From: Conexibacter arvalis
GTDB lineage: Bacteria > Actinomycetota > Thermoleophilia > Solirubrobacterales > Solirubrobacteraceae
DNA: 64,000 bases
Assembly (NCBI RefSeq): GCF_014199525.1
Contig: NZ_JACHNU010000002.1
Location: 726,147 to 790,146, forward strand
Direction: 5' to 3'
Positions 1 to 64,000 of this stretch are shown here, piece by piece. Within the stretch, counting starts at the first letter, position 1; each line of letters starts with the position of its first letter. Made by a program: the position numbers and the translations under genes. A model generated the notes under the pieces. The model did not search any database. It was given only the letters and a program-made list of their open reading frames with translations, and was not told the DNA's origin.

Positions 1-159
1 CGACTTGCCGGCGCCGTTCTTCCCGAGCACCGCCCGCACCTCGCCCGGCCGGACCGAGAAGCTGACGCGCTCGAGCGCGGTGACGCCGCCGTAGCGCTTG
101 GTGACGTCGCGGGTCGACGCGACCGGCGCCGCGTCGGTGGTGCTCGGGAGCGCGCTCAC
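1..159 (-). CDS. Sugar ABC transporter ATP-binding protein, N-terminal fragment (cut by window edge)
   Basis: The first 53 codons of an ABC ATPase are visible, starting at GTG (159). The reading contains a typical N-terminal strand (DVTKRYGGVTALERVSFSV) and a Walker A motif, GKNGAGKS, at the window edge. The start codon overlaps the stop of the upstream binding-protein gene as GTGA (156-159), so the two are probably translationally coupled. By analogy with Rbs/Xyl-type operons it should energise import of the sugar bound by the neighbour. The rest, probably a duplicated RbsA-like ATPase, lies outside the window, so its length cannot be judged. Confidence 0.88.
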   Translation of the reverse strand, partial: MSALPSTTDAAPVASTRDVTKRYGGVTALERVSFSVRPGEVRAVLGKNGAGKS

Positions 160-1193
160 GGCAGCCCGTTCGCGTGGACCTTCAGCCACTCCTCGACCTC
201 CGCCGGTCTGTCGGCGCGGAAGACGCGGATCGGCACGGGGACGATCTTGTCGGCCGGCTCTCTGCCGGAGGCGGCGTCGAGCACCAGTCTGTAGGCGGTC
301 TCGCCCATCGTGCGACCGGAGATGTCGACGTCGGCCTTGAGGATTCTGCCGTCGAGCAGCTCTCTCGCCAGCTCGGTCGTCATGTCGCTGCCGAAGACGA
401 CGACGTCGCCGACGCGCTTGGCCGCCTCGACGGCCTTGACGGCGCCGGCGGTGGCGCCGCCCGACTCGCCGAAGAAGGCGTCGATGTCGCGGTTGGCGTT
501 GAGCATGTTCTGGGCGACGGAGATCGCCTTGTCCTCGGTCGTGCCGGACTGGTTGGCGACGATCTCGGCGCCGGGGATCCGTCTGCCGAGCGCCTCCTCG
601 AAGCCCTGGCGGCGCAGCTTGCAGACCTCGAACTGCTCGCAGTTGACGACGCCGATCTTCGGCGCGTCGTTTCTCTCCTGCTCGAAGTAGTCGGCGGCGG
701 CCTCTCCGAGCATCGCGCCGAACTCGACCGGATCGCCGACGGCGTAGGCGAAGACGTGCTCCTCGAGCGCGTCTCTTCTGATGCAGGTGTTGTAACAGAT
801 GACCGGAATCCCGGATCTTGCGGCGAGGCGGATCGCGGGCACCGACGCGGTCTCCGAGACGGCCGACACGACGATCGCGTCGGGCTTCGACGACGCCAGC
901 GTCGAGATGAACGAGCTCTCGGCGGAGGCGTCGCCGCCGGCGTTGGACTGCGTCAGTCTCAGCTTGACGCCGTCGCGCTCGGCCGCCTGCTCGAAGCCGT
1001 ACTTGACGCCGCCGTAGAAGCCCTGCGAATCGAGGAACATCGCGCCGACGCGCAGCTCGTCGGGGGCTCCGCCCGACGTCGTGCCGGCGCTGCCGCCGTC
1101 GTCGCTGGACCCGCAGCCGGCGACGCCGGCCAGCAGCGCAACCGAGGCGATCGCGGCTGCCGTGCGCCGGATGCCGGGGGTTCCGATTCTCAT
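156..1193 (-). CDS. Sugar ABC transporter substrate-binding lipoprotein (RbsB/Peripla_BP_4 type)
   Basis: A 345-aa exported lipoprotein. The N-terminus is a signal peptide ending in a lipobox (VAGC, Cys about residue 27), followed by a Ser/Gly/Asp-rich spacer and a type I periplasmic-binding fold of about 290 residues. Alternating segments such as KPDAIVVSAVSETASVPAI and DVVVFGSDMTTELAREL are typical of ribose/galactose-binding relatives. It should present a sugar to the permease/ATPase encoded downstream. The ATG is preceded by a purine-rich AGGAGGAG about 9 nt away. Twelve of its 25 Arg codons are AGA, unlike the cytoplasmic genes nearby. The divergent GntR regulator at 1324 is the likely controller. 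The substrate cannot be read from sequence. Confidence 0.88.
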   Translation of the reverse strand: MRIGTPGIRRTAAAIASVALLAGVAGCGSSDDGGSAGTTSGGAPDELRVGAMFLDSQGFYGGVKYGFEQAAERDGVKLRLTQSNAGGDASAESSFISTLASSKPDAIVVSAVSETASVPAIRLAARSGIPVICYNTCIRRDALEEHVFAYAVGDPVEFGAMLGEAAADYFEQERNDAPKIGVVNCEQFEVCKLRRQGFEEALGRRIPGAEIVANQSGTTEDKAISVAQNMLNANRDIDAFFGESGGATAGAVKAVEAAKRVGDVVVFGSDMTTELARELLDGRILKADVDISGRTMGETAYRLVLDAASGREPADKIVPVPIRVFRADRPAEVEEWLKVHANGLP

Positions 1194-1275
1194 CCTCCTG
1201 CTCCTCCTCTTCGAAAGCCCGGCGGGGGCCGGGCATGACGTTGAACGGCGCGCACTCTGGCGAGTGGCGACCCCG

Positions 1276-1317
1276 ATGTCAAGATATTTTCATATTACAT
1301 CTCAAGTGGTACAGTGC
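1276..1317. promoter_or_regulatory. AT-rich divergent control region with promoter for the GntR gene
   Basis: An AT-rich island in the 130-bp gap between the divergent binding-protein and GntR genes. On the plus strand, TTTTCA, a 17-nt gap and TACAGT (about 1310-1315) form a promoter-like pair whose -10 lies 8 nt before the GntR ATG, implying a leaderless or nearly leaderless transcript. TTGACA and TTGAGA hexamers occur on the minus strand. The element GTGGTAC resembles a FadR-type half-site. Operator assignment is inference. Confidence 0.45.
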
Positions 1318-1323
1318 CGGGCC

Positions 1324-2091
1324 ATGGGAGCGAGCGCCCCTCCGGGGGAATCAGCGAGAGGGAACGGCGGCGCCGCCGCGACGCGCGCGACGACCGCCTA
1401 CGCGCTGCGCGGACTCCACGGCCAGGTCGTCGACGCGCTCGGCCACCGCATCGTCGCGGGGGAGCTGAGCGCCGGTCAGACCTTCGACCTCGTCGCGCTC
1501 GAGCGCGACCTCGACGTCAGCCGCACCGTGCTGCGCGAGGCGCTCAAGGTGCTGGCGGCCAAAGGGCTCGTCGACGCGCGCCCCAAGCGCGGCACCTTCG
1601 TGCGGCCGCGCGCCGACTGGAACCTCTTCGACCCCGACGTGCTGCGATGGGAGTTCGCGGCCGGGCCGTCGAGGCTGTTCGCCGCGCTCGCCGAGGTGCG
1701 CGGGATCGTCGAGCCGGCGACCGCCCGGCTTGCCGCCGACCGCCGCACCGACGCCGACCTGCGGGCGCTCGACGCCGCCTTCGAGACGATGGCGAGCGCC
1801 GACGACGCCGGCGACGCCCGCGCGGTCGTCGAGGCCGACATCGCATTCCACCGCTCGCTCGCGCACGCCAGCCACAACGAGCTGCTGCTGCCGATCCAGG
1901 AGGTCGTGCTCGTCGGCCTGCGCGCCCGCGACGTCGTCGTCCACGCGAGCCGCTCGCCGACGAGCCGCGGCCTGCGCCTCCACGCCGCCGTGATCGACGC
2001 GGTGCGGGCGCAGGACGCCGACCGCGCCGAGGCCGAGATGCGCGCGCTGCTCGCGATCGCCGTGCGCGACAGCGAGCGCGCGGCCGACTGA
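1324..2091 (+). CDS. FCD-domain GntR (FadR/DgoR-like) transcriptional regulator
   Basis: A 255-aa regulator with an N-terminal winged helix (about residues 25-95, including SRTVLREALKVLAAKGLV) and a C-terminal all-helical FCD ligand domain. The linker WNLFDPDVLRW is characteristic of the galactonate/gluconate-responsive DgoR branch, so a sugar-acid effector is likely. FCD metal-site positions are present (D in VVEADIAFHR, H in AFHRSLA and in LRLHAAVIDAV). I chose ATG 1324 because the reading frame further upstream is antisense to the divergent gene and the promoter-like -10 ends 8 nt before it. It probably controls the divergent sugar transporter and perhaps itself. Confidence 0.87.
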   Translation: MGASAPPGESARGNGGAAATRATTAYALRGLHGQVVDALGHRIVAGELSAGQTFDLVALERDLDVSRTVLREALKVLAAKGLVDARPKRGTFVRPRADWNLFDPDVLRWEFAAGPSRLFAALAEVRGIVEPATARLAADRRTDADLRALDAAFETMASADDAGDARAVVEADIAFHRSLAHASHNELLLPIQEVVLVGLRARDVVVHASRSPTSRGLRLHAAVIDAVRAQDADRAEAEMRALLAIAVRDSERAAD

Positions 2092-2141
2092 GCGGCCCGG
2101 CGCGCGTCAGCGGGCGCGGCCGACCGAGCCGACGGTCACGC

Positions 2142-3812
2142 TCAGCGATCCCAGCCGGAGACGACCGCGCGCAGGCCGGTCGCGCCGGTGGTGACGTTCG
2201 GGGCGCCGTCGGGGCAGGAGTTCGACGCCACGAACGTGCCGCCCGGCGCGCCAGCGGTGTAGACGGTGACGATCTTGCCGAAGGTCGCGGTGAACGCGAT
2301 CCGCAGCATCGCCGTGTCGCCCGCGCGCACCGGGATCGCGGCGAACGCGAAGGTCGTGTCGCCGGCGGCGGCCGCGGTCGCGGCGGCGCGCTGGTGGCCG
2401 TTGACGTGCAGCGTGGCGTGGGCGGTGACACGATCGTCGGGGTCGATCTGGACCAGGGCCCGGTCGATCGAGGCGACGCCGGCCGGCACGGCGAACGTCT
2501 GCGAGACGGTGCCGCCCGGCATCGACTCGGGCCGCCCGGGGTTGCCGCGGCAGATCGCGCGGCCGGCGTTGGCCGGCCCGTAGTTGTCGTACGGGTCGAC
2601 CCGCCGCGGCGGTCTCGGCGGCGTCACGGGCGGTGGCTCGGGAGCCGGCGGCTCGGGCGCGGCCGGTGGGGCGGGGTCGGCCGGCGGGGCGGGGGCGGGC
2701 GCGGGCGTCGCGGCGGGCGGCGGCGCGGCGGGGAAGTCGTCGAGCGGCCGCGCCTGCACCGTCGGCCGCTCGCGGCGCGGGAGCCTCGTGCCCTTGACGC
2801 GGACCTTGACCGTGACGCCGCGCCGCGGCCGTCTGACGACGACCGTCACGTAGGTGCCGCCGCGGACCTTGCGCACCGTCAGCTTGATCCGGCGCGGTCT
2901 CCCACGCCGCGCCTTGCGGCCGCGCAGGTCGGCGATCACGCGCCCGCGCCGGTCGCAGACGACGATCGAGGCGACGTCGATCGTGGCGCGGTCGCTGACC
3001 CAGCTGGTGACGAGCTCGATCGCCGCCCGGCCGCCGAACGAGAAGGTCAGCGGCCGGCTGCTGCGGCCCTGCCGTCTCAGCGCGACCGTCCGGCGCGTGG
3101 CGACGGTGGTGCAGTCGAGCAGCGCGTCGATCTCGTTGAAGACCGACTGCAGGCGGCTCGCCTGCAGCGCCGCGCCGTCGCGGCCGGTGCGGTCGAGCGG
3201 GAAGTAGGCGCCGCCGGTCTCGCGCGCGATCCGCTCGAGCGTCGCGGCGTCGGAGCCGGTGCGTGCCGGGCCGATCCCCAGCCCGACGACGTAGGTGCGC
3301 GGCCCGCCGACATGACCGTCGAGGTAGGCCCCGTCGTTGTGGCCGCCGTCGGTGAGGAAGATCCGCGCGTCGGCGGCCGGCTGCTGCTCGGCGGCGGCCG
3401 CGAACGCGGCGTCGTAGTCGGTCGATCCGCCGCTCCCCAGCCAGCCGTCGTCGTCGAGCGCGCCGAGCGCCGCCAGCATCGAGCCGCGCGCGCCGCCGAC
3501 CTGCGCCGGCGCGAACAGCGAGCCGGCGTCCTCGCCGAACTCGACCGCCCCGACCGTCCGCTGCTGGCCGGTCGGCTTGGTCAGCAGCAGCTCGGTCGCG
3601 CGGCGGCGCAGGCCGAGCGGGTCGCTGCGCGCCATCGAGCCGGAGTCGTCGACGATCACCGCGACGTCGCCGGCCGCGACGCAGCCGACCGGGACCGCGG
3701 CCGCGCTCGCCGCCCCGCCGCCGGCGAGCGGCAGCGCCGCCGCCAGCAGGATGCCGACGAGCGCGCCGCGGAGGCGCCGTCCCCTGACGCTATGTCCCGG
3801 CACGCGGTCCAT
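2142..3812 (-). CDS. Secreted von Willebrand factor A domain protein
   Basis: A 556-aa protein with a signal peptide (GALVGILLAAALPLAGGGAASA). A VWA domain (about residues 45-235) has the MIDAS motif DDSGSM and a downstream acidic loop near TDGGHNDG. Next comes a basic beta-rich stretch, a Pro/Ala-rich linker (about 350-400) and a C-terminal globular domain of about 150 residues with Cys pairs and a beta-sandwich look. It is probably a surface adhesion or metal-dependent ligand-binding protein. No LPXTG or C-terminal membrane anchor is visible. It is convergent with the GntR gene, and no strong terminator was found in the 50-bp gap. Confidence 0.83.
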   Translation of the reverse strand: MDRVPGHSVRGRRLRGALVGILLAAALPLAGGGAASAAAVPVGCVAAGDVAVIVDDSGSMARSDPLGLRRRATELLLTKPTGQQRTVGAVEFGEDAGSLFAPAQVGGARGSMLAALGALDDDGWLGSGGSTDYDAAFAAAAEQQPAADARIFLTDGGHNDGAYLDGHVGGPRTYVVGLGIGPARTGSDAATLERIARETGGAYFPLDRTGRDGAALQASRLQSVFNEIDALLDCTTVATRRTVALRRQGRSSRPLTFSFGGRAAIELVTSWVSDRATIDVASIVVCDRRGRVIADLRGRKARRGRPRRIKLTVRKVRGGTYVTVVVRRPRRGVTVKVRVKGTRLPRRERPTVQARPLDDFPAAPPPAATPAPAPAPPADPAPPAAPEPPAPEPPPVTPPRPPRRVDPYDNYGPANAGRAICRGNPGRPESMPGGTVSQTFAVPAGVASIDRALVQIDPDDRVTAHATLHVNGHQRAAATAAAAGDTTFAFAAIPVRAGDTAMLRIAFTATFGKIVTVYTAGAPGGTFVASNSCPDGAPNVTTGATGLRAVVSGWDR

Positions 3813-3824
3813 CGCGAAGCGGGC

Positions 3825-3852
3825 ACCTTACCGCAGAGAACCGGTCTTTCGA
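3825..3852 (-). promoter_or_regulatory. Candidate promoter of the VWA gene
   Basis: On the minus strand TCGAAA (3847-3852), a 16-nt gap and TAAGGT (3825-3830) precede the ATG at 3812 by 12 nt, so the leader would be only about 5-7 nt. Read by eye only. Confidence 0.35.
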
Positions 3853-3948
3853 CGCACCTCGCCGGGGATCGATGCGCCCGCGCCGACGGCGCGACCGTGC
3901 GGACAGCGCGCAACGCGCGCCGGGGAGCGCGCGGCGAGGGCGGCGGCG

Positions 3949-3976
3949 CGAGCCCGCGCCGTGCGGCGCGGGCTCG
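3949..3976 (-). terminator. GC-rich hairpin downstream of the TolB-like gene
   Basis: A perfect 12-bp inverted repeat (CGAGCCCGCGCC / GGCGCGGGCTCG) with a 4-nt loop lies just past the stop codon of the gene ending at 3994. No T-run follows, which is common for actinobacterial terminators. Confidence 0.6.
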
Positions 3977-3993
3977 GATCGTCGCCCCCCGCC

Positions 3994-5355
3994 TCAGCGC
4001 ACCACGCGCACGCGCTGCGTGAAGCTGCGCGCTCTGGCGCCCTGGGGCGTCACGACGGTGCGGACCGTCAGCGTCGCTCTGCGCAGCTTCGCGAGCCGCG
4101 CGCGGAGCTTCGCGCCGGCGCGCACCGTCACGGCGACGTCGCCGGCCTTGCGCGCCTTCTTGGAGGCGCTGCCGAGCCGCGCGCCGCGGCCGAGCTTCAG
4201 CGTGCGGGCGGTCGCCTTGTCGGTCGTCACCGTCACCTTGACCGTGCAGCGCGCGGCGCAGCGGTAGCGGACCGTCAGGCCGCGCTTGGCGAGCGCCGCG
4301 GCCTTCGCCTTCGCGGCGAGGCGCGGCTTGACCGCGCTCGGCCCTCCTCTTCTCTGCGGCGGTCCCGGCTGGTCGGGCGGGCCGGGCTGGTCGGGCGGGC
4401 CGGGCCGGTCGGGCGGCGGCGGCTCCTCGCGCGGCCCGGGGTTGACGTCGGCCGGACCCCAGTCGGGCTGGCTGCCGCCGGCGATCGTCAGCCGCGGCTG
4501 GGCGCCCTCGCACGTGCCCGCCTGCCCCATCGTCCAGATGCCGTCGGGCGCGCCCCACGCGAGCGCGTTGCCGTCCGTCCCCCAGCTCGGCCCCGACAGC
4601 CCGTCGAGCTCGCCGATCGAGCAGATCGCGGTCGTGCCGATTCTCGACGGCCAGCCGGCGAGCACGTCGCCGACGGTGTCGTACGTGACGATCGTTCTGT
4701 TGGCGCCGTGGCCGCGGACCGCCACGACCCGCGTCCCCTGCCGGTTGACCTCCGGATCGCTGAGGTCGGTCTCGAGGTCGGTCAGCCAGTTTCTCTCGAC
4801 CTCCTGGCCCTGGTCGTGGATGTTGACGTGCCACAGGTAGCCGCCGGAGGTCAGCAGCCGCGTGTTCGTCACCCACGAGGGGAAGGCGTTGTAGAGGTTG
4901 CCGGGCAGTCTGTTGCCCGCGGCGTCGACGAAGCCGGTCGCGGGGCGCGTCATGTCGGCGCCGCCGCCCTCGGCCTCGAACGAGACGAAGGTGTAGGCGA
5001 TGCGGCTCCCGTCCGGCGAGATCGCGACCTGGATCGGCTTGCCGTCGATCGCGTGCGAGTAGCTGTTGCGCAGCGTCGGCGGGTCGATCTCGCGGATCAC
5101 CGAGCCGTTCTGGCGCAGCAGCAGGATGCTGTTGCCGCGCGAGGCGGCGATCGTGCCGTCGTCGGCCTGCGAGACCGCGATGTACGGCAGGCCGGCGTTG
5201 CCGTCGCGGGTCACCTGGTACTCGCCCGAGCCGTCGGGGTTGGCGATCCAGACGTCGTTGCTCTTGAGGTAGGCGATCGAGTCGGCCGCGGCGGGCGCGC
5301 TCAGCGCCAGCCCGCCGGCGAGCGCGGCCGCTCCCGCCATCAGTGTGCGTCGCAT
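3994..5355 (-). CDS. Secreted TolB-like beta-propeller protein with Arg/Lys-rich C-terminal beta domain
   Basis: About 453 aa from ATG 5355. A signal peptide (MRRTLMAGAAALAGGLALSA, cleavage near AAA-DS) is followed by WD40/TolB-like repeats with motifs such as IAISPDGSRIAY-type strands (here VAISPDGSRIAYTF) and PDWGPADV, to about residue 320. A Pro/Gly/Asp linker with PGPPDQ repeats and a basic beta domain (about 350-453, containing RYRCAARCTVKVTVTTD) complete the protein. I prefer ATG 5355 over the upstream GTG at 5388 because it places the signal peptide at the N-terminus. The role is unknown: the fold suggests binding of a partner at the surface. The C-terminal domain resembles those of the surface proteins at 29-32 kb. 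Confidence 0.8.
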   Translation of the reverse strand: MRRTLMAGAAALAGGLALSAPAAADSIAYLKSNDVWIANPDGSGEYQVTRDGNAGLPYIAVSQADDGTIAASRGNSILLLRQNGSVIREIDPPTLRNSYSHAIDGKPIQVAISPDGSRIAYTFVSFEAEGGGADMTRPATGFVDAAGNRLPGNLYNAFPSWVTNTRLLTSGGYLWHVNIHDQGQEVERNWLTDLETDLSDPEVNRQGTRVVAVRGHGANRTIVTYDTVGDVLAGWPSRIGTTAICSIGELDGLSGPSWGTDGNALAWGAPDGIWTMGQAGTCEGAQPRLTIAGGSQPDWGPADVNPGPREEPPPPDRPGPPDQPGPPDQPGPPQRRGGPSAVKPRLAAKAKAAALAKRGLTVRYRCAARCTVKVTVTTDKATARTLKLGRGARLGSASKKARKAGDVAVTVRAGAKLRARLAKLRRATLTVRTVVTPQGARARSFTQRVRVVR

Positions 5356-5427
5356 CGCCCCAGCGTGGAGGAGGCCGGCGCGCGCCACATCGTGCGTTCG
5401 GCGCGGCCGGCTCTGCCGAACGTCGGA

Positions 5428-5452
5428 CGCGGGCGCCGCGGCGGCGCCCGCG
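5428..5452 (-). terminator. Hairpin downstream of the SDR gene
   Basis: Arms CGCGGGCGCC and GGCGCCCGCG (10 bp, perfect) with a 5-nt loop lie between the SDR stop at 5495 and the next gene on the same strand. Confidence 0.5.
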
Positions 5453-5494
5453 CGCTGGCGCGGCGGCGGGCTTCTGCCGCGGTGAGGCGCGCCG

Positions 5495-6265
5495 TCAGCC
5501 GGCCGTGAGCCCGCCGTCGATCACGAGCTCGGAGCCGGTGACGAAGGCGGCCGCGTCGGAGGCGAGGTAGAGCGCCGCCTCGGCGATCTCGTCGGGGCGG
5601 CCGAGCCGGCCGGCCGGCTGGCGCGCGACGAGCGCGGCGCGCGCGCCGGCCGGGTCGTCGGCGGCGTCGAGCAGCCGCCCGACCCACGGGGAGTCGACCG
5701 TCCCCGGACAGATGCAGTTGCAGCGGACGCCGGTGTCGGCGTATTGCACCGCGATCTGCTTGGTCAGCGCGATCACCGCGCCCTTGCTCGCGCAGTACGC
5801 GGCGCGGTCGCGCAGGCCGACCATGCCGGCGACCGAGGCGGTGTTGACGATCGCGCCCCGTCTCGCCGCGAGCATGTGCGGCAGCGCCGCCTTGACGCCG
5901 TGGAAGACGCCGGTGACGTTGACGGCGAAGACCCGCTCCCACTCCTCGAACGTGCAGCCGAGCACGTCCGTGGTCGAGCCGAGACCGGCGTTGTTGCAGA
6001 GCACGTCGAGGCGGCCGTGGCGCGCGACCGCGCCGGCGACGGCGGCCTCGACCGCCGCCCCGTCGGTCACGTCGAGCGCGACGCCCTCCGCGCCCTCCGG
6101 CACCCCGGACGGGTCGAGGTCGGCGCCGACGACGCGCGCCCCCTCCGCGACGAACCGCCGCGCCATCTCGCGGCCGATCCCCGAGCCGGCGCCGGTCACG
6201 AGCACGACGCGGTCGGCGAAGCGGGGCGCCGCCGGTGCGGCGGCTGGTGCGGATGCTGCGGTCAT
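5495..6265 (-). CDS. SDR-family NAD(P)-dependent dehydrogenase
   Basis: A 256-aa classical short-chain dehydrogenase. It has the TGAGSGIG cofactor motif (about residue 24), an acidic residue after beta2 (GADLDPSG) suggesting NAD preference, NNAG, and the catalytic Tyr-Lys pair YCASK. The C-terminal TGSELVIDGG is typical. Sequence style (CNCICPGTVDSPW) resembles dehydrogenases of sugar-acid pathways such as the 2-keto-3-deoxy-L-fuconate or fucose dehydrogenase groups. It lies 40 bp downstream of the IclR gene on the same strand, so the two are probably co-transcribed. The substrate is inferred from context: an aldose, lactone precursor or deoxy keto acid. Confidence 0.85.
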   Translation of the reverse strand: MTAASAPAAAPAAPRFADRVVLVTGAGSGIGREMARRFVAEGARVVGADLDPSGVPEGAEGVALDVTDGAAVEAAVAGAVARHGRLDVLCNNAGLGSTTDVLGCTFEEWERVFAVNVTGVFHGVKAALPHMLAARRGAIVNTASVAGMVGLRDRAAYCASKGAVIALTKQIAVQYADTGVRCNCICPGTVDSPWVGRLLDAADDPAGARAALVARQPAGRLGRPDEIAEAALYLASDAAAFVTGSELVIDGGLTAG

Positions 6266-6305
6266 CTCTCGTCCTCTCTCGGTCGATCTGCCGGCGGGCC
6301 GGCGC

Positions 6306-7136
6306 TCAGGCGCCCCCGATCGCGCGCGACACCGCCGCGGCGGCCTCGCGCACGAGCGGCGCGACCCGCTCGGCCTCCTGCTCGGTGATGCGGGTCTCGG
6401 GGCCGGAGACCGACAGCGCGGCGACCGGTCTGCCGGCGTGGTCGACGATCGCCGCGCCGACGCAGCGGACGCCCGGCTCGTTCTCGACGTCGTCGACGGC
6501 GACGCCGCGCTCGCGCGTCCGTGCGAGGAGCGCCCGCAGCGCCTCCGGGTCGGTCGTCGTGCGGACGGTGCGCGGCTCGACGCCGGCGGCGAGCACCGCC
6601 TCGACGGTGGCGGCGTCGGAGCGCGACAGGATCGCGCGGCCGAGCGCGGTGGTGAGCGCGGGCTGCGTCGCGCCGACGCGCGACTGCATCCGCACCGCGT
6701 GGCGGCTGTCGACCTTCTCGATGTAGACGACCTCGGCGCCGGCCCGCCCGCCGATCCCGGCGAGCACGCCGAGATGGCAGGTCTCGCCGGTCGTCTGCGC
6801 CAGCTCGCGCATCACCGGCAGCGCCTCGCGGCGCAGGTCGACGCCGTCGAGGAAGCCGCCGCCGAGCGCGAGGCAGTGCGGACCGAGCGCATAGCTCCCG
6901 TCGTCGTGCAGGCGGGCGAGCCGCGCGTCGAGCAGGCTCGCGAGCAGCCGGTGGGCGGTCGGCTTCGAGAGGCCGGTCGCACGGGCGAGGTCGGCGAGCG
7001 TCGCGCCGCCCGGCCGCGCGAGCAGCTCGTCGAGCAGCGCGATCCCCTTCACGAGCGCCTTCGCCTCGCCGGTGCGCCGGGTGTCGGTGGTGTCGGTGGT
7101 CGCCATCGGGGGAGCAGCGGCGTTTTGGGGGTGCAT
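6306..7136 (-). CDS. IclR-family transcriptional regulator
   Basis: A 276-aa regulator with a helix-turn-helix (about residues 38-85, TLADLARATGLSKPTAHRLL) and an IclR GAF-like effector domain (VEKVDSRHAVRMQSRVG, then VAALSVSGPETRI near the C-terminus). It is divergent from the KDG kinase gene, and members of this family commonly control keto-deoxy-sugar and aromatic catabolism. The start is uncertain: ATG 7136 sits in the loop of a perfect palindrome, and an in-frame ATG at 7106 (MATTDTTDT) is an alternative. It most likely regulates kdgK-eda and the SDR downstream. Confidence 0.86.
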   Translation of the reverse strand: MHPQNAAAPPMATTDTTDTRRTGEAKALVKGIALLDELLARPGGATLADLARATGLSKPTAHRLLASLLDARLARLHDDGSYALGPHCLALGGGFLDGVDLRREALPVMRELAQTTGETCHLGVLAGIGGRAGAEVVYIEKVDSRHAVRMQSRVGATQPALTTALGRAILSRSDAATVEAVLAAGVEPRTVRTTTDPEALRALLARTRERGVAVDDVENEPGVRCVGAAIVDHAGRPVAALSVSGPETRITEQEAERVAPLVREAAAAVSRAIGGA

Positions 7137-7152
7137 ATCACCCCCAAAACGC
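7120..7152. promoter_or_regulatory. Perfect 14-bp palindrome between IclR and KDG kinase genes
   Basis: Arms GCGTTTTGGGGGTG and CACCCCCAAAACGC flank a 5-nt CATAT loop. It sits over the start of the IclR gene, in the divergent promoter region. IclR proteins bind palindromes, so autoregulation is plausible. As RNA it would also form a strong hairpin at the 5' end of the iclR transcript. Confidence 0.6.
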
Positions 7153-7184
7153 CATTCCTCGGCGCAGCAGCGCGCCGAGCACAG

Positions 7185-7205
7185 TTTGGAACGGTGTTCT
7201 AAAGT
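7185..7205 (+). promoter_or_regulatory. kdgK promoter with embedded inverted repeat
   Basis: TTTGGAAC-GGT-GTTCTAAA (7185-7203) is an 8-bp inverted repeat with one mismatch, of the GGAAC/GTTC kind expected for IclR-type operators. TAAAGT (7200-7205) resembles a -10 element and lies 8 nt before the kdgK ATG, predicting a leaderless transcript and repression by overlap. Protein binding is inference. Confidence 0.5.
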
Positions 7206-7213
7206 ACCGGACC

Positions 7214-8170
7214 ATGACCGCCGACACCACCCCGGGGCTCGTCACCGTCGGCGAGAGCCTCGCGCTGCTGACGACGCGCGAGCCCGGCCGCCTGCGCCAT
7301 GCCCACGAGCTGCTGCTGAGCGTCGGCGGCGCCGAGTCGAACACCGCGATCGGCGTCCGCCGCCTCGGTGCGCCGGCGACCTGGATCGGGCGCCTCGGCG
7401 ACGACGAGCTGGGCGAGCTGATCGCCCGCACGCTGCGGGCCGAGCAGGTCGCCGTCGCCGCGACCGCCGATCCGCAGGCGCCGACCAGCCTGATGCTGAA
7501 GGAGCGCGCGAGCGCCGCCGGGGCGCAGGTCTCCTACTACCGCGCGACCGGCCCCGGCGCGCGGCTGCGGCCGGACGACCTCGACGCGGCGGCGATCGCG
7601 GAGGCCGGCGTCCTCCACCTCACCGGCATCACGCCGGCGCTGTCGCCGTCGGCGCGCGCGACCGTCGAGGCGGCGATCGAGCTGGCGCGCGACGCCGGCG
7701 TCGCCGTCTCCTTCGACGTCAACCTGCGCACGAAGCTGTGGAGCCCGGCCGACGCGGCGCCGGTCCTGCTCGAGCTGGCCGCCCGCGCCGACCATCTCTT
7801 CGTCGGCGCCGACGAGGCGGCTGCGCTCGGCTGGCCCGGCGACCCGAGCGCGCTCGGCGCCTGGCTGCTGGCGCGCGGGCCGCGTATCGTCGTCGTCAAG
7901 CTCGGCGCCGACGGCGCGCTGGCGGTGACCGCCGACGGCGAGCTGCCGGTCCCGCCGGTGCCGGTCGAGGCGGTCGACCCGGTCGGCGCCGGCGACGCCT
8001 TCGCGGCCGGCTACCTCGCCGAGCTGCTCGCCGGCCGCCCGCTGCCCGAGCGGCTCGCGACCGCCGCCGCCTGCGGCGCCTTCGCCTGCACCGGGCGGGG
8101 CGACTGGGAGGCCTTTCCCACCCGCGCCGAGCTGGCACGGCTCGGCCGACCTGAGGAGGTCGTGCGATGA
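7214..8170 (+). CDS. kdgK: 2-keto-3-deoxygluconate kinase (PfkB family)
   Basis: A 318-aa ribokinase-fold sugar kinase. The N-terminal GESLALLT, the SVGGAESNTAIGVRRLG substrate/Gly region and the C-terminal PfkB signature DPVGAGDAFAAGY (catalytic Asp in GAGD) are all present. SFDVNLRTKLW matches the KDG-kinase subgroup. It should phosphorylate 2-keto-3-deoxygluconate or a stereoisomer with ATP in the cytoplasm. Its stop overlaps the start of the next gene as ATGA, and that gene encodes the matching KDPG-type aldolase, which strongly supports the assignment. No Shine-Dalgarno is evident, consistent with leaderless expression. Confidence 0.9.
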   Translation: MTADTTPGLVTVGESLALLTTREPGRLRHAHELLLSVGGAESNTAIGVRRLGAPATWIGRLGDDELGELIARTLRAEQVAVAATADPQAPTSLMLKERASAAGAQVSYYRATGPGARLRPDDLDAAAIAEAGVLHLTGITPALSPSARATVEAAIELARDAGVAVSFDVNLRTKLWSPADAAPVLLELAARADHLFVGADEAAALGWPGDPSALGAWLLARGPRIVVVKLGADGALAVTADGELPVPPVPVEAVDPVGAGDAFAAGYLAELLAGRPLPERLATAAACGAFACTGRGDWEAFPTRAELARLGRPEEVVR

Positions 8171-8976
8171 GCCACGTCGACACCGAGACCGCGACGATCG
8201 CCTCGCTCCAGCAGCGCGGCGTCGTCGCCGTGATGCGCGCCCCCGATCCTGAGCTGGTCGTCACCGCCGGCCGGGCGCTCGCCGACGGCGGCGTGACCGC
8301 GATCGAGGTCACCTACACCGTCCCGCGCGCGGCCGAGGCGATCGCCGCGCTCGCGGAGGACCCGCGCCTGCTCGTCGGCGCCGGCACGATCGAGACCGCA
8401 GAGCAGGCACGCGAGGCGCTCGCCGCCGGCGCCCGCTACCTCGTCAGCCCCCACCGCTGCGACGCCGCGATCGACGTCGCCGCCGAGGCCGGGCTGCCGG
8501 CGATCCCCGGTGTCTGGACCCCGACCGAGGTCGCGGTCGCGGCCGAGCGCTGCCGGCTGCTGAAGCTGTTCCCGGCGACGATCGGCGGCGTCGACCTGCT
8601 GAAGGTCCTGTGCGCGCCGTTCCCGCGGATCGCCTTCATGCCCTCCGGCGGCGTCACCGCCGACAACCTCGGCGACTGGCTGGCGGCCGGCGCGACCTGC
8701 GTCGGCGCCGGCGGCGACCTCGCCCCGGCCGACGCGATCATGCGCGGCGACGCCGACGAGCTGACGCGCCGCGCCCGCCGCTGGAGCGACGCGCTGGCGG
8801 CGGCGCGGGAGCGGTCGGGCGCGGGCACGGGCTCGGCCACCACCGCGAGCGCGGGCGCGGGCGGCGGGGCGAGCACGGATCCGGCCACCGCCGCGAGCGG
8901 CGGGCGCGGCGACGGCGCCGCGACCGCCGACCCGCTGCCTGGCGCCCACGGCGCCGAGCCGGCCGACGGAGCCTGA
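8167..8976 (+). CDS. eda: KDPG/KDPGal aldolase with Ala/Gly/Thr-rich C-terminal tail
   Basis: A class I 2-keto-3-deoxy-6-phosphogluconate-type aldolase. Family landmarks are IEVTYT (Glu of the active site), VGAGTI, the Schiff-base Lys in LLKLFPAT and the phosphate-binding MPSGGVTADN. It cleaves the phosphorylated deoxy keto acid to pyruvate and glyceraldehyde 3-phosphate. The core ends near residue 212. The remaining 55 or so residues are a low-complexity Ala/Gly/Thr/Ser tail not found in usual 205-215 aa homologues. None of its 19 Arg codons is AGA. It is coupled to kdgK by an ATGA overlap and followed after 3 bp by the epimerase-like gene. Confidence 0.9.
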   Translation: MSHVDTETATIASLQQRGVVAVMRAPDPELVVTAGRALADGGVTAIEVTYTVPRAAEAIAALAEDPRLLVGAGTIETAEQAREALAAGARYLVSPHRCDAAIDVAAEAGLPAIPGVWTPTEVAVAAERCRLLKLFPATIGGVDLLKVLCAPFPRIAFMPSGGVTADNLGDWLAAGATCVGAGGDLAPADAIMRGDADELTRRARRWSDALAAARERSGAGTGSATTASAGAGGGASTDPATAASGGRGDGAATADPLPGAHGAEPADGA

Positions 8977-8979
8977 GCG

Positions 8980-10191
8980 ATGGCGCTCCACCGCCTTCGC
9001 CGCAACCACGGCGCGCGCGTGAGCGAGGCCGAGGTCGACGGGATGGCGCTCGTGACGCTCGAGAACGAGCCGCTGCGCCTGACCGTCCTTGCCGGCAAGG
9101 GCGCCGACGTGATCGAGCTGCTCTACAAGCCGCTCGACCTCGACCTCTGCTGGGCGCGCGAGCAGCCGCTCGCCAACCCGGCGCGCCGGCCGCCGAGCGG
9201 CCACGACGACGTCGCCACCTACCTCGACTGGTATCCCGGCGGCTGGCAGGAGGTGCTGCCGAGCGCCGGCGCTCCCTCCGCGCATGCCGGCGCCGCCTTC
9301 GGCCAGCACGGCGAGGCCCACCTCGCGCCATGGGACCACGAGATCGTGACCGACACGCCGGCCGAGGTCGCGGTCCGCTTCCGCGTCCGCCTGCGCCGGC
9401 TCCCGCTGCTGCTGGAGCGGACGATGACGCTGCGCGCCGGCGAGCCGGTCGTGCGGGTGCGGGAGCGGCTCGTCAACGAGGGCGCCGTCGAGCAGCGCGC
9501 GATGTGGGGCTGGCACGTCGTCTTCGGCGCGCCGTTCCTGGAGCCGGGGATGCGGATCCGCCTCCCCGACGGCACCCGCGTCCTCCCCCACCCCGACGAC
9601 GTCGCCCTCGGCGGCCGCCGCATCGACCCCGGCGACGGCGCCCCCTTCGCCTGGCCGCTCGCACGCGCCGCCGCCCGCCTGCGACCGGCCGCCGGCGCGT
9701 CGCACGGCGCGGGTGAGCCGCTCGACCGCCCGGCGGCGCCGCCGGGCCCCGGCGCGTCACGCGCGGCCGCCGCCGGCGAGCCGCTCGACCGCCCGGCGGC
9801 GCCGCCGGGCCCCGGCGCGTCACGCGCGGCCGCCGCCGGCGAGCCGCTCGACCTCTCCGTCATCCCGCCGCGCGGCGAGCCGAGCGAGATGCTCTACCTC
9901 GACGTGCCGGAGGGCTGGTACGAGCTCGGCCGCCCCGGCAAGCCGGCGTTCCGGCTCGACTGGGACCGCGCGACGCTGCCGTGGCTGTGGCTGTGGCAGG
10001 AGCTCGGTGCGACCGACGGCTGGCCGTGGTTCGGCGACGCCTGGGTCGTCGGCCTCGAGCCCTGCTCCAGCCAGCCGACCAACGGCCTCGCCGAGGCGGT
10101 CGCGAACGAGACCGCGCTGCGCCTCCCGCCGCGCGCCGAGCGCACGCTCGCCTGGAGCGCGACCGTCCTGCCGGACGGGCTCTCCGCCTGA
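8980..10191 (+). CDS. Aldose 1-epimerase-like protein (DUF4432-type) with internal tandem repeat
   Basis: A 403-aa protein with a galactose-mutarotase-like beta-sandwich reading: NEPLRLTVLAGKGADVIELLYKP at the start, YPGGWQEVLPSAGAPS in the middle, and FGDAWVVGLEPCSSQPTNGL near the end. The last motif matches the conserved Glu/Pro region of this branch. It likely interconverts anomers of the sugar or lactone precursor used by the pathway. Residues about 246-287 are two exact 21-residue repeats (EPLDRPAAPPGP...) absent from the expected fold, presumably an exposed loop. It is third gene of the kdgK-eda operon with a 3-bp gap. The exact substrate is unknown. Confidence 0.78.
   Translation: MALHRLRRNHGARVSEAEVDGMALVTLENEPLRLTVLAGKGADVIELLYKPLDLDLCWAREQPLANPARRPPSGHDDVATYLDWYPGGWQEVLPSAGAPSAHAGAAFGQHGEAHLAPWDHEIVTDTPAEVAVRFRVRLRRLPLLLERTMTLRAGEPVVRVRERLVNEGAVEQRAMWGWHVVFGAPFLEPGMRIRLPDGTRVLPHPDDVALGGRRIDPGDGAPFAWPLARAAARLRPAAGASHGAGEPLDRPAAPPGPGASRAAAAGEPLDRPAAPPGPGASRAAAAGEPLDLSVIPPRGEPSEMLYLDVPEGWYELGRPGKPAFRLDWDRATLPWLWLWQELGATDGWPWFGDAWVVGLEPCSSQPTNGLAEAVANETALRLPPRAERTLAWSATVLPDGLSA
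9715..9852 (+). repeat. Two perfect 63-bp tandem repeats (plus partial third) inside the epimerase gene
   Basis: Unit 1 is 9715-9777, unit 2 is 9778-9840, and the first 12 nt recur at 9841-9852. Each encodes 21 residues beginning EPLDRPAAPP. Perfect identity suggests recent duplication. The length keeps the reading frame. Confidence 0.93.
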
Positions 10192-10199
10192 CCGGCGCC

Positions 10200-10244
10200 G
10201 CATTGGCTCTCCGCACGTCATCAGCACGTGCGGAAAGCCAATGC
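10200..10244. terminator. Bidirectional hairpin between convergent sugar operons
   Basis: A 19-bp inverted repeat with one mismatch (GCATTGGCTCTCCGCACGT, 10200-10218, against 10226-10244) and a 7-nt loop. It sits between the stops of the plus-strand epimerase gene and the minus-strand SMP-30 gene, where a two-way terminator is expected. Confidence 0.7.
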
Positions 10245-10254
10245 GCGGGCGCCG

Positions 10255-11493
10255 TCAGCCGCTGCGCTGGCCCGGCAGCTCCAGCCCGGCGGCGCCGACG
10301 GCGGCGCGGGAGAGGTGCCAGCGGCCGAGGTTGGCGACGAACAGCTCCTCGCCGCGGAAGGCGCAGTTGGTCGGGTGGCAGAGCACGTGCGCCGTCGGGT
10401 CGTCGAGCAGCAGCTCGAGCCCCGCGCCGCCGCCGGGCTCGCTCGGCGCTACACCGCGCCCCGTGCCGCCGCCGGCCGCGCTCCGCGCCTCGCCGCGCGC
10501 GCCGCCGCCGGGCTTGCTCGGCGCCACACCGCGCGCGCCGCCGCCGGGCTCGCTCCGCGCCACGCCGCCCGCGCCGCCGCCGGCCACGCTCCGCGCCACG
10601 CCGCCGCCCACCTCGCCGGCGACACCGCCGCGCGGGTCGTGGCGGTAGACGCGCGACGGCTCGTAGCAGGCGATGTACAGCCGCCCGTCTGCGTCGAGCG
10701 CGATGCCGTCGGGGAGCGCGCCGGGCGTCTCGACGACCGGCTCGGCGGCGCCGGCGGAGCCGTCGGCGGCGATCGGCACGCGCACGATCCGCCGCGCCCA
10801 CGTCTCGGCGACGTAGAGCGCGTCGCCGTCGGCCGACAGCGCCATCCCGTTGGCGAAGTCGAGCGGCCCGGGATGCCACGGCTCGGCGTCGCCGCCGTCG
10901 AGCGCGACCCGCCAGATCGCGACCCCCGGCTCGGCGATCGCCCGGCTGTCGGAGAGGTAGAGGCAGCCGCGCCCCGGGTCGACGACGGCGAAGTTCGGCG
11001 TCGCCATCGCGCCGCCGGCGTCGGCGAACCGCTCGATCGCGCCGCTCGCCAGCTCGACCCGGAACAGCGCCCGCTCGGCGAGGTCGCAGGCGTAGAGGAA
11101 GCCCTGCCCGTCGAGCGCGACGCCGAGCACGAAGCCGCCGGTCGAGGCGACCTGCTCGATCGCCGAGCCGTCGGCCGCGATCCGGTAGATCTCCCCGCGA
11201 TCGCCACCGCACCACGCGTTCCCGTCGGCGTCGAAGGCGACGCACTCGGGATGGCTGAGCCGCACCGGCCCGGTCGTCGCGTCGAAGAAGACCTCGGCGT
11301 CGAACAGCGGGGCGCCGACGCCCGCCGACGCGCCCGCGGCGCCGGCGGCCGCGCTCGGCCCACCGACGCCCGCCGACCCGCCCACGCCGCCGGCGGCCGC
11401 GCTCGGCCCACCGACGCCCGCCGACGCGCCCGCGGCGCCCACGTCCCGCGCCGCGCCGCCCGCGCCCGCGCTCATCTCGCTCGCCCCGCTCAT
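10255..11493 (-). CDS. SMP-30/gluconolactonase-like sugar lactone hydrolase
   Basis: A 412-aa six-bladed propeller of the SMP-30/regucalcin family. Family motifs visible are LSHPECVAFDADGNAW (metal-ligand Glu), the Asn-bearing loop ATPNFAVV, LDFANGMALSADGDALYVAET (Asn ligand) and LPDGIALDADGRLYIA (Asp ligand). It should hydrolyse an aldonolactone made by the SDR encoded directly upstream. The start ATG 11493 overlaps that SDR's stop as ATGA. Two low-complexity Gly/Ala stretches are extra: an N-terminal one with 48-bp repeats and an insertion of about 60 residues near residues 290-350. No signal peptide is seen, so a cytoplasmic location is expected. Confidence 0.85.
   Translation of the reverse strand: MSGASEMSAGAGGAARDVGAAGASAGVGGPSAAAGGVGGSAGVGGPSAAAGAAGASAGVGAPLFDAEVFFDATTGPVRLSHPECVAFDADGNAWCGGDRGEIYRIAADGSAIEQVASTGGFVLGVALDGQGFLYACDLAERALFRVELASGAIERFADAGGAMATPNFAVVDPGRGCLYLSDSRAIAEPGVAIWRVALDGGDAEPWHPGPLDFANGMALSADGDALYVAETWARRIVRVPIAADGSAGAAEPVVETPGALPDGIALDADGRLYIACYEPSRVYRHDPRGGVAGEVGGGVARSVAGGGAGGVARSEPGGGARGVAPSKPGGGARGEARSAAGGGTGRGVAPSEPGGGAGLELLLDDPTAHVLCHPTNCAFRGEELFVANLGRWHLSRAAVGAAGLELPGQRSG
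10437..10625 (-). repeat. Gly-rich in-frame insertion in the lactonase gene
   Basis: Degenerate repeats encoding GGGARG-, SEPGGGA- and SKPGGGA-like segments interrupt the propeller between two blades. The length preserves the frame. Confidence 0.7.
11315..11445 (-). repeat. 48-bp tandem repeats at the 5' end of the lactonase gene
   Basis: Units start at 11315, 11363 and 11411 (spacing exactly 48 bp, third partial), encoding a 16-residue GGPSAAAG-type unit. The first two differ by only a few bases. Confidence 0.9.
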
Positions 11494-12328
11494 CGCGGCA
11501 GCTCCACGGCCGCCTTCGCCAGCAGGCCGCCGTCGACGCGCAGCTCGGCGCCGGTCACGAAGGCGGCGTCGTCGCTGGCGAGGTAGGCGATCGCCGCGGC
11601 GACCTCGGCGGTCGTCGCGACGCGGCCGAGCGGATGGGTCGAGCCCCACTGGGCGACCATCGCGTCGGCCGTCTCGCCGCCCTTGAAGAGGTCGGCGGCC
11701 CAGCGCAGCATCGGCGTGTCGACGGAGCCGGGCGCGACCGCGTTGACGCGGATCCCCTCGGCGGCGTGGTCGAGCGCCATCGCCCGCGTCAGCGTGCTGA
11801 TCGCGCCCTTGGAGGCGGCGTAGGCGGCGACGCCCTGCTGGGAGGCGGTCGCCTGCACCGAGGAGACGAGCACGACGGCGCCGCCGCCGCGCTCGCGCAG
11901 CGCCGGCAGCGCCAGCCGCCCGACGCGGTGGATGCCGCCGACGTTGACGTCGAAGACCTCCTCCCACGTCTCGCGGTCGGTCGCCTCGAGCGTGCCGTAG
12001 CGCTGCACGCCGGCCGAGTAGACGAAGACGTCGAGACCGCCGAAGCGCTCGCGCGCGGCGGCCAGCAGCGCCTCCGCGAACCCGTCGTCGCGCACGTCGC
12101 CGGCGACCCCGGCGACCGCGCCGGACCCGCCCGGCGCGGCGGCGGCGACCGTCTCCACCGCCGCCTCCACCGACGCCGCGTCGTGCCCGCCGAGCACGAC
12201 CCGCGCGCCCTCGGCCGCGAGCCGCTCGGCCGCCGCCAGCCCGATCCCGAGCGAGCCGCCGACGACGAGCGCGACGCGCCCGTCGAAGCGCGGGGCGACC
12301 TTCCCGCCCCCGTCCGCAGCAGGCGCGC

Positions 12329-12332
<4 letters not shown>
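11490..12332 (-). CDS. SDR-family dehydrogenase, likely aldose/aldonate oxidation
   Basis: A 280-aa short-chain dehydrogenase with the Gly motif GGSLGIG (the usual Thr is replaced by Gly/Val context VVGGSLGIG), YSAG in place of NNAG, and the catalytic YAASK. It ends with the family TGAELRVDGG. Placed between the ATPase gene and the lactonase gene with ATGA overlaps on both sides, it is the best candidate for the NAD(P)-dependent step that makes the lactone. The N-terminus has a short Ala/Gly leader. The substrate is inferred from context only. Confidence 0.86.
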
Positions 12333-13531
<1,199 letters not shown>

Positions 13532-13546
13532 CGTCAGCCTCCTTCT

Positions 13547-16285
13547 CTAGAAGCGGACCCGCAGCGACTGGATCGCGCGGGCGCCGAGCGGGACGGTGAC
13601 GGCGCCGTCGCGCAGCTCGAGCGGCGTGGCGGCGTCCTCCTCCAGCACGGACGTCGGGTGGACCGATCTCGGCACGGCTGCCGTGAAGCGGACGGTCACG
13701 TCGCGGGCCGCGCCGCGCTGGTCGTGGAGACGCACGACGATGCCGTCGCCGTCCTCGGCCAGCTTGCTCGCGACCTCGACGCCGTCGTCGTCGACCGCGA
13801 GGAACTGCCCCGACGCGGGCGCGCCGTCGCGGCGGATCCAGTCGCGCAGCACCAGCGGCGGCGTCGCGACGGCGGCGGCGAAGCGGGTCGCGGCCGCGTC
13901 GTCGCAGCCGCCGGCGTGGGTGGTGAGCCGGTAGCGGAGCGGGATCTCGCCCTCCTGGAAGGCGCGGAAGTTGACGCTCCAGTGGTTGTTGAGCGCCCAC
14001 GAGTAGATCGCCGGGCCCTCCGGCTCCAGCTCGTAGGCCGCCTTGCCGGTCGTGATGCCGCCGAGCTGCGCCAGCGGCGCGTCGAGCGGCACGACGGTGA
14101 CGCCGCGCTCGCCGTCGGAGACGTCGACCCAGCGGCGCAGCGGGTACCAGTCGCGGACGGAACCGTTGAGCTGGTCGACGTTCGGGGTGCACGCGACGCC
14201 GTTGAGGTCGACGCGGAACTGGAGCGTTCCATCTGCGACACCGCTGTTGCCGCTGGAACGGATCTGTTCCACGCCGTCCGCGACCGTCCCGCCCGCAGCG
14301 GCCGCGTTCCCGCCGGAACCGCTCTGTCCCAGCGCGAACGGGAAGGCCACGTAGACCGACTCGGGATCGTGGACCGGCTGCTTGTCGAGCGCCCAGTCGA
14401 CGTGCAGCGCCTTCTCGCCGCTCGTCAGCGCGTAGGTGCAGGTCGCGCCGTGGACGCCTTCGGCCTCGATCGTCACGTCGATCGCGACGCGCCCGCCGCC
14501 GATCCGCGGCGTTCCGACCGTCACCTTCGACGGGGTCGCGTAGCGCAGCGGCACGTCCCGCGGCCAGACGCCGAAGTCCCAGTCGGAGAAGTTGTCGTCG
14601 AACAGCGCCGTGCGGTCGCCCTCGGTCCGCTCGTAGACGTACTGACCGGCGCGGTGGCCGTTCTGCTCGCCGGCGAAGTCGTGCTGCAGCGCCTTGTCGA
14701 CCCAGCGCAGCAGGCCGCCGGTCGCCGGGTCGACCTCGACGAGGTAGTGCTCGTTCTCGATCGTCGCGCCGTCCGCCTTCAGATCCTTGGCCCGGTCGAC
14801 GGCCGCCTCCTCGAAGGCGACCCACGCCCAGCCGTTGGCGGGCAGCTCGGCGCGCGCGACGCGCACCGTCTCCAGCGATCTGGCGCCGCCCCACGGCACG
14901 TCGCGCGGGAAGAACATGTCGAGCATGCCGCGCGGCGCGCCGCCGGCGCGCACCTCGGGCTCCTCGACGAGCACGGTGCGCGGCTCGGGCAGCGTGTTGA
15001 TCACCAGCCACTCGCGCGCGCCGCTGTCCGGGAAGGCCTCGTCGTAGTCGAGGTCGCCGAGATTGAAGCGCGACTCGGCGCCCGGCCGCGCCTCGCGGGC
15101 GGCGAGCGTCGAGGCGGCGCGGGCGAGCACGTCGTGGGTCTCCATCGCGGCGCCGTAGGCGTAGCCGGACTTCTTGTTCCACTGCGCCTTGGTGAACAGC
15201 GAGTCGGGCCGCGCGACGGAGGCGAAGGCGCCCCAGGTGTGCTCGTCGTAGAGCGACATCTGCTCGTAGAGCGCGTCGATCCGCGCCGGGTCGACGCCGG
15301 CAACGGCGGCGCCGTCGGAGGCGAGCCAGGAGGCGATCGACTCGGCGGCCAGCAGCAGCTCGTGGGTGGTGCGGTTGAGGCCGGTCTCGTAGGCGCTGGA
15401 GGCGGCGCCGTCCGACCACCAGTCGCTCCAGTCGCCGCGCCACGTCGGCAGCTGGTCGCCGTGGCGCTCGCGCACGAGGCGGCCGAAGGCGCTCGGCGTC
15501 GTCAGCTCGATCCGCGGCGTGCGGCCGGCCGCGTTCCAGTCGCGCACGAAGTCGGACATGCGCTGCTCCGGCGGGCCGTTGTCGACCCGCATCGGATGGG
15601 TCGACTCGATGTAGAGGAAGTCGAACGGGTAGTCGGGGTCGGCCTCCACCCGCTTCAGCAGTGCGCCGAGGTCGCGCTGGACGTAGCGCTCGTCGACCAG
15701 CTTGACGACCGAGCGGCCGAACAGGTAGTGGAGGCCGTTCCAGGCGAGCACCCTGCCGCCGGCCGGCCCCTCCCACCAGAAGGCGCCCGGCAGCGGCTTG
15801 GGCGCTCGGCCGCGCATCTGGTTGATCGCCAGCGTCAGCGTCTCGACGCCGACGGCCGGGAGCAGGTCGGCGAACAGCCACGAGATGCCGTTGACGTCGT
15901 CCTGCATCGCGCTGCGGATCTCGAGGCCGAGGCCGTCGCGCAGCCGCCGCACCGGCAGCAGCGAGCGGATCATCTGCTCGACTCCCAGCAGCGGCGTGAG
16001 GTTGTACTGCATCGCCGCGACGTCCATCGCGCCGGCGGCGTTCCACTTCTTCAGCCGCTCGACGTCGGCCGGGTCGGCCTGCTTCAGCCAGCGCTCGACC
16101 GGGCCGGTCACCTCCAGCGTCCAGCGGAAGCGGGCCTCCTTGGGATACGACTGGGTCGCCTCGATCACGTCGAGCGCCTGCGTCACGTACTCGCCGAGCT
16201 GGCGGAAGCAGACGTCCTGATGGTCGGTGAAGCCGATGTCGGTGTGGGTGTGGTTGGCGACGTAGAGCGTCGTGATCTCGGGCAT
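13547..16285 (-). CDS. Cytoplasmic GH38-like (alpha-mannosidase-related) glycoside hydrolase
   Basis: A 912-aa enzyme without signal peptide. The N-terminus has ANHTHTDIGFTD, matching the zinc His-x-Asp of GH38. MQDDVNGISW offers the nucleophile Asp, and DEHTWGAF a further His. A beta-sandwich C-terminal half (from about residue 430) is typical of the GH38 tail. Unlike many sequences here it has no large low-complexity insert, although residues 660-690 are Gly/Ala/Ser-rich. It should hydrolyse imported oligosaccharides in the cytoplasm. Its ATG immediately follows the dehydratase stop (TAG|ATG). DUF5054-like naming is also possible, and the linkage specificity is unknown. Confidence 0.8.
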   Translation of the reverse strand: MPEITTLYVANHTHTDIGFTDHQDVCFRQLGEYVTQALDVIEATQSYPKEARFRWTLEVTGPVERWLKQADPADVERLKKWNAAGAMDVAAMQYNLTPLLGVEQMIRSLLPVRRLRDGLGLEIRSAMQDDVNGISWLFADLLPAVGVETLTLAINQMRGRAPKPLPGAFWWEGPAGGRVLAWNGLHYLFGRSVVKLVDERYVQRDLGALLKRVEADPDYPFDFLYIESTHPMRVDNGPPEQRMSDFVRDWNAAGRTPRIELTTPSAFGRLVRERHGDQLPTWRGDWSDWWSDGAASSAYETGLNRTTHELLLAAESIASWLASDGAAVAGVDPARIDALYEQMSLYDEHTWGAFASVARPDSLFTKAQWNKKSGYAYGAAMETHDVLARAASTLAAREARPGAESRFNLGDLDYDEAFPDSGAREWLVINTLPEPRTVLVEEPEVRAGGAPRGMLDMFFPRDVPWGGARSLETVRVARAELPANGWAWVAFEEAAVDRAKDLKADGATIENEHYLVEVDPATGGLLRWVDKALQHDFAGEQNGHRAGQYVYERTEGDRTALFDDNFSDWDFGVWPRDVPLRYATPSKVTVGTPRIGGGRVAIDVTIEAEGVHGATCTYALTSGEKALHVDWALDKQPVHDPESVYVAFPFALGQSGSGGNAAAAGGTVADGVEQIRSSGNSGVADGTLQFRVDLNGVACTPNVDQLNGSVRDWYPLRRWVDVSDGERGVTVVPLDAPLAQLGGITTGKAAYELEPEGPAIYSWALNNHWSVNFRAFQEGEIPLRYRLTTHAGGCDDAAATRFAAAVATPPLVLRDWIRRDGAPASGQFLAVDDDGVEVASKLAEDGDGIVVRLHDQRGAARDVTVRFTAAVPRSVHPTSVLEEDAATPLELRDGAVTVPLGARAIQSLRVRF

Positions 16286-17554
16286 CTAGCGGGCTCCTCC
16301 TCGTGCCTGGACGGAGACGGCCCCATCGGCGCTCGGGTCGGCCCAGCGCTCGTTCGGGACCAGCGCGAACCAGCCCGGCCGGCCGGGATCGCGGTCGTAG
16401 GGATAGTTGCCGAGCCGCTCGTACAGCTCCGCGTACTCGGCGAGCTTGTCGCGGTCGAGTCTGACGCCGAGGCCGGGTCCGTCCGGCACCGGGATCGCTC
16501 CGTCGCGGTAGGTCATCTTGCCGCCGACGATGACGTCGTCGGCGAGGTGGTGGTAGTGGGCGTCGGCGGCGTAGGCGCCGCCGGGCAGCAGCGTGCCGAG
16601 GTGGAGCATCGTCGCCAGCTGCACGCCCAGCTCGCCGGAGGAGTGGACGCCGACGCCGAGCTGGAAGGTCTCGCAGACGGTCGCGGCGCGCAGCGTCTGG
16701 CGGATCCCGCCCCAGAAGGTCGTGTCGAGCAGGACGACGTCGACCGCCCGGTGCAGGACGTTGGAGGCGAGCTGCTCCATCGACGTGACGACGGTGTTGG
16801 TCGCGATCCGCATGTCGACGGCGGCGCGCACCTCCTCCAGCCCGCTGACGCCCCAGGTCGGGTCCTCGTAGTAGTCGTTGCGCAGCGGCTCGATCGCCTG
16901 GCCGAAGCGGATCGCCTGCTTGACGTCGAGCGCGCCGTTGGGATCGAAGCGCAGGTCGTCGTCGGGGAAGGCCTCCGCCAGCGCCTGGTAGCACTCCAGC
17001 TCGTAGTCGGGGTGGAAGACGCCGCCCTTCAGCTTGTGGACGGTGAAGCCGTGCTGCTGCTTGAGCTCGCGGGCGTGGGCGACGAGCTGCTCGGGCGTGC
17101 GCACCTCGCCGGCACCGGTCTGCTCGTTCGCGTAGCGGAAGAAGAGGTAGCTGGCGAACGGCACGTCGTCGCGCAGCCGGCCGCCGAGCAGGTCGTGGAC
17201 CGGGACGCCAAGCGCCTGGCCGACGATGTCGAGGCAGGCGAACTCGATCGCCGCGTGGATCTGGACGCGGTTGTTGTAGAGCGAGGCGGTCGGGTTGCAG
17301 AGCTTGAACCAGAGCGCGCTGAGGTCGTAGGCGCGGTGGCCGACGAGCTGCGCTCTCAGCCCCTCGACGGCGAGCCTCGCGCTCTCGCCGCCGCCGCCGA
17401 GCTCGCCGAGCCCGATCAGGCCGTCGCTCGTCTCGACCTCGACGATCGTGCGGACGAACCGCCCCCAGTGCGCGCCGTTGCTGTGCCGCAGCGGGGCTTC
17501 GAGCGGCATCGTCACCGTCGTCGCCCGCAGGTCTGCGATTTCCAGGCTTTTCAT
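16286..17554 (-). CDS. Enolase-superfamily sugar-acid dehydratase (glucarate dehydratase-like)
   Basis: A 422-aa mandelate-racemase/muconate-lactonizing-type enzyme. The catalytic barrel shows the K-x-K base (VHKLKGGV), the metal ligands in [15 protein letters not shown] and ATNTV, and a catalytic His in [10 protein letters not shown]. This arrangement is closest to the glucarate-dehydratase subgroup. It should dehydrate an aldonate or aldarate to a 2-keto-3-deoxy acid, the substrate of the kinase/aldolase pair at 7-9 kb. The start overlaps the stop of the upstream hydrolase gene by ATGA, and its own stop abuts the next ATG. Confidence 0.9.
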
Positions 17555-20500
17555 GCGGTCCTTCCAGCATCGAGATCCAACGTGACGGTCAGCAGCTCCC
17601 CAGGCGCGATCGCGACACGCGCGCCGTCGCCGGCGCGGGCGGCGGCGTCGAGCGGGCGATCGCGGCCGAGGAAGTCGCCGATCCCGACCGCCGCGGCGGG
17701 CAGGTCGGGGAAGGCGACCGTCGCCTCGACGGGCGCGGTCGCGTGCGAGTGCAGGTGGGCGACGAGCCGGTCGCCGCCGAGCGGGTCTGGCCCGATCGCG
17801 ACCAGCTCGACGTGCGGGTGGTCGATCGCGGCGAGGCGTCCGCGCGCCGGCAGGGCGTCCTGCGCCCGCGGCGAGCCGAGCACGCCGACGAGCGGCCGCG
17901 ACAGCCCGGCGGCGGTCGCGGCGCCGAGGGCGCGGAGGTCGGGGGCGGCGCTGGCGTCATGCGCTCCGCCGACCGCGCCCGGCCCGCCGGCCGCGGGGCC
18001 GCCGGTCGCGCCGGCGCTTCCCCGGCCGGCCGCGGCGGCGACCGCGTAGGCGAAGGTCGCCTCGCCGCCCTGCGCGGCCGGGAAGTTCGTGTCCCAGCCG
18101 TTGTTCATCGCCCACGAGAAGAGGGCCGCCTGGCCGGCGTCGCGCGGGGCGACGGTCGGCGGGAACGGCGCGTAGGGCAGGTGGATCGTCCCGAGCTGGA
18201 CGAGCGGCGCCTCGCGCGTCGCCCACGCGATCGCGCGTGGGCGAGTCCCGCCGGCTGCGCCGCGCCCGCTGGCCGCGCCGCGCCCGCTGGCCGCGCCGCG
18301 CCCGCTGGCCGCGCCGCGCCCGCTGGCCGCGCCGCGCCCGCCGGCTGCGCCGCGCCCGCTGGCCGCGCCGCGCCCGCTGGCCGCGCCGGCGGCGCCGTCC
18401 CGCCCCGCGTCCTCGATCCCGACCCACTCGCGGATCGCGCGCATGTGACGGGCCGAGCCGGGGACGAACGGGCCGTCCTCCGCCTGCACGCCGCCGGTCA
18501 CGTCCCAGCTGAAGCGGGGCGCGGCGGCGGCGAACGGGAAGGCGAAGAAGACGCTCTCCTTCGCGTGCAGCGGCGTCTTGTCGACGACGTTGAGGATGTC
18601 GAGCCGGTCGCCGCCGTGGAGCAGCCGGTAGGTCACCTCCAGCGATGCCGCGCCGGGCGCCCGCAGACGGATCGTCGCGCGCTCCTGCAGCGCGCTCGAG
18701 GTACGCGCGAGCAGCACGCCGTCGCGCGCGACCTCGCGCGAGCCGAGCATCCACGGGCGCCCTTCGACGACTCTGCTCGAGAGGTGGTTGAGGCGGTCAG
18801 CGGTGCCGTAGCGGTCGTGGACCCACTGGTTGAAGCCGAAGGCGCTGCCGCCGTCGACCAGCTCGCCCGCGCTGTCGAAGCGGAGCGAGTCGAGCGTCCC
18901 CTCGACGACGTTCAGCGCCGCGCGGACGCGGCCGTTGTCGAGCGCGGCCGGGTCGCCGTCGGCGGCCTTCGGCACGCCGGCGCCGTCGGGCACGACCGCG
19001 TAGCGCGCGAAGCCGTGGGCCGGGACGTCGCGGGCGAGGAAGCGCAGCCGCTGGCCGCGCGGACGGAAGTCGGGATGGCGCTGGGGCTCCAGCTCGCACG
19101 GGACCCGCTCGCCGCTGGCGACGTCGACCACCGCGAGGTCGCGCGTGACGGGCACGCGGCTCTCGAGCAGCAGCAGCTCGACGACGTCGGTGCGCTCGGC
19201 GCCGCTCGGATTGACGACGAGGATCCCGGCATGCGCGCCCCGCGGCGTCCCGACGCGCGCGGCGAGCCGGGCGCGGGCCCCGGCGAGCAGCGCCCCGACG
19301 CGCTCGTCGGCCCCGTGCGCTCTCGACGCCTTCCACTGCCACTGCAGCGCGCCGGCGTCGACGTGCTCGAGCGCGTCGTTCCACGGGTTCGACGCGCCCC
19401 ACGTGTGCTCGTCGAACAGCGCCATCTCCTCGTAGGCGGCCGACAGCTCGCCGCGCCAGCCGGCGAGGGCGGGATCGGGGCCGGGGTCTCTCTCCCCCGC
19501 GTCGAGCAGGTCGGCCCATGCGTGCAGGGTCTGCGCGGTCCGCGCGCCGGCCTGCGCGCGCCGGCCGCGGCCGAGCTCGCGGGCGGCGGAGCCGATGCCG
19601 TCGGCCCACCAGTCGGTCCAGTCGCCCTCGAAGGTCGGGATCGCGTCGCCCAGCCGCTCCTCGGCGACCTCGAAGAAGTCGCGGTTGACGGCCGAGCGCA
19701 GCCTCGGCCACGCCCACGTCTCGTTCCACTCGCGCGCGACCGTCGCGGGCGCGAGGCCGGGCGAGGCGTTGTCGGCGAAGGCCGACTGCACGCGCAGGTG
19801 CAGCAGCTCGTGCGACTGCGGCGCGCGCGTCAGCTCGGTGCCGGGCGCGATGCCGGTGATCCACGTGCCGAGCGCCGGGTCGTACGGGTAGCCGCGCGTC
19901 GCGAGCGCGAGCAGGTACTCGGGCAGCAGCGACAGCGCCGTCTCGTAGCCGTCGGCGAGGCCGAGCAGGTTGCCCTCCATGTAGGCGATCCCGTGCGGCG
20001 AGTCGGCATGCCAGACGAGCAGCCGCTTGCCGCTCGGCGCCTTCCACCAGAACGGCCGCGCCAGCTCCTGGCCTCCGTGCAGGTGCGGGACCGAGCGGCC
20101 GGCGTAGTTGTGGGCGACCGACAGGTAGCGGACCTCGGCGCTGGCGAGCAGCTCCAGCAGCCCGACGGTTGCGCCCGGCACGTCGGTCTGCATCGCCGTG
20201 ACGATCTCGATGCCGTGGCGGTCGCGCAGCCGCTGGACCGACGCGACGACGCGGGCCAGCTCGTCGAGCGAGCAGGCCTCCGTGTGCATCGTGAACGGCA
20301 GCGCACAGACCTCGATCCGCCGCTGGGCGACTCGCCGCAGCAGCGCATCGCGGTCGCGCCGCGGCCGGCTCGCCAGCCACCGCTCCAGCGGCAGGTTCGC
20401 CTCGACGTTCCAGCGGAAGCGGGCCGGCTCGTCCCAGCCGTCGGTCGCCTCGACGTGGTCGAGCGCGAGGTCGAGGTAGTCGAGCTGGTGCTGGAGGACC

Positions 20501-20946
20501 AGCGGCTGCGGGTCGGTGTAGCCGATGTCGAGGTGCGACTGGTGGATCAGCGAGATCTCCCACCGCCGCTGCGGCGCGATCGTCAGCTCGACCCGCTCGT
20601 GCAGGCCGCCGCGACTGGTCAGCTCCAGCTGGTACGTCCGCGGCGCATCCGGCTCGGGCGCGAACAGCAGCGCACGCGCGCCGTCGACAACCTCCACCCG
20701 GTCGACGACCGTCTCGCCGTCGCGCAGGGTCGCGACGATCGCGCCGTGCTCGGGCTCGGCCCAGGCGGCGACGCGCACCGCCTGCTCCAGCCGCCCGTCG
20801 CGCTCGCGCAGCAGCGGCAGGCCGCCGACGGCGACGCGCGCGCCGCGCAGCTCGAGGCGCGTCGCGTCGACCCCGCGCAGGAGGTCCTCCCGCGGCAGCC
20901 GCTCATGGCTGGTCTCCGCGGCGGTCATCCGTCTGGGATCGCTCAT
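17551..20946 (-). CDS. Large GH38-like glycoside hydrolase with in-frame repeat expansion
   Basis: A 1131-aa paralogue of the enzyme at 13547. After about 125 residues of beta-rich N-terminal domain come the zinc motif [11 protein letters not shown], the candidate nucleophile in [10 protein letters not shown] and [11 protein letters not shown]. The C-terminal half holds mutarotase-like beta strands ([19 protein letters not shown]). Around residues 850-905 lies a run of six-residue repeats (AASGRG), and a second Gly/Ala stretch occurs near 965-1000. No signal peptide is seen, so intracellular action on imported glycans is expected. ATG 20946 overlaps the permease stop by ATGA. An in-frame ATG seven codons later is an alternative. 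Confidence 0.8.
18251..18390 (-). repeat. 18-bp tandem repeats inside the large GH38-like gene
   Basis: About seven near-identical 18-bp units encode AASGRG (two copies read AAGGRG). The run interrupts an otherwise ordinary catalytic-tail sequence and keeps the frame. Confidence 0.92.
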
Positions 20947-21860
20947 TCGTCCTTCCCCGTCGCGGTCAGCGTCAGCCCGCTCAGCAGGTAGCGGCCGAGC
21001 AGCAGGAACAGCGCGATCGTCGGCAGCGAGCCGATCAGCGCGCCGGCCAGCACGACCGGCGGGCCGGCGGTCGACGATGCGCCCTGCAGGCCGACGAGCG
21101 CCGGCATGATCGGCCGCACGCCGTCGGAGGTGCTCAGGACCAGGCCGAACATGAAGTCGTTCCAGATCCAGGTGAACTGGAACAGGATCAGCACCGCGAT
21201 CGGGCCGCGCGCGAGCGGCATCAGCACCCGCCAGAGGATCCCCCAGCTGGAGGCGCCGTCGAGCTTGGCGGCGTCCTCGATCTCCGGCGGGATCGTCGAG
21301 AAGAAGCCGCGCATCACGAACAGGCAGAACGGCACGGCGATCGCCGAGTAGAACATCGCCATCCCGATCCAGGTGTCGTACAGGTTCGTGTCCGTGTACA
21401 GCTGGAACAGCGGGATCAGGTACATCTGGAACGGGAAGAGCGTCCCGCTGAAGACGAGCAGGAACCAGAAGAAGCGCCCCTTCAGCGGCAGCCGCGTGAT
21501 CGCGTAGGCGCCGAGCGCGCCGCAGAGGATCGCGACGAGCGCGCCGACCAGCCCGTAGGAGAGCGAGGCGAAGAAGGCCGAGCCGAGGCCGGCGCTGTCC
21601 CACGCCTGCTTCATGTTGTCGAAGAGCTGGAGCGGGTCGCTCGGCAGCGCCCACTGCGAGGTCGACGAGTACTCCTCGAACGACTTCATCGGCGTCACCG
21701 CCAGCAGCGCCAGCGGCACGATCCAGGCGACGGCCATCACGAGCACGCCGACCTTCGTCGCCGAGAAGGCGATCGCTCCGGCGCTGCGCGAGCGGCGCGG
21801 CGCGGGCGCGCCGGCCGAGCCCGGCGCGCGCCGCGGGGTCGGGACGGAGGCGGCCTCCAT
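20943..21860 (-). CDS. Carbohydrate ABC transporter permease (MalG type)
   Basis: A 305-aa inner-membrane permease with six predicted helices after a Pro/Ala/Arg-rich N-terminal tail of about 28 residues. The EAA loop reads EIEDAAKLDGASSWGILWRVLMPLARGP, as in MalG-family subunits that contact the ATPase. It pairs with the gene at 21860. ATG 21860 shares one base with the upstream stop (TGATG), and its stop overlaps the hydrolase start. Role: half of the channel of the oligosaccharide importer. Confidence 0.92.
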   Translation of the reverse strand: MEAASVPTPRRAPGSAGAPAPRRSRSAGAIAFSATKVGVLVMAVAWIVPLALLAVTPMKSFEEYSSTSQWALPSDPLQLFDNMKQAWDSAGLGSAFFASLSYGLVGALVAILCGALGAYAITRLPLKGRFFWFLLVFSGTLFPFQMYLIPLFQLYTDTNLYDTWIGMAMFYSAIAVPFCLFVMRGFFSTIPPEIEDAAKLDGASSWGILWRVLMPLARGPIAVLILFQFTWIWNDFMFGLVLSTSDGVRPIMPALVGLQGASSTAGPPVVLAGALIGSLPTIALFLLLGRYLLSGLTLTATGKDE

Positions 21861-22828
21861 CAGTACACCTCCACCTTGCGGAACATCGAGCGCAGGTAGA
21901 AGACGCTGAGGATCGTGACGATCAGCGTCAGCACGACGGCGATCGAGGCGCCGTAGCCGACCGAGAAGGTCACGAACGACTCGCGGTACATCGAGACCGC
22001 GAGCGTCTCGGAGGAGCGGTAGGGACCGCCCTGCGTCATCACCCAGATGAGGTCGAAGACCTTGAAGTTGTTGATCAGCGTGATCGCGACGACGACCGCG
22101 CTCATCGGCCGCAGCAGCGGCAGCGTCACGTGCCAGAACAGCCGCAGCCCGCGGGCGCCGTCGACGCGCGCGGCCTCGATCGGCTCGCGCGGCAGGTTCT
22201 GCAGGCCGACGAGGAAGAGGATCATCGCCGGGCCCAGCCCCTGCCAGGTGGCGGCGAAGATCATCGCGAAGGTGTTGACCGGCGGGTCGGCGAGCCAGCG
22301 GGTCGTCAGCGACTCCAGGCCGATCGTCCCCATGAAGCTCGTCAGCAGCCCCTGGTCGGGGTTGAAGACGTAGAACCAGATCACGCCGACGGCGGCGCCC
22401 GACAGCGTCGCCGGCAGGTAGAACAGCCGCTTGAGCCAGTCCCCCGCGCGCATGTTGCTCAGGATCAGCGCGAGCAGCAGGCCGAGCCCGACCTGCAGCA
22501 CGAGCGCCCCGATCACCCAGTAGATCGTGTTGCGGACCGAGGTGCGGAAGGCCGGGTCCTCGACCAGCCGCGTGAAGTTGTCGAGGCCGACGAAGCTGCC
22601 GGCGCTCGTGCCGGTCGCGTCGGTGAAGGCGACCCAGACGGTCTTGACGGCCGGGTAGATCAGGAAGACCCCGACCAGCAGCACCATCGGCAGCAGGTAG
22701 AGGTACGGCGTCCAGCGGCGCAGCGCGCGCCGCCGCGCCCCGGCGGGAGGCGGCACGAGGCCGGCCTCCCGCGCGGTCGCGGTCGACGGTGCGCCTGCCG
22801 GAGCGGGACGGGCGAGCGGAGAGGCCAT
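21860..22828 (-). CDS. Carbohydrate ABC transporter permease (MalF type)
   Basis: A 322-aa permease with an N-terminal hydrophilic tail and about six helices. The EAA motif reads PIEAARVDGARGLRLFWHVTLPLLRP, and the periplasmic loop before it is short. It forms the heterodimeric channel with the product of 20943-21860. It lies 12 bp downstream of the binding-protein gene. Confidence 0.92.
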   Translation of the reverse strand: MASPLARPAPAGAPSTATAREAGLVPPPAGARRRALRRWTPYLYLLPMVLLVGVFLIYPAVKTVWVAFTDATGTSAGSFVGLDNFTRLVEDPAFRTSVRNTIYWVIGALVLQVGLGLLLALILSNMRAGDWLKRLFYLPATLSGAAVGVIWFYVFNPDQGLLTSFMGTIGLESLTTRWLADPPVNTFAMIFAATWQGLGPAMILFLVGLQNLPREPIEAARVDGARGLRLFWHVTLPLLRPMSAVVVAITLINNFKVFDLIWVMTQGGPYRSSETLAVSMYRESFVTFSVGYGASIAVVLTLIVTILSVFYLRSMFRKVEVY

Positions 22829-22840
22829 CGCAGCGCTCCG

Positions 22841-24145
22841 TCAGGAGCCGGCTTCGACCGCGGCCCAGGAGGTGTCGGCCTGCTTCTGGATCGCGTCGAG
22901 GATCGGCTTCGGGTCGCCGGGCTCGAGCATGAACTTCGCCAGCTGGTCGACGCCGACCTCGACGATCTCGTGCGGCGTCGCCTCCCAGTAGCGGTTCAGC
23001 AGCTGGAATCTGCCGTCGGCGATCGTTCTGTCTATCTCCTGGTCGACCGGGTTGGCCGACGGGACGTCGGCGCGGGCGGAGGCGAAGCCGGAAGCGTCGA
23101 TCCACGCGCTCTGGCCCTCTCTGGAGGCCCACCAGCCGGCCGCCTCCAGCGCGTCGTCGCGGCGCTGGCCGTTCTGGGCGACGCACAGCGGGCCGGTCTC
23201 GTAGATCAGGTTGTTGCCGGCGTCAGCCTCGATGTTGGGCATGACGAAGGCGCCGAAGTCCTCGCCCGGTCTCATGCCGGCCTCCATCAACGTCGGCTCC
23301 AGCCAGCCGCCGAACGTCACCATCGCGATTCTGCCCGGCTTGAAGTACTGCGGGAAGTTGTTGGCGCCGGTGCCGATCGAGACCGAGGCGGGGTCGCTGA
23401 AATACCCTCTTCTGATCAGGTCGCCCCACAGTCTCAGGACGTCGACGATCTCGGGGTCGGTGTACTTCGCTCTCCCCTCCATCAGGTCTCTATAGAGCTG
23501 CGGAGAGGTGCGGACGATGAACTCCTGGAAGTAGACGAACGACGGGAAGCGCCCCTCGATCGTCGCGCCCAGCGGCGTGATGCCCGCGCCCTTGAGTCTC
23601 TCGCAGACGGCGATGAAGTCGTCCCACGTCGTGGGAACCTCGAGCCCCTGCTCTCTGAAGACTCTCTTGTTGTAGAAGGTCGGCCAGTAGGCGACGTTGA
23701 GCGGCACGCCGTACTGCTTGCCGTCGAAGGTGAAGGCGTCCTTGAGGCCGTCGCTGTAGGCGCTGCCCTCTCTCTCCCAGATCGAGGAGACGTCGGCGAG
23801 CATCGAGGTGTCGACCAGCTCCTTCATCAGCCAGCCCGACCACCACGAGAACATGTCGGGGACCTTCGGCGTGTTGCCGGTGGTCTTGATCGCCGCCTGG
23901 TAGGTGGTCGTGTCGGAGTACTGGGTCGGTCTCCAGCCGACCGCGCCGGCCTCGCGGGCCAGTCTGCCGGTCTCGACGAACCACTCCTCCCAGTTGATCT
24001 TGTCGTTGCTGAATCTGAGCATGCCGCCGCCGTCGGAGCTGCTCGATCCACCGCCGCAGGCGGCCAGGAAGCTCGCCAGCGAGCCGGCGGCGATCGCTCC
24101 GCCGCCGACCTGCAGGAACTTCTTGCGCGAGATCTCACTCGTCAC
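22841..24145 (-). CDS. Sugar ABC transporter extracellular binding lipoprotein (family 1)
   Basis: A 434-aa solute-binding protein. The signal region SRKKFLQVGGGAIAAGS followed by lipobox LAAC looks like a Tat-type lipoprotein signal with an Arg-Lys pair in place of twin Arg. The mature part has family landmarks (FSWWSGWLM, VPLNVAYWPTFYNKRVF, WWASREGQSAWID). It should capture an oligosaccharide for the two permeases downstream. The start is GTG 24145 with GAGGAG upstream. Seventeen of 25 Arg codons are AGA, a strong departure from the cytoplasmic genes of the same operon. It is the first gene of the long minus-strand sugar operon. Confidence 0.9.
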   Translation of the reverse strand: MTSEISRKKFLQVGGGAIAAGSLASFLAACGGGSSSSDGGGMLRFSNDKINWEEWFVETGRLAREAGAVGWRPTQYSDTTTYQAAIKTTGNTPKVPDMFSWWSGWLMKELVDTSMLADVSSIWEREGSAYSDGLKDAFTFDGKQYGVPLNVAYWPTFYNKRVFREQGLEVPTTWDDFIAVCERLKGAGITPLGATIEGRFPSFVYFQEFIVRTSPQLYRDLMEGRAKYTDPEIVDVLRLWGDLIRRGYFSDPASVSIGTGANNFPQYFKPGRIAMVTFGGWLEPTLMEAGMRPGEDFGAFVMPNIEADAGNNLIYETGPLCVAQNGQRRDDALEAAGWWASREGQSAWIDASGFASARADVPSANPVDQEIDRTIADGRFQLLNRYWEATPHEIVEVGVDQLAKFMLEPGDPKPILDAIQKQADTSWAAVEAGS

Positions 24146-24172
24146 CGTTCACTCTCCTCACTTATGTGTGGC

Positions 24173-24194
24173 TGTCACTCCTTTTTGAGTGACA
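24173..24194. promoter_or_regulatory. Operator-like inverted repeat upstream of the sugar operon
   Basis: TGTCACTC-CTTTTT-GAGTGACA is a perfect 8-bp inverted repeat in the 213-bp gap between the operon and the FadR-type gene. It contains the half-site TCACT, also present in the repeat over the regulator's own promoter at 25112-25122. No clear -35/-10 pair was found beside it. The rest of the gap shows nothing else I can support. Confidence 0.5.
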
Positions 24195-24358
24195 ACTCAG
24201 GGAGCGAGGCACCGTCCATCCGCGCACGCACGACCGTCACCCGCCGCGGCGGCGGATGCACGATGGGACGTCGTCGCCCTCTCTCCTGTTGGCTCTGCTG
24301 ACCGGCTTGCCCGGCTCTCCGCGGCGACCCCGCGGTCGTGCGCGATTTGGGACCTGCT

Positions 24359-25099
24359 CTACGACTCGTCGGCGTCGACGCGCTCGGCGACGACCGACCT
24401 GACACCTGCGAGGTGGTGCTGCATCCGCTCGGCCGCGAGCGAGCCGTCCCCCGCCTGGATCGCCTCCAGGATCGCGACGTGCTCCTCGTGGTCGTGGAGG
24501 CGGTCGGCGAACAGCCGCATCACCTCCATCTGCTCGGCCACGTAGAGGTCGAGCAGCGAGTCGATCACCTGCGCCAGCACCACGTTCCCGCCGCAGCGCG
24601 CGACGCCGCGGTGGAAGTCGAGGTTGGTGGCGCTCAGCTCCGCGTCCTCGCCGACCTCGACCAGCTCGCCCGCTCTCGCGAGCAGACCCGCCAGCTCCTC
24701 GACCTCCTCCGCGCCGGCCCGTGCTGCGAGGTGGGCCAGGTGGGGCTCGATCAGGATGCGGGCGTCCAGCAGGTCGAGGATCGTCTCGTGCTTGAGGCGC
24801 CCCGGATAGGGGTTCGGCAGCACGACGCGGCGACCGCCGTCACGGACGTAGACGCCCGAGCCGTGGCGCATCTCGACGACTCCGATCGCCTGCAGGCGGC
24901 GGAGCACCTCGCGCATCGTCGGCGCCGCGACCGCGAAGCGGTCTGCGAGCGCCTGCACCGTCGGCAGCCGGTCGCCCGGCTGCAGTCGATCGCGGTCGAT
25001 CAGCTCGACGACCTGCTCGGTCAGCAGGTCCGAGCCGCTCGGCCGCGGCTGCACCGCCCGCGCGGGGGCGCGGCCGGCTCTTGGCGTTGCCTCACTCAC
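24359..25099 (-). CDS. FCD-domain GntR (FadR-type) regulator of the sugar operon
   Basis: A 246-aa regulator. The winged helix includes RLPTVQALADRFAVAAPTMREVLRRLQAIGVV, followed by an FCD domain with metal-type His/Asp residues (LDFHRGVARC, LHDHEEHVAIL). It is transcribed in the same direction as the sugar operon and sits directly upstream of it. The start is GTG 25099, which coincides with the transcription start predicted from the promoter at 25106-25135, so the mRNA is probably leaderless. It likely represses the operon beginning at 24145 and itself, with a sugar acid as inducer. Confidence 0.87.
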   Translation of the reverse strand: MSEATPRAGRAPARAVQPRPSGSDLLTEQVVELIDRDRLQPGDRLPTVQALADRFAVAAPTMREVLRRLQAIGVVEMRHGSGVYVRDGGRRVVLPNPYPGRLKHETILDLLDARILIEPHLAHLAARAGAEEVEELAGLLARAGELVEVGEDAELSATNLDFHRGVARCGGNVVLAQVIDSLLDLYVAEQMEVMRLFADRLHDHEEHVAILEAIQAGDGSLAAERMQHHLAGVRSVVAERVDADES

Positions 25100-25105
25100 A
25101 AGGTC

Positions 25106-25135
25106 ATCTAATCACTTGGTGAACTGACATGTCAA
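25106..25135 (-). promoter_or_regulatory. Promoter of the FadR-type gene with operator in the spacer
   Basis: On the minus strand TTGACA (25130-25135), an 18-nt spacer and TTAGAT (25106-25111). The spacer contains TCACTTGGTGA (25112-25122), an inverted repeat TCAC/GTGA that fits FadR-type operators. The -10 lies 6 nt from the GTG start, predicting leaderless translation. Confidence 0.6.
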
Positions 25136-25255
25136 GCGCGGGCTCGGTCCCGTCCCTCGTTTGCCGATGACGTGCGATCTGTGGTCGCTGAGCGACCGAA
25201 ACTCGCACCTCATCGGGCTCGAGCGCGCGGGAGCACCAGATGTGACACCGCTTCA

Positions 25256-25261
25256 TATGAT
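25256..25261 (+). promoter_or_regulatory. -10 element 6 nt before the HhH gene
   Basis: TATGAT matches the -10 consensus at five of six positions and ends 6 nt before ATG 25268, again suggesting a leaderless start. No convincing -35 is seen. Confidence 0.4.
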
Positions 25262-25267
25262 CGGCCG

Positions 25268-25963
25268 ATGGCGAACGGAGATCGCCCCGCGAAGGAACGA
25301 CATCTGTGGCTGTGGCTCTGCCTGCTGCCGTTCGGGCTCGGCGCCTGGGTGCCGATCGCGGCCGGCGTGCGCGCGCGGCGCTGGCCGTGGGTCGCGCTCG
25401 GGCTCGCGCTCTGCGCGGTGACGCTCGCCGGCCTGATCGGCGCCTCGATCACCCCCGACGACGAGGACAACTCGCTGTCGGGCATGCTGATCATCATCGG
25501 CTGGGTCGGCGCGGTCGCCGCGACCGCCTCGATCCAGGCCTCCTACCGCCGCCGGCGGCTGATGCTCGCGGAGGTCGAGGCGCTGGAGTCGCACGCGGAG
25601 TCCGAGCAGCGCCGCAGCCTGCTGAGACGCCGCGCCCGCGAGCGCGTCTACGCCGAGCGCGAGCAGCTGCGCGAGCGGGCGCGCAAGCTCGCCCGCGAGG
25701 ACCCGCTCGCCGCGCTCGAGCGCGGCGTCGGCCGGCCCGACCTGCCCGGCTCCGACCACGGCCACCTCGTCGACGTCAACCACGCGCCGCACGAGCTGCT
25801 GACGACGCTGCCCGGCATCGACGACGAGCTGGCGCGCCGCATCGTCGCGACGCGCGAGCACGTCGGCCGCTTCAGCTCCGTCGCCGACCTCGGCTTCCTG
25901 CTCGAGCTCGACCCCGACGTCGTCGACCGCCTCGAGCGCGCCGCGATCGCGATCGACCCGTGA
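25268..25963 (+). CDS. Membrane protein with C-terminal helix-hairpin-helix domain
   Basis: A 231-aa protein. Three hydrophobic segments occupy residues 12-85. A long basic, charged helix (about 95-150, rich in Arg/Glu) follows and is probably coiled coil. A C-terminal HhH domain of ComEA/DUF655 style reads VDVNHAPHELLTTLPGIDDELARRI and FSSVADLGFLLELDPDVVDRL. In ComEA-like proteins this fold binds DNA or acts in protein contacts, but here the topology places it on the cytoplasmic or outer side depending on helix number, so no function is claimed. The gene stands alone. Confidence 0.75.
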   Translation: MANGDRPAKERHLWLWLCLLPFGLGAWVPIAAGVRARRWPWVALGLALCAVTLAGLIGASITPDDEDNSLSGMLIIIGWVGAVAATASIQASYRRRRLMLAEVEALESHAESEQRRSLLRRRARERVYAEREQLRERARKLAREDPLAALERGVGRPDLPGSDHGHLVDVNHAPHELLTTLPGIDDELARRIVATREHVGRFSSVADLGFLLELDPDVVDRLERAAIAIDP

Positions 25964-26090
25964 GCCGCCGGCGCGGGTCGCGGGCCGCTGCCCGCCGGCC
26001 GCGCGCGCCCCGTATGGCGGCGACGCGGCGCGGATCGGCTTCGTCGATCGCCTGAGCGGCCGGCCGCAAGGCGCCCCGCGGCGTCGGGCG

Positions 26091-27260
26091 TCAGCGGCCC
26101 AGCAGCGCGCAGACCGCGGCCGTCTGCAGCGCGCGCAGCCGCCTGAGCAGCGGGCCGTCGGGCGCCGGGATGTTGAGCGAGGTGGTGACGGAGCGGCGGC
26201 CGTCGGCGGTGGCGGCGGCCCACTGGGTGTAGCCGGGGAAGTTGCCGGTGTGGCCGTAGACGACGCCGCAGCGGGTCGTGTAGCGGAAGATCGCCAGGCC
26301 GGCGGCGTTGGCGCCCGGGCCGGGCGGGCTGGAGGCGCCGCGGACGAATCTCAGCTGCTCGCGCTGCTGGGCGGCGCCGAAGAAGGCGCGGCCGAGGTCG
26401 AGGCGGATGAAGCGGGCCAGCTCGCGCGGGGTCGAGACGATCGCGCCGGAGGCCCAGGCGCCGCTCGGGCTCAGGATGGTGCTGACGTCGACCGGTCTGG
26501 GCCCGGCGCCGACGAAGTAGCCGTGGATGAAGGGCGACGGCAGCGTGACGGTCGCGGGGAAGCTCGTCTGGCGCAGTCTGCCGGGGCGCAGCACGAGCTC
26601 GTCGAGCAGCCGGCCGTACGGTCTGCCGGTCACCGCCTCCGCGAGCAGGCCGACGACGATGTTGTCGGTGTTCGAGTAGGCGTAGCGGGTGCCGGGCGGG
26701 AAGGCGAGGCCGTCCGACCGCACCCAGTCGACGATCGTCTGCGGCGCGACGTGGCCGCGCGGGTCGCTCTCCGCCTGCTCGGCGAAGCCCTCGGATCTCG
26801 TGTAGTCGGGCAGGCCGCTCGTGTGGGCGAGCAGCTGCCGCACGGTCACCGCGTGCCACGCCGCCGGCAGGCCGGGCAGCCGCTCGCCGATCGCGTCGTC
26901 GAGACCGAGTCGGCCCTCCTGCGCGAGCCGCAGCGCGATCGCGCCGCTGTAGGCCTTCGCGACGCTCGCGATCCGCATGTGGTCGCCGGCGCGCGGCGCG
27001 CCGGGCCGCCGCACGTTCGCGCGGCCGGCGCGCAGCACCGTTGTGCGGCCGTTGCGGTGGAGCGTCATGATCGCCCCGGGCGGGCCGCCGCTCGCGGAGA
27101 CCAGCCGCTCGAGCCCGCGCCGCAGCTCGGCGTTCGTCGTCGCGCCGGAGGCGGTGCCGGAGGTCGCGAGCGGCAGCGCCAGCGCGACCGTCGCCGCGGC
27201 GGCGCAGGCGACGCGCGGGGCGGTGCATGTCCGGCGGCTGCGGCGGTGCGAACGGCTCAT
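26091..27260 (-). CDS. Secreted serine hydrolase of the beta-lactamase/D-Ala-D-Ala carboxypeptidase family
   Basis: A 389-aa exported enzyme. The signal peptide is CAAAATVALALPLATSGTASG. Catalytic motifs are S-x-x-K in ASVAKAYSG (about residue 98), Y-S-N in RYAYSNTDN and H-T-G in YGHTGNFPGY, as in class C-like serine hydrolases. It probably acts on peptidoglycan peptides or an ester/amide outside the membrane. I chose ATG 27260 because AAGGAGG lies 6 nt upstream. The frame continues further upstream into repeats without a signal peptide at its start. Several AGA Arg codons are present. It is a single-gene unit. Confidence 0.85.
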   Translation of the reverse strand: MSRSHRRSRRTCTAPRVACAAAATVALALPLATSGTASGATTNAELRRGLERLVSASGGPPGAIMTLHRNGRTTVLRAGRANVRRPGAPRAGDHMRIASVAKAYSGAIALRLAQEGRLGLDDAIGERLPGLPAAWHAVTVRQLLAHTSGLPDYTRSEGFAEQAESDPRGHVAPQTIVDWVRSDGLAFPPGTRYAYSNTDNIVVGLLAEAVTGRPYGRLLDELVLRPGRLRQTSFPATVTLPSPFIHGYFVGAGPRPVDVSTILSPSGAWASGAIVSTPRELARFIRLDLGRAFFGAAQQREQLRFVRGASSPPGPGANAAGLAIFRYTTRCGVVYGHTGNFPGYTQWAAATADGRRSVTTSLNIPAPDGPLLRRLRALQTAAVCALLGR

Positions 27261-27363
27261 GACGGCCTCCTTGGGGCGGGTCGGACGCGCCTCGGTCGCG
27301 CGACCGACCACTTTCGCGCATGACGCCGGCGGCGGCAACGCCCGACGTCCACGTGGCGCCGCC

Positions 27364-27512
27364 GCGCCACCGGCCGGCCGGCGTGTCCGCCACGCGGCGC
27401 GGCCCGCGGCCGCCGCGCCACCGGCGGCCCGTCACGCGGTGCGGCCTGTGGCGGCCGCGCCACCGGCGGCCCGTCACGCGGTGCGGCCCGCGGCGGCCGC
27501 GCCGCCTGCGGC
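27364..27512. repeat. Intergenic GC-rich 42-bp tandem repeats
   Basis: Units begin at 27415 and 27457 (spacing 42 bp, nearly identical), with a partial copy from 27499 and a diverged one from about 27364. They fill most of the gap between the serine hydrolase and sigma-factor genes, just after the sigma gene stop. No gene is supported here. Confidence 0.85.
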
Positions 27513-27523
27513 AGCCGCGCCCC

Positions 27524-28396
27524 TCAGCCGCCGAGCACGACGAGGTCGAGCGCGGCGAGCCGCTCGGGGTCGGCGATCAGCTCGATCGCGGCGATCCGCC
27601 CATCGCGGGCCGTGAAGCGGTAGACGACCCGCGGTCTCCCCGCCCGCAGCCACACGACCGCGGCGTCGCCGTCGAGCAGCGCCGGCGTCGCGCCGCGCGC
27701 GTAGCGGCAGAAGCCGCCGACCTCCTCCGCGCCGCGCAGCTCGCGCGCGACGCCGATCCTGGCGGCGCTCGCGTCGGCCGTCAGCACGACGTCGGGCGCG
27801 AGCAGGCCGAGCAGCCGCTCGAACTCGCCGTCGCGGGCGGCCGCGAGGAACGCCTCGACCAGCTTCGCCTGCCGGACGCGGTCGGCCTCCCCGCTCGCGT
27901 CCTCGCGGCGGACGCGTCGGCGCGCGCGGCTCGCGAGCTGGCGGGCGGCGGCCTGGTTGCGCCCGACGATCGGCGCGATCTCCTCGAACGGCACGCCGAA
28001 CATGTCGTGGAGGACGAACGCGACCCGCTCGGCCGGCGAGAGCGCGTCGAGCACGACGAGCAGCGCCAGCCCGACCGACTCGGCGAGCAGCGCCTCCTGC
28101 TCGGGATCGGCCGCCTCGGCGGGATCGGCCGCCGGCTCGGACAGGTCGCCGTCGAGCGGCACCTCCGAGCGCACCCGCCGCGACTGCAGGACGTTGAGGC
28201 AGACCCGCGCGAGGACGGTCGTCAGCCAGCTGCCGAGGTTGTCGATCGCCTCCGCGTCGGTGCGGCTGAGCCGCAGCCACGCCTCCTGGACGGCGTCGTC
28301 GGCCTCGCTCGCCGAGCCGAGCATCCGGCGGGCGACGCCGGTCAGCCGCGGCCGCTGCTCCTCGAATCGCTCCGCCAGCCAGTCGGTGTCGTGCAT
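27524..28396 (-). CDS. ECF41-type RNA polymerase sigma factor (SigJ-like) with SnoaL-like C-terminal domain
   Basis: A 290-aa sigma factor. Region 2 (ARRMLGSASEADDAVQEAWLRLS) and region 4 (LSPAERVAFVLHDMFGVPFEEIA) are followed by a linker (about 170-185) and a SnoaL-like domain of about 100 residues (LVEAFLAAARDGEFERLLGLL, then VVYRFTARDGRIAAIELIADPERLA). In the ECF41 group this fused domain replaces a separate anti-sigma factor. Known ECF41 loci pair the sigma gene with an oxidoreductase, epimerase or CMD gene, and here an NmrA-like NAD(P)-binding protein is divergent. The intergenic region holds two copies of an ECF41-like promoter. Confidence 0.92.
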   Translation of the reverse strand: MHDTDWLAERFEEQRPRLTGVARRMLGSASEADDAVQEAWLRLSRTDAEAIDNLGSWLTTVLARVCLNVLQSRRVRSEVPLDGDLSEPAADPAEAADPEQEALLAESVGLALLVVLDALSPAERVAFVLHDMFGVPFEEIAPIVGRNQAAARQLASRARRRVRREDASGEADRVRQAKLVEAFLAAARDGEFERLLGLLAPDVVLTADASAARIGVARELRGAEEVGGFCRYARGATPALLDGDAAVVWLRAGRPRVVYRFTARDGRIAAIELIADPERLAALDLVVLGG

Positions 28397-28397
28397 C

Positions 28398-28424
28398 GGT
28401 CACATCTCCGTCTCGTGATCGGTC
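28398..28424 (+). promoter_or_regulatory. ECF41-type promoter driving the NmrA-like gene
   Basis: GGTCACA (28398-28404), 16 nt, GGTC (28421-28424). This is one base away from the published ECF41 consensus in each element (TGTCACA, 16 nt, CGTC). It points to the gene at 28486. Confidence 0.65.
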
Positions 28425-28434
28425 TACCGAGAGA

Positions 28435-28461
28435 GACCGGCGAGACGACGCCGATGTGACC
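28435..28461 (-). promoter_or_regulatory. ECF41-type promoter driving the sigma gene
   Basis: On the minus strand GGTCACA (28455-28461), exactly 16 nt, GGTC (28435-28438). It is identical in both elements to the divergent plus-strand copy and points to the sigma gene at 28396, so autoregulation is expected. Confidence 0.65.
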
Positions 28462-28485
28462 GAGCACCCGAAGGAGGATGGCAGC

Positions 28486-29310
28486 ATGACCACCACGACG
28501 GAGAGCGAGCGCGTCCGCGACCGTGCGCGCGGCCCGATCCTCGTCACCGGCGGCACCGGCACGCTCGGCCGCCTGCTCGTCCCGCGCCTGCGCGCGGCCG
28601 GGCGCGAGGTGCGGGTGCTGAGCCGCGCCGAACACCCGGCCGCCGGCGGCATCCGCTTCGCGCGCGGCGACCTGGCGACGGGCGAGGGCGTCGCGGCGGC
28701 GGTCGCCGGCGCGGAGGTCGTCGTCCACTGCGCCGGCAGCGCGAGAGGCGACGAAGAGAAGGCGCGCACGCTGGTGGAGGCGGCGTCGCGCGCCGGCGTG
28801 CGGCATCTGGTCTACATCTCGGTGGTCGGCGCCGACCGCGTCCCCGTCCGCAGCGGCGTCGACCGCGCGATGTTCGGCTACTACGCCGCCAAGCTCGCCG
28901 CCGAGCGGCTCGTCGCCGACTCCGGGATCCCGTGGACGACGCTGCGCGCGACGCAGTTCCACGACCTCGCCCTCACGACCGCGCGGCAGCTGGCGAAGCT
29001 GCCGCTGCTGCCGATCCCGTCCGGCTTCCAGGTCCAGCCGATCGACGCCGGCGAGGTCGCCGAGCGGCTGGCGGAGCTGGCGCTCGGCGAGCCGGCCGGT
29101 CTCGTGCCCGACGTCGGCGGCCCGCGGGTCCACGAGCTGCGCGCGCTCGTCCGCGACTACCTCCGAGCGACCGGCAGACACCGGCTGACCGTGCCGATCC
29201 GTCCCCCCGGCGGGGCCGCCCGCGCGATGCGCGCCGGCGCCAACCTCACCCTCGATCGCGCGGTCGGCCGCCGCACGTGGGAGGAGTTCCTCGCCGAGCG
29301 GGTCGGCTGA
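28486..29310 (+). CDS. NmrA-like/atypical SDR NAD(P)-binding oxidoreductase
   Basis: A 274-aa atypical short-chain dehydrogenase. The N-terminal VTGGTGTLGRLLVPRL is the dinucleotide-binding motif. VYISVVGADRVP and YYAAKLAAERLVADSGIPWT correspond to the active-site Y-x-x-K region (YYAAK). FQVQPIDAGEVAERL is typical of NmrA-like proteins. ATG 28486 has AAGGAGG 8 nt upstream, better than the GTG at 28456. It is divergent from the ECF41 sigma gene and preceded by a matching ECF promoter, so it is the probable target of that sigma factor, perhaps in a redox or stress response. Confidence 0.88.
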   Translation: MTTTTESERVRDRARGPILVTGGTGTLGRLLVPRLRAAGREVRVLSRAEHPAAGGIRFARGDLATGEGVAAAVAGAEVVVHCAGSARGDEEKARTLVEAASRAGVRHLVYISVVGADRVPVRSGVDRAMFGYYAAKLAAERLVADSGIPWTTLRATQFHDLALTTARQLAKLPLLPIPSGFQVQPIDAGEVAERLAELALGEPAGLVPDVGGPRVHELRALVRDYLRATGRHRLTVPIRPPGGAARAMRAGANLTLDRAVGRRTWEEFLAERVG

Positions 29311-29313
29311 CCC

Positions 29314-29342
29314 GGCGCCGCGCGCGCCCGGCGCGCGGCGCC
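29314..29342. terminator. Bidirectional hairpin between convergent genes
   Basis: A perfect 12-bp inverted repeat (GGCGCCGCGCGC / GCGCGCGGCGCC) with a 5-nt loop between the NmrA-like gene and the last gene of the metal-transport locus. Confidence 0.6.
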
Positions 29343-29351
29343 GCCGCCCGC

Positions 29352-30578
29352 TCAGCGCCGCCCGACGCGCAGCGCGAGCGTCGTGCTCGCGCTGCGGGAG
29401 CCGGCGCGGGCGACGACGCGCACGCGGTAGGAGCCGGGCCCGAGCCTGCGGTCGAGCCGCGTGCGCACGGCGCGTGCGCGCGGCCCGACGACGCGGACCG
29501 GCCCGCGCGCGACGACGCGCCCGCCTCTGCGGACCGACAGGCGCACGCGGCTGCGCGCGCCGACGCGGAGGCCGACGCGCAGCACCCGGCCGCGCAGCCG
29601 CGGGCGTCCGGTCGTCGCGAGCCGCAGGCGGGCCGCTCTTCTCGTGCGCGCGCCGGGGCGGCCGCCGGCGCGGCCATCGGAGCCCGCTCTGCCACCTGTC
29701 GTCCCGCGTCCGGCGCCCGAGCCGTTCTGGCCGGTCCGGCTCGACCCGCCGCCACCGCCGCCGGAGCCGTTCCGGCCCGGCCCGCTCGATCCGCCCCCGC
29801 CCGGGCCGCCACCCGCACCGCCGCCACCCGTGCCGCCACCCGCGCCACCGCCGCTCCCTCCGCCGCCGCCCGCGCCGCCGCCGCTCCCGCCGCCGCCCGA
29901 GCCGCCGCCCCCTCCGAGCGGCGTGCCGGTGGCGGGGTCGACGGCGCCGACGGTGACCGCGATCGTCCGCGCGTCGGCGATCGTCTCGCCCGACGGCCGT
30001 CTCGCACGGATCTCGAACGAGAGCACGTAGCGGCCCTCGGCGCCGAACGCCCAGTTGCCGTGAGCGTGCGTCCCGAGCGGGATCGCACGCGCGTCGGGCA
30101 GTCCGTCGCTGGTGTCGAACAGCTTGTCGACGGTGCCGAACGCGCCGGTCGTGAACAGCGCGAACGCGCCGGGCCCCTCGACGCCGGTCAGCGTCCACCG
30201 CACCGCGCCGGCGACCTCCGCGGAGGTCAGCTGCTCGGTGTTCCAGCCGGGCCACAGCACGCCGGCGCGCTGGACCTGCGGCAGCAGCCACAGCGGCGCG
30301 CCGGGCGCCCCCAGGAAGCCCATCGCCGCCGCGGACGGGACCGTCGTCGCCGACGCGGGCCGGGCGTGGAGGACGACGTCGGCGGGGTCGCGCCAGATGA
30401 CCGAGCCCGCGCCGGCGGTGCCGTCCTTGACCTGCAGGCGCAGCGCGCCGCCGACGAGGCGCGCGGCGACGTCGACGTGACCGTCGTCGAGCACGACCGC
30501 CGCGCCGGACGCGGCCGGCACGGCGATCGAGACGGCCAGCGCCGCCCCCATCGCCGCCGACACGGCGCGCGCGCTCAT
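29352..30578 (-). CDS. Secreted actinobacterial surface-repeat protein D (anchor_M-type domain, Gly linker, basic C-terminal domain)
   Basis: About 408 aa from ATG 30578. The signal peptide is AMGAALAVSIAVPAASG. The surface domain (residues 25-215) shows VLDDGHVDVAARL, LPQVQRAGVLWPGWNTE and the signature THAHGNWAFGAEGRYVLSF found in the TIGR03769-type repeats. A Gly/Ser linker of about 90 residues leads to an Arg-rich beta domain ending LALRVGRR. Three in-frame starts exist, at 30578, 30653 and 30728, 75 nt apart, because the start region is triplicated. The outermost overlaps the upstream stop by ATGA but would put 50 basic residues ahead of the signal peptide. It is the last gene of the metal ABC transporter locus. 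Confidence 0.78.
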   Translation of the reverse strand: MSARAVSAAMGAALAVSIAVPAASGAAVVLDDGHVDVAARLVGGALRLQVKDGTAGAGSVIWRDPADVVLHARPASATTVPSAAAMGFLGAPGAPLWLLPQVQRAGVLWPGWNTEQLTSAEVAGAVRWTLTGVEGPGAFALFTTGAFGTVDKLFDTSDGLPDARAIPLGTHAHGNWAFGAEGRYVLSFEIRARRPSGETIADARTIAVTVGAVDPATGTPLGGGGGSGGGGSGGGAGGGGGSGGGAGGGTGGGGAGGGPGGGGSSGPGRNGSGGGGGGSSRTGQNGSGAGRGTTGGRAGSDGRAGGRPGARTRRAARLRLATTGRPRLRGRVLRVGLRVGARSRVRLSVRRGGRVVARGPVRVVGPRARAVRTRLDRRLGPGSYRVRVVARAGSRSASTTLALRVGRR

Positions 30579-30745
30579 CGCGCCGACACGCGCAGCGCCA
30601 CCGATCTCGCCACGCCCCGTCCGCCGACGCGCCGGTGCGACCCGCACGCTCATCGCGCCGTCACGCGCGGCGCGATCGATCTCGCCACGCGCCGTGCGCC
30701 GGCGCGCCGGTGCGACGCGCGCGCTCATCGCGCCGCCACGCGCAG
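30570..30745 (-). repeat. 75-bp tandem repeat spanning a stop/start junction (three copies)
   Basis: Start-codon contexts CGATGAGCG recur at 30728, 30653 and 30578, exactly 75 bp apart. Before each ATGA the sequence resembles the last codons of the upstream gene (reading IALRVAAR, IAPRVTAR and VALRVSAR before TGA). After the first two ATGs the unit encodes VAPARRRT. The junction between the two surface-protein genes has thus been duplicated twice. Confidence 0.85.
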
Positions 30746-32179
30746 CGCGATCGTTCTGGTCACGACTCTGCCCCTCGCGCGCGCCTTGACGACGACGCGG
30801 TAGCGGCCGGGAGCGAGCTTGCGGCCGAGCCGCACGCGCACGCGGCCGTCGCTCGCGCGCACCGCGCGCGGCTTCGCCCCGGCGACGAGCCGTCTGCCCT
30901 TGCGGACGCGGACGGTCAGCCGCGCGCTGCGGTCGACGCGCAGGCGCAACGTCAGGCGGCGGCCGTCGAGGCGCGCGGCGCCGAGCGTCAGGCGCGGGGC
31001 CGCCGCTCTCCCGCCCGGCGCGCCCGGCCGCGGCTGCGCGGGCGGCTCCGGAGCCGGCGGGACGGGCGGCGCGGGCAGGATCGGCGGTCCGGGCTCGGTC
31101 GGCGGCGTCGGATCGACCGGGGCCGGATCCGGATCCGGCCCCGGCCCGTGGCCGTGGTGGTCTTCGACGTGGATCGTCACGGCCGGCGAGGTCGCGATCT
31201 CGTCGTGACCGTGGCCGTAGAGCGTGACGCGGTACTGGCAGCCGTCGTGGCGCAGCTCGGCGACCAGCTCGTGGGTCGCGCCGCCGCCGACCTCGGCGAA
31301 CTCGGTCGCGTCGCCGCAGCGCGCGAACCAGTGGTAGTGGTGCTCGCCGCTGTCCGGCGTCTGGACGGCGTGCAGCGTGATCGTGTCGCCCGGGTGGTAG
31401 TGGCCCTTCAGCCCGCCGATCGAGAGCACGGGCACGACGGGGTCGGGGTCGTCCGGCAGGTCGGCGAGGTCGCCGACGAAGATGCGGTACTCGACCGGCC
31501 CGCTGCTGACCTCCGCGCCGCCGAGCGGCGTCGCGCTGACCTCGAAGCGCAGTCTGTAGAGCCCTCTCGCGCCGAACGCCCACGCGAAGTGCGCATGCGT
31601 CCCGGCGTGCATCGAGGTCGTGTCCGGCAGGCCGTCGGCGCTGTTGAAGCGGATCCCGCTCGGCTGGAGCCCGAACGCCCCCTCCTCGTACAGCTGGAAG
31701 GCGGCCGGCCCGTCGACCGACAGCAGTCTCCACGCGAATCTGTCGCCCGCGACGGCGCCGTTCGGGATCTGCTCGCTCGACCAGCCCGGCCACAGCAGGT
31801 CGGGGTCCTGCGTCTGCGGCAGCATCCAGACGGTCGAGCCGGCCGGCCCCAGCGTGTCGTAGTAGATCTGCGGGATCCCGGCCGGGATCGTGAAGGCGGC
31901 CTGCGGCTTCACGTGCAGCAGCACGTCGCCCGGGTCCCGCTCGACCGGCGCCGCACCGGTGTCGTCGTGGAGGCGCACCCTCAACGCGCCGTCGTCGAGG
32001 TGGACGCCGACCGCGTCGACGTGGCCGGCCGACAGCACGTGCCGGTCCTGGGTCGGCAGCTCGGCCGAGGCGCTCGCCGGCGCCAGCGCGGCGACGAGCG
32101 CTGCAGACAGCCCGAGCATCGATGTGACCGTGCGTCGCCCGCGGGGACGCGACGGCCGATGGCGCATGGTGATCGTCAC
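30725..32179 (-). CDS. Secreted actinobacterial surface-repeat protein C (anchor_M-type domain, His-rich linker, basic C-terminal domain)
   Basis: About 484 aa from GTG 32179 (AAGGGGAG 3 nt upstream), with ATG 32167 as an alternative. The signal peptide is followed by a surface domain (HVLSAGHVDAVGVHL, LPQTQDPDLLWPGW, THAHFAWAFGARGLYRLRF). Next comes a second Ig-like domain with HYHPGDTITL and HHYHWFARCGD, then a His/Asp/Pro-rich linker (DHHGHGPGPDPD) and an Arg-rich beta domain ending TIALRVAAR. The many His residues fit metal binding at the surface. It lies downstream of the permease gene and a Fur/Zur-like box, so it may be transcribed separately. Confidence 0.8.
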   Translation of the reverse strand: MTITMRHRPSRPRGRRTVTSMLGLSAALVAALAPASASAELPTQDRHVLSAGHVDAVGVHLDDGALRVRLHDDTGAAPVERDPGDVLLHVKPQAAFTIPAGIPQIYYDTLGPAGSTVWMLPQTQDPDLLWPGWSSEQIPNGAVAGDRFAWRLLSVDGPAAFQLYEEGAFGLQPSGIRFNSADGLPDTTSMHAGTHAHFAWAFGARGLYRLRFEVSATPLGGAEVSSGPVEYRIFVGDLADLPDDPDPVVPVLSIGGLKGHYHPGDTITLHAVQTPDSGEHHYHWFARCGDATEFAEVGGGATHELVAELRHDGCQYRVTLYGHGHDEIATSPAVTIHVEDHHGHGPGPDPDPAPVDPTPPTEPGPPILPAPPVPPAPEPPAQPRPGAPGGRAAAPRLTLGAARLDGRRLTLRLRVDRSARLTVRVRKGRRLVAGAKPRAVRASDGRVRVRLGRKLAPGRYRVVVKARARGRVVTRTIALRVAAR

Positions 32180-32215
32180 CAGCTCCCCTTCCGTGTCGTG
32201 ATTCGTCGCGACACT

Positions 32216-32245
32216 ATCAAGAATGAGAATCAATCCCATTTTGAT
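32216..32245. promoter_or_regulatory. Fur/Zur-like box upstream of surface-protein gene C
   Basis: An AT-rich imperfect palindrome, ATCAAGAATGAG then AATCAATC then CCATTTTGAT, lies across the permease stop codon and upstream of the gene starting at 32179. AATGAGAATCA resembles Fur-family boxes. It stands out sharply in this GC-rich window. Zur rather than Fur control is inferred from the transporter type. Confidence 0.5.
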
Positions 32246-33084
32246 CGCTTGGCGATCAATCCCTGCCGCGGCGCGAGGAACCACGCCGCGAGGAAGAAGG
32301 CGGTCAGGACGAGCACGATCGTGCCCCCGGTCGGGTAGTCCCACGACCACGAGACGTACAGGCCGACGAGCGCGGCGAGTCCGCCGATCGCCGGCGCGAG
32401 CGCCATCATCGCGCCGAGCCGGTCGGTCAGCAGGCGCGCGGTCGCCGCGGGGGTGATCAGCAGCGCGAGCACGAGGATGTTGCCGATCGTCTGGACGCTG
32501 ATGACGACGGCGAGCGTGACGAGCACGTAGAGCACGAGGTCCAACGCGAAGACCCGCAGCCCCATCGCCCGCGCCGTCTCGCGGTCGAGCGAGACCGTCA
32601 CCAGCTCCTTGTGGAGCAGCAGTGCGACGCCGAGGACGACCACGCCGGTCCCGGCGACGATCGCGACGTCCTCGTCCGGGATCCCCGTGATCGAGCCGAA
32701 CAGGAACTGCTGCAGCGAGCCGGCGTAGCCGGGCGCGCGCGAGATCACCACGATCCCGAGCGCGAAGGCGGCGACGAAGAAGACGCCGATCACCGAGTCC
32801 TCGCGCAGCCGCCGATTCTGCGAGAAGACGGCGACCAGCACGGCCGTCGCGACCCCGGCGACGACGCCGCCGAGCACGAGGCTGCCGCCGAGCACGAACG
32901 CGACCGCGAGGCCGGGAAAGACGGCGTGCGCGACGGCGTCGCCGATGAAGGCCATCCCGCGCAGCACGACGTAGCAGCCGACGACGCCGCAGACGATCGA
33001 CGACATCACCGCGACGAGCAGCGCCTTCGGGAGGAAGGCGAGGTCGGGGTTGAGCAGGTCGCCGACGAACTCCGCCGGCGACAT
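32230..33084 (-). CDS. Metal (Zn/Mn-type) ABC transporter permease, anchored-repeat type
   Basis: A 284-aa ABC-3 family permease (ZnuB/MntB-like) with about eight hydrophobic segments: VVGCYVVLRGMAFIGDAVAHAVFPG early, SLDRETARAMGLRVFALDL in the cytoplasmic loop that contacts the ATPase, and TIGNILVLALLITPAATARLL. It should move a divalent cation across the membrane. ATG 33084 shares a base with the ATPase stop (TGATG). It corresponds to the permease of the anchored-repeat ABC system (TIGR03770-like family from general knowledge). Confidence 0.9.
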   Translation of the reverse strand: MSPAEFVGDLLNPDLAFLPKALLVAVMSSIVCGVVGCYVVLRGMAFIGDAVAHAVFPGLAVAFVLGGSLVLGGVVAGVATAVLVAVFSQNRRLREDSVIGVFFVAAFALGIVVISRAPGYAGSLQQFLFGSITGIPDEDVAIVAGTGVVVLGVALLLHKELVTVSLDRETARAMGLRVFALDLVLYVLVTLAVVISVQTIGNILVLALLITPAATARLLTDRLGAMMALAPAIGGLAALVGLYVSWSWDYPTGGTIVLVLTAFFLAAWFLAPRQGLIAKRSKWD

Positions 33085-33836
33085 CAGGCGGCCGCCTTCA
33101 GGATCCGCAGCAGCGGGCTGCGCTCGCCGACGCCGAAGGTCCGCATCCACAGCCCGGCGTCGCGCGCGAGCCGCTGCGGGCTGCCCGCGGCGACGATCGT
33201 GCGGTCGAGCAGCGCGAGCCGATCGCAGCCGTGGATCGCGCCGGCGATGTCGTGCGTGGTCATCAGCACCGCGCGACCCTCGCGCGCGAGCGAGGCGAAC
33301 AGCTCGGAGAGGAGGTCCTGGGTCGGCATGTCGAGGCCGGTGAACGGCTCGTCGAGCAGCAGCGCCGCCGGCTGCGGCGCGAGCGCGCGGGCGACGGCGA
33401 CGCGCTGGCGCTGCCCGCCGGAGAGCTCGCCGACCGGGCGCGTGCGCAGGTCGGCGATCCGCACCCGCTCGAGCGCCTCGTCGACCGCGCGCCACTCGGC
33501 GACGCCGGGCCGCCGCAGGAGGCCGAGCTTGCCGGTCAGGCCGGTCATCACGACCTGCTCGACCGAGATCGGGAACTCCCACGCGAATTCGTGGCGCTGG
33601 GGGACGTACCCGATCGGGATCGCCCCGGCGCGGGCTCTGCGCCCAGCGATCGTGACCGTGCCGCGCATCGGCGACAGCAGCCCGAGCAGCGTCCGCAGCA
33701 GCGTCGTCTTGCCCGCGCCGTTGGGCCCGATCAGCCCGACCAGCTCGCCGCGCGCGACGTCGAGGTCGACGTCGCGCAGCACGAGCCGGCCGCCGAGCCG
33801 CACGGCGACCCCCTCGACCGACACGACCGCGCTCAT
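33084..33836 (-). CDS. Metal ABC transporter ATPase, anchored-repeat type
   Basis: A 250-aa ABC ATPase of the ZnuC/MntA class: Walker A GPNGAGKTTL, Q-loop YVPQRHEFAWEFPISV, signature LSGGQRQR, Walker B ALLLDEPFTGLD, switch His TTHDI. HEFAWEFPISVEQVVMTG is characteristic of the metal-importing group. It overlaps both neighbours (ATGA upstream, TGATG downstream), so the operon is tightly coupled. It powers the permease at 32230 with the binding protein at 34897. Confidence 0.92.
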   Translation of the reverse strand: MSAVVSVEGVAVRLGGRLVLRDVDLDVARGELVGLIGPNGAGKTTLLRTLLGLLSPMRGTVTIAGRRARAGAIPIGYVPQRHEFAWEFPISVEQVVMTGLTGKLGLLRRPGVAEWRAVDEALERVRIADLRTRPVGELSGGQRQRVAVARALAPQPAALLLDEPFTGLDMPTQDLLSELFASLAREGRAVLMTTHDIAGAIHGCDRLALLDRTIVAAGSPQRLARDAGLWMRTFGVGERSPLLRILKAAA

Positions 33837-34900
33837 CGGGGGTCCCCGGAGCCGCGCACGTCGCCGCCCGGGCCGGCCGCACCCGCCGCGTCGCGCACGC
33901 CGCCCGCGCCGTCCGGGCCCTCGGCGCGAGCGCGCCGCTTCGCACGCGCGCCGCGCGCGAGGCCGGAGCCGAGCGCGACGGCGAGGGCGAGGGCGACGAC
34001 CGCGATCACGGCGACGAACGCGCCGGCGCCGCCGCCCGCCTCCCCCGCGCTCGCCGCGGCACCGGGGGCGCCGGCATCGTCGTCGCCCGCCGCGGCGCCG
34101 GCGCCGACATCGGCCGCCGCCTCCCCGCCCGCGCCCCTCCAGCTCGCCGCGAACGCCCGCGCGACGCTGGTGCGCGCGCCGACCGCGAAGCGCAGCTCGC
34201 GCGTGTCGGTCACGGTCGAGCCGTCGACCAGGTCGGCCTCGATCCGCACGCGCGCCAGGTAGACGCCGGGCGCGGAGAAGACCCAGTTGGCGTGCGTGTG
34301 CGTGTTGACGTCGACCCAGATCGGTCTCGGTCTCGCGGCCGAGTCCCACAGCACCTGCGGCGCGCCGAAGTCGCCCGACTGCAGGTAGACGATCAGCGAG
34401 CCCGGCCCCTCCACGCCGAGCAGCGTCATCGTGACGCCGCGGTCGATCCGCTCCATCGCCTCGGGATCCTGCGTGTTCCAGCCGAGCCAGACGACATCGG
34501 GATCCTGCGTCTGCGGGATCACGTGCAGGCCGTCGCCCGGCCGCGCGCGCAGGAAGGCGTACGCCGGGTCGTCGGGCGCCCGCCGCAGCGCCGTGTCGCC
34601 GACCCGCAGCACCGTGCGCTCGACCGGCCGCCAGACGCTCCTCCCCTCCCCGGACCTCGCCGCGTCGTCGTGGACCATCAGCGTCCAGCGGCCGTCGACG
34701 AACCGCGGCCCCATGTCGACGTGCCCCTCGGAGAGGACGGCGCGACCGCTCGCGACGCCCTGCGCGCGATCGATCCGCTGCTCGAGCGCGCGCTCCTCGC
34801 GCGGCGCCGCGGCGGCCGCCGTCGGCGCCGCCCCTCCGATCAGCGTCAGGGCGAGCAGCGCGGGCAGCAGCGCACGCGCGGGAGACGGTCGTCGGGTCAC
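33833..34900 (-). CDS. Membrane-anchored actinobacterial surface-repeat protein B
   Basis: A 355-aa protein starting at GTG 34900, overlapping the binding-protein stop (GTGA). The signal peptide (ALLPALLALTLIGGAAPTAA) precedes a surface domain with VLSEGHVDMGPRF, IPQTQDPDVVWLGWNTQD and the signature THTHANWVFSAPGVYLARV. An Ala/Gly/Asp linker leads to a C-terminal membrane helix (FVAVIAVVALALAVALGSG) and a basic cytoplasmic tail of about 45 residues. It is thus the membrane-tethered member of the set, placed between the binding protein and the ATPase in the operon. It may hand metal from outer surface proteins to the transporter. Confidence 0.85.
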   Translation of the reverse strand: MTRRPSPARALLPALLALTLIGGAAPTAAAAAPREERALEQRIDRAQGVASGRAVLSEGHVDMGPRFVDGRWTLMVHDDAARSGEGRSVWRPVERTVLRVGDTALRRAPDDPAYAFLRARPGDGLHVIPQTQDPDVVWLGWNTQDPEAMERIDRGVTMTLLGVEGPGSLIVYLQSGDFGAPQVLWDSAARPRPIWVDVNTHTHANWVFSAPGVYLARVRIEADLVDGSTVTDTRELRFAVGARTSVARAFAASWRGAGGEAAADVGAGAAAGDDDAGAPGAAASAGEAGGGAGAFVAVIAVVALALAVALGSGLARGARAKRRARAEGPDGAGGVRDAAGAAGPGGDVRGSGDPR

Positions 34901-36558
34901 GACAGGCAACCTTTCAGGGAATCGGCGTTGAACCGCATCATCTGGACGTAGGTGCGCACCCGCCCGTCGAAGGCGTCGCCGTAGATCGGGCAGACGCGCG
35001 CACCCTGCTCGGAGGCGACCTCGGTCAGCGTCGAGGAGCGGGCGGCGAGGTTGGGCTCGAGGAAGACGGCCGGCACCCGCAGGTTGCGGATCGTCTCCCC
35101 CAGCTTGCGACGCTCCGCCAGCGACGGCTCGGTCGCCGGGTTGGGCGTCACGAAGCCCGCGATCTCGATCCCGTAGGCGTGGGCGAGGTAGGCGAACGCG
35201 TCGTGCGTGGTGACGAGGTAGCGCCGCGCCGCGGGGATCGCGGCGATCGCGCGCCGCACGTGGCGGTCGAGCCGCTCCAGCTCTGCGAGGTAGCGGTCGG
35301 CGTTGGCGCGATACGCGGCCGCGCCCTTGGGGTCGCGCGCGATCAGCGTGTCGCGGATCAGCTCGACGTAGGCCATCGCGTTGCCGACGTCCTGCCACAG
35401 GTGCGGGTCGATCTCGCCGTGGACGTGCTTGCCGAGCACCGCCTGCGGAAGCTGGTGGATCGGCTCGCCGGCCTTGCCGAGGAAGCGGAACTGCGGGTCG
35501 CCCGGCACCTCGGTGAGCGCCTTCGCCGGCACCTCGATCACGACCTCCTCGGCGCGGTGCTCGCGCTGGGCGTGCTCGCCGCCGCCCTCCGGGTCGTGGA
35601 GCGCGACGATCGCGCCGCGATCGAGGTCGACCGTCAGGTCGGCATGGCCTTCGCGCAGGACGGTCGCGCCGGGCGGCCCGGCGCGCGTCGGCTCGACGCC
35701 GACGGCGAAGGCGAAGGTCGCCCGCCCGAGCGGGACCGGGCGCGAGGTGGCGTCGACCCGCAGGCTCGCCTGGAAGGTGACGCGGTAGACGCCCGGCTCG
35801 GTGAACGCCCACGACATGTGCGTGTGCGCGTCGACCGGCAGCGTCGCGGTGTCGTGCTTGAAGCCGCTGCCGGCGTCGAAGCCGTCGCTGGAGTCGAAGT
35901 AGAGCTCGGTCTCGCCGAACGTCCCGGTCAGGTAGCCGTAGACCTCGCCCGGCCCGGTCGCGGCGGTCGCCGACAGCTGCACGTCGCTGGTGCGGTCGGC
36001 CCCGTGCCGGGCGCCGTCGCCGCGCGCCCGCAGGCCGAGCCAGATCGTGTCGAGGTTGACGTTCTCGACGAGCGGGATCAGCTCGGCCGCGTACTTGACC
36101 GACTCCTCGGCCAGCGAGACGCTCGGCACGCCGTCGCGGAGATTGGCGTCGAGCGTCTTGATGATGCTGTGCTGCTCCAGCAGCATGTAGTTGGTGAAGG
36201 CGACGTCGGCGTAGACGACGTCGCGCACGTCGCGCAGCGTCGGCTCGAACGAGTGCGGGTCGGCGCCGTCGGGCACGAGGCTGACCGCGTTGACGCGCTC
36301 GCCGCCGACGTTCTCGACCAGGTCGCGCAGCAGGCCCGTGCTCGTCACGACCTGCAGCCGATCGCCGGAGGCCGACAGCCCGGCCGCGGAGCCGCAGCCG
36401 GCGAGCGCGGCGGCCGCCGCCACCGCCGCGGCGGCCGCGAGCGCGCGACGGAGGCCGTCGCGCGTCCGGCCGCCGCCCGCGCCCGCGCGGGCGGCGCCGG
36501 CGGGGCCGACGGCACGCGCTCGGCCGGCACCGTTCCGGCGCGGACAGGGACGGGGCAT
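34897..36558 (-). CDS. Metal-binding lipoprotein (ZnuA/TroA type) with inserted surface-repeat domain
   Basis: A 553-aa substrate-binding protein. The lipobox LAGC (about residue 55) is followed by a cluster A-I fold split by an insertion. N-lobe: VSLVPDGADPHSFEPTLRDV (His ligand). C-lobe: HGEIDPHLWQDVGNAMAYV (His), YLVTTHDAFAYLAHAYGI (His) and CPIYGDAFDG (Asp). Residues about 165-320 carry an anchor_M-type domain with VDAHTHMSWAFTEPGVYRVTF. Such a fusion is known in the anchored-repeat substrate-binding family (TIGR03772-like). The ligand set fits Zn or Mn. A low-complexity Ala/Gly N-terminal tail precedes the signal segment. It overlaps the next gene by GTGA. Confidence 0.9.
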   Translation of the reverse strand: MPRPCPRRNGAGRARAVGPAGAARAGAGGGRTRDGLRRALAAAAAVAAAAALAGCGSAAGLSASGDRLQVVTSTGLLRDLVENVGGERVNAVSLVPDGADPHSFEPTLRDVRDVVYADVAFTNYMLLEQHSIIKTLDANLRDGVPSVSLAEESVKYAAELIPLVENVNLDTIWLGLRARGDGARHGADRTSDVQLSATAATGPGEVYGYLTGTFGETELYFDSSDGFDAGSGFKHDTATLPVDAHTHMSWAFTEPGVYRVTFQASLRVDATSRPVPLGRATFAFAVGVEPTRAGPPGATVLREGHADLTVDLDRGAIVALHDPEGGGEHAQREHRAEEVVIEVPAKALTEVPGDPQFRFLGKAGEPIHQLPQAVLGKHVHGEIDPHLWQDVGNAMAYVELIRDTLIARDPKGAAAYRANADRYLAELERLDRHVRRAIAAIPAARRYLVTTHDAFAYLAHAYGIEIAGFVTPNPATEPSLAERRKLGETIRNLRVPAVFLEPNLAARSSTLTEVASEQGARVCPIYGDAFDGRVRTYVQMMRFNADSLKGCLS

Positions 36559-36586
36559 GCCGCCGGTTGCCGCCGCTCGCGCGCGC

Positions 36587-37231
36587 TCAGCCGACGCGGA
36601 AGGTGAGCGTCGCGTCGTCGTGCAGCGGCCGACCGTTCGCCGCGCGCGCCGAGAGCCGGTAGGTCAGCCGGTAGGTGCCCCGCCGCGTGAAGGCCCAGTT
36701 GCCGTGCGCGTGCGTGCCGACGGGGATCGTCGTCGCCTGCGGCAGCCGACTGCCGCTGTTGAACAGCACCGACGAGCTGCCGAACGACCCGGTCTGGAAG
36801 ATCACGACCTTCCCGGGGCCGGAGACGCGGCGCAGCGTCCAGCGCACGCCGCCGCGCAGCTGCCCGCGCCCGATCGCCTCGGTGTTCCAGCCGGCCCAGA
36901 CGACGCCGGCGCGCTGGACCTGCGGGATCATCCAGACGCGCGCGCCGCGCGGCCCGACGAACCCGAGGCCCGCCGGCAGCCGCACGGCCGCCTTCGGCAC
37001 GACGCGGATCACGACGCTCGCCGGATCGCGCCAGACGACGCGGCCGGCGCGCGTGCCGTCCTTCACGACGCTGTGCAGCCTGCCGCCGGAGAGGCGCGCG
37101 GAGACGGCGTCGACATGTCCGCTGGAGATCGTCGTGCGGGCCTCGGCGACGGGAGCCGTGAGCAGCAGCGCCCCGGCGCAGAGCGACGCGGCGCGTCGGA
37201 TCCGGCGGCTGGTCGGCGTCATCGGGGTCAT
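36587..37231 (-). CDS. Secreted actinobacterial surface-repeat protein A (single domain)
   Basis: A 214-aa exported protein made almost only of one surface domain: TTISSGHVDAVSARL, IPQVQRAGVVWAGWNTE and the signature THAHGNWAFTRRGTYRLTYRLSA near the C-terminus. The signal peptide is ASLCAGALLLTAPVAEA. ATG 37231 has AAGGAGC 5 nt upstream. It is the first gene of the metal-transport operon, directly behind a palindromic Fur/Zur-like box. It has no anchor, so it may be secreted or retained by partner proteins. Confidence 0.85.
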   Translation of the reverse strand: MTPMTPTSRRIRRAASLCAGALLLTAPVAEARTTISSGHVDAVSARLSGGRLHSVVKDGTRAGRVVWRDPASVVIRVVPKAAVRLPAGLGFVGPRGARVWMIPQVQRAGVVWAGWNTEAIGRGQLRGGVRWTLRRVSGPGKVVIFQTGSFGSSSVLFNSGSRLPQATTIPVGTHAHGNWAFTRRGTYRLTYRLSARAANGRPLHDDATLTFRVG

Positions 37232-37276
37232 CGCTGCTCCTTGGAGAAGAGGGTCGTCGGCATCGCGCGCTCATAG

Positions 37277-37291
37277 TAACGAGACTCGTTA
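37277..37291. promoter_or_regulatory. Palindromic Fur/Zur-like operator of the metal-transport operon
   Basis: TAACGAG-A-CTCGTTA is a perfect 7-bp inverted repeat with a single central base, in an AT-rich pocket 46 bp before the first gene. On the minus strand it reads GATAACGAGTCTCGTTAC, similar to Fur-family boxes. Corynebacterial relatives of this transporter are Zur-controlled (general knowledge). Confidence 0.65.
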
Positions 37292-37405
37292 TCAATTTCT
37301 TCCTCGCAGGCCGGCCTCGCCGTCATGCGCAGCGCACACGCCGCAGGCCGCCCCACCTCCCCAAAGAAGCACCGAGGCGCGCCGCGACGCCGACCTCCGA
37401 GGTAA

Positions 37406-37434
37406 TCGACGCCCTGCGCCCCGTTTCCTAGCGT
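37406..37434 (+). promoter_or_regulatory. Promoter of the DUF1330 gene
   Basis: TCGACG (37406-37411), 17 nt, TAGCGT (37429-37434). The leader to ATG 37474 is about 33 nt with a GGAGCCGGAG ribosome site. TAGCGT recurs upstream of other genes in this window. Confidence 0.45.
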
Positions 37435-37473
37435 GTCGCCTGTCATCGCAGCCCACCACGACAGGAGCCGGAG

Positions 37474-37806
37474 ATGCCGACCTACGCCTTCGCCCATCTG
37501 CAGACCGTCGACTTCAACGCCGAGATCGTCGAGTACATCGAGCGGATCGACGCGACGCTCGAGCCCTTCGAGGGGCGCTTCCTGATCCACGGCGAGGCGC
37601 CGACCGTCGTCGACGGATCGTTCGAGGGGATGCTGGTCGCGATCGAGTTCCCCGACCGCGAGCGCGCGACCGCCTGGTACGAGTCCGACGCCTACCAGCA
37701 GATCCTGCCGCTGCGCACGCGCAACGCGACCGGCGGGGCGTTCATCGTCGACGGCGTCGCGCCCGGCTATCGCGCGGCGTCGTTCGTCGCCAGATCGAAG
37801 GCGTAG
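37474..37806 (+). CDS. DUF1330 domain protein
   Basis: A 110-aa dimeric alpha-beta-barrel-type protein. Typical DUF1330 features are YIERIDATLEPFEGRFLIHG, VAIEFPDRERATAWYESDAYQQILPLR. No catalytic activity is established for the family. The gene is single, with a clear ribosome site (GGAGCCGGAG), and its 3' end is convergent with the MocR gene 15 bp away. Confidence 0.85.
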   Translation: MPTYAFAHLQTVDFNAEIVEYIERIDATLEPFEGRFLIHGEAPTVVDGSFEGMLVAIEFPDRERATAWYESDAYQQILPLRTRNATGGAFIVDGVAPGYRAASFVARSKA

Positions 37807-37821
37807 CCGGCGCCGCCGCCG

Positions 37822-39246
37822 TCAGGTCGACTGCCGCGCGAGCGCCTCGCCGATCGCGGCGGCGCCGCGCGGGTAGGCGCCGGGATCGGGCCCGGCGTAG
37901 CTGAGCCGGATGTACGCGCCGGCCGATTCGGCGGGGAACCATTCGGTGCCGGCGGCGATCAGCACGCCGGCGGCCTCGCAGTCGCGCACGAGCCGCTCGA
38001 GGTCGGTCACGTCGGGCAGGCGGATCCACAGGTTCAGGCCGCCGCGCGGGACGCGCTCGACGTGCGCCTCCGGGATCTGCTCGCGCACGCTCGCGACGAG
38101 CAGGTCGCGGCGGGCGCGCAGCTGCTCGCGGAGGCCGCGGAGGTGGGTGCGCCAGGCGGGCTGGGTGACGACGTCGAGCGCCGCGGCCTGGAGGACCGGG
38201 CTGACGTACATCGACTCGGCTCCGCGGTCGGCGAGGATGCGGTCCCGCGCGGGGCCGCGTGCGACGACGGCGGCGATCCGGAGCGCCGGCGAGACGCTCT
38301 TGGTCAGCGAGCGGATGTAGACGACGTGGCCGGCGTCGTCGCGCGCGGCGACCGGCTGCGCGACGGTGTCGATGCCGAAGTCGCGGGCCCAGTCGTCCTC
38401 GACGAGGAACGCCCCGCGCGACCGCACGACCTCCACGACCTGGCCGGCCAGCGCGCTCGACCACTGGGCGCCGGTCGGATTGGCGTAGTTCGGCTGCGCG
38501 TAGAAGACGCGCGCGCCGGTCTCGTCGAAGGCGCGCGCCAGCTCGTCCGGATCGGGACCGTCGGGGCCGCTCGGGACGGGGACGACCCGCACGCCGGTCT
38601 GCGCCGCGGCGAGGATCGCGCCCCAGTAGGTCGGCGACTCCAGCAGCAGCGGCCGACCGTCGGCGACCAGCGCGCGGAAGATCGAGCTCAGCCCGCTCTG
38701 GCTGCCGGGCAGCACGATCACGTCCCCGGCGGTCGGCGGGACGGCGCCGGCCGGCGGCATCGAGGCGCCCAGCTCGGTCGCGAACCACGACTGCAGCTCG
38801 GATAGGCCGGCGGCCGGCGCGCGCGTCAGCGCTGCCTCCCGGCGCGCGGCGCGCGCCAGCGCCGCGCGCACGAGGCGCTCCGGCAGCAGCTCGCGGTCGG
38901 GGTAGCCCGAATGGAGCGCGATCACGTCGTTGGGCGCGTCGCGCAGCGCGGTCGACAGCGCGGGGATGCGGCTCTGCGGCGAGCCCAGGGCCGCGGTCTG
39001 CCAGCCGTAGTCGACCGGTCGCGCGGTGCGGACGGCGCGCACGAAGGTCCCGACGCCGGGCCGGCTCTCGATCAGCCCCTGCGCGGCGAGGGCGCGCAGC
39101 GCCTTCTGCACCGTCACCGGGCTCGCGCCGTGCTCGGCGACCAGCGCGCGGGTCGACGGCAGCCGGGCGCCGGGAGCGGCCTGCGCGATCCACTCGGCCA
39201 GCCGCTCCGCGATCCGCGAACTGCTATCAATACTCATGTCAGGCAA
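37822..39246 (-). CDS. MocR-type regulator (GntR winged helix fused to PLP aminotransferase fold)
   Basis: A 474-aa regulator. The N-terminal winged helix (ARLPSTRALVAEHGASPVTVQKALRALAAQGLI) is followed by a fold-type I aminotransferase domain with PLP landmarks YAQPNYANPTG, VEDDWARDF (Asp) and the Schiff-base Lys in IRSLTKSVSPALRIA. MocR proteins sense PLP or amino-acid adducts and usually control a divergent gene, here an EamA transporter. The start is TTG 39246 or ATG 39237. The latter overlaps the divergent ATG in a shared CATG. Confidence 0.9.
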   Translation of the reverse strand: MPDMSIDSSSRIAERLAEWIAQAAPGARLPSTRALVAEHGASPVTVQKALRALAAQGLIESRPGVGTFVRAVRTARPVDYGWQTAALGSPQSRIPALSTALRDAPNDVIALHSGYPDRELLPERLVRAALARAARREAALTRAPAAGLSELQSWFATELGASMPPAGAVPPTAGDVIVLPGSQSGLSSIFRALVADGRPLLLESPTYWGAILAAAQTGVRVVPVPSGPDGPDPDELARAFDETGARVFYAQPNYANPTGAQWSSALAGQVVEVVRSRGAFLVEDDWARDFGIDTVAQPVAARDDAGHVVYIRSLTKSVSPALRIAAVVARGPARDRILADRGAESMYVSPVLQAAALDVVTQPAWRTHLRGLREQLRARRDLLVASVREQIPEAHVERVPRGGLNLWIRLPDVTDLERLVRDCEAAGVLIAAGTEWFPAESAGAYIRLSYAGPDPGAYPRGAAAIGEALARQST

Positions 39247-40202
39247 CAGTAGCGCTACTCAGCCAGCGCGGCCAGCGATCCACCACCACCGGCCAGGGAC
39301 TCTGGTGGGGGCTGCTCGGCGTCGTCGCCTTCTCCTTCACCGTCCCGCTCACGCGCGTCGCCGTCGGCGGGCTGTCGCCGCTGTTCATCGGCTCCGCCCG
39401 CGCGGTCGTCGCGGCGGCGCTCGCCGTCGCGGCGCTCGCGCTGACGCGCCAGCGGCTGCCCCGCGGCAGCCAGTGGATCCGCCTGGCGGTCGTCGGCGCC
39501 GGCGTCGTGCTCGGCTTCCCGCTGCTGACCTCGTTCGCGCTCGAGACGGCGCCGGCCGGCCACAGCGCCGTCGTGATCGCGCTGCTGCCGGCCGCGACCG
39601 CCGTCATGGCCGTCGTCCGCTGCCGTGAGCGCCCGCCCGCGCCGTTCTGGGCCGCCGCCGCGGTCGGCGCGCTGGCGGCGGTCGCGTTCGCCTCCGTCGA
39701 GGGCGGCGGTCTGGGGCGGCTCCACTGGTCCGACGCGCTCCTGTTCGGCGCCGTCGTCGCCGCCGCGATCGGCTACGCGGAAGGCGGGCTGCTCGCCCGC
39801 GAGCTCGGCGCCTGGCAGACCGTGTCGTGGGCGCTCGTGGTCTGCGCGCCGCTGACGCTGGGGCTGGCCGCCGTCTCCGCGGCCGCGCAGCCGCCCGCCG
39901 CCGCGCCGGTCGAGTGGGCGGCCTTCGCCTACCTCGCCGTCGTGAGTGCGTACCTTGGCTTCTTCGCCTGGTACCGCGGCCTCGCGATCGGCCCGATCGC
40001 GCAGGTCGGCCAGGTGCAGCTCGTCCAGCCCGTGCTGAGCATCGTGTGGGCGGCGCTGGTGCTGCGCGAGCCGCTGACCTGGGCGACCGTCCTCGGCGGC
40101 CTCGCCGTCGTCGCCTGCGCGGGCGGCGCGGTGCGGGCGCGGCGAGGCGCGCCCGCCGCCGCTGCCCGCCCGCGCCCCCGCTACCGCCGCGCCCCGCTCT
40201 GA
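39236..40202 (+). CDS. EamA/DMT-family permease; start region appears frameshifted
   Basis: A ten-helix drug/metabolite transporter of about 300 aa (first helix GLWWGLLGVVAFSFTVPLTR, last ATVLGGLAVVACAGGAVRA), the usual partner of MocR regulators and probably an exporter of an amino acid or related metabolite. The frame holding all helices has no ATG, GTG or TTG between the preceding stop and well inside helix 3. A good start, ATG 39236 (MSGNSSATQPARPA), is in another frame and needs a +1 shift around 39240-39310. Either the assembly has an indel, the gene is broken, or a rare start such as CTG 39312 is used. The 3' end overlaps the next gene by 22 bp. Confidence 0.72.
39248..39259. promoter_or_regulatory. 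12-bp palindrome at the MocR/EamA divergent start
   Basis: AGTAGCGCTACT is a perfect palindrome located within 12 bp of both start codons. It is the likely MocR operator. Confidence 0.5.
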
Positions 40203-41101
40203 AGCGGCTCCGCCGCGGCTGTCTGCTCCGCGGCCGCCGCGCCGCCTCCGCGCGCGTTGCGGCGGTTCATCGCCCAGGCGAAGGCGCCGCCGGTGAACAG
40301 CATGAAGCAGCTGTAGACGGCGGCGGGGATCGTCGTCTCGGCGGCCAGCGACGCGCCGACGGCGATCGCGAGCGTCGAGTTGTGGACGCCGAGCTCGAGC
40401 GCGATCGCGGTCGACTGACGGTCGTCGAGGCGGGCCAGCTTGGCGACGGTGAAGCTGATCGCCATCGCCGCGACGTTGAGGCAGAGCGCGGCGGCGAAGA
40501 CCGCGGTCGCACTCTCCAGCACGCGGTCGTGCTCGCTGGCGATCGCGCCGGCGACGACGAGCGCGAAGACCGCCAGCGAGCCGACCCGCACGCGCGGGTA
40601 GACGCGCGCCACCCACGCCGGGCGCAGCTGGCGCAGCGTCATGCCGATCGCGACGGGGACGATCGTGATCGCGAAGACGAGCGCGACGACGCCCGGCATG
40701 CTCACGTCGCCGAGGTCGCCGGCGCCGAAGTGGTCGGTCGAGAGCCCGAGGAACAGCGGCACCGTCACGACCGAGGCGACGCTGCTGATCGCCGTCATCG
40801 TCACCGACAGCGCCGTGTCGCCGCGCGACAGGTGCGTCAGCATGTTCGCCATCATCCCGCCGGGCGAGGCGCCCAGCAGCACGAGCCCGACCGCCTGCAC
40901 GGGGTCGAGCGCGAACAGCTCGGCCATCGCGAACGCCAGCAGCGGCGACAGCAGCGACAGGTTGACCATCCCGATCGCGACGCCCCGCGGCGCGACCAGC
41001 ACGCGGCGGAAGTCGGCCGGCGTCAGCGCCAGGCCGAGGCTGCACATGATCGCGGCGATCGCGAGCGGCAGCAGGATCTCCGCCAGCAGCGGCGAGTCCA
41101 T
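40181..41101 (-). CDS. Bile acid:sodium symporter (BASS) family transporter
   Basis: A 306-aa membrane protein with about nine or ten helices. Family landmarks are SLGLALTPADFRRVL at the start, LLGASPGGMMANMLTHLSRGDTALSV (the Pro-Gly crossover) and ALELGVHNSTLAIAVG (second crossover, with HN where many members have QN). Members carry organic anions with sodium. The C-terminus overlaps the convergent EamA gene. The substrate is unknown. The FAD-dehydrogenase gene upstream on the same strand may supply context. Confidence 0.85.
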   Translation of the reverse strand: MDSPLLAEILLPLAIAAIMCSLGLALTPADFRRVLVAPRGVAIGMVNLSLLSPLLAFAMAELFALDPVQAVGLVLLGASPGGMMANMLTHLSRGDTALSVTMTAISSVASVVTVPLFLGLSTDHFGAGDLGDVSMPGVVALVFAITIVPVAIGMTLRQLRPAWVARVYPRVRVGSLAVFALVVAGAIASEHDRVLESATAVFAAALCLNVAAMAISFTVAKLARLDDRQSTAIALELGVHNSTLAIAVGASLAAETTIPAAVYSCFMLFTGGAFAWAMNRRNARGGGAAAAEQTAAAEPLQSGARR

Positions 41102-41154
41102 GTCGCCCCCTCCTCAGGAGATCGCGCCGGCGCCCGAGGCCGCCCGCCGCGGGC

Positions 41155-42858
41155 TCACGCCGCCCCCTCGACGGCGACCGGCCTCGCGGCGGCTGCCGAC
41201 CGCAGCTCGCGCACGAGCGCGAGCCCGGCGGCGCGGCCGGAGAAGACGCAGCCGCCGACGAACGTGCCCTCCAGCGCGTTGTAGCCGTGGACCCCGCCGC
41301 CGCCGAAGCCGGCCACCTCGCCGGCCGCGTACAGCCCCGGGAACGGCTCGCCGTCGGGGCGCAGCACCTGCGAGTCGAGGTTCGTCTCCAGCCCGCCGAG
41401 CGTCTTGCGGGTGCAGACGTTGAGGCGCACCGCGATCAGGGGGCCGTGCTCGGGGTCGAGCAGTCTGTGCGGCTTCGCGATCCGCGTCCGCTCCGGCCGG
41501 TACTTGCGCGCGTTGCGGATCGCCATCACCTGCGCGTCCTTGCCGTAGGCGTTGGCGATCTCGAGGTCGCGGGCGCGGATCTGCCGCTCGATCGCGGCGG
41601 CGTCGAGCGCCGGCTCGGGCACCAGCTCGTTCATCGCCGCGACCAGCTCCGGCAGCGCGTCGCGCACGAGGAAGTCGACGCCGTGGCGTCTGAACGCCGC
41701 GACCGGCGAGGGGGTCGAGGAGCTCAGCCGGCTGCGGGCCGTCTTGCGCAGGTCCTTGCCGGTGATGTCGGGGTTCTGCTCGGAGCCCGAGAGCGCGAAC
41801 TCGCGCGCGATGATCGACTCGTTGAGGATGAACCACGAGTGGTCGTGGCCGGTCGAGAGGATCCGTCTCAGCGTGCCGAGCGCGTCGCAGCCCGGGAAGA
41901 ACGGCGCCTCCAGCCGCTGCCCGAGCGCGTCGAACCACATCGACGACGGCCCCGCGATGATGCGGATCGCGTGGTGGGGCCAGACCGGGTTCCAGTTGCG
42001 CAGGCCCTCGGGGTAGTGCCACATCCGGTCGCGGTTGACGATGCTCGCCCCGGCCTCCTCGCTGATCCCGAGCATGCGGCCGTCGACGTGGGCGGGGACG
42101 CCGGCGATCATCTCGCGCGGCGGCTCGCCCATCCGCTCCCGCGGCCAGTTGCGGCGGATCAGGTCGAAGTCGTGGCCGAGCCCGCCGGAGCAGACGACGA
42201 CCGCCTTCGCGCGCAGCTCGAACTCGCCGACGGCCGTGCGCGGCGAGGCGACGCCGCGCTCGAGCGCGTCGCACGGCTCCAGCACGCTCCCGCTCACGCC
42301 GACGACGGCGCCCTCTTCGACGATCAGCCGGTCGACCCGGTGGCGGAAGGCGAACCGCACGAGCCCGCGCTTCTCGGCCTCCTCGAGCGGCTCCTGGAAG
42401 ACCCGCACCAGCTCCGGCCCGGTCCCCCACGTCAGGTGGAAGCGCGGCACCGAGTTGCCGTGGCCGCCCGCGACGCCGGCGCCGCGCTCGGCCCAGCCCG
42501 GCATCGGCAGGACGCGCAGGCCGAGGTCGCGCAGGTACCGTCGCTTCTCCGTCGCGGCGAATCTCACGTACGCCTCGGCCCACCTGCGCGGCCACCGATC
42601 CTCGCGCTCGCGGTCGAACTGCGCCGAGCCGAGCCAGTCGGCCAGCGCCAGCTCGTAGGAGTCCTCGATCCCGGCGCGGCGCTGCTCCGGGCTGTCGACG
42701 AAGAACAGCCCGGCGAGCGACCAGAACGCCTGCCCGCCAAGGTTGTTGCGGTTCTCCTGGTCGAGGACGAGGACGCTGCGCCCGCCCTTCACCAGCTCAT
42801 GCGCGGCCACCAGCCCGGCCAGACCTGCGCCGACGACGATCACATCAGGGTCATGCAT
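41155..42858 (-). CDS. FAD-binding dehydrogenase (fumarate reductase/KstD-like flavoprotein)
   Basis: A 567-aa flavoprotein. The N-terminal IVVGAGLAGLVAAHELV binds ADP, and the C-terminal LYAAGEVAGFGGGGVHGYNALEGTFVGGCVFSGRAAG closes the FAD site. VVVCSGGLGHDFDLIRRNWP lies between. It belongs to the FAD_binding_2 group that includes 3-ketosteroid dehydrogenases and fumarate reductases. The substrate is not evident. Its start overlaps the end of the TetR gene, so TetR probably controls it. TetR is first in this two-gene unit, and the BASS gene follows 53 bp downstream. Confidence 0.87.
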   Translation of the reverse strand: MHDPDVIVVGAGLAGLVAAHELVKGGRSVLVLDQENRNNLGGQAFWSLAGLFFVDSPEQRRAGIEDSYELALADWLGSAQFDREREDRWPRRWAEAYVRFAATEKRRYLRDLGLRVLPMPGWAERGAGVAGGHGNSVPRFHLTWGTGPELVRVFQEPLEEAEKRGLVRFAFRHRVDRLIVEEGAVVGVSGSVLEPCDALERGVASPRTAVGEFELRAKAVVVCSGGLGHDFDLIRRNWPRERMGEPPREMIAGVPAHVDGRMLGISEEAGASIVNRDRMWHYPEGLRNWNPVWPHHAIRIIAGPSSMWFDALGQRLEAPFFPGCDALGTLRRILSTGHDHSWFILNESIIAREFALSGSEQNPDITGKDLRKTARSRLSSSTPSPVAAFRRHGVDFLVRDALPELVAAMNELVPEPALDAAAIERQIRARDLEIANAYGKDAQVMAIRNARKYRPERTRIAKPHRLLDPEHGPLIAVRLNVCTRKTLGGLETNLDSQVLRPDGEPFPGLYAAGEVAGFGGGGVHGYNALEGTFVGGCVFSGRAAGLALVRELRSAAAARPVAVEGAA

Positions 42859-43504
42859 CGGGATCTGCCTCCGTGTAGCACTCGACGACGGCGAGGAACA
42901 GGGTCCGACGCCGCTGGTGCGCGAGCGGAGCGTCGGGTTCGACGAGACACTGCACGGCCGTGCCGTCGTGCACGGCGACGAGCGCGGCCGCGAACGCCTC
43001 GCGGTCGACGACCCGCCGCCCGACGTGACCGAGCGCCCGCTCGAGATAGGGCAGGACCAGCCCAGCGATCCTCGCCTCCCGCTCGGCCATCACCCCCCGC
43101 AGCCCGGGCGTGCGCAGCGCGTGCGCGGTGAACTCCGCCTCGATCCGATACCAGCGGTCGTCGACGGCGACGACCTCCAGGAAGCGGTCGATGCCGTCCT
43201 CCAGCGAGCGGATCGGGCGGTGCGCCGCCTCGTTGAGCGCCTCCCCCGCGGCCCTCAGCAGCGCCTCGGTCCGCTGCTCCCACATCGCCAGGAACAGCTC
43301 GTCGAGCGAGGCGAAGTTCGAGTAGAAGGCGCCGCGGGTGTAGCCGGCCCGCGTGCAGACGTCCTCGACGCTCGCGCGCCCGAACCCCTCCTCGGCGAAC
43401 ACCTCCAGCGCCGCGTCGAGCAGCCGCTGCCGTGTCTCCGCGCGCCGCTTCGTGACACGCGGCGGGCGGGCGATCGACGACTGCGGCTGACGCGCTTCGG
43501 TCAC
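42851..43504 (-). CDS. TetR-family transcriptional regulator
   Basis: A 217-aa regulator. The helix-turn-helix is RLLDAALEVFAEEGFGRASVEDVCTRAGYTRGAFYSNFASLDELF, followed by a helical ligand domain. The start is GTG 43504, immediately behind a cluster of repeats that should be its operator. The stop overlaps the flavoprotein start by 8 bp, implying autoregulation and control of that gene. Confidence 0.9.
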   Translation of the reverse strand: MTEARQPQSSIARPPRVTKRRAETRQRLLDAALEVFAEEGFGRASVEDVCTRAGYTRGAFYSNFASLDELFLAMWEQRTEALLRAAGEALNEAAHRPIRSLEDGIDRFLEVVAVDDRWYRIEAEFTAHALRTPGLRGVMAEREARIAGLVLPYLERALGHVGRRVVDREAFAAALVAVHDGTAVQCLVEPDAPLAHQRRRTLFLAVVECYTEADPDA

Positions 43505-43540
43505 GATACAGAAACGTATCAGATACAGAACTGAATCGTG
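43502..43540. promoter_or_regulatory. TetR operator region
   Basis: The palindrome GTATCAGATAC (43516-43526) is flanked by direct repeats GATACAGAA and an outer inverted pair CACGAT (43502-43507) and ATCGTG (43535-43540). It is AT-rich and abuts the TetR GTG start. Confidence 0.65.
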
Positions 43541-43575
43541 GAGCGTGAACCGCCGCCGCGAGGTGCGCCAGAACG

Positions 43576-43605
43576 ACGAGACCCCCGCGTCGGCGGGGGT
43601 CTCGT
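43576..43605 (-). terminator. Strong hairpin downstream of the CoA-transferase operon
   Basis: A perfect 13-bp inverted repeat (ACGAGACCCCCGC / GCGGGGGTCTCGT) with a 4-nt loop, 70 bp past the stop of the gene ending at 43674. Confidence 0.75.
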
Positions 43606-43673
43606 GGGGCGAGTGCGGGCTTCGCGTCGACGCGCCGCGCCGCGGGTCAGCCGCAGGCGGCGACGGCCCGCGC

Positions 43674-44873
43674 TCAGCCGCGCACGCCGCTCGCCCGCAG
43701 CGCGGCGAGCTCGTCGTCGCGCAGGCCGCCGAGCTCGGCCAGCACGGCGTCGGTGTGCTCGCCGCGCCGCGGCGCCGGCCGCAGCGGGGCGGTGCCGCTG
43801 CTGAGTCGCAGCGGGCTCTTGACGTGGCCGACCGTGCCGAGCGTCGGATGCTCGATCGCGCCGACGACGCCGCGCGCCCTCGCCTGCTCGTCGCGCAGCG
43901 CGGCGGCGACGTCGTTGACCGGCCCGCACGGGACGCCGGCCGCCTCCAGCAGCTCGATCCACGCCGCGGTCGGCCGCTCCAGCAGCCGCCGCTCGATCGC
44001 CGCCACGAGCGGTTCGCGGTGCTCGCCGCGGGCGGCGAAGTCGGCGTAGCGCGGGTCGTCGAGCAGCTGCGGCAGGTCGAGCGCGCCGCAGAGGCGCCGG
44101 AAGAAGTGCTCCTTGGGGCAGGCGATCACGATCCAGCCGTCCCTGGTGCGGAAGTTCTGGAACGGCACGATCGAGGCGTGCGCGCCGCGCGCTCGCCGCG
44201 CCGTCGCGATCTCGCGCGACGCCGACCAGGTGCCGAGGTAGTTGAGCTGCGCGAGCGCGACCTCGAACAGCGACAGGTCGGCGTCGCAGCCGACGCCGTG
44301 CTCGCGCGCGTGCAGGATGCCGGCGAGCATCGCGATCGCGGCCGTCAGGCCGCCGCAGAAGTCGACGAGCGAGAGGCCGCTCTTGGTCGGCTCGTCGTCG
44401 GGCGCCCCGGTGATCGCCTGCCAGCCGGCGAGCCCCTGGATCGTGTGGTCGTAGGCGCCCTGCGCGCGGCGCGGCCCGGTCATCCCGAAGCCCGACAGCG
44501 AGCAGCAGACGATCCGCGGGTTGTGCGCCTTCAGCGCGTCGTAGGTCAGCCCGAGCGTCTCGGCGACGTCGCCGCGCAGGTTGCTGAAGACGGCGTCGGA
44601 CTGCGCGACCAGGCGCGCGAAGGCCGCTCTCCCCCGCTCCGAGCGGAGGTCGAGCGAGACGCTGCGCTTGCCGCGGTTGAACGCCTCGAAGTAGAGCGAG
44701 TCCTCGCCGACCTGCGCCGGCGGGACGTAGCGGCCGACGTCGCCGCCGCTGCCGGGATCCTCGATCTTGATCACGTCGGCGCCGAGGTCGGCGAGCTGCA
44801 GCGTCGCCCACGGCCCCGCGCCGAACTGCTCGACGGCGAGCACCCGCACGCCGTCGAGCGCGAGTCCGCTCAC
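43674..44873 (-). CDS. CaiB/BaiF-family CoA-transferase
   Basis: A 399-aa class III CoA-transferase. Landmarks are VLAVEQFGAGPWATLQLADLGADVIKIEDP, FNRGKRSVSLDL, the active-site Asp region SLVDFCGGLTAA and VPCGPVNDVAAALRDEQ. It should move CoA between carboxylic acids, activating an acid for beta-oxidation-like breakdown or stereoisomerisation. GTG 44873 overlaps the ligase stop as GTGA. It is the last gene of the cyclase-ligase-transferase operon, ending before a strong hairpin. Confidence 0.9.
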   Translation of the reverse strand: MSGLALDGVRVLAVEQFGAGPWATLQLADLGADVIKIEDPGSGGDVGRYVPPAQVGEDSLYFEAFNRGKRSVSLDLRSERGRAAFARLVAQSDAVFSNLRGDVAETLGLTYDALKAHNPRIVCCSLSGFGMTGPRRAQGAYDHTIQGLAGWQAITGAPDDEPTKSGLSLVDFCGGLTAAIAMLAGILHAREHGVGCDADLSLFEVALAQLNYLGTWSASREIATARRARGAHASIVPFQNFRTRDGWIVIACPKEHFFRRLCGALDLPQLLDDPRYADFAARGEHREPLVAAIERRLLERPTAAWIELLEAAGVPCGPVNDVAAALRDEQARARGVVGAIEHPTLGTVGHVKSPLRLSSGTAPLRPAPRRGEHTDAVLAELGGLRDDELAALRASGVRG

Positions 44874-46456
44874 CGCTCGCCCCCGTCCGCCGCGAGCCAC
44901 TCGTCGCGCAGCAGGTGCTTCTGGATCTTGCCGACCGACGTGCGCGGCAGCGCCTCCGCGAGCGCGATCCTCGACGGGACGCGGAAGCGGGCGAGCCGCT
45001 GCGCGCACCAGTCGATCAGCTCCTGCGCCGCGGGCTGCGCGCCCTCCTCGCGCGGGACGACGACGGCGACGATCTGCTCGTCTCGCAGCGGGTCCGGGAG
45101 CCCGAAGACGGCGGCGTCGGCGACGCCCGGGTGGGCCCGCAGCACGTGCTCGACCTCGCTGGCGGCGACGTTCTCGCCGGCCCGCTTGATCATGTCCTTG
45201 CTGCGGTCGACGAAGGCGAGGAAGCCGTCCGGCTCGACGCGCACGACGTCGCCGGTGCGCAGCCAGCCGTCCTGGAGCGCCTCCGCCGTCGCCTGCTCGT
45301 CGTCGAGGTAGCCGCGCATCAGCGAGAGGCCGGGGATGCCGTGCACGTGCAGGTCGCCGACCTCGCCGACCGCCGCCGGCGCGCCGTCCTCGCGCACGAC
45401 GCGGCAGGTGTAGCCGAGCGTCACGCGGCCGATCGCGTCCGGCCGCCGCACGTCGTCGAGCGGGTTCATCAGCGGCGGTCCGATCGTCTCGGTCATGCCG
45501 TACAGCTGCAGCAGCGGCGCCCCGACCGCCTCCTCCCACGCCGCCAGCTCCGCGCTCGTCAGGTTCTGCGCGAACAGGACCGCGCGCAGGCGGTGCTCGC
45601 GCCACCGCGGGTCGCGCGGCTGGGCGAGGATCATCCGGATCGGCGCCGCGAACAGGCTCGCGACCGTGGCGCGGTGGGCGACCGCCTGGCCGAGCACGCG
45701 GCTGGCGCTGAAGCGCGAGACGAGCACGAGCGTCGCACGCGAGACCAGCGCGCCCATCGTCGTGTAGAACTGCGCGTTCGCGTGGAAGAGCGGCAGGACC
45801 GTGAGGATCCGGTCGGCCGGCGACAGCCGCAGGTTGCGCGCGACGACCTCGCCCGCGTAGACGTAGTTGGCGTGCGTGATCCGCACGCCCTTCGGCCGCG
45901 ACGTCGTGCCCGACGTGTAGAGCAGGCCGAGGTCGCGGTCTGGCGCGGCGGCCGCGCCCGCGCGCAGCGGCGAGCCGGCGTCGAGCGGGGGCGGGTCGAG
46001 CAGCCCGTCGCGCTCGCGCACCACGATCTCCGGCGCGCGCGCGAGCGCCGCCGCGGCCTCGCGCACGGCCGCCTCGCCGTCGGCCTCGGTGACCGACGCG
46101 ACCGCGCCGCTGTGCTCCAGCGCGAAGCTCAGCTCGGCGGGGCTGGCGAGCGTGTTGGTCGGCACGATCGCCGCGCCGAGCGCCGCGCAGCCGAACCAGG
46201 TGAAGAGGAACTCGGGCCGGTTGCCCATGTGCAGGTGGACGCGGTCGCCGCGGCCGACGCCGCGCGCCGCCAGCAACTGCGCGACGCCGAGCGAGCGCTC
46301 GAGCACCTCCTCCCAGGTGAACGCGCGCACGCCGGCGCCGATCTCGTCGAAGACGAGCAGCTCGCGCCGCGGATGCTGCGCCGCGCCGGCGGCGAGCACG
46401 TCGAGCACGGTGCGGTCGGCGACCGCCGACAGCCGCCGCTCGGCCGGCGCGCTCAC
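44870..46456 (-). CDS. AMP-forming acyl-CoA synthetase (class I adenylate-forming enzyme)
   Basis: A 528-aa ligase. Motifs are YTSGTTSRPKGV (phosphate loop), QLYGMTETIG (substrate/ATP), GWLRTGDVVRVEPDGFLAFVDRSKDMIK (hinge) and RTSVGKIQKHLLR (catalytic Lys). It activates a carboxylic acid as acyl-AMP and then acyl-CoA. The sequence style is that of crotonobetaine/fatty-acid-type ligases. The start GTG 46456 overlaps the cyclase stop as GTGA. Acid specificity is unknown. Confidence 0.92.
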   Translation of the reverse strand: MSAPAERRLSAVADRTVLDVLAAGAAQHPRRELLVFDEIGAGVRAFTWEEVLERSLGVAQLLAARGVGRGDRVHLHMGNRPEFLFTWFGCAALGAAIVPTNTLASPAELSFALEHSGAVASVTEADGEAAVREAAAALARAPEIVVRERDGLLDPPPLDAGSPLRAGAAAAPDRDLGLLYTSGTTSRPKGVRITHANYVYAGEVVARNLRLSPADRILTVLPLFHANAQFYTTMGALVSRATLVLVSRFSASRVLGQAVAHRATVASLFAAPIRMILAQPRDPRWREHRLRAVLFAQNLTSAELAAWEEAVGAPLLQLYGMTETIGPPLMNPLDDVRRPDAIGRVTLGYTCRVVREDGAPAAVGEVGDLHVHGIPGLSLMRGYLDDEQATAEALQDGWLRTGDVVRVEPDGFLAFVDRSKDMIKRAGENVAASEVEHVLRAHPGVADAAVFGLPDPLRDEQIVAVVVPREEGAQPAAQELIDWCAQRLARFRVPSRIALAEALPRTSVGKIQKHLLRDEWLAADGGER

Positions 46457-47247
46457 CGCGGCAGCCCCAGGATCGCCACCGCCCGCGCCCAGCCGGCGCT
46501 GGCGCCGGCCACCTTCACGGGGAAGCAGGCGACCGTGAACCCGCGGGCCGGCAGCCGCGCCAGGTTGGCCAGCTTCTCGATCTGGAAGTACTCGCGGTCC
46601 TTCCCGACGCGATGGGCCTCCCACAGCAGCGCCGGGTCGCGCTCCGCGGCGAACGCCTCCTTGATGCTGGGGAAGTCGCGGTCGAAGCCGACCGCGTCGG
46701 TGCCGATCGTGCGCACGCCCTGGTCGACGATCCAGCGCGTCGCCTCCGCGCTCAGCCCCGGGTAGCGGTTCCAGTAGTCGGCCGTGCCGAAGCTCTTGTC
46801 GCCGTCGTAGCGCAGCAGCACGATCTCGCCCTCCGCCAGCGGCGCGCCGGTCGCCTCGACCGCCTCCCGGATGGCGTCGACGCCGACGCGCTCGCCCGGC
46901 CCGAAGCGCGTCAGGTCGAGCACGACGCCGTCGCCGAAGAAGGCGTCGAGCGGCAGCTCGTCGATCGTGCGCGCGCGTCTGCCGGCGGTCGTCGGGAAGT
47001 AGTGCCAGGGCGCGTCGACGTGCGTGCCGGCGTGGGTCGACAGCTCGACCCGCTCGGTCGCCCACCCCTTCCCGTCGGGCAGGTCGGCGACGTCGCAGCC
47101 GAACGTCCTCGTGACCCGCTCGACCGACTGCTCGTGGTCCTGGTAGGTCACGCGCGCGGCCAGCGCGACCGCGAGGTCGCCGGCCATCTCGCCCTCGACG
47201 GGCGGCTGGATCGGGACGCTCAGGTCGACGAACTGCAGCTTGCTCAT
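46453..47247 (-). CDS. Cyclase-family metal-dependent hydrolase (kynurenine formamidase-like)
   Basis: A 264-aa PF04199-type enzyme. STHAGTHVDAPWHYFP is the metal-binding H-x-G-T-H-x-D signature, and FVDLSVPIQPP is the usual N-terminus. Members hydrolyse amides, imides or lactone-like rings, as in kynurenine formamidase or isatin hydrolase. ATG 47247 has GAGGAGAG upstream. It opens the operon with the acyl-CoA ligase and CoA-transferase, so ring opening to an acid followed by CoA activation is a reasonable pathway guess. Confidence 0.88.
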   Translation of the reverse strand: MSKLQFVDLSVPIQPPVEGEMAGDLAVALAARVTYQDHEQSVERVTRTFGCDVADLPDGKGWATERVELSTHAGTHVDAPWHYFPTTAGRRARTIDELPLDAFFGDGVVLDLTRFGPGERVGVDAIREAVEATGAPLAEGEIVLLRYDGDKSFGTADYWNRYPGLSAEATRWIVDQGVRTIGTDAVGFDRDFPSIKEAFAAERDPALLWEAHRVGKDREYFQIEKLANLARLPARGFTVACFPVKVAGASAGWARAVAILGLPR

Positions 47248-47475
47248 GCTCTCCTCGTCTGTCGCACTGTCTCGCGGTCGCCGACGCGCGGCCACGTCTC
47301 CTCCGGCCCGCGAGCTCACACGATGCGCTCACGCTATTCCCGCCGCCGACGGCCTTCCTCGTCTCGGCGAGCCGAATAGCGGCCGCGACGCTCGGCTTCC
47401 GCGGACCGGGTCACGGCGCCGAGCCGCCGCTAGGGTCGGGCGCTCCAGACCAGGCACAGCAAGGAGGAGACACCT
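47248..47475. promoter_or_regulatory. Divergent control region between cyclase operon and FAH gene
   Basis: Holds an 8-bp inverted repeat CGCTATTC (47332-47339) / GAATAGCG (47374-47381). The minus-strand -10-like TAGCGT (47331-47336) would serve the cyclase operon. TAGGGT (47431-47436) could be the -10 for the plus-strand FAH gene. No -35 is convincing. Confidence 0.4.
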
Positions 47476-48480
47476 GTGCGACTCGTGACCTACGAGCTGC
47501 CGACCCCGCTTGGACGGGTCCGCCGCAGCGGCGCGCTGTCCGACGCCGACGACGCCGTGATCGACCTGGCGCTGGCGCGCACCGCGCTGCTCGCGCGCCG
47601 CGGCCTGCCGCACGCCGCCGCGCTCGCCGCCGTCGAGACGCCGGTCGACATGCTCGCGCTGCTGGGCACCGGCGAGCACGGGATCGAGGCCGCGCGCGAG
47701 GCGGTCGAGGCGGCGGTCGCCGAGGGCGTCGAGCAGCTCGGCGACGGCGCGGTCGTGCGCCACGCGCCCGGCAGCGTGCGCCTGCTGGCGCCGGTCCCGC
47801 GGCCCAACAGCCTGCGCGACTTCCTCGTCGTCGAGGAGCACGTGCGCAGAGCCCGCAGAGGCCGTGAGATCCCGCCCGAGTGGTTCGAGATGCCCGTCCA
47901 CTACAAGGGCAACGTCGACGCCGTCTACGGCCCCGAGGACCTCGTGCCGTGGCCGGCCTACACCGACAGGCTCGACTACGAGCTGGAGGTCTGCGCCGTC
48001 GTCGGGAAGGCCGGCCGGCGGATCGCGGCCGCCGACGCGCCGACCCACATCGTCGGGTACACGATCTACAACGACTGGAGCGCCCGCGACATCCAGCGGC
48101 GCGAGATGACGGTCGGCCTCGGGCCGGCGATGGGCAAGGACTTCGCGACCTCGCTCGGGCCGTGCCTCGTCACCGCCGACGCCTTCGACCGCGACGCCGC
48201 GCGGATGACGGCGCGGGTCGACGGCGAGACGTGGTCGAGCGGCGGGCTGGGCACGATGCGCTTCAGCTTCGAGGAGATCATCGAGTGGGTCTCCCAGGAG
48301 CAGACGCTCCTGCCCGGCGACCACCTCGGCAGCGGCACGGTCGGCGGCGGCTGCGGCCTGGAGCTCGACCGCTGGATCGCCGAGGGCTCGGTCGTCGAGC
48401 TGGAGGTCGACGGCATCGGGGTCCTGCGCAACCGCGTCGGACGCAGAGGCGCAGGCCCCGAGCCGGCGGCGGGCCTCTAG
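47476..48480 (+). CDS. Fumarylacetoacetate hydrolase-family protein
   Basis: A 334-aa enzyme starting at GTG 47476 with AAGGAGGAGA upstream. The FAH domain (about residues 110-320) has [15 protein letters not shown] (metal Glu), [17 protein letters not shown] and [17 protein letters not shown]. Members cleave C-C bonds or decarboxylate/hydrate keto acids in aromatic and sugar-acid catabolism. It is divergent from the cyclase operon and convergent with the amidohydrolase gene. The two stop codons share the palindrome CTAG at 48477-48480. Confidence 0.9.
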
Positions 48481-49919
48481 TAGACGCCCGCGAGGTTCGC
48501 CGCGCGCATGCGGTCGGTCGCCTCGGCGAGGTCGGGCTGCACCGGCGGGTACCAGCCGCCGCGCGCCTCGACCGCGTCGGCGACCCGGCCGCCGGCCTCG
48601 TCGATCAGGCGGTTGGCGCGCTGCAGGTCGTAGCCGACCAGTCTGCCGTCCTGCTTGACGACTCTGCCGCCGACCATGATCGTCGTGAGGTCGGCGACGC
48701 CGCCGTGCAGGACGATCGTCGAGACCGGGTCGATCACCGGGCGCAGGTGGGGCTGGTCGGCGTCGAAGACGAGCACGTCGGCGGCCTTGCCGACCTCGAG
48801 CGAGCCGCAGACGTCGCCGAGGCCCATCCCGCGAGCGCTGCCGAGCGTCGCCATGTGCAGCACGTCGGCGACCGTCACGTTGAGCTTGTCGACGCCCTTC
48901 AGGCCCTCGGTCGTGAGGATCGGCCACTGCTCGCGGATGCGCTCGCTCTGCAGCACCAGCCGCATGCCGACGAACGGGTCGGGGCCGTTGTTGCACTGCG
49001 TGTCGGCGCCGATGCCGGTCGTCACGCCGGCCGCGTCGGCGCGGCCGCAGATCGTGAAGCCGAGGCCCATGCCGAGCTCGGTGTCGGGCGTGCCGGAGAC
49101 GGCGCCGCCCGATCTGGCCAGCAGCTGCAGCTCGTGGTCGCTGCACGTGTTCGCGTGCGAATGGAGCTGGTTGGCGTGGAGCATCCCGTGCTCGTGCCAG
49201 ATCTCGACCTCGCGCAGCTCCTCGCCGGCGGGGCGCCAGCGGCAGTTGGTGTGCGGGTGCAGCAGCACGTCGAGCTCGCGCGCCAGCGCGAACTCGGCCT
49301 TCGTCTGGGCGAACGGGACGACGCCCATCTCGGCGGGCGCGATGCCGAGGCGGACGAGGTCGTCCTGCGCCGAGAACTCGCGCTCGCGCACGCGGTGGAG
49401 GTCGGCGACGCGCGCCTCGAAGTCGAGCAGCGGCCCCTCCTCGACCGGCGGCGAGTACATGCCGTAGCACCAGACGCCGCGGATCCCCAGCTCGCGGAAG
49501 GCGCGCAGACCCTCGTCGGCGTGCTCGGGGGTGACGATGCAGTGGCAGAAGTCGATCGTGCAGGTGACGCCCGAGGTCAGCAGCCCGTAGCCGGCCGACA
49601 GCACGCCGGCGTAGACGTCCTCGGGCGTGTGGACCGTCGCGTGGTTGCGGCGGATGCACCAGAAGTAGTCGTTCAGGTTCCAGTCGGCGCAGACGGCGCG
49701 CATCGTCGCCTGCCACAGGTGGTGGTGGGCGTCGACGAAGCCCGGCAGCACCCACTTGCCGGCGGCGTCGATCACGCGCGCGTCGGCGACCTGGAGATCC
49801 GGCTGCAGCGCGGCGATCCTGCCCTCCTCGACCAGCACGTCGGCGCGCTCCATGCGCTTGTCGCGCGGATCGCCGACGAGCACGAGCCCGCCGCGGATCA
49901 GCGTTCGCTCCGATGACAT
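48477..49919 (-). CDS. Amidohydrolase-superfamily protein (TrzA/AtzA/SAH-deaminase-like)
   Basis: A 480-aa metal-dependent deaminase/hydrolase. Visible are [10 protein letters not shown] (H-x-H metal pair), [27 protein letters not shown] (further His) and [14 protein letters not shown] (catalytic Asp), with a C-terminal beta-sandwich [15 protein letters not shown]. The His-Ser-His in place of the usual H-x-H-x-x-E suggests a divergent substrate group. ATG 49919 has GGAGGTGGAG upstream. A PucR-type regulator lies directly upstream on the same strand, so a nitrogenous heterocycle is a plausible substrate, by inference. Confidence 0.88.
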
Positions 49920-49953
49920 CTCTCCACCTCCGAAGTCAGGATTTGCGGCCACG

Positions 49954-52161
49954 CTATCGGCGCGCTCGCGGCCGGTCCCCGTCCCGCCCGGACGCTTCTC
50001 CGGCGGCGGTCTCGTCGCGTCCGGACGAGTCGGCGAGCGGGTCGGAGCCGAGCGCGCGCAGCACGTCGAGCACCGACAGCGCGAGCTGCAGCTCGAAGCG
50101 CGCAGCCGGCTCGCGCGGGTTGCAGCCGAGCACCGCGGATATGCGCGCGAGCCGGTACTTCAGCGTGCTGACGTGGATGTGGCAGGCGGCCGCCGTCGTC
50201 GGCTGGTGGCAGTCGGCCTCCAGGTAGGCGGCGAGCGTCGGCAGCAGCTGGGTGCGCGGTCTCTGCGCGTCGTGCTCGGCCAGCGGCCCCAGCACCCGCC
50301 GCACGAGCGCGCGCATCTCGGTCATGTCGGGCGCGTCGAGCAGGAACCGCAGCGGTCCGAGCGCCTCGCAGCTGACGAGCGAGCGGCCGCCGTCGCGCGC
50401 GCCCGAGCGCGCCAGGCCGAGCGCCGCCTCGGCCTCTCGCAGCGAGGTGCCGAGGTCGAGCCGGCCGTCGCTCAGCCCGCCGAGCAGCTCGACGCCGGCG
50501 CGTGCGGCCTTGCGCTGGAGCGCGGCGACGCGCGCCAGCGCCGCGTCGTGCTCGGCCTCCGGGATCGCGACGACGACGCGCGCGCCGCGCTTGCAGACGA
50601 GCGCCGGCTCGCCGCCGCCGGCCGCGAGCGCCAGCCGCGTCAGCTGCAGCAGCCGCCCCTCCTCGACGTCGCCGACCGGCTCCAGCACGGCGACCCGCCG
50701 CGGCCGCTCCAGCTCGATGCCGAAGTGCGCGGCGCGCGCGACGAGGCTCTCCCCCGGCGTCGCGCCGCTGCGCAGGATCTCCTCCAGCAGCTCGCCCTGC
50801 AGCCGCCACTCGACCTCGAGCGCGGCGCGCTGCTTGACCAGCTCCAGCGCGATCACCGTCGCGCCGTGCTCCAGCGCCGAGCGCTGCAGCGCCGACAGCG
50901 GCTCGTCGCCGGCGGCGTGGATCGTGCCCAGCCGCGCCTCGTCGGCGATCACGCCGACCGCCTCCTGGGCCGGCGCCGGGCCGTCGTCGTCGAGCGCGAC
51001 GACGACCGCCTCGGCGTCGGGGTCGCACGGGTAGCGGCGCGGCAGGGTCGCGCCGTCGGCGCGCGCGACGACGACGTCGCGGCCGACGAGCTGCGCGAGC
51101 TTGCGCCCGAGCTGGTCGAGCCCCTCGCCGGCCAGCGACGCGTCGGTCAGCTCGCGGTGGATCGCGAACGAGCGCTCCAGCGTCTCGTTCTTCTCCGCCA
51201 GCGCGCGGTAGAGGCGGCCGTTCTCGATCGCGATCGCGGCCTGCGAGGCGAGCGCCGACAGCAGGCCCGGAGCGCCCGGCCCGAAGTCGGAGGCGCGGCG
51301 CATGCCGACGTAGAGCGCGCCGACCATCCGGCCCGCCCGCAGCATCGGCGAGCAGAGCACCGAGACGACGCCCTCGCCCGCGAGCGCGTTGTGGACGGCG
51401 GCCGGCATCTCGTTGCCGTACAGCTCCTGGTCGCGCACCTGGATCGTGCGCCCCTGCAGGACGGCGGCGCCGCCGATGCCGGTGCCGAGGCGGACCGCCA
51501 TCTGGCCGAACGCCTCGGTCGTGCCGCCGGCGGTGACGACGACGCGCACCTCCTCGGCGTGCTCGTCGACCAGCGCCAGCCAGGCGACGTCGGTGTCGCA
51601 CAGCTCGCGGGCGCGCTCGACGATCAGCTCGAAGACGGCGTCGGCGTGGACCTCCTCGGCCTGGATCTGGGTGCCGATCTCGACGAGCGCCTCGTAGGCG
51701 CTGCCGCGCTCGGCGGCCTGCTGCGTCCGCTCCAGCGCGACGCGCAGGAAGCGCTGCACCGGGCCTGCGACGCGCTCCAGCGCCGCGTCGGCGGCGCCGC
51801 CGTCGGGCCCGCCGTCGCCGAGCACGAGCGCGCCGAGCAGCGCGCCGTCGGCGTCGCGCACCGGCGCGACCCGCGCCCCCGTGCCCGCCTCGGCGCCCGC
51901 GCCCGCCTCCGCGTCCGCCGCCTCGGCGCCCGCGCCCGCCTCGACGCCCGCCTCCGCGCCGGCGCCCGCGCCCGCACCGACGGCGACCGTGCCCGCCGCG
52001 ACCCTCTCCGCCGCCGCCAGCCAGCCGCGCAGCACGTCGTCGTGCGGCTGCTCCTCGCCGGTGCCGACGTGGTGGAGCGCGCCGCCCGGCTCCTGCCAGA
52101 CGAGCGCGCACGGCGATCCGCCGCCGAGCGCCGACGTCAGCTCGAGTGCCGCTCGCAGCAT
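49954..52161 (-). CDS. PucR-type regulator with GAF domain
   Basis: A 735-aa regulator. A low-complexity Ala/Gly/Glu segment (about residues 60-95) precedes a GAF domain (about 155-320, [29 protein letters not shown] ... [19 protein letters not shown]). A CdaR/PucR GGDEF-like domain follows (about 440-610), then a C-terminal helix-turn-helix ([32 protein letters not shown]). Such proteins activate catabolic genes for purines, sugar acids or aromatics. It sits between the amidohydrolase and the NmrA-like/ABC genes on one strand and may control them. A minus-strand TAGCAT (52213-52218) may be its -10. Confidence 0.87.
51880..51995 (-). repeat. In-frame Ala/Gly/Glu repeat tract in the PucR-type gene
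   Basis: Degenerate 6- to 12-bp repeats encode AGAGAEAG-type sequence. A block of about 23 bp recurs near 51890 and 51930. The tract falls before the GAF domain. Confidence 0.75.
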
Positions 52162-52215
52162 CGCGAGCGCGTCCTCACGTGCCCAGTTGTGCCCTGCGTC
52201 CTCCGTGGCCCGATG

Positions 52216-53082
52216 CTATCCAGCGGCGGCCAGCTCACGGCGTGCGACCTCCTCGAAGCTCGTCGGCTCGCGCCCCAGCAGCCAGCGCAGCACGTTCGCG
52301 TTGCCCGTCAGGCCGTGGGCGTCGTAATGGGCGTACATCGCGTGCAGATCGGCCGTCTGCGAGCGCGAGAAGCCGGCCGGGACCGGGACCTCGCCGGGCG
52401 CCGCGACGCGCGCGCCAAGCGGGCGCCCGAGCGCTCGCCCGATCGCGTCGACCAGCTCGCGGAGCGCGTGCCGCTGCGGGCCGGCCAGCTCGTAGGTCGC
52501 CGCGTCGTGCCCGGGCTCGACGAGGACGCGCGCGGCGACCTCGGCGACGTCGTCGAGGTCGACGACGTCGAAGCGCGCGTCGAGCGAGTAGGGCGCGAGG
52601 AACGCGTCGGCCGACGGCGAGCGCCGGAAGCTGCGCAGCACCGTCTGCGCGTACATCGCCGGCTGCAGGATCGTCCAGCGCAGCGGCGCCTCGCGCACGG
52701 CCAGCTCCCAGCGCGCCTTGCGCCCGTGGTGGCGCATCGCCGGCGTGAACGGGTGCAGCACCGAGTGGGCGACGAATCGCCCGACCCCCGCCCGCCGCGC
52801 CGCCGCGACCGCGCCCGCCACCAGCGCGTCCTCCTGCGGGTGGAAGACCGGCGGCACGACGTAGACGGCGTCGGCGCCGTCGAGCGCGGCCTCCAGCGCG
52901 TCGGCGTCGGCGAGGTCGGCGCGCGCGACCGTCGCCGCGCCGGCCTCGCGCGCGGCCTGCTCGGCCTCCGCGCGGCGCACGACGCCGCGCACCGCGACGT
53001 CGCCGCGGCGCGCCAGCGCGCGCACGACGGCGGCGCCGGTCGCGCCGCCGGCGCCGACGACGGCGATCGCCGGCGCGCTCAC
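52216..53082 (-). CDS. NmrA-like NAD(P)-binding protein
   Basis: A 288-aa atypical SDR: IAVVGAGGATGAAVVRAL dinucleotide motif, DAVYVVPPVFHPQED, GRFVAHSVLHPFTPAM and LRWTILQPAMYAQTVL. No classical Y-x-x-x-K is obvious. It may be a quinone or azo reductase-like protein or a redox sensor. GTG 53082 overlaps the permease stop as GTGA, so it belongs to the ABC-transporter operon above it. Confidence 0.85.
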   Translation of the reverse strand: MSAPAIAVVGAGGATGAAVVRALARRGDVAVRGVVRRAEAEQAAREAGAATVARADLADADALEAALDGADAVYVVPPVFHPQEDALVAGAVAAARRAGVGRFVAHSVLHPFTPAMRHHGRKARWELAVREAPLRWTILQPAMYAQTVLRSFRRSPSADAFLAPYSLDARFDVVDLDDVAEVAARVLVEPGHDAATYELAGPQRHALRELVDAIGRALGRPLGARVAAPGEVPVPAGFSRSQTADLHAMYAHYDAHGLTGNANVLRWLLGREPTSFEEVARRELAAAG

Positions 53083-54142
53083 GACTGCGTCCCGCCGCGC
53101 CGGCGCACGAGGATCGCCGAGGCGGTCACGGCGATCACGACGGCGGCGCCGTTGAAGACGGGCTCGACCCAGTCGGCCGCGCCCGCGAGCGTCAGCCCGT
53201 TGACGCTGACGGCGACGAAGAAGACGCCGACGAGCGTGCCGGCGACGGTGAAGCGGCCGGGCCGGATCGTCGTCGAGCCGAGGAAGACGGCCGCCAGCGC
53301 CGGCAGCGTGTAGCCGTCGCCGACGCCGGCGGTCGCGCCGCCGGTGCGCGCCAGCAGCAGCAGGCCCGCGACCGCCGCGATCGCGCCCGAGATCGCGAAC
53401 GCGATCAGCACGCAGCGCGTGACCGGCATGCCGACCAGTCTCGCGGCCTCCGGGTTGGAGCCGATCGACAGCAGCTGGCGTCCGAAGACGGTGAAGCGCA
53501 GCAGGTAGGTGACGAGCAGCGCGACGGCGATCAGCAGCCAGACCGGCTTCGGCACGCCGAGCCAGTTGGTGTTGCCGAAGGTCGTCAGCCACTCGGGGAC
53601 GCCGAGGATCGTGTCGTTTCTCGACCACCACGCGCCGATGCCGCCGACGAGCGTCGCCATGCCGAGCGTGATCACGAGCGAGTTCGCTCCGAAGCGGGCG
53701 ATCAGGGTGCCGTTGACGGTGCCGATCGCGAGGCCGACGAGCGCGCCGACCAGCAGCGCCGGGGCGAGCGCGAAGCCGCCTCTGGTCGTCAGCTCGGCGG
53801 CGGCGATCGCGGCGAGGCCGAGCGTCGCGCCGACCGAGACGTCGAACTGGTGCGCGACGAGCGGGACCAGCGCGCCGAGCGCGGCGATCGCGACGACCGA
53901 CTCGTTGGCGGCGATGTTGCGCAGGTTGGCGAGCGTCGGGAAGGTGTCGGAGGTCGCCGGCAGGACCGAGAACACGATCACCAGCAAGATCAGCAGCAGC
54001 ACGAGCGCGTAGCGCTCGAGCGTGGCGATCACGCGTCTGCCCGTCGAGGCCTCCGCGCCGCGGTCGCCTGCCTGGGACGACGGCGGCAAGGAGCCGGCCG
54101 ACGCCCGCCCCGCGTCGGCGGGCTCGATGACGTCGGTGGTGT

Positions 54143-54146
<4 letters not shown>
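53079..54146 (-). CDS. ABC transporter permease, RbsC/BPD_transp_2 type
   Basis: A 355-aa permease starting at GTG 54146 (AGGAGGAG 9 nt upstream). It has about eight to ten helices, with the family motifs ANLRNIAANESVVAIAALGALVPLVAHQFDVSVG, IGTVNGTLIARFGANSLVITLGMATL and RQLLSIGSNPEAARLVGMPV. It should form the channel of the transporter with the ATPase at 54143 and lipoprotein at 55722. It overlaps both neighbours by GTGA. Confidence 0.92.
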
Positions 54147-55721
<1,575 letters not shown>

Positions 55722-55729
<8 letters not shown>

Positions 55730-56933
55730 TGCCCCAGATCCGCTTGTAGTTGTCCTGGTAGCCGGCCGATCTCGCGTTGCCGTCGTACATGTCGCCGGGC
55801 GGGAGGTGGTCCTCGTCCATCGGCTGGATGCCGATGCCCGGGTCGACCTGCTCCTCGCCGGCGAAGAGGCGGTTGAGGCCGTCGATCGCGGCCCAGCCGG
55901 TCCACGTCATCGCCCGGCCGACGGCGAACGACTGCGTGCCTCTTCTGATGAGCGGGATGTTGGAGGGGTTGCCCTCGTTGCCGGTCAGCAGCAGCTCGCG
56001 TCCGCCGAGGCGCGCCTGCTCGGCGGCCGCGCCGACGCCGAGCGCGATCGCGGCGTCCAGCGGCGACATCAGCACGTTCGCCTGGGGGCGCTGCTGCAGC
56101 GCGGCGCTCGCCTTGCCCTGCAGCTTGCCGGTGACGAGGTCCATCCCGGTGTACTCGGTCTCCCAGTGCTCGCAGCTGTCGCACTCGGCGAGCCGCTCGC
56201 GGAAGGAGAGGCCGACGTGGCGCGTGACCGCCGAGTCGTCCTCGCGCAGCTCGATCACCTTCGCCTTGCCGTCGGTTCTCGCGATCACCCAGTCGGCGAT
56301 CGCCTTGCCGACGATCTCGCGCTGGAAGGTCCCGTAGTCGTCGGGCTCGCCCTCCGGGGCCCAGCGGATGCGGCCGTCGAACAGCGGCTCCTCGCCGGCG
56401 AACTGGTCGTCGCAGTCGTGCGCGCCGGCGCCGTACACCCTCGTTCCGGCTCTCTGCGCGGCGACGATCGCGCCCTTGGTCTGGGCGCAGTCGATCCCGT
56501 TGAGGATCACCGCGTCGGCTCCCGCAGCGGCGGCCGCGCGGATCTGCGCGTTGTAGACGGTCGGGTCCTGCTTGCCGTCGACGAACTTCATGTTCCAGCC
56601 GAGCAGCCTCCCGGCCTCCACCTCGGCTCTGGCCGGCAGCGCGCAGCCGGCGCCCTGGGCGCTGCAGGCGATCGCCCACACGGTCTTGCCTCTGACCGCT
56701 CTCGGCCCCTCTCTGGGCAGCTCGCGGTCGGTGCCGGCCATGTTGCGCTCGGTGTTGGCGATCGCCTCTCTCACGATCGCCGACGTCTCACCCGAGGCGC
56801 CGGAGGCGCCGCTCGAGTCGCCGCTGTCGCTCGACTCGCCCGAGCCGCAACCGGCGAACGCGAGCGCCGCAACAGTCACGCCGACGCCGAGCGCGCGGCG
56901 AGTCCGGGCACCAGTACCCAGGACGCTGGTCAT
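55722..56933 (-). CDS. ABC transporter substrate-binding lipoprotein (RbsB-like)
   Basis: A 403-aa lipoprotein. The signal (GVGVTVAALAFAGC) with lipobox FAGC is followed by a Ser/Gly-rich spacer and a type I binding fold (VRGKTVWAIACSAQGAGC, AAAAAGADAVILNGIDC, ELLLTGNEGNPSNIPLI). Several Cys residues are unusual for this class and may form disulfides. ATG 56933 has GAGGAGGAGAG upstream. Many Arg codons are AGA. It heads the operon lipoprotein-ATPase-permease-NmrA. The ligand is unknown. Confidence 0.88.
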
Positions 56934-57002
56934 CTCTCTCCTCCTCTGCGACCTCTGTGTGCGGCCGTGCGCCGAGGACGACGCGGCCTGGGCCGAACCG
57001 TA

Positions 57003-57049
57003 TGGGGCGCGCCCCACGCTCGACCTCCATCGGGCGAGACGAATCTCGC
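57003..57049. promoter_or_regulatory. Two palindromes upstream of the binding-protein operon
   Basis: TGGGGCGCGCCCCA (57003-57016, perfect) and GCGAGA-CGAA-TCTCGC (57034-57049) lie 70-115 bp before ATG 56933. They are operator candidates for the PucR-type regulator or another factor. High GC makes chance palindromes less surprising. Confidence 0.35.
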
Positions 57050-57142
57050 GGCGGTGTTTGGGCCGGCCCGGACGAGCACGGCGGCCCGGCGCGACGCGGC
57101 AGCGGCGGCGGCAGCGCGAGATCGCGGCGACCGAGAACGCGA

Positions 57143-57170
57143 CCGGCCGGGCTCGTGGGAGCCCGGCCGG
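57143..57170 (-). terminator. Hairpin downstream of the first DUF11 gene
   Basis: A perfect 12-bp inverted repeat (CCGGCCGGGCTC / GAGCCCGGCCGG) with a 4-nt loop, 33 bp past the stop at 57203. Confidence 0.7.
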
Positions 57171-57202
57171 CCGGTGCTGCGATCGTCCTCTGGGTGGCGG
57201 CG

Positions 57203-60200
57203 CTACCCGGTGACGCCTCCAGCGGGGCTGACCCCGCCGCCGATCACGCGGACGGCGCGCTTGGCGCGTCTGGTGTTGGCGTCAGGCGCCGTCGCGGTGG
57301 CGACGTTGGTCTTCTTGCCACCGGTCGAGCGGTGCGCCCGCACGGTGATCTTGTAGGTCTTGCTCTGGCCCGGCTTGAGCGTCTTGGCCGTCCAGCAGAA
57401 GCGGCCCTTCGTCAGCTTCGCCTTCGGCGTCGCCTTCACGAACGCCAGCCCGGCCGGCAGCGTGTCGCACGTGCGCACGTTGCGCAGCGTCGCTCTGCTG
57501 GGGTTGCGGACCTTGATCGTGAAGGTCGCCCGCTGACCGGCCCGCAGCACGCTGCGGTTGACCGTCTTGGTCAGGCCGAGGTTGACCTTCGTCACGACGA
57601 CCGGGACGTCGTCTCTGTTGTTGTCGGGGTTGGAGTCCTCGCGGGCGCCGATCACCGCGCGGTTGACCGATCTGCCGGTCTTGACCGCACGGGCGCCGAC
57701 GGTGATTCTCACCTGCTGGCCCTCGGCCAGGGTGCCCAGCTCGCACCGCAGCGTGTTGCCGGCGGTGGTGCAGCTGCCGACCTCGCTTCTGACCGCGCCC
57801 AGCTTCAGCCGCGACGGCAGCCGGTCGGTGACGACGACCTCCTCGGCGATGCCGGGGCCGTTGTTTCTCGCCAGCAGCGTGTAGGTCACGTTGCCGCCGA
57901 GCCGGACCCGTCTGGCCGAGACGGTCTTGGTGATCGAGACGTCCGGGGTCGGGATCTCGACCTCTCTTCTGTCTCTGTTGTCTCTCTCGTCGCCGTCGTC
58001 GGGCGATCTGACCTCTGCGTCGTTGACGGCTCTGCCCGATCTGACCGCTCTCGCGGTGACCGTGATCGGCACCTGCTGGCCCTCGGCCAGCGTGCCGAGC
58101 TCGCAGCGGATCGTCGCGCCGGCGACCGCGCAGGAGCCGACCGGGGTGCTGACGCCCGTCGTCGCGAGCTGCTCGGGCATCCGATCGGTCACCACGACCT
58201 GACGGGCGATGCCCGGGCCGTGGTTTCTCGCCAGCAGCGTGAACGTGACGCTCTCGCCGAGCTTGGCGGTCGGCGAGGAGACGGACTTGACGATCGAGAC
58301 GTTCGGTCTCGGCGTCTCGATCTCTCTTCTGTCTCTGTTGTCGTCGGGGTCCTCGTCGCCGGGCGATCTGATCTCGGCGTTGTTGACGTGTCTGCCGGTG
58401 CTCAGCGGTCTGGCGGTGACGGTGATCGTCTCAGTCTGACCGGCCAGCATCCGGCCCAGCTCGCAGCTGACGTCGTTGCCGACGATCGCGCAGCTGCCCA
58501 GCGACGTTCTCGCGTCGATCAGCTCCAGCGTGTCGGGCATGTCGTCGGTCACGACGACGTCGTCGGCGATGCCGGCGCCGTGGTTTCTCGCCGTGAGCGT
58601 GAACGTCACCGTCTCGCCGAGCGGCACAACCGGCGCCGAGACCGCCTTTCTGATCGAGACGTTGAATCTCGGGTGGAACCCGAAGTCGTGCGTGTGGTCG
58701 TTGTGACCGGCCGCACCCGTTCTCAGCGGGTCGACGACGTACGCGCCGTCGACGACGCCGTTGGAGTCGCGCAGCTCGTCGCTGGTGTGGTCATTCGTCG
58801 GGATGTACGGCAGCAGCGGCGCCTGGTCCAGTCTGATCCGCACCGTGTAGTCGGTGTGCGGCTGGATCGCGCCCGGCACGTTGGACTCGTTGAAGTAGTA
58901 CTGGCCGTCGGCGTCCGTGGTCGTCGTCGCGATCACGTTGCCGCCGGCGTCCAGCAGCTCCACCTCGACGCCGCCGATCGGCGTCTCGTCGGGATCCTGC
59001 ACGCCGTCCTTGTTGAGGTCGAGCCAGACGTAGTTGCCGATCTCGATTGGGGCGGCATCGCAGAGCGCCTCCAGGTCGCCGAGGCCGTTGGACTTGGCGA
59101 AGGTGCTCATCGGGGTCCCGGGCGGCGGCGCGGGCTCGGCCTCGTAGAGGTGGTAGCCCTTCGTGCGCGTGCCGGCGTCCTTGTCCATGTAGAGCAGACC
59201 GCCGGAGCTGGGCGGGCCCATGTGGATCGTGTCGTAGCCGGTCTGCCGCAGGTCGCGCGAGCCGGGGATCGAGAGGATGCCGCCGTTGGAGGTGTAGTCG
59301 TGCATCCCGTGGTCCTGGTCCCAGTAGAAGAGACCGTCGCCGGGGCCGTAGTCGGTGATCTGCCCGGCCGCGTTCGTCAGCCCGCCGCAGGTCGCGCCGC
59401 TCTCCAGCGCGTAGCTCCCCGCGCCCGAAACGCACGCGCGCAGCGTGTAGCCGGACGAGAGACCGCCCTCGATTCTGCCGTCGAGCGACTCCGAGGCGCT
59501 CGTCACCTGGTCGGCCCAGCGGTCGCGGATCCCGAGCACGAGGTCGTCGCCGACGAACTCGATGTCGCTCAGCAGCGGCTGGGGATAGTCGCCGAGGTCG
59601 GCGACGTCTCTCGGATGTCGGGTCGTCCACGGATGCCAGTCCGCGGAGTAGTCGGCGGCCGTGCACGGCGTCGCCGGGAACGGAATGTTGCCGCGGTAGA
59701 CGCAGAGCCGATCGGGGTCGAGCGACTCGTGCAGCACCGGCGCGGAGCCGAACGCGCCCGTCGCCGGGTCGAACGTGTAGACGAACACTCTCAGGTCGGC
59801 GCTCGCCGCTCTCGGCGGCGGGTCCCCTCTGCTCTCCTCCGAGCAGACGCCGCCGACGTACACCAGCCCGTCTCTGATGTTGAAGCCCGTGCCCATCGGG
59901 CGCGCGTCGCCGGGCTCCGCGCACGGGCTCGGGATCGGGAAGGTCTGCGCGGTCGTCGGTCTGGAGCCGTCAGCCGGGACCGGCACCGCGATCAGCTCGC
60001 CGGTCGCCATCCCGACCGTGAACAGCGTCGAGCCGTCGCCGTCGTAGGTGAGGTTGCCCAGGCCGCTTCTGCCGACCTCGGTGAAGGCGTCTCTGTCGCG
60101 GATCCAATCGTCGGTGCCGCGGGTCGGGTCGCCGGCCGGTCTGCCCGGCAGGGTGTTGACGTCGAAGAACAGCTCGCCGTTGGGCGTGCCCGCGGTCGCC

Positions 60201-60985
60201 TGCGCGACGTCGGTGCGGTAGATCGCACCCGGTCCGTTCGGGCCGTAGCCGGCGTGGCGCTTCGTGTACGCGGCCGAGTAGAGGTAGTCGGAGCCGTTCG
60301 GCCGCGCGACGCCGAAGACCGTGCCGATCTGCTCGAAGGTCGCGCCCGTGATCTGGCCCGGGACCGTGCTGTCCGGGCCTCTTCTGTCCGGGAGCGTCCC
60401 GTTCGGGACGTCGTCCGGCACCAGGCGAATCGCGGCCATGTCGGCCCAGTCGCCGTCGAACGCGCCGTACTGCGCGCACGCGATAGCGATCAGCGGGTTG
60501 TCCTGGCAGTAGTTCGCCGGCTGCAGCACGCCGACGTCGATCCCGGTCGCGTTGCCGCCCGAGAGGTCGACGAACTGGACGGTCGTGCCCGATCTCGCGC
60601 CATGGCGCGCCGGCTGGTAGCCGGCCGGAAGATCGGTGAACTCCAACCGCACCCGCGCGGCCGGATCGGGGACGTTCAGGCTGTAGCTGCCGTCGGCGGC
60701 CGTCGTGCCTCTCGCCAGCACGGCGCCGCCGGGACCGTAGGCGGTGACGGTGATCCCGCCGACCCCGGTGTCGACCTGCGCGCCGGTGTCGCGCACGCCG
60801 TTGTCGTTGAAATCCTCGAACGCCGTGCCGCTGACCGTCGCCGCCGCCGCGGCGCCCGGCAGCGCCAGCACGGCCGCCGCGGCGGCCAGCGGGACGATGC
60901 CCCGCCGCCGGGCGCCGAGCAGCGCTCCCGCGCCGTCGAGCAGGCGTGCGCGGCGTGCTCGCCGCCTATTCTCCGATGGCCGCAT
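57203..60985 (-). CDS. Large secreted protein with SdrD-B-like and DUF11 repeats
   Basis: A 1260-aa exported protein. A signal region (IVPLAAAAAVLALPGAAAAA) precedes an SdrD-B-like Ca-binding repeat (AFEDFNDNGVRDTGAQVDTGVGGI). A propeller-like region of about 450 residues follows, then a second SdrD-B-like repeat (YVWLDLNKDGVQDPDETPIGGVEV). After these come three DUF11 units (each VSI-K-VS ... NHGPGIA ... LGSC ... DNRDRRE) and a fourth, C-terminal, variant (LGLTKTVNRSVLRAGQRATF). No LPXTG or membrane anchor is visible at the end (GVSPAGGVTG). It is probably a cell-surface stalk or adhesin. Arg codons in the repeats are almost all AGA: 8 of 8 in the stretch 57960-58060. ATG 60985 has GGGAGGGGG upstream. 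Confidence 0.85.
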   Translation of the reverse strand: MRPSENRRRARRARLLDGAGALLGARRRGIVPLAAAAAVLALPGAAAAATVSGTAFEDFNDNGVRDTGAQVDTGVGGITVTAYGPGGAVLARGTTAADGSYSLNVPDPAARVRLEFTDLPAGYQPARHGARSGTTVQFVDLSGGNATGIDVGVLQPANYCQDNPLIAIACAQYGAFDGDWADMAAIRLVPDDVPNGTLPDRRGPDSTVPGQITGATFEQIGTVFGVARPNGSDYLYSAAYTKRHAGYGPNGPGAIYRTDVAQATAGTPNGELFFDVNTLPGRPAGDPTRGTDDWIRDRDAFTEVGRSGLGNLTYDGDGSTLFTVGMATGELIAVPVPADGSRPTTAQTFPIPSPCAEPGDARPMGTGFNIRDGLVYVGGVCSEESRGDPPPRAASADLRVFVYTFDPATGAFGSAPVLHESLDPDRLCVYRGNIPFPATPCTAADYSADWHPWTTRHPRDVADLGDYPQPLLSDIEFVGDDLVLGIRDRWADQVTSASESLDGRIEGGLSSGYTLRACVSGAGSYALESGATCGGLTNAAGQITDYGPGDGLFYWDQDHGMHDYTSNGGILSIPGSRDLRQTGYDTIHMGPPSSGGLLYMDKDAGTRTKGYHLYEAEPAPPPGTPMSTFAKSNGLGDLEALCDAAPIEIGNYVWLDLNKDGVQDPDETPIGGVEVELLDAGGNVIATTTTDADGQYYFNESNVPGAIQPHTDYTVRIRLDQAPLLPYIPTNDHTSDELRDSNGVVDGAYVVDPLRTGAAGHNDHTHDFGFHPRFNVSIRKAVSAPVVPLGETVTFTLTARNHGAGIADDVVVTDDMPDTLELIDARTSLGSCAIVGNDVSCELGRMLAGQTETITVTARPLSTGRHVNNAEIRSPGDEDPDDNRDRREIETPRPNVSIVKSVSSPTAKLGESVTFTLLARNHGPGIARQVVVTDRMPEQLATTGVSTPVGSCAVAGATIRCELGTLAEGQQVPITVTARAVRSGRAVNDAEVRSPDDGDERDNRDRREVEIPTPDVSITKTVSARRVRLGGNVTYTLLARNNGPGIAEEVVVTDRLPSRLKLGAVRSEVGSCTTAGNTLRCELGTLAEGQQVRITVGARAVKTGRSVNRAVIGAREDSNPDNNRDDVPVVVTKVNLGLTKTVNRSVLRAGQRATFTIKVRNPSRATLRNVRTCDTLPAGLAFVKATPKAKLTKGRFCWTAKTLKPGQSKTYKITVRAHRSTGGKKTNVATATAPDANTRRAKRAVRVIGGGVSPAGGVTG

Positions 60986-61305
60986 GGGCCCCCTCCCGTT
61001 CCGGACGGGCGCCGAAGCCGACCCGCCGCGCTGTCATCGTGCCTGACTGCACCTGGACTCCCTTTGGTGAGGAACTGTTGATGCGGAGGCAGGTATCGGC
61101 CATCGACGCCCTCACGCCAACCTGTCGGGCTCGCAAACGCTCAAAGGTCGTCCCTCGAAGGTCGGAGCCGAAAGCAGGTTGCACAGGTTCTCGGCGCGTT
61201 CCGCCGACGACTCTGCAGCAACCCGCCTCCGGGGGGAGCGCGAAGCACGACGGCCCCGCCAAGGGCGGGGCCGTCATGTGGTCACAGCGTGGTGGAGGGT
61301 GGGCG
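60986..61305. promoter_or_regulatory. Intergenic region between the two DUF11 genes
   Basis: 320 bp. It contains the terminator of the downstream-most gene (61249-61275) and, nearer the start of the first DUF11 gene, a widely spaced inverted pair AACCTGT (61119-61125) / ACAGGTT (61183-61189) with GCAGGTT at 61174. No promoter hexamers or riboswitch core could be recognised. Confidence 0.3.
61249..61275 (-). terminator. Hairpin downstream of the second DUF11 gene
   Basis: A perfect 12-bp inverted repeat (GACGGCCCCGCC / GGCGGGGCCGTC) with a 3-nt loop, 30 bp past the stop at 61306. Confidence 0.75.
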
Positions 61306-64000
61306 TCAGCCGGTGACGCCGCCGCCGCGCGCCGCGACGGGCAGGACCCGGATCGCGGCCGTGCCGGTCGCCGCTCTGCTGCGCGCACCACGCGCATTCG
61401 GAGCGGTCGCCTTCGCGACGTTGACCTTCCGCCCGCCGGCGCCTCTCAGCACGCGGGCCTTGAGCGTGATCGTCTTGGACTTCTTCGCGCCGAGCGCTCT
61501 GAACGTCCAGCAACGCTGACCCTTCGTCAGCTTCGCCTTGGGCGTCGAGGAGACGAACACCAGCCCCGACGGCAGACGATCGCAGACCCGCACCGATCTC
61601 AGCGCGAACCCGGACGCGTTCGTCACCCGGAGCTTGTACGTCACCGTCCCACCCGCACGCACCGTCTTGGCGCTGGCGGTCTTCGTGAGCTTCAGCAGCC
61701 CCTGCACGCGCGTGCGCGTCCCGTCGATGTTGTTTCTCGGATTCGGATCCGGCTCGTTGCCGGTCACGCTCGCGCTGTTGCGCAGCACACCCGCCGCCAG
61801 CGGCCGGCCGACGATCCGAATCGTCGCGCTCTCACCGCTTCTCAGCGTGCCCAGCGAGCATCTCACCGGCGCACGCTTGGTGCAGCTCCCGACACTGCTT
61901 CTCACCGACCGCACCTGCAGCCGCAGGCTCGGCGTATCGATCACCCGCACATCGGTCGCCGCCCCCGGACCAAGGTTGCGGACTCTCAGCGTGTAGGTGA
62001 TCAGGCCACTGCCGACGATCGATCTTCTGTTCGCCGACTTGACGATCTCCAGATCAGCCGGCTCCGGCAGCGGACCGGGCTCGCTCGGAACTCTTCTCTC
62101 GTCTCTGTTGTTTCTCGGATCCGGATCCTTCGTCGGGCTCTCAACCCGCGCCGTGTTCACCAGCTCACCAACCAGATCCGCACGCGCCGAAACCAGCACC
62201 TGCGCACTCCCACCAACCGCGAGCGTGCCGAGGCTGCACGTCACGCTGCTCGCCGCCACCGTGCACGAACCGCCCTGACTGCTCTGCGCCGACAACAACG
62301 TCAGACCCGCACCCGCGGCGTCGGTCACGACGACCCGCTGCGCATCGCTCGGCCCGTCATTTCTGACCAGCAGCGTGTAGAACAGCTGCCCGCCGACCTT
62401 CACCGTCTCCACCGACGGAATCTTCGTGATCGACAGATCGGCCTCAGGACCCGACGGCACTCTCTCGGTGTCTCTGTTGTTGCCCGGGTCAGGATCTCTC
62501 GTCGTGCTGTCGACAGTCGCGGTGTTGGTGATGCTGTCGGCGGTAACCGACGTGGCAACTTTCGTCACGACTCTGTAGGTGACGGAGCTGCCCGAGGCCA
62601 CCTCGCCGACCGCGCACGTGACCGTGCCCTCGGCGAATCTGCACGCGCTGTCGGCGGAGACAAACGTCAGCCCTCTCGGCAGCGGATCCGAGACCGTCAC
62701 TGCTCTCGCCGGGCTCGGCCCGTGGTTGACGACGATCAGCTCGTAGGCGATCTGGCGGCCGGGCACCACTCTGTCCGACAGCGCGCGCTTCACGATCTCC
62801 AGATCGGCCCGCGGCTCGACCGGCACTCTCTCGGTGTCTCTGTTGTTGTCTCTGTTGGGATCAGACGTGTCGCTCGTGGTCGTCGCGGTGTTCTCAAGCA
62901 TCCCAGCGTCAAGAGCGCTGCCGACGCTGGCCGTCACCGTGAACGTCCGCGAGTTCCCGGCGGGAAGGTCGCCGATCGCGCAAGTCACGTCCTGGCCGTT
63001 CGCCGAGCAGCCGGGGGTGGCAGAGACGAACGTCAGCCCGGCCGGCAGCGCGTCGGTCACTCTCGCGTTCACGGCCGTGTCCGGGCCGTCGTTTCTCACC
63101 ACCAGCTGGTAGCTGATGTTCGTGCCGGGGATCGCCGGGCTCGACGTCGCAGACTTGACGACCGACAGGTCTGCACCGCGGAAGTGCACCGTCGACTCCG
63201 CCGGCGGGTTGACGCCCGTGCCCGTCACGTTGCCCGGCCCGTTGGTGAATCTCCCCGGGGCCTGCGAGGTGACGTTCACTCTGACGATGCACGACGCCTG
63301 GCCGGCCTCGAGATCGCCTCTGACCTCGATCGACCCGCTCCCGGCCGCCGCGGTGACGCTGCCGTTCGTGCACGTCGTGCTGGCACCGGCCGGGTTGGCG
63401 ACGACCAGTCCGGCCGGCAGGTTGTCGGTGAACGACCAACCCTCCTTGGAAGACAGCTCGCTCGTGTTGGTGATCGTGAACGTCAGCGTCGAGGTCTGGC
63501 CGAAGTCGAGCACGGTCGGGGAGAACGACTTGTCGAGCTGCGGCGTGACGTCGAGCACGCGGATGTTGTCGAACGCCGCGTCGTTGCCGGTGCCGCTCTG
63601 CTGCCCGTTGAGCATCCGGATGCCCAGCTCCGAGCCGCTGAACAGCACTGCTCTGTCGGCCGCGAACGTGCCCGTGAGATAGCTTCTCCCGGGCGAGACG
63701 TCGATCGCCGGCACCGCGACCGGGACCGCTCTCGGATCGGCGCACGGCTCGATCGGTCTCGTGAACGTCGGGATCGCCGTCGCGCCGTCGACGAGATAGA
63801 ACTTGTACAGCGCGTGATTCGCGTGGCAGTTGGTCTCGGTCGCGTCGACCGAGAACGTCAGGAAGCGCCCGGTCGCCGCGAGCGGCACCGGCGTGGTCGT
63901 CTCGAACTGCACTCTGTCGAGACCCGGATTGCCCTCGGTCATGGCCGAGACGGCGTGGTTGAGGCTCGGATTGGCCGCTCTGCCGTGCGCGCCGAGCGCA
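61306..64000 (-). CDS. Large secreted DUF11-repeat protein, 5' end beyond the window
   Basis: At least 897 residues. The frame stays open to the window edge, so the internal ATG at 63942 is not the likely start. The visible N-terminal part (to about residue 160) looks like a lectin/CBM-type beta domain (FLTFSVDATETNCHANHALYKFYLVDG). Next come a DUF11-like unit and five repeats beginning ADLSVVK, ADLEIVK, ADLSITK, ADLEIVK and LLKLTKT, most with NDGP/NHGP and a DNRDTERVP-type link. It ends GGGVTG like its neighbour at 57203, so the two are paralogues. Arg codons are mostly AGA. It is probably a surface fibre or adhesin. Confidence 0.84.
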   Translation of the reverse strand, partial: ALGAHGRAANPSLNHAVSAMTEGNPGLDRVQFETTTPVPLAATGRFLTFSVDATETNCHANHALYKFYLVDGATAIPTFTRPIEPCADPRAVPVAVPAIDVSPGRSYLTGTFAADRAVLFSGSELGIRMLNGQQSGTGNDAAFDNIRVLDVTPQLDKSFSPTVLDFGQTSTLTFTITNTSELSSKEGWSFTDNLPAGLVVANPAGASTTCTNGSVTAAAGSGSIEVRGDLEAGQASCIVRVNVTSQAPGRFTNGPGNVTGTGVNPPAESTVHFRGADLSVVKSATSSPAIPGTNISYQLVVRNDGPDTAVNARVTDALPAGLTFVSATPGCSANGQDVTCAIGDLPAGNSRTFTVTASVGSALDAGMLENTATTTSDTSDPNRDNNRDTERVPVEPRADLEIVKRALSDRVVPGRQIAYELIVVNHGPSPARAVTVSDPLPRGLTFVSADSACRFAEGTVTCAVGEVASGSSVTYRVVTKVATSVTADSITNTATVDSTTRDPDPGNNRDTERVPSGPEADLSITKIPSVETVKVGGQLFYTLLVRNDGPSDAQRVVVTDAAGAGLTLLSAQSSQGGSCTVAASSVTCSLGTLAVGGSAQVLVSARADLVGELVNTARVESPTKDPDPRNNRDERRVPSEPGPLPEPADLEIVKSANRRSIVGSGLITYTLRVRNLGPGAATDVRVIDTPSLRLQVRSVRSSVGSCTKRAPVRCSLGTLRSGESATIRIVGRPLAAGVLRNSASVTGNEPDPNPRNNIDGTRTRVQGLLKLTKTASAKTVRAGGTVTYKLRVTNASGFALRSVRVCDRLPSGLVFVSSTPKAKLTKGQRCWTFRALGAKKSKTITLKARVLRGAGGRKVNVAKATAPNARGARSRAATGTAAIRVLPVAARGGGVTG

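What the first reader, a model, noticed from the sequence alone, without database searches (positions are those of the whole stretch)
28398..28461. Mirror-image ECF41 promoters between the sigma gene and its presumed target
GGTCACA-16 nt-GGTC occurs on both strands within 64 bp, once facing the sigma gene and once facing the NmrA-like gene. Both match the ECF41 consensus (TGTCACA, 16 nt, CGTC) with one change per element. The -35 elements form an inverted repeat, CGGTCACATC/GATGTGACCG. This predicts a compact switch in which one sigma factor turns on itself and its partner together, using a slightly altered recognition sequence.
Basis: partly seen in the sequence, partly recalled or inferred. 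Interest (0 to 1): 0.62.

Follow-up and report, generated by a model that had tools for sequence, protein, structure and literature searches.

The report
Two-way promoter of a sigma factor
A bacterial gene switch (an ECF41-type sigma factor) and its likely target gene are read in opposite directions from two promoters that interlock on the same 64 base pairs, so that only one polymerase can probably sit there at a time; relatives keep nearly the same spacing, and one amino acid of the sigma factor tracks one DNA letter of the promoter.

Summary
GGTCACA-N16-GGTC stands on both strands at 28398-28424 (+) and 28435-28461 (-), and the whole genome holds only one other exact copy. The sigma gene (27524-28396, -) is ECF41/SigJ-like. 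ECF41 promoters in front of both divergent genes were reported in 2012, so the mirror pair as such is known. Comparison with 172 related loci adds three points. (1) The promoters lie face to face and interlock. Of 84 loci with the motif on both strands, 60 place the two -35 elements 61-64 bp apart, and no other positive spacing occurs. The same layout is found in Rhizobium. (2) The first -10 base follows residue 68 of the sigma factor: Asn (or Thr) goes with G or T, Asp with C. There is no real exception on the sigma-gene side (one on the target side), with about 12 switches on the tree. The GGTC variant is therefore a matched specificity, distinct from the two nearest Asp68 paralogues in this genome. 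(3) The first -35 base is free. All of this is comparative inference; nothing was measured.

The parts
27524..28396 (-). ECF41/SigJ-type sigma factor gene (290 aa, stop included)
   Evidence: Pfam sigma-70 regions 2 and 4; near full-length match to the SigJ family model and to SigJ structure 5xe7, E 6.9e-42, residues 8-281
28193..28195 (-). codon of sigma residue Asn68 (Trp57 + 11 in the promoter-reading helix), the residue that tracks the first -10 base
   Evidence: mutual information 1.00 bit over 127 loci, next column 0.41; about 12 paired switches on the tree
28455..28461 (-). -35 element (GGTCACA) of the promoter reading into the sigma gene
   Evidence: position conserved in relatives
28435..28438 (-). 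-10 element (GGTC) of the promoter reading into the sigma gene
28398..28404 (+). -35 element (GGTCACA) of the promoter reading into the NmrA-like gene; lies between the sigma gene's likely ribosome site and its ATG
   Evidence: at -4 to +1 of the sigma start codon in 52 of 60 face-to-face loci
28421..28424 (+). -10 element (GGTC) of the promoter reading into the NmrA-like gene
28421..28438 (.). shared region that either polymerase would melt; predicted starts near 28433 (+) and 28425-28427 (-)
   Evidence: start 8-10 nt after the -10 element, from the S. meliloti start site and from base composition of unpaired promoters; not measured here
28486..29310 (+). NmrA-like / NAD(P)-binding epimerase-type oxidoreductase gene, presumed target
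   Evidence: Pfam NAD_binding_10 9.3e-28, NmrA 1.4e-15

Best explanation
The 64 bp form a bidirectional promoter for one ECF41-type sigma factor. Holoenzyme carrying this sigma can bind in either of two opposite orientations. Each orientation uses its own -35 and -10 element, but both melt the same DNA segment (about 28421-28438) and start a few base pairs apart, so they exclude each other. One orientation makes sigma mRNA (positive autoregulation), the other makes the NmrA-like oxidoreductase mRNA. Competition should tie the two outputs together and keep autoregulation from running away. Asn68 of the sigma factor accepts G (or T) as the first -10 base where relatives with Asp68 use C, which would separate this locus from the two nearest ECF41 paralogues of the same genome (Asp68, CGTC sites nearby). 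Shown by sequence: the sites, their geometry, its conservation, and the residue-base match. Inferred: activity, start points, mutual exclusion, dampened autoregulation, insulation.
For: Sites exact and rare. In 172 relatives, 84 have the strict motif on both strands: 60 with -35 starts 61-64 bp apart, 14 back to back, 10 other negative spacings, no other positive spacing. Same layout (61 bp) in Rhizobium plasmids, one with an annotated divergent carboxymuconolactone decarboxylase. At 61 bp the bases outside the elements are on average 48% identical, lowest pair 20%, so the distance outlives the sequence. The first -10 base agrees between the two promoters of a locus (45 of 63 identical, 21.8 expected, 0 of 10000 shuffles), and Asp68 loci are C/C while Asn/Thr68 loci are G or T with one exception. 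Residue 68: 1.00 bit, next 0.41; 12 changes of base and 12 of residue on a tree built without that column, 12 independent pairs on the best tree, the 4 on well-supported branches all in the same direction. ECF41 start site known 9 nt after CGTC in S. meliloti (PMC3616915; PMC6180224), and unpaired promoters favour T-G-A at positions 8-10. The equivalent residue of M. tuberculosis sigma-H (N92, Trp+11) contacts the -10 element DNA (PMC6411747).
Against: No transcript data for this organism. Mutual exclusion follows from geometry alone. In E. coli, basal sigma-70 bidirectional promoters were too weak for competition to matter (PMC12825309), and the same could hold here. Only 4 of 12 residue-base switches lie on well-supported branches. 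The -10 base that tracks residue 68 is one position upstream of the pair that sigma-H N92 contacts, so the contact is not proven.
Confidence: 0.75

Rival explanations
1. Two independent promoters that merely sit close together because the intergenic region is short; the overlap has no regulatory effect.
For: Basal bidirectional promoters in E. coli show no competition (PMC12825309). Back-to-back pairs also exist in relatives, so overlap is not required.
Against: Compactness would not fix the distance at 61-64 bp in 60 loci with differing spacers and in another phylum. No spacing just outside this range is seen with the strict motif.
Confidence: 0.2
2. Only the target-side promoter is used; the sigma-side site is a relic or decoy and the sigma gene is driven by another promoter.
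For: In B. licheniformis and R. sphaeroides the only detected target was the neighbouring gene or its operon (PMC3426412).
Against: The sigma-side site is at least as well kept: last -35 base A in 62 of 63, against 51 of 63 on the target side. It also occurs alone in 45 loci that lack the opposite site.
Confidence: 0.08
3. The inverted repeat is an operator for a dimeric repressor or activator, not a pair of promoters.
For: The arms CGGTCACATC/GATGTGACCG are perfect inverted repeats.
Against: The match extends to the -10 elements at an exact 16-nt spacer, which an operator does not need, and the -10 base varies with the sigma factor's own residue 68. Arms 46 bp apart are unusual for a dimer site.
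Confidence: 0.03

Closest known systems
ECF41 sigma factor loci with divergent COE gene (Wecke et al. 2012, PMC3426412)
   Same: Sigma type, neighbour type (epimerase/oxidoreductase), promoter motif TGTCACA-N16-CGTC, motif often in front of both divergent genes (55 divergent loci: 36 with sigma-side, 41 with target-side motif).
   Different: -10 is GGTC instead of CGTC, matched by Asn68. A search of that text found no mention of 'face' and only one use of 'overlap' (for genes), so the face-to-face layout does not appear to be described.
Bidirectional sigma-70 promoters (Warman, Grainger and colleagues; PMC10268837, PMC12825309)
   Same: Pseudo-symmetrical DNA engaged by RNA polymerase in two opposite orientations, divergent starts a few bp apart, one binding event excludes the other.
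   Different: There the usual start distance is 18 bp with a shared or overlapping -10 element. Here there are two full -35 elements and two separate -10 elements, predicted starts about 6-9 bp apart, and an ECF sigma that controls its own gene.
M. tuberculosis SigJ (5xe7)
   Same: Near full-length sequence match including the C-terminal extension.
   Different: SigJ carries Asp at the residue equivalent to Asn68 (alignment).
M. tuberculosis sigma-H recognition of the -10 element (PMC6411747)
   Same: Asn at Trp+11 (N92) makes a base contact in the -10 element.
   Different: N92 contacts the -11 pair; here the covarying base is one position further upstream.

Membership tests
ECF41 sigma factors | Sigma regions 2 and 4 only, no region 3 | tested here: met
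ECF41 sigma factors | C-terminal extension of SnoaL type fused to the sigma factor | tested here: met
   phmmer match to SigJ (5xe7) up to residue 281 and to the SigJ family model up to residue 284, though below that model's cut-off (236.9 against 271 bits). Pfam does not report SnoaL on its own.
ECF41 sigma factors | Neighbouring carboxymuconolactone decarboxylase, oxidoreductase or epimerase gene | tested here: met
   NAD_binding_10/NmrA/Epimerase matches of 28486-29310
ECF41 sigma factors | Promoter TGTCACA-N16-CGTC | tested here: inconclusive
   Core NGTCACA-N16-NGTC met exactly; the first base of each element differs from the consensus, as it does in many close relatives
ECF41 sigma factors | No separate anti-sigma factor gene next to the sigma gene | not tested
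   Neighbouring reading frames were listed but not searched for anti-sigma domains.
Bidirectional promoters (Warman/Grainger definition) | Divergent start sites 7-25 bp apart | not testable with these tools
   Predicted about 6-8 bp here, borderline; needs start-site mapping
Bidirectional promoters (Warman/Grainger definition) | Key -10 and start positions overlap reciprocally on the two strands | tested here: inconclusive
   At 61-bp spacing the 9th base after each -10 element is the G paired with the last C of the opposite -10 element in all 32 loci. In the window (63 bp) the overlap is looser.

The most novel reading that the evidence does not exclude
ECF41 loci carry a conserved, portable device. 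It consists of a sigma factor plus an interlocked bidirectional promoter whose fixed 61-64 bp register makes autoregulation and output compete for one melted region, with the output gene exchanged in evolution (decarboxylase, epimerase, ABC or MFS transporter). A single sigma residue (Asn/Thr or Asp at 68) sets the first -10 base, which would keep paralogous copies in one genome apart.
Probability: 0.5. Interest if true: 0.65.

Novelty: new variant of a known kind. Interest (0 to 1): 0.5.

Why it matters
If true, it gives a natural example of self-limiting positive autoregulation built from DNA geometry alone, in a widespread sigma factor group whose signal and role are largely unknown. The residue-base match also offers a one-letter rule for making ECF41 sigma/promoter pairs that do not cross-talk.

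Tried and rejected
Genome scan for further targets: only one more exact site (C4:115185); it falls within overlapping reading frames with no clear gene start downstream, so it was not counted as a target. A looser pattern finds CGTC-type sites near two ECF41 paralogues (C3, C6) and a few elsewhere. -35 first base as part of the altered specificity: rejected, it varies freely. Motifs DGGGK and NPDKL, recalled from memory as ECF41 marks, are absent from nearly all relatives (1 and 2 of 169), so they were dropped as a test. The paper most likely to hold a published residue-base table (Todor 2020, PMC7776599) and the SigJ structure paper are not held, so earlier publication of the residue-68 rule cannot be excluded. 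No structure prediction was run, because the solved SigJ chain already matches nearly full length. A first residue assignment to sigma-E N80 (second checkpoint note) was wrong: counting from the invariant Trp gives Trp+11, that is sigma-H N92.

Full report
Observation. The two sites are exact, rare and correctly placed. GGTCACA-N16-GGTC occurs at 28398-28424 (+) and 28435-28461 (-); with a spacer of 14-18 the window would hold 0.11 by chance and no shuffle had two. The 5.2-Mb genome holds one further exact copy, in a region without a clear gene start behind it. The - site reads into a sigma factor gene whose ATG is at 28396, the + site into a gene with ATG at 28486 behind GGAGG.

The genes. 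The sigma factor has regions 2 and 4 and a C-terminal extension. It matches the SigJ family model over nearly its whole length (236.9 bits, below the curated cut-off of 271) and the solved SigJ chain 5xe7 at E 6.9e-42 over residues 8-281. The other gene encodes an NAD(P)-binding, NmrA/epimerase-like oxidoreductase. Sigma gene, epimerase/oxidoreductase neighbour and promoter core together fit ECF41.

What was known. Wecke et al. 2012 (PMC3426412) defined TGTCACA-N16-CGTC, found the motif in front of both the ECF41 and the target genes, and tabulated 55 divergent loci with 36 sigma-side and 41 target-side motifs. They state that in divergent loci often both genes carry it. The mirror pair as such is therefore not new.

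Geometry. The promoters do not stand back to back. Each -35 element lies on the far side, inside the other transcript's leader, and the -10 elements face each other 10 bp apart. I collected 172 distinct relatives of the sigma gene. With the strict motif required on both strands, 84 loci qualify. In 60 the first bases of the two -35 elements are 61-64 bp apart, in 14 the promoters are back to back (mostly Micromonospora, -22 bp), and 10 have other negative spacings. No locus has a positive spacing outside 61-64. Two Rhizobium plasmid loci show 61 bp as well, one with an annotated carboxymuconolactone decarboxylase on the other side. Among the 32 loci at 61 bp, bases outside the elements are 48% identical on average and as low as 20%, while the distance is unchanged. 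The target-side -35 element sits at -4 to +1 of the sigma start codon in 52 of 60 loci. The loci are not independent of each other, so these counts are not probabilities.

Start sites. In Sinorhizobium meliloti the ECF41 promoter lies 9 nt upstream of the mapped start (PMC3616915), and the printed sequence ends with G as the ninth base after CGTC (PMC6180224; the typeface that marks the start is lost in the text, so that G is read from where the sequence ends). Among 45 relatives with the sigma-side promoter only, positions 8-10 favour T (0.58), G (0.62) and A (0.56), an independent hint of the same start. In the 61-bp loci the ninth base is always the G paired with the last C of the opposite -10 element: each start point is the edge of the other promoter. 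In the window (63 bp) the predicted starts are G 28433 (+) and G 28427 or A 28425 (-). Both polymerases would thus melt the same segment, about 28421-28438. That they exclude each other is inference from geometry. It is the published logic of sigma-70 bidirectional promoters, for which competition was shown to matter when one direction is strongly active but not at basal level (PMC12825309).

Specificity. Within a locus the first -10 base of the two promoters agrees far more often than by chance (45 of 63, expected 21.8, 0 of 10000 shuffles), while the first -35 base shows only a weak tendency (29, expected 20.7) and takes T, G or C. Across 127 loci one sigma residue, number 68, carries 1.00 bit about that base; the next residue carries 0.41. 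Asn goes with G (58) or T (4), Thr with G (3), Asp with C (60); one Ser and one locus with an undetermined residue go with C. On the target side there is one exception, an Asn68 locus with C (L095). On a tree of 88 sigma factors built without that column, base and residue each change 12 times. Twelve independent pairs exist on the best tree, four of them on well-supported branches, and those four all go the same way. Close pairs at 74-76% identity differ in both at once, for example L019 (Asp/C) and L207 (Asn/G). Residue 68 is Trp57 + 11, the place of sigma-H N92, which contacts the -10 element in a crystal structure (PMC6411747). An acceptor (Asp) for the amino group of C, and Asn for G or T, is chemically sensible but is inference. 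In this genome the two nearest ECF41 paralogues carry Asp68, and CGTC-type sites lie near them, so the GGTC/Asn68 pair would keep this locus separate.

Targets. Of 54 proteins on the far side of face-to-face promoters, 22 are carboxymuconolactone decarboxylase-like, 10 NAD-binding/NmrA-like, 7 ABC ATPases and 5 MFS transporters. The sigma gene with its two-way promoter thus looks like a unit that has been combined with different output genes.

Verdict. The mirror pair is a known ECF41 theme. The conserved interlocking register and the residue-base rule go beyond what I found in the papers I could read, but one likely source (Todor 2020) was not available.

Noticed in passing
L221:2390-2510 and L224: Rhizobium plasmid ECF41 loci have the same face-to-face promoter pair at 61 bp as actinobacterial loci, which suggests either great age or transfer between phyla.
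   Followed up: partly
Micromonospora loci, e.g. L009, L010, L012: A second fixed layout: back-to-back promoters with -35 starts 22 bp apart, nearly all with GGTC and Asn68.
   Followed up: partly
L095: The only Asn68 locus with a C at the target-side -10 element (sigma side G).
   Followed up: no
L225 (Streptomyces camelliae plasmid): An ECF41-like sigma gene lies inside a stretch with a type III polyketide synthase and an aromatic prenyltransferase, which hints at control of secondary metabolism.
   Followed up: no
window 26091-27338 (-): Reading frame next to the sigma gene that looks by eye like a secreted serine hydrolase (beta-lactamase/carboxypeptidase type); not searched.
   Followed up: no
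window 29352-31793 (-) and 30725-32350 (-): Two overlapping-coordinate frames containing related secreted-looking, glycine/proline-rich proteins, possibly tandem paralogues; not searched.
   Followed up: no
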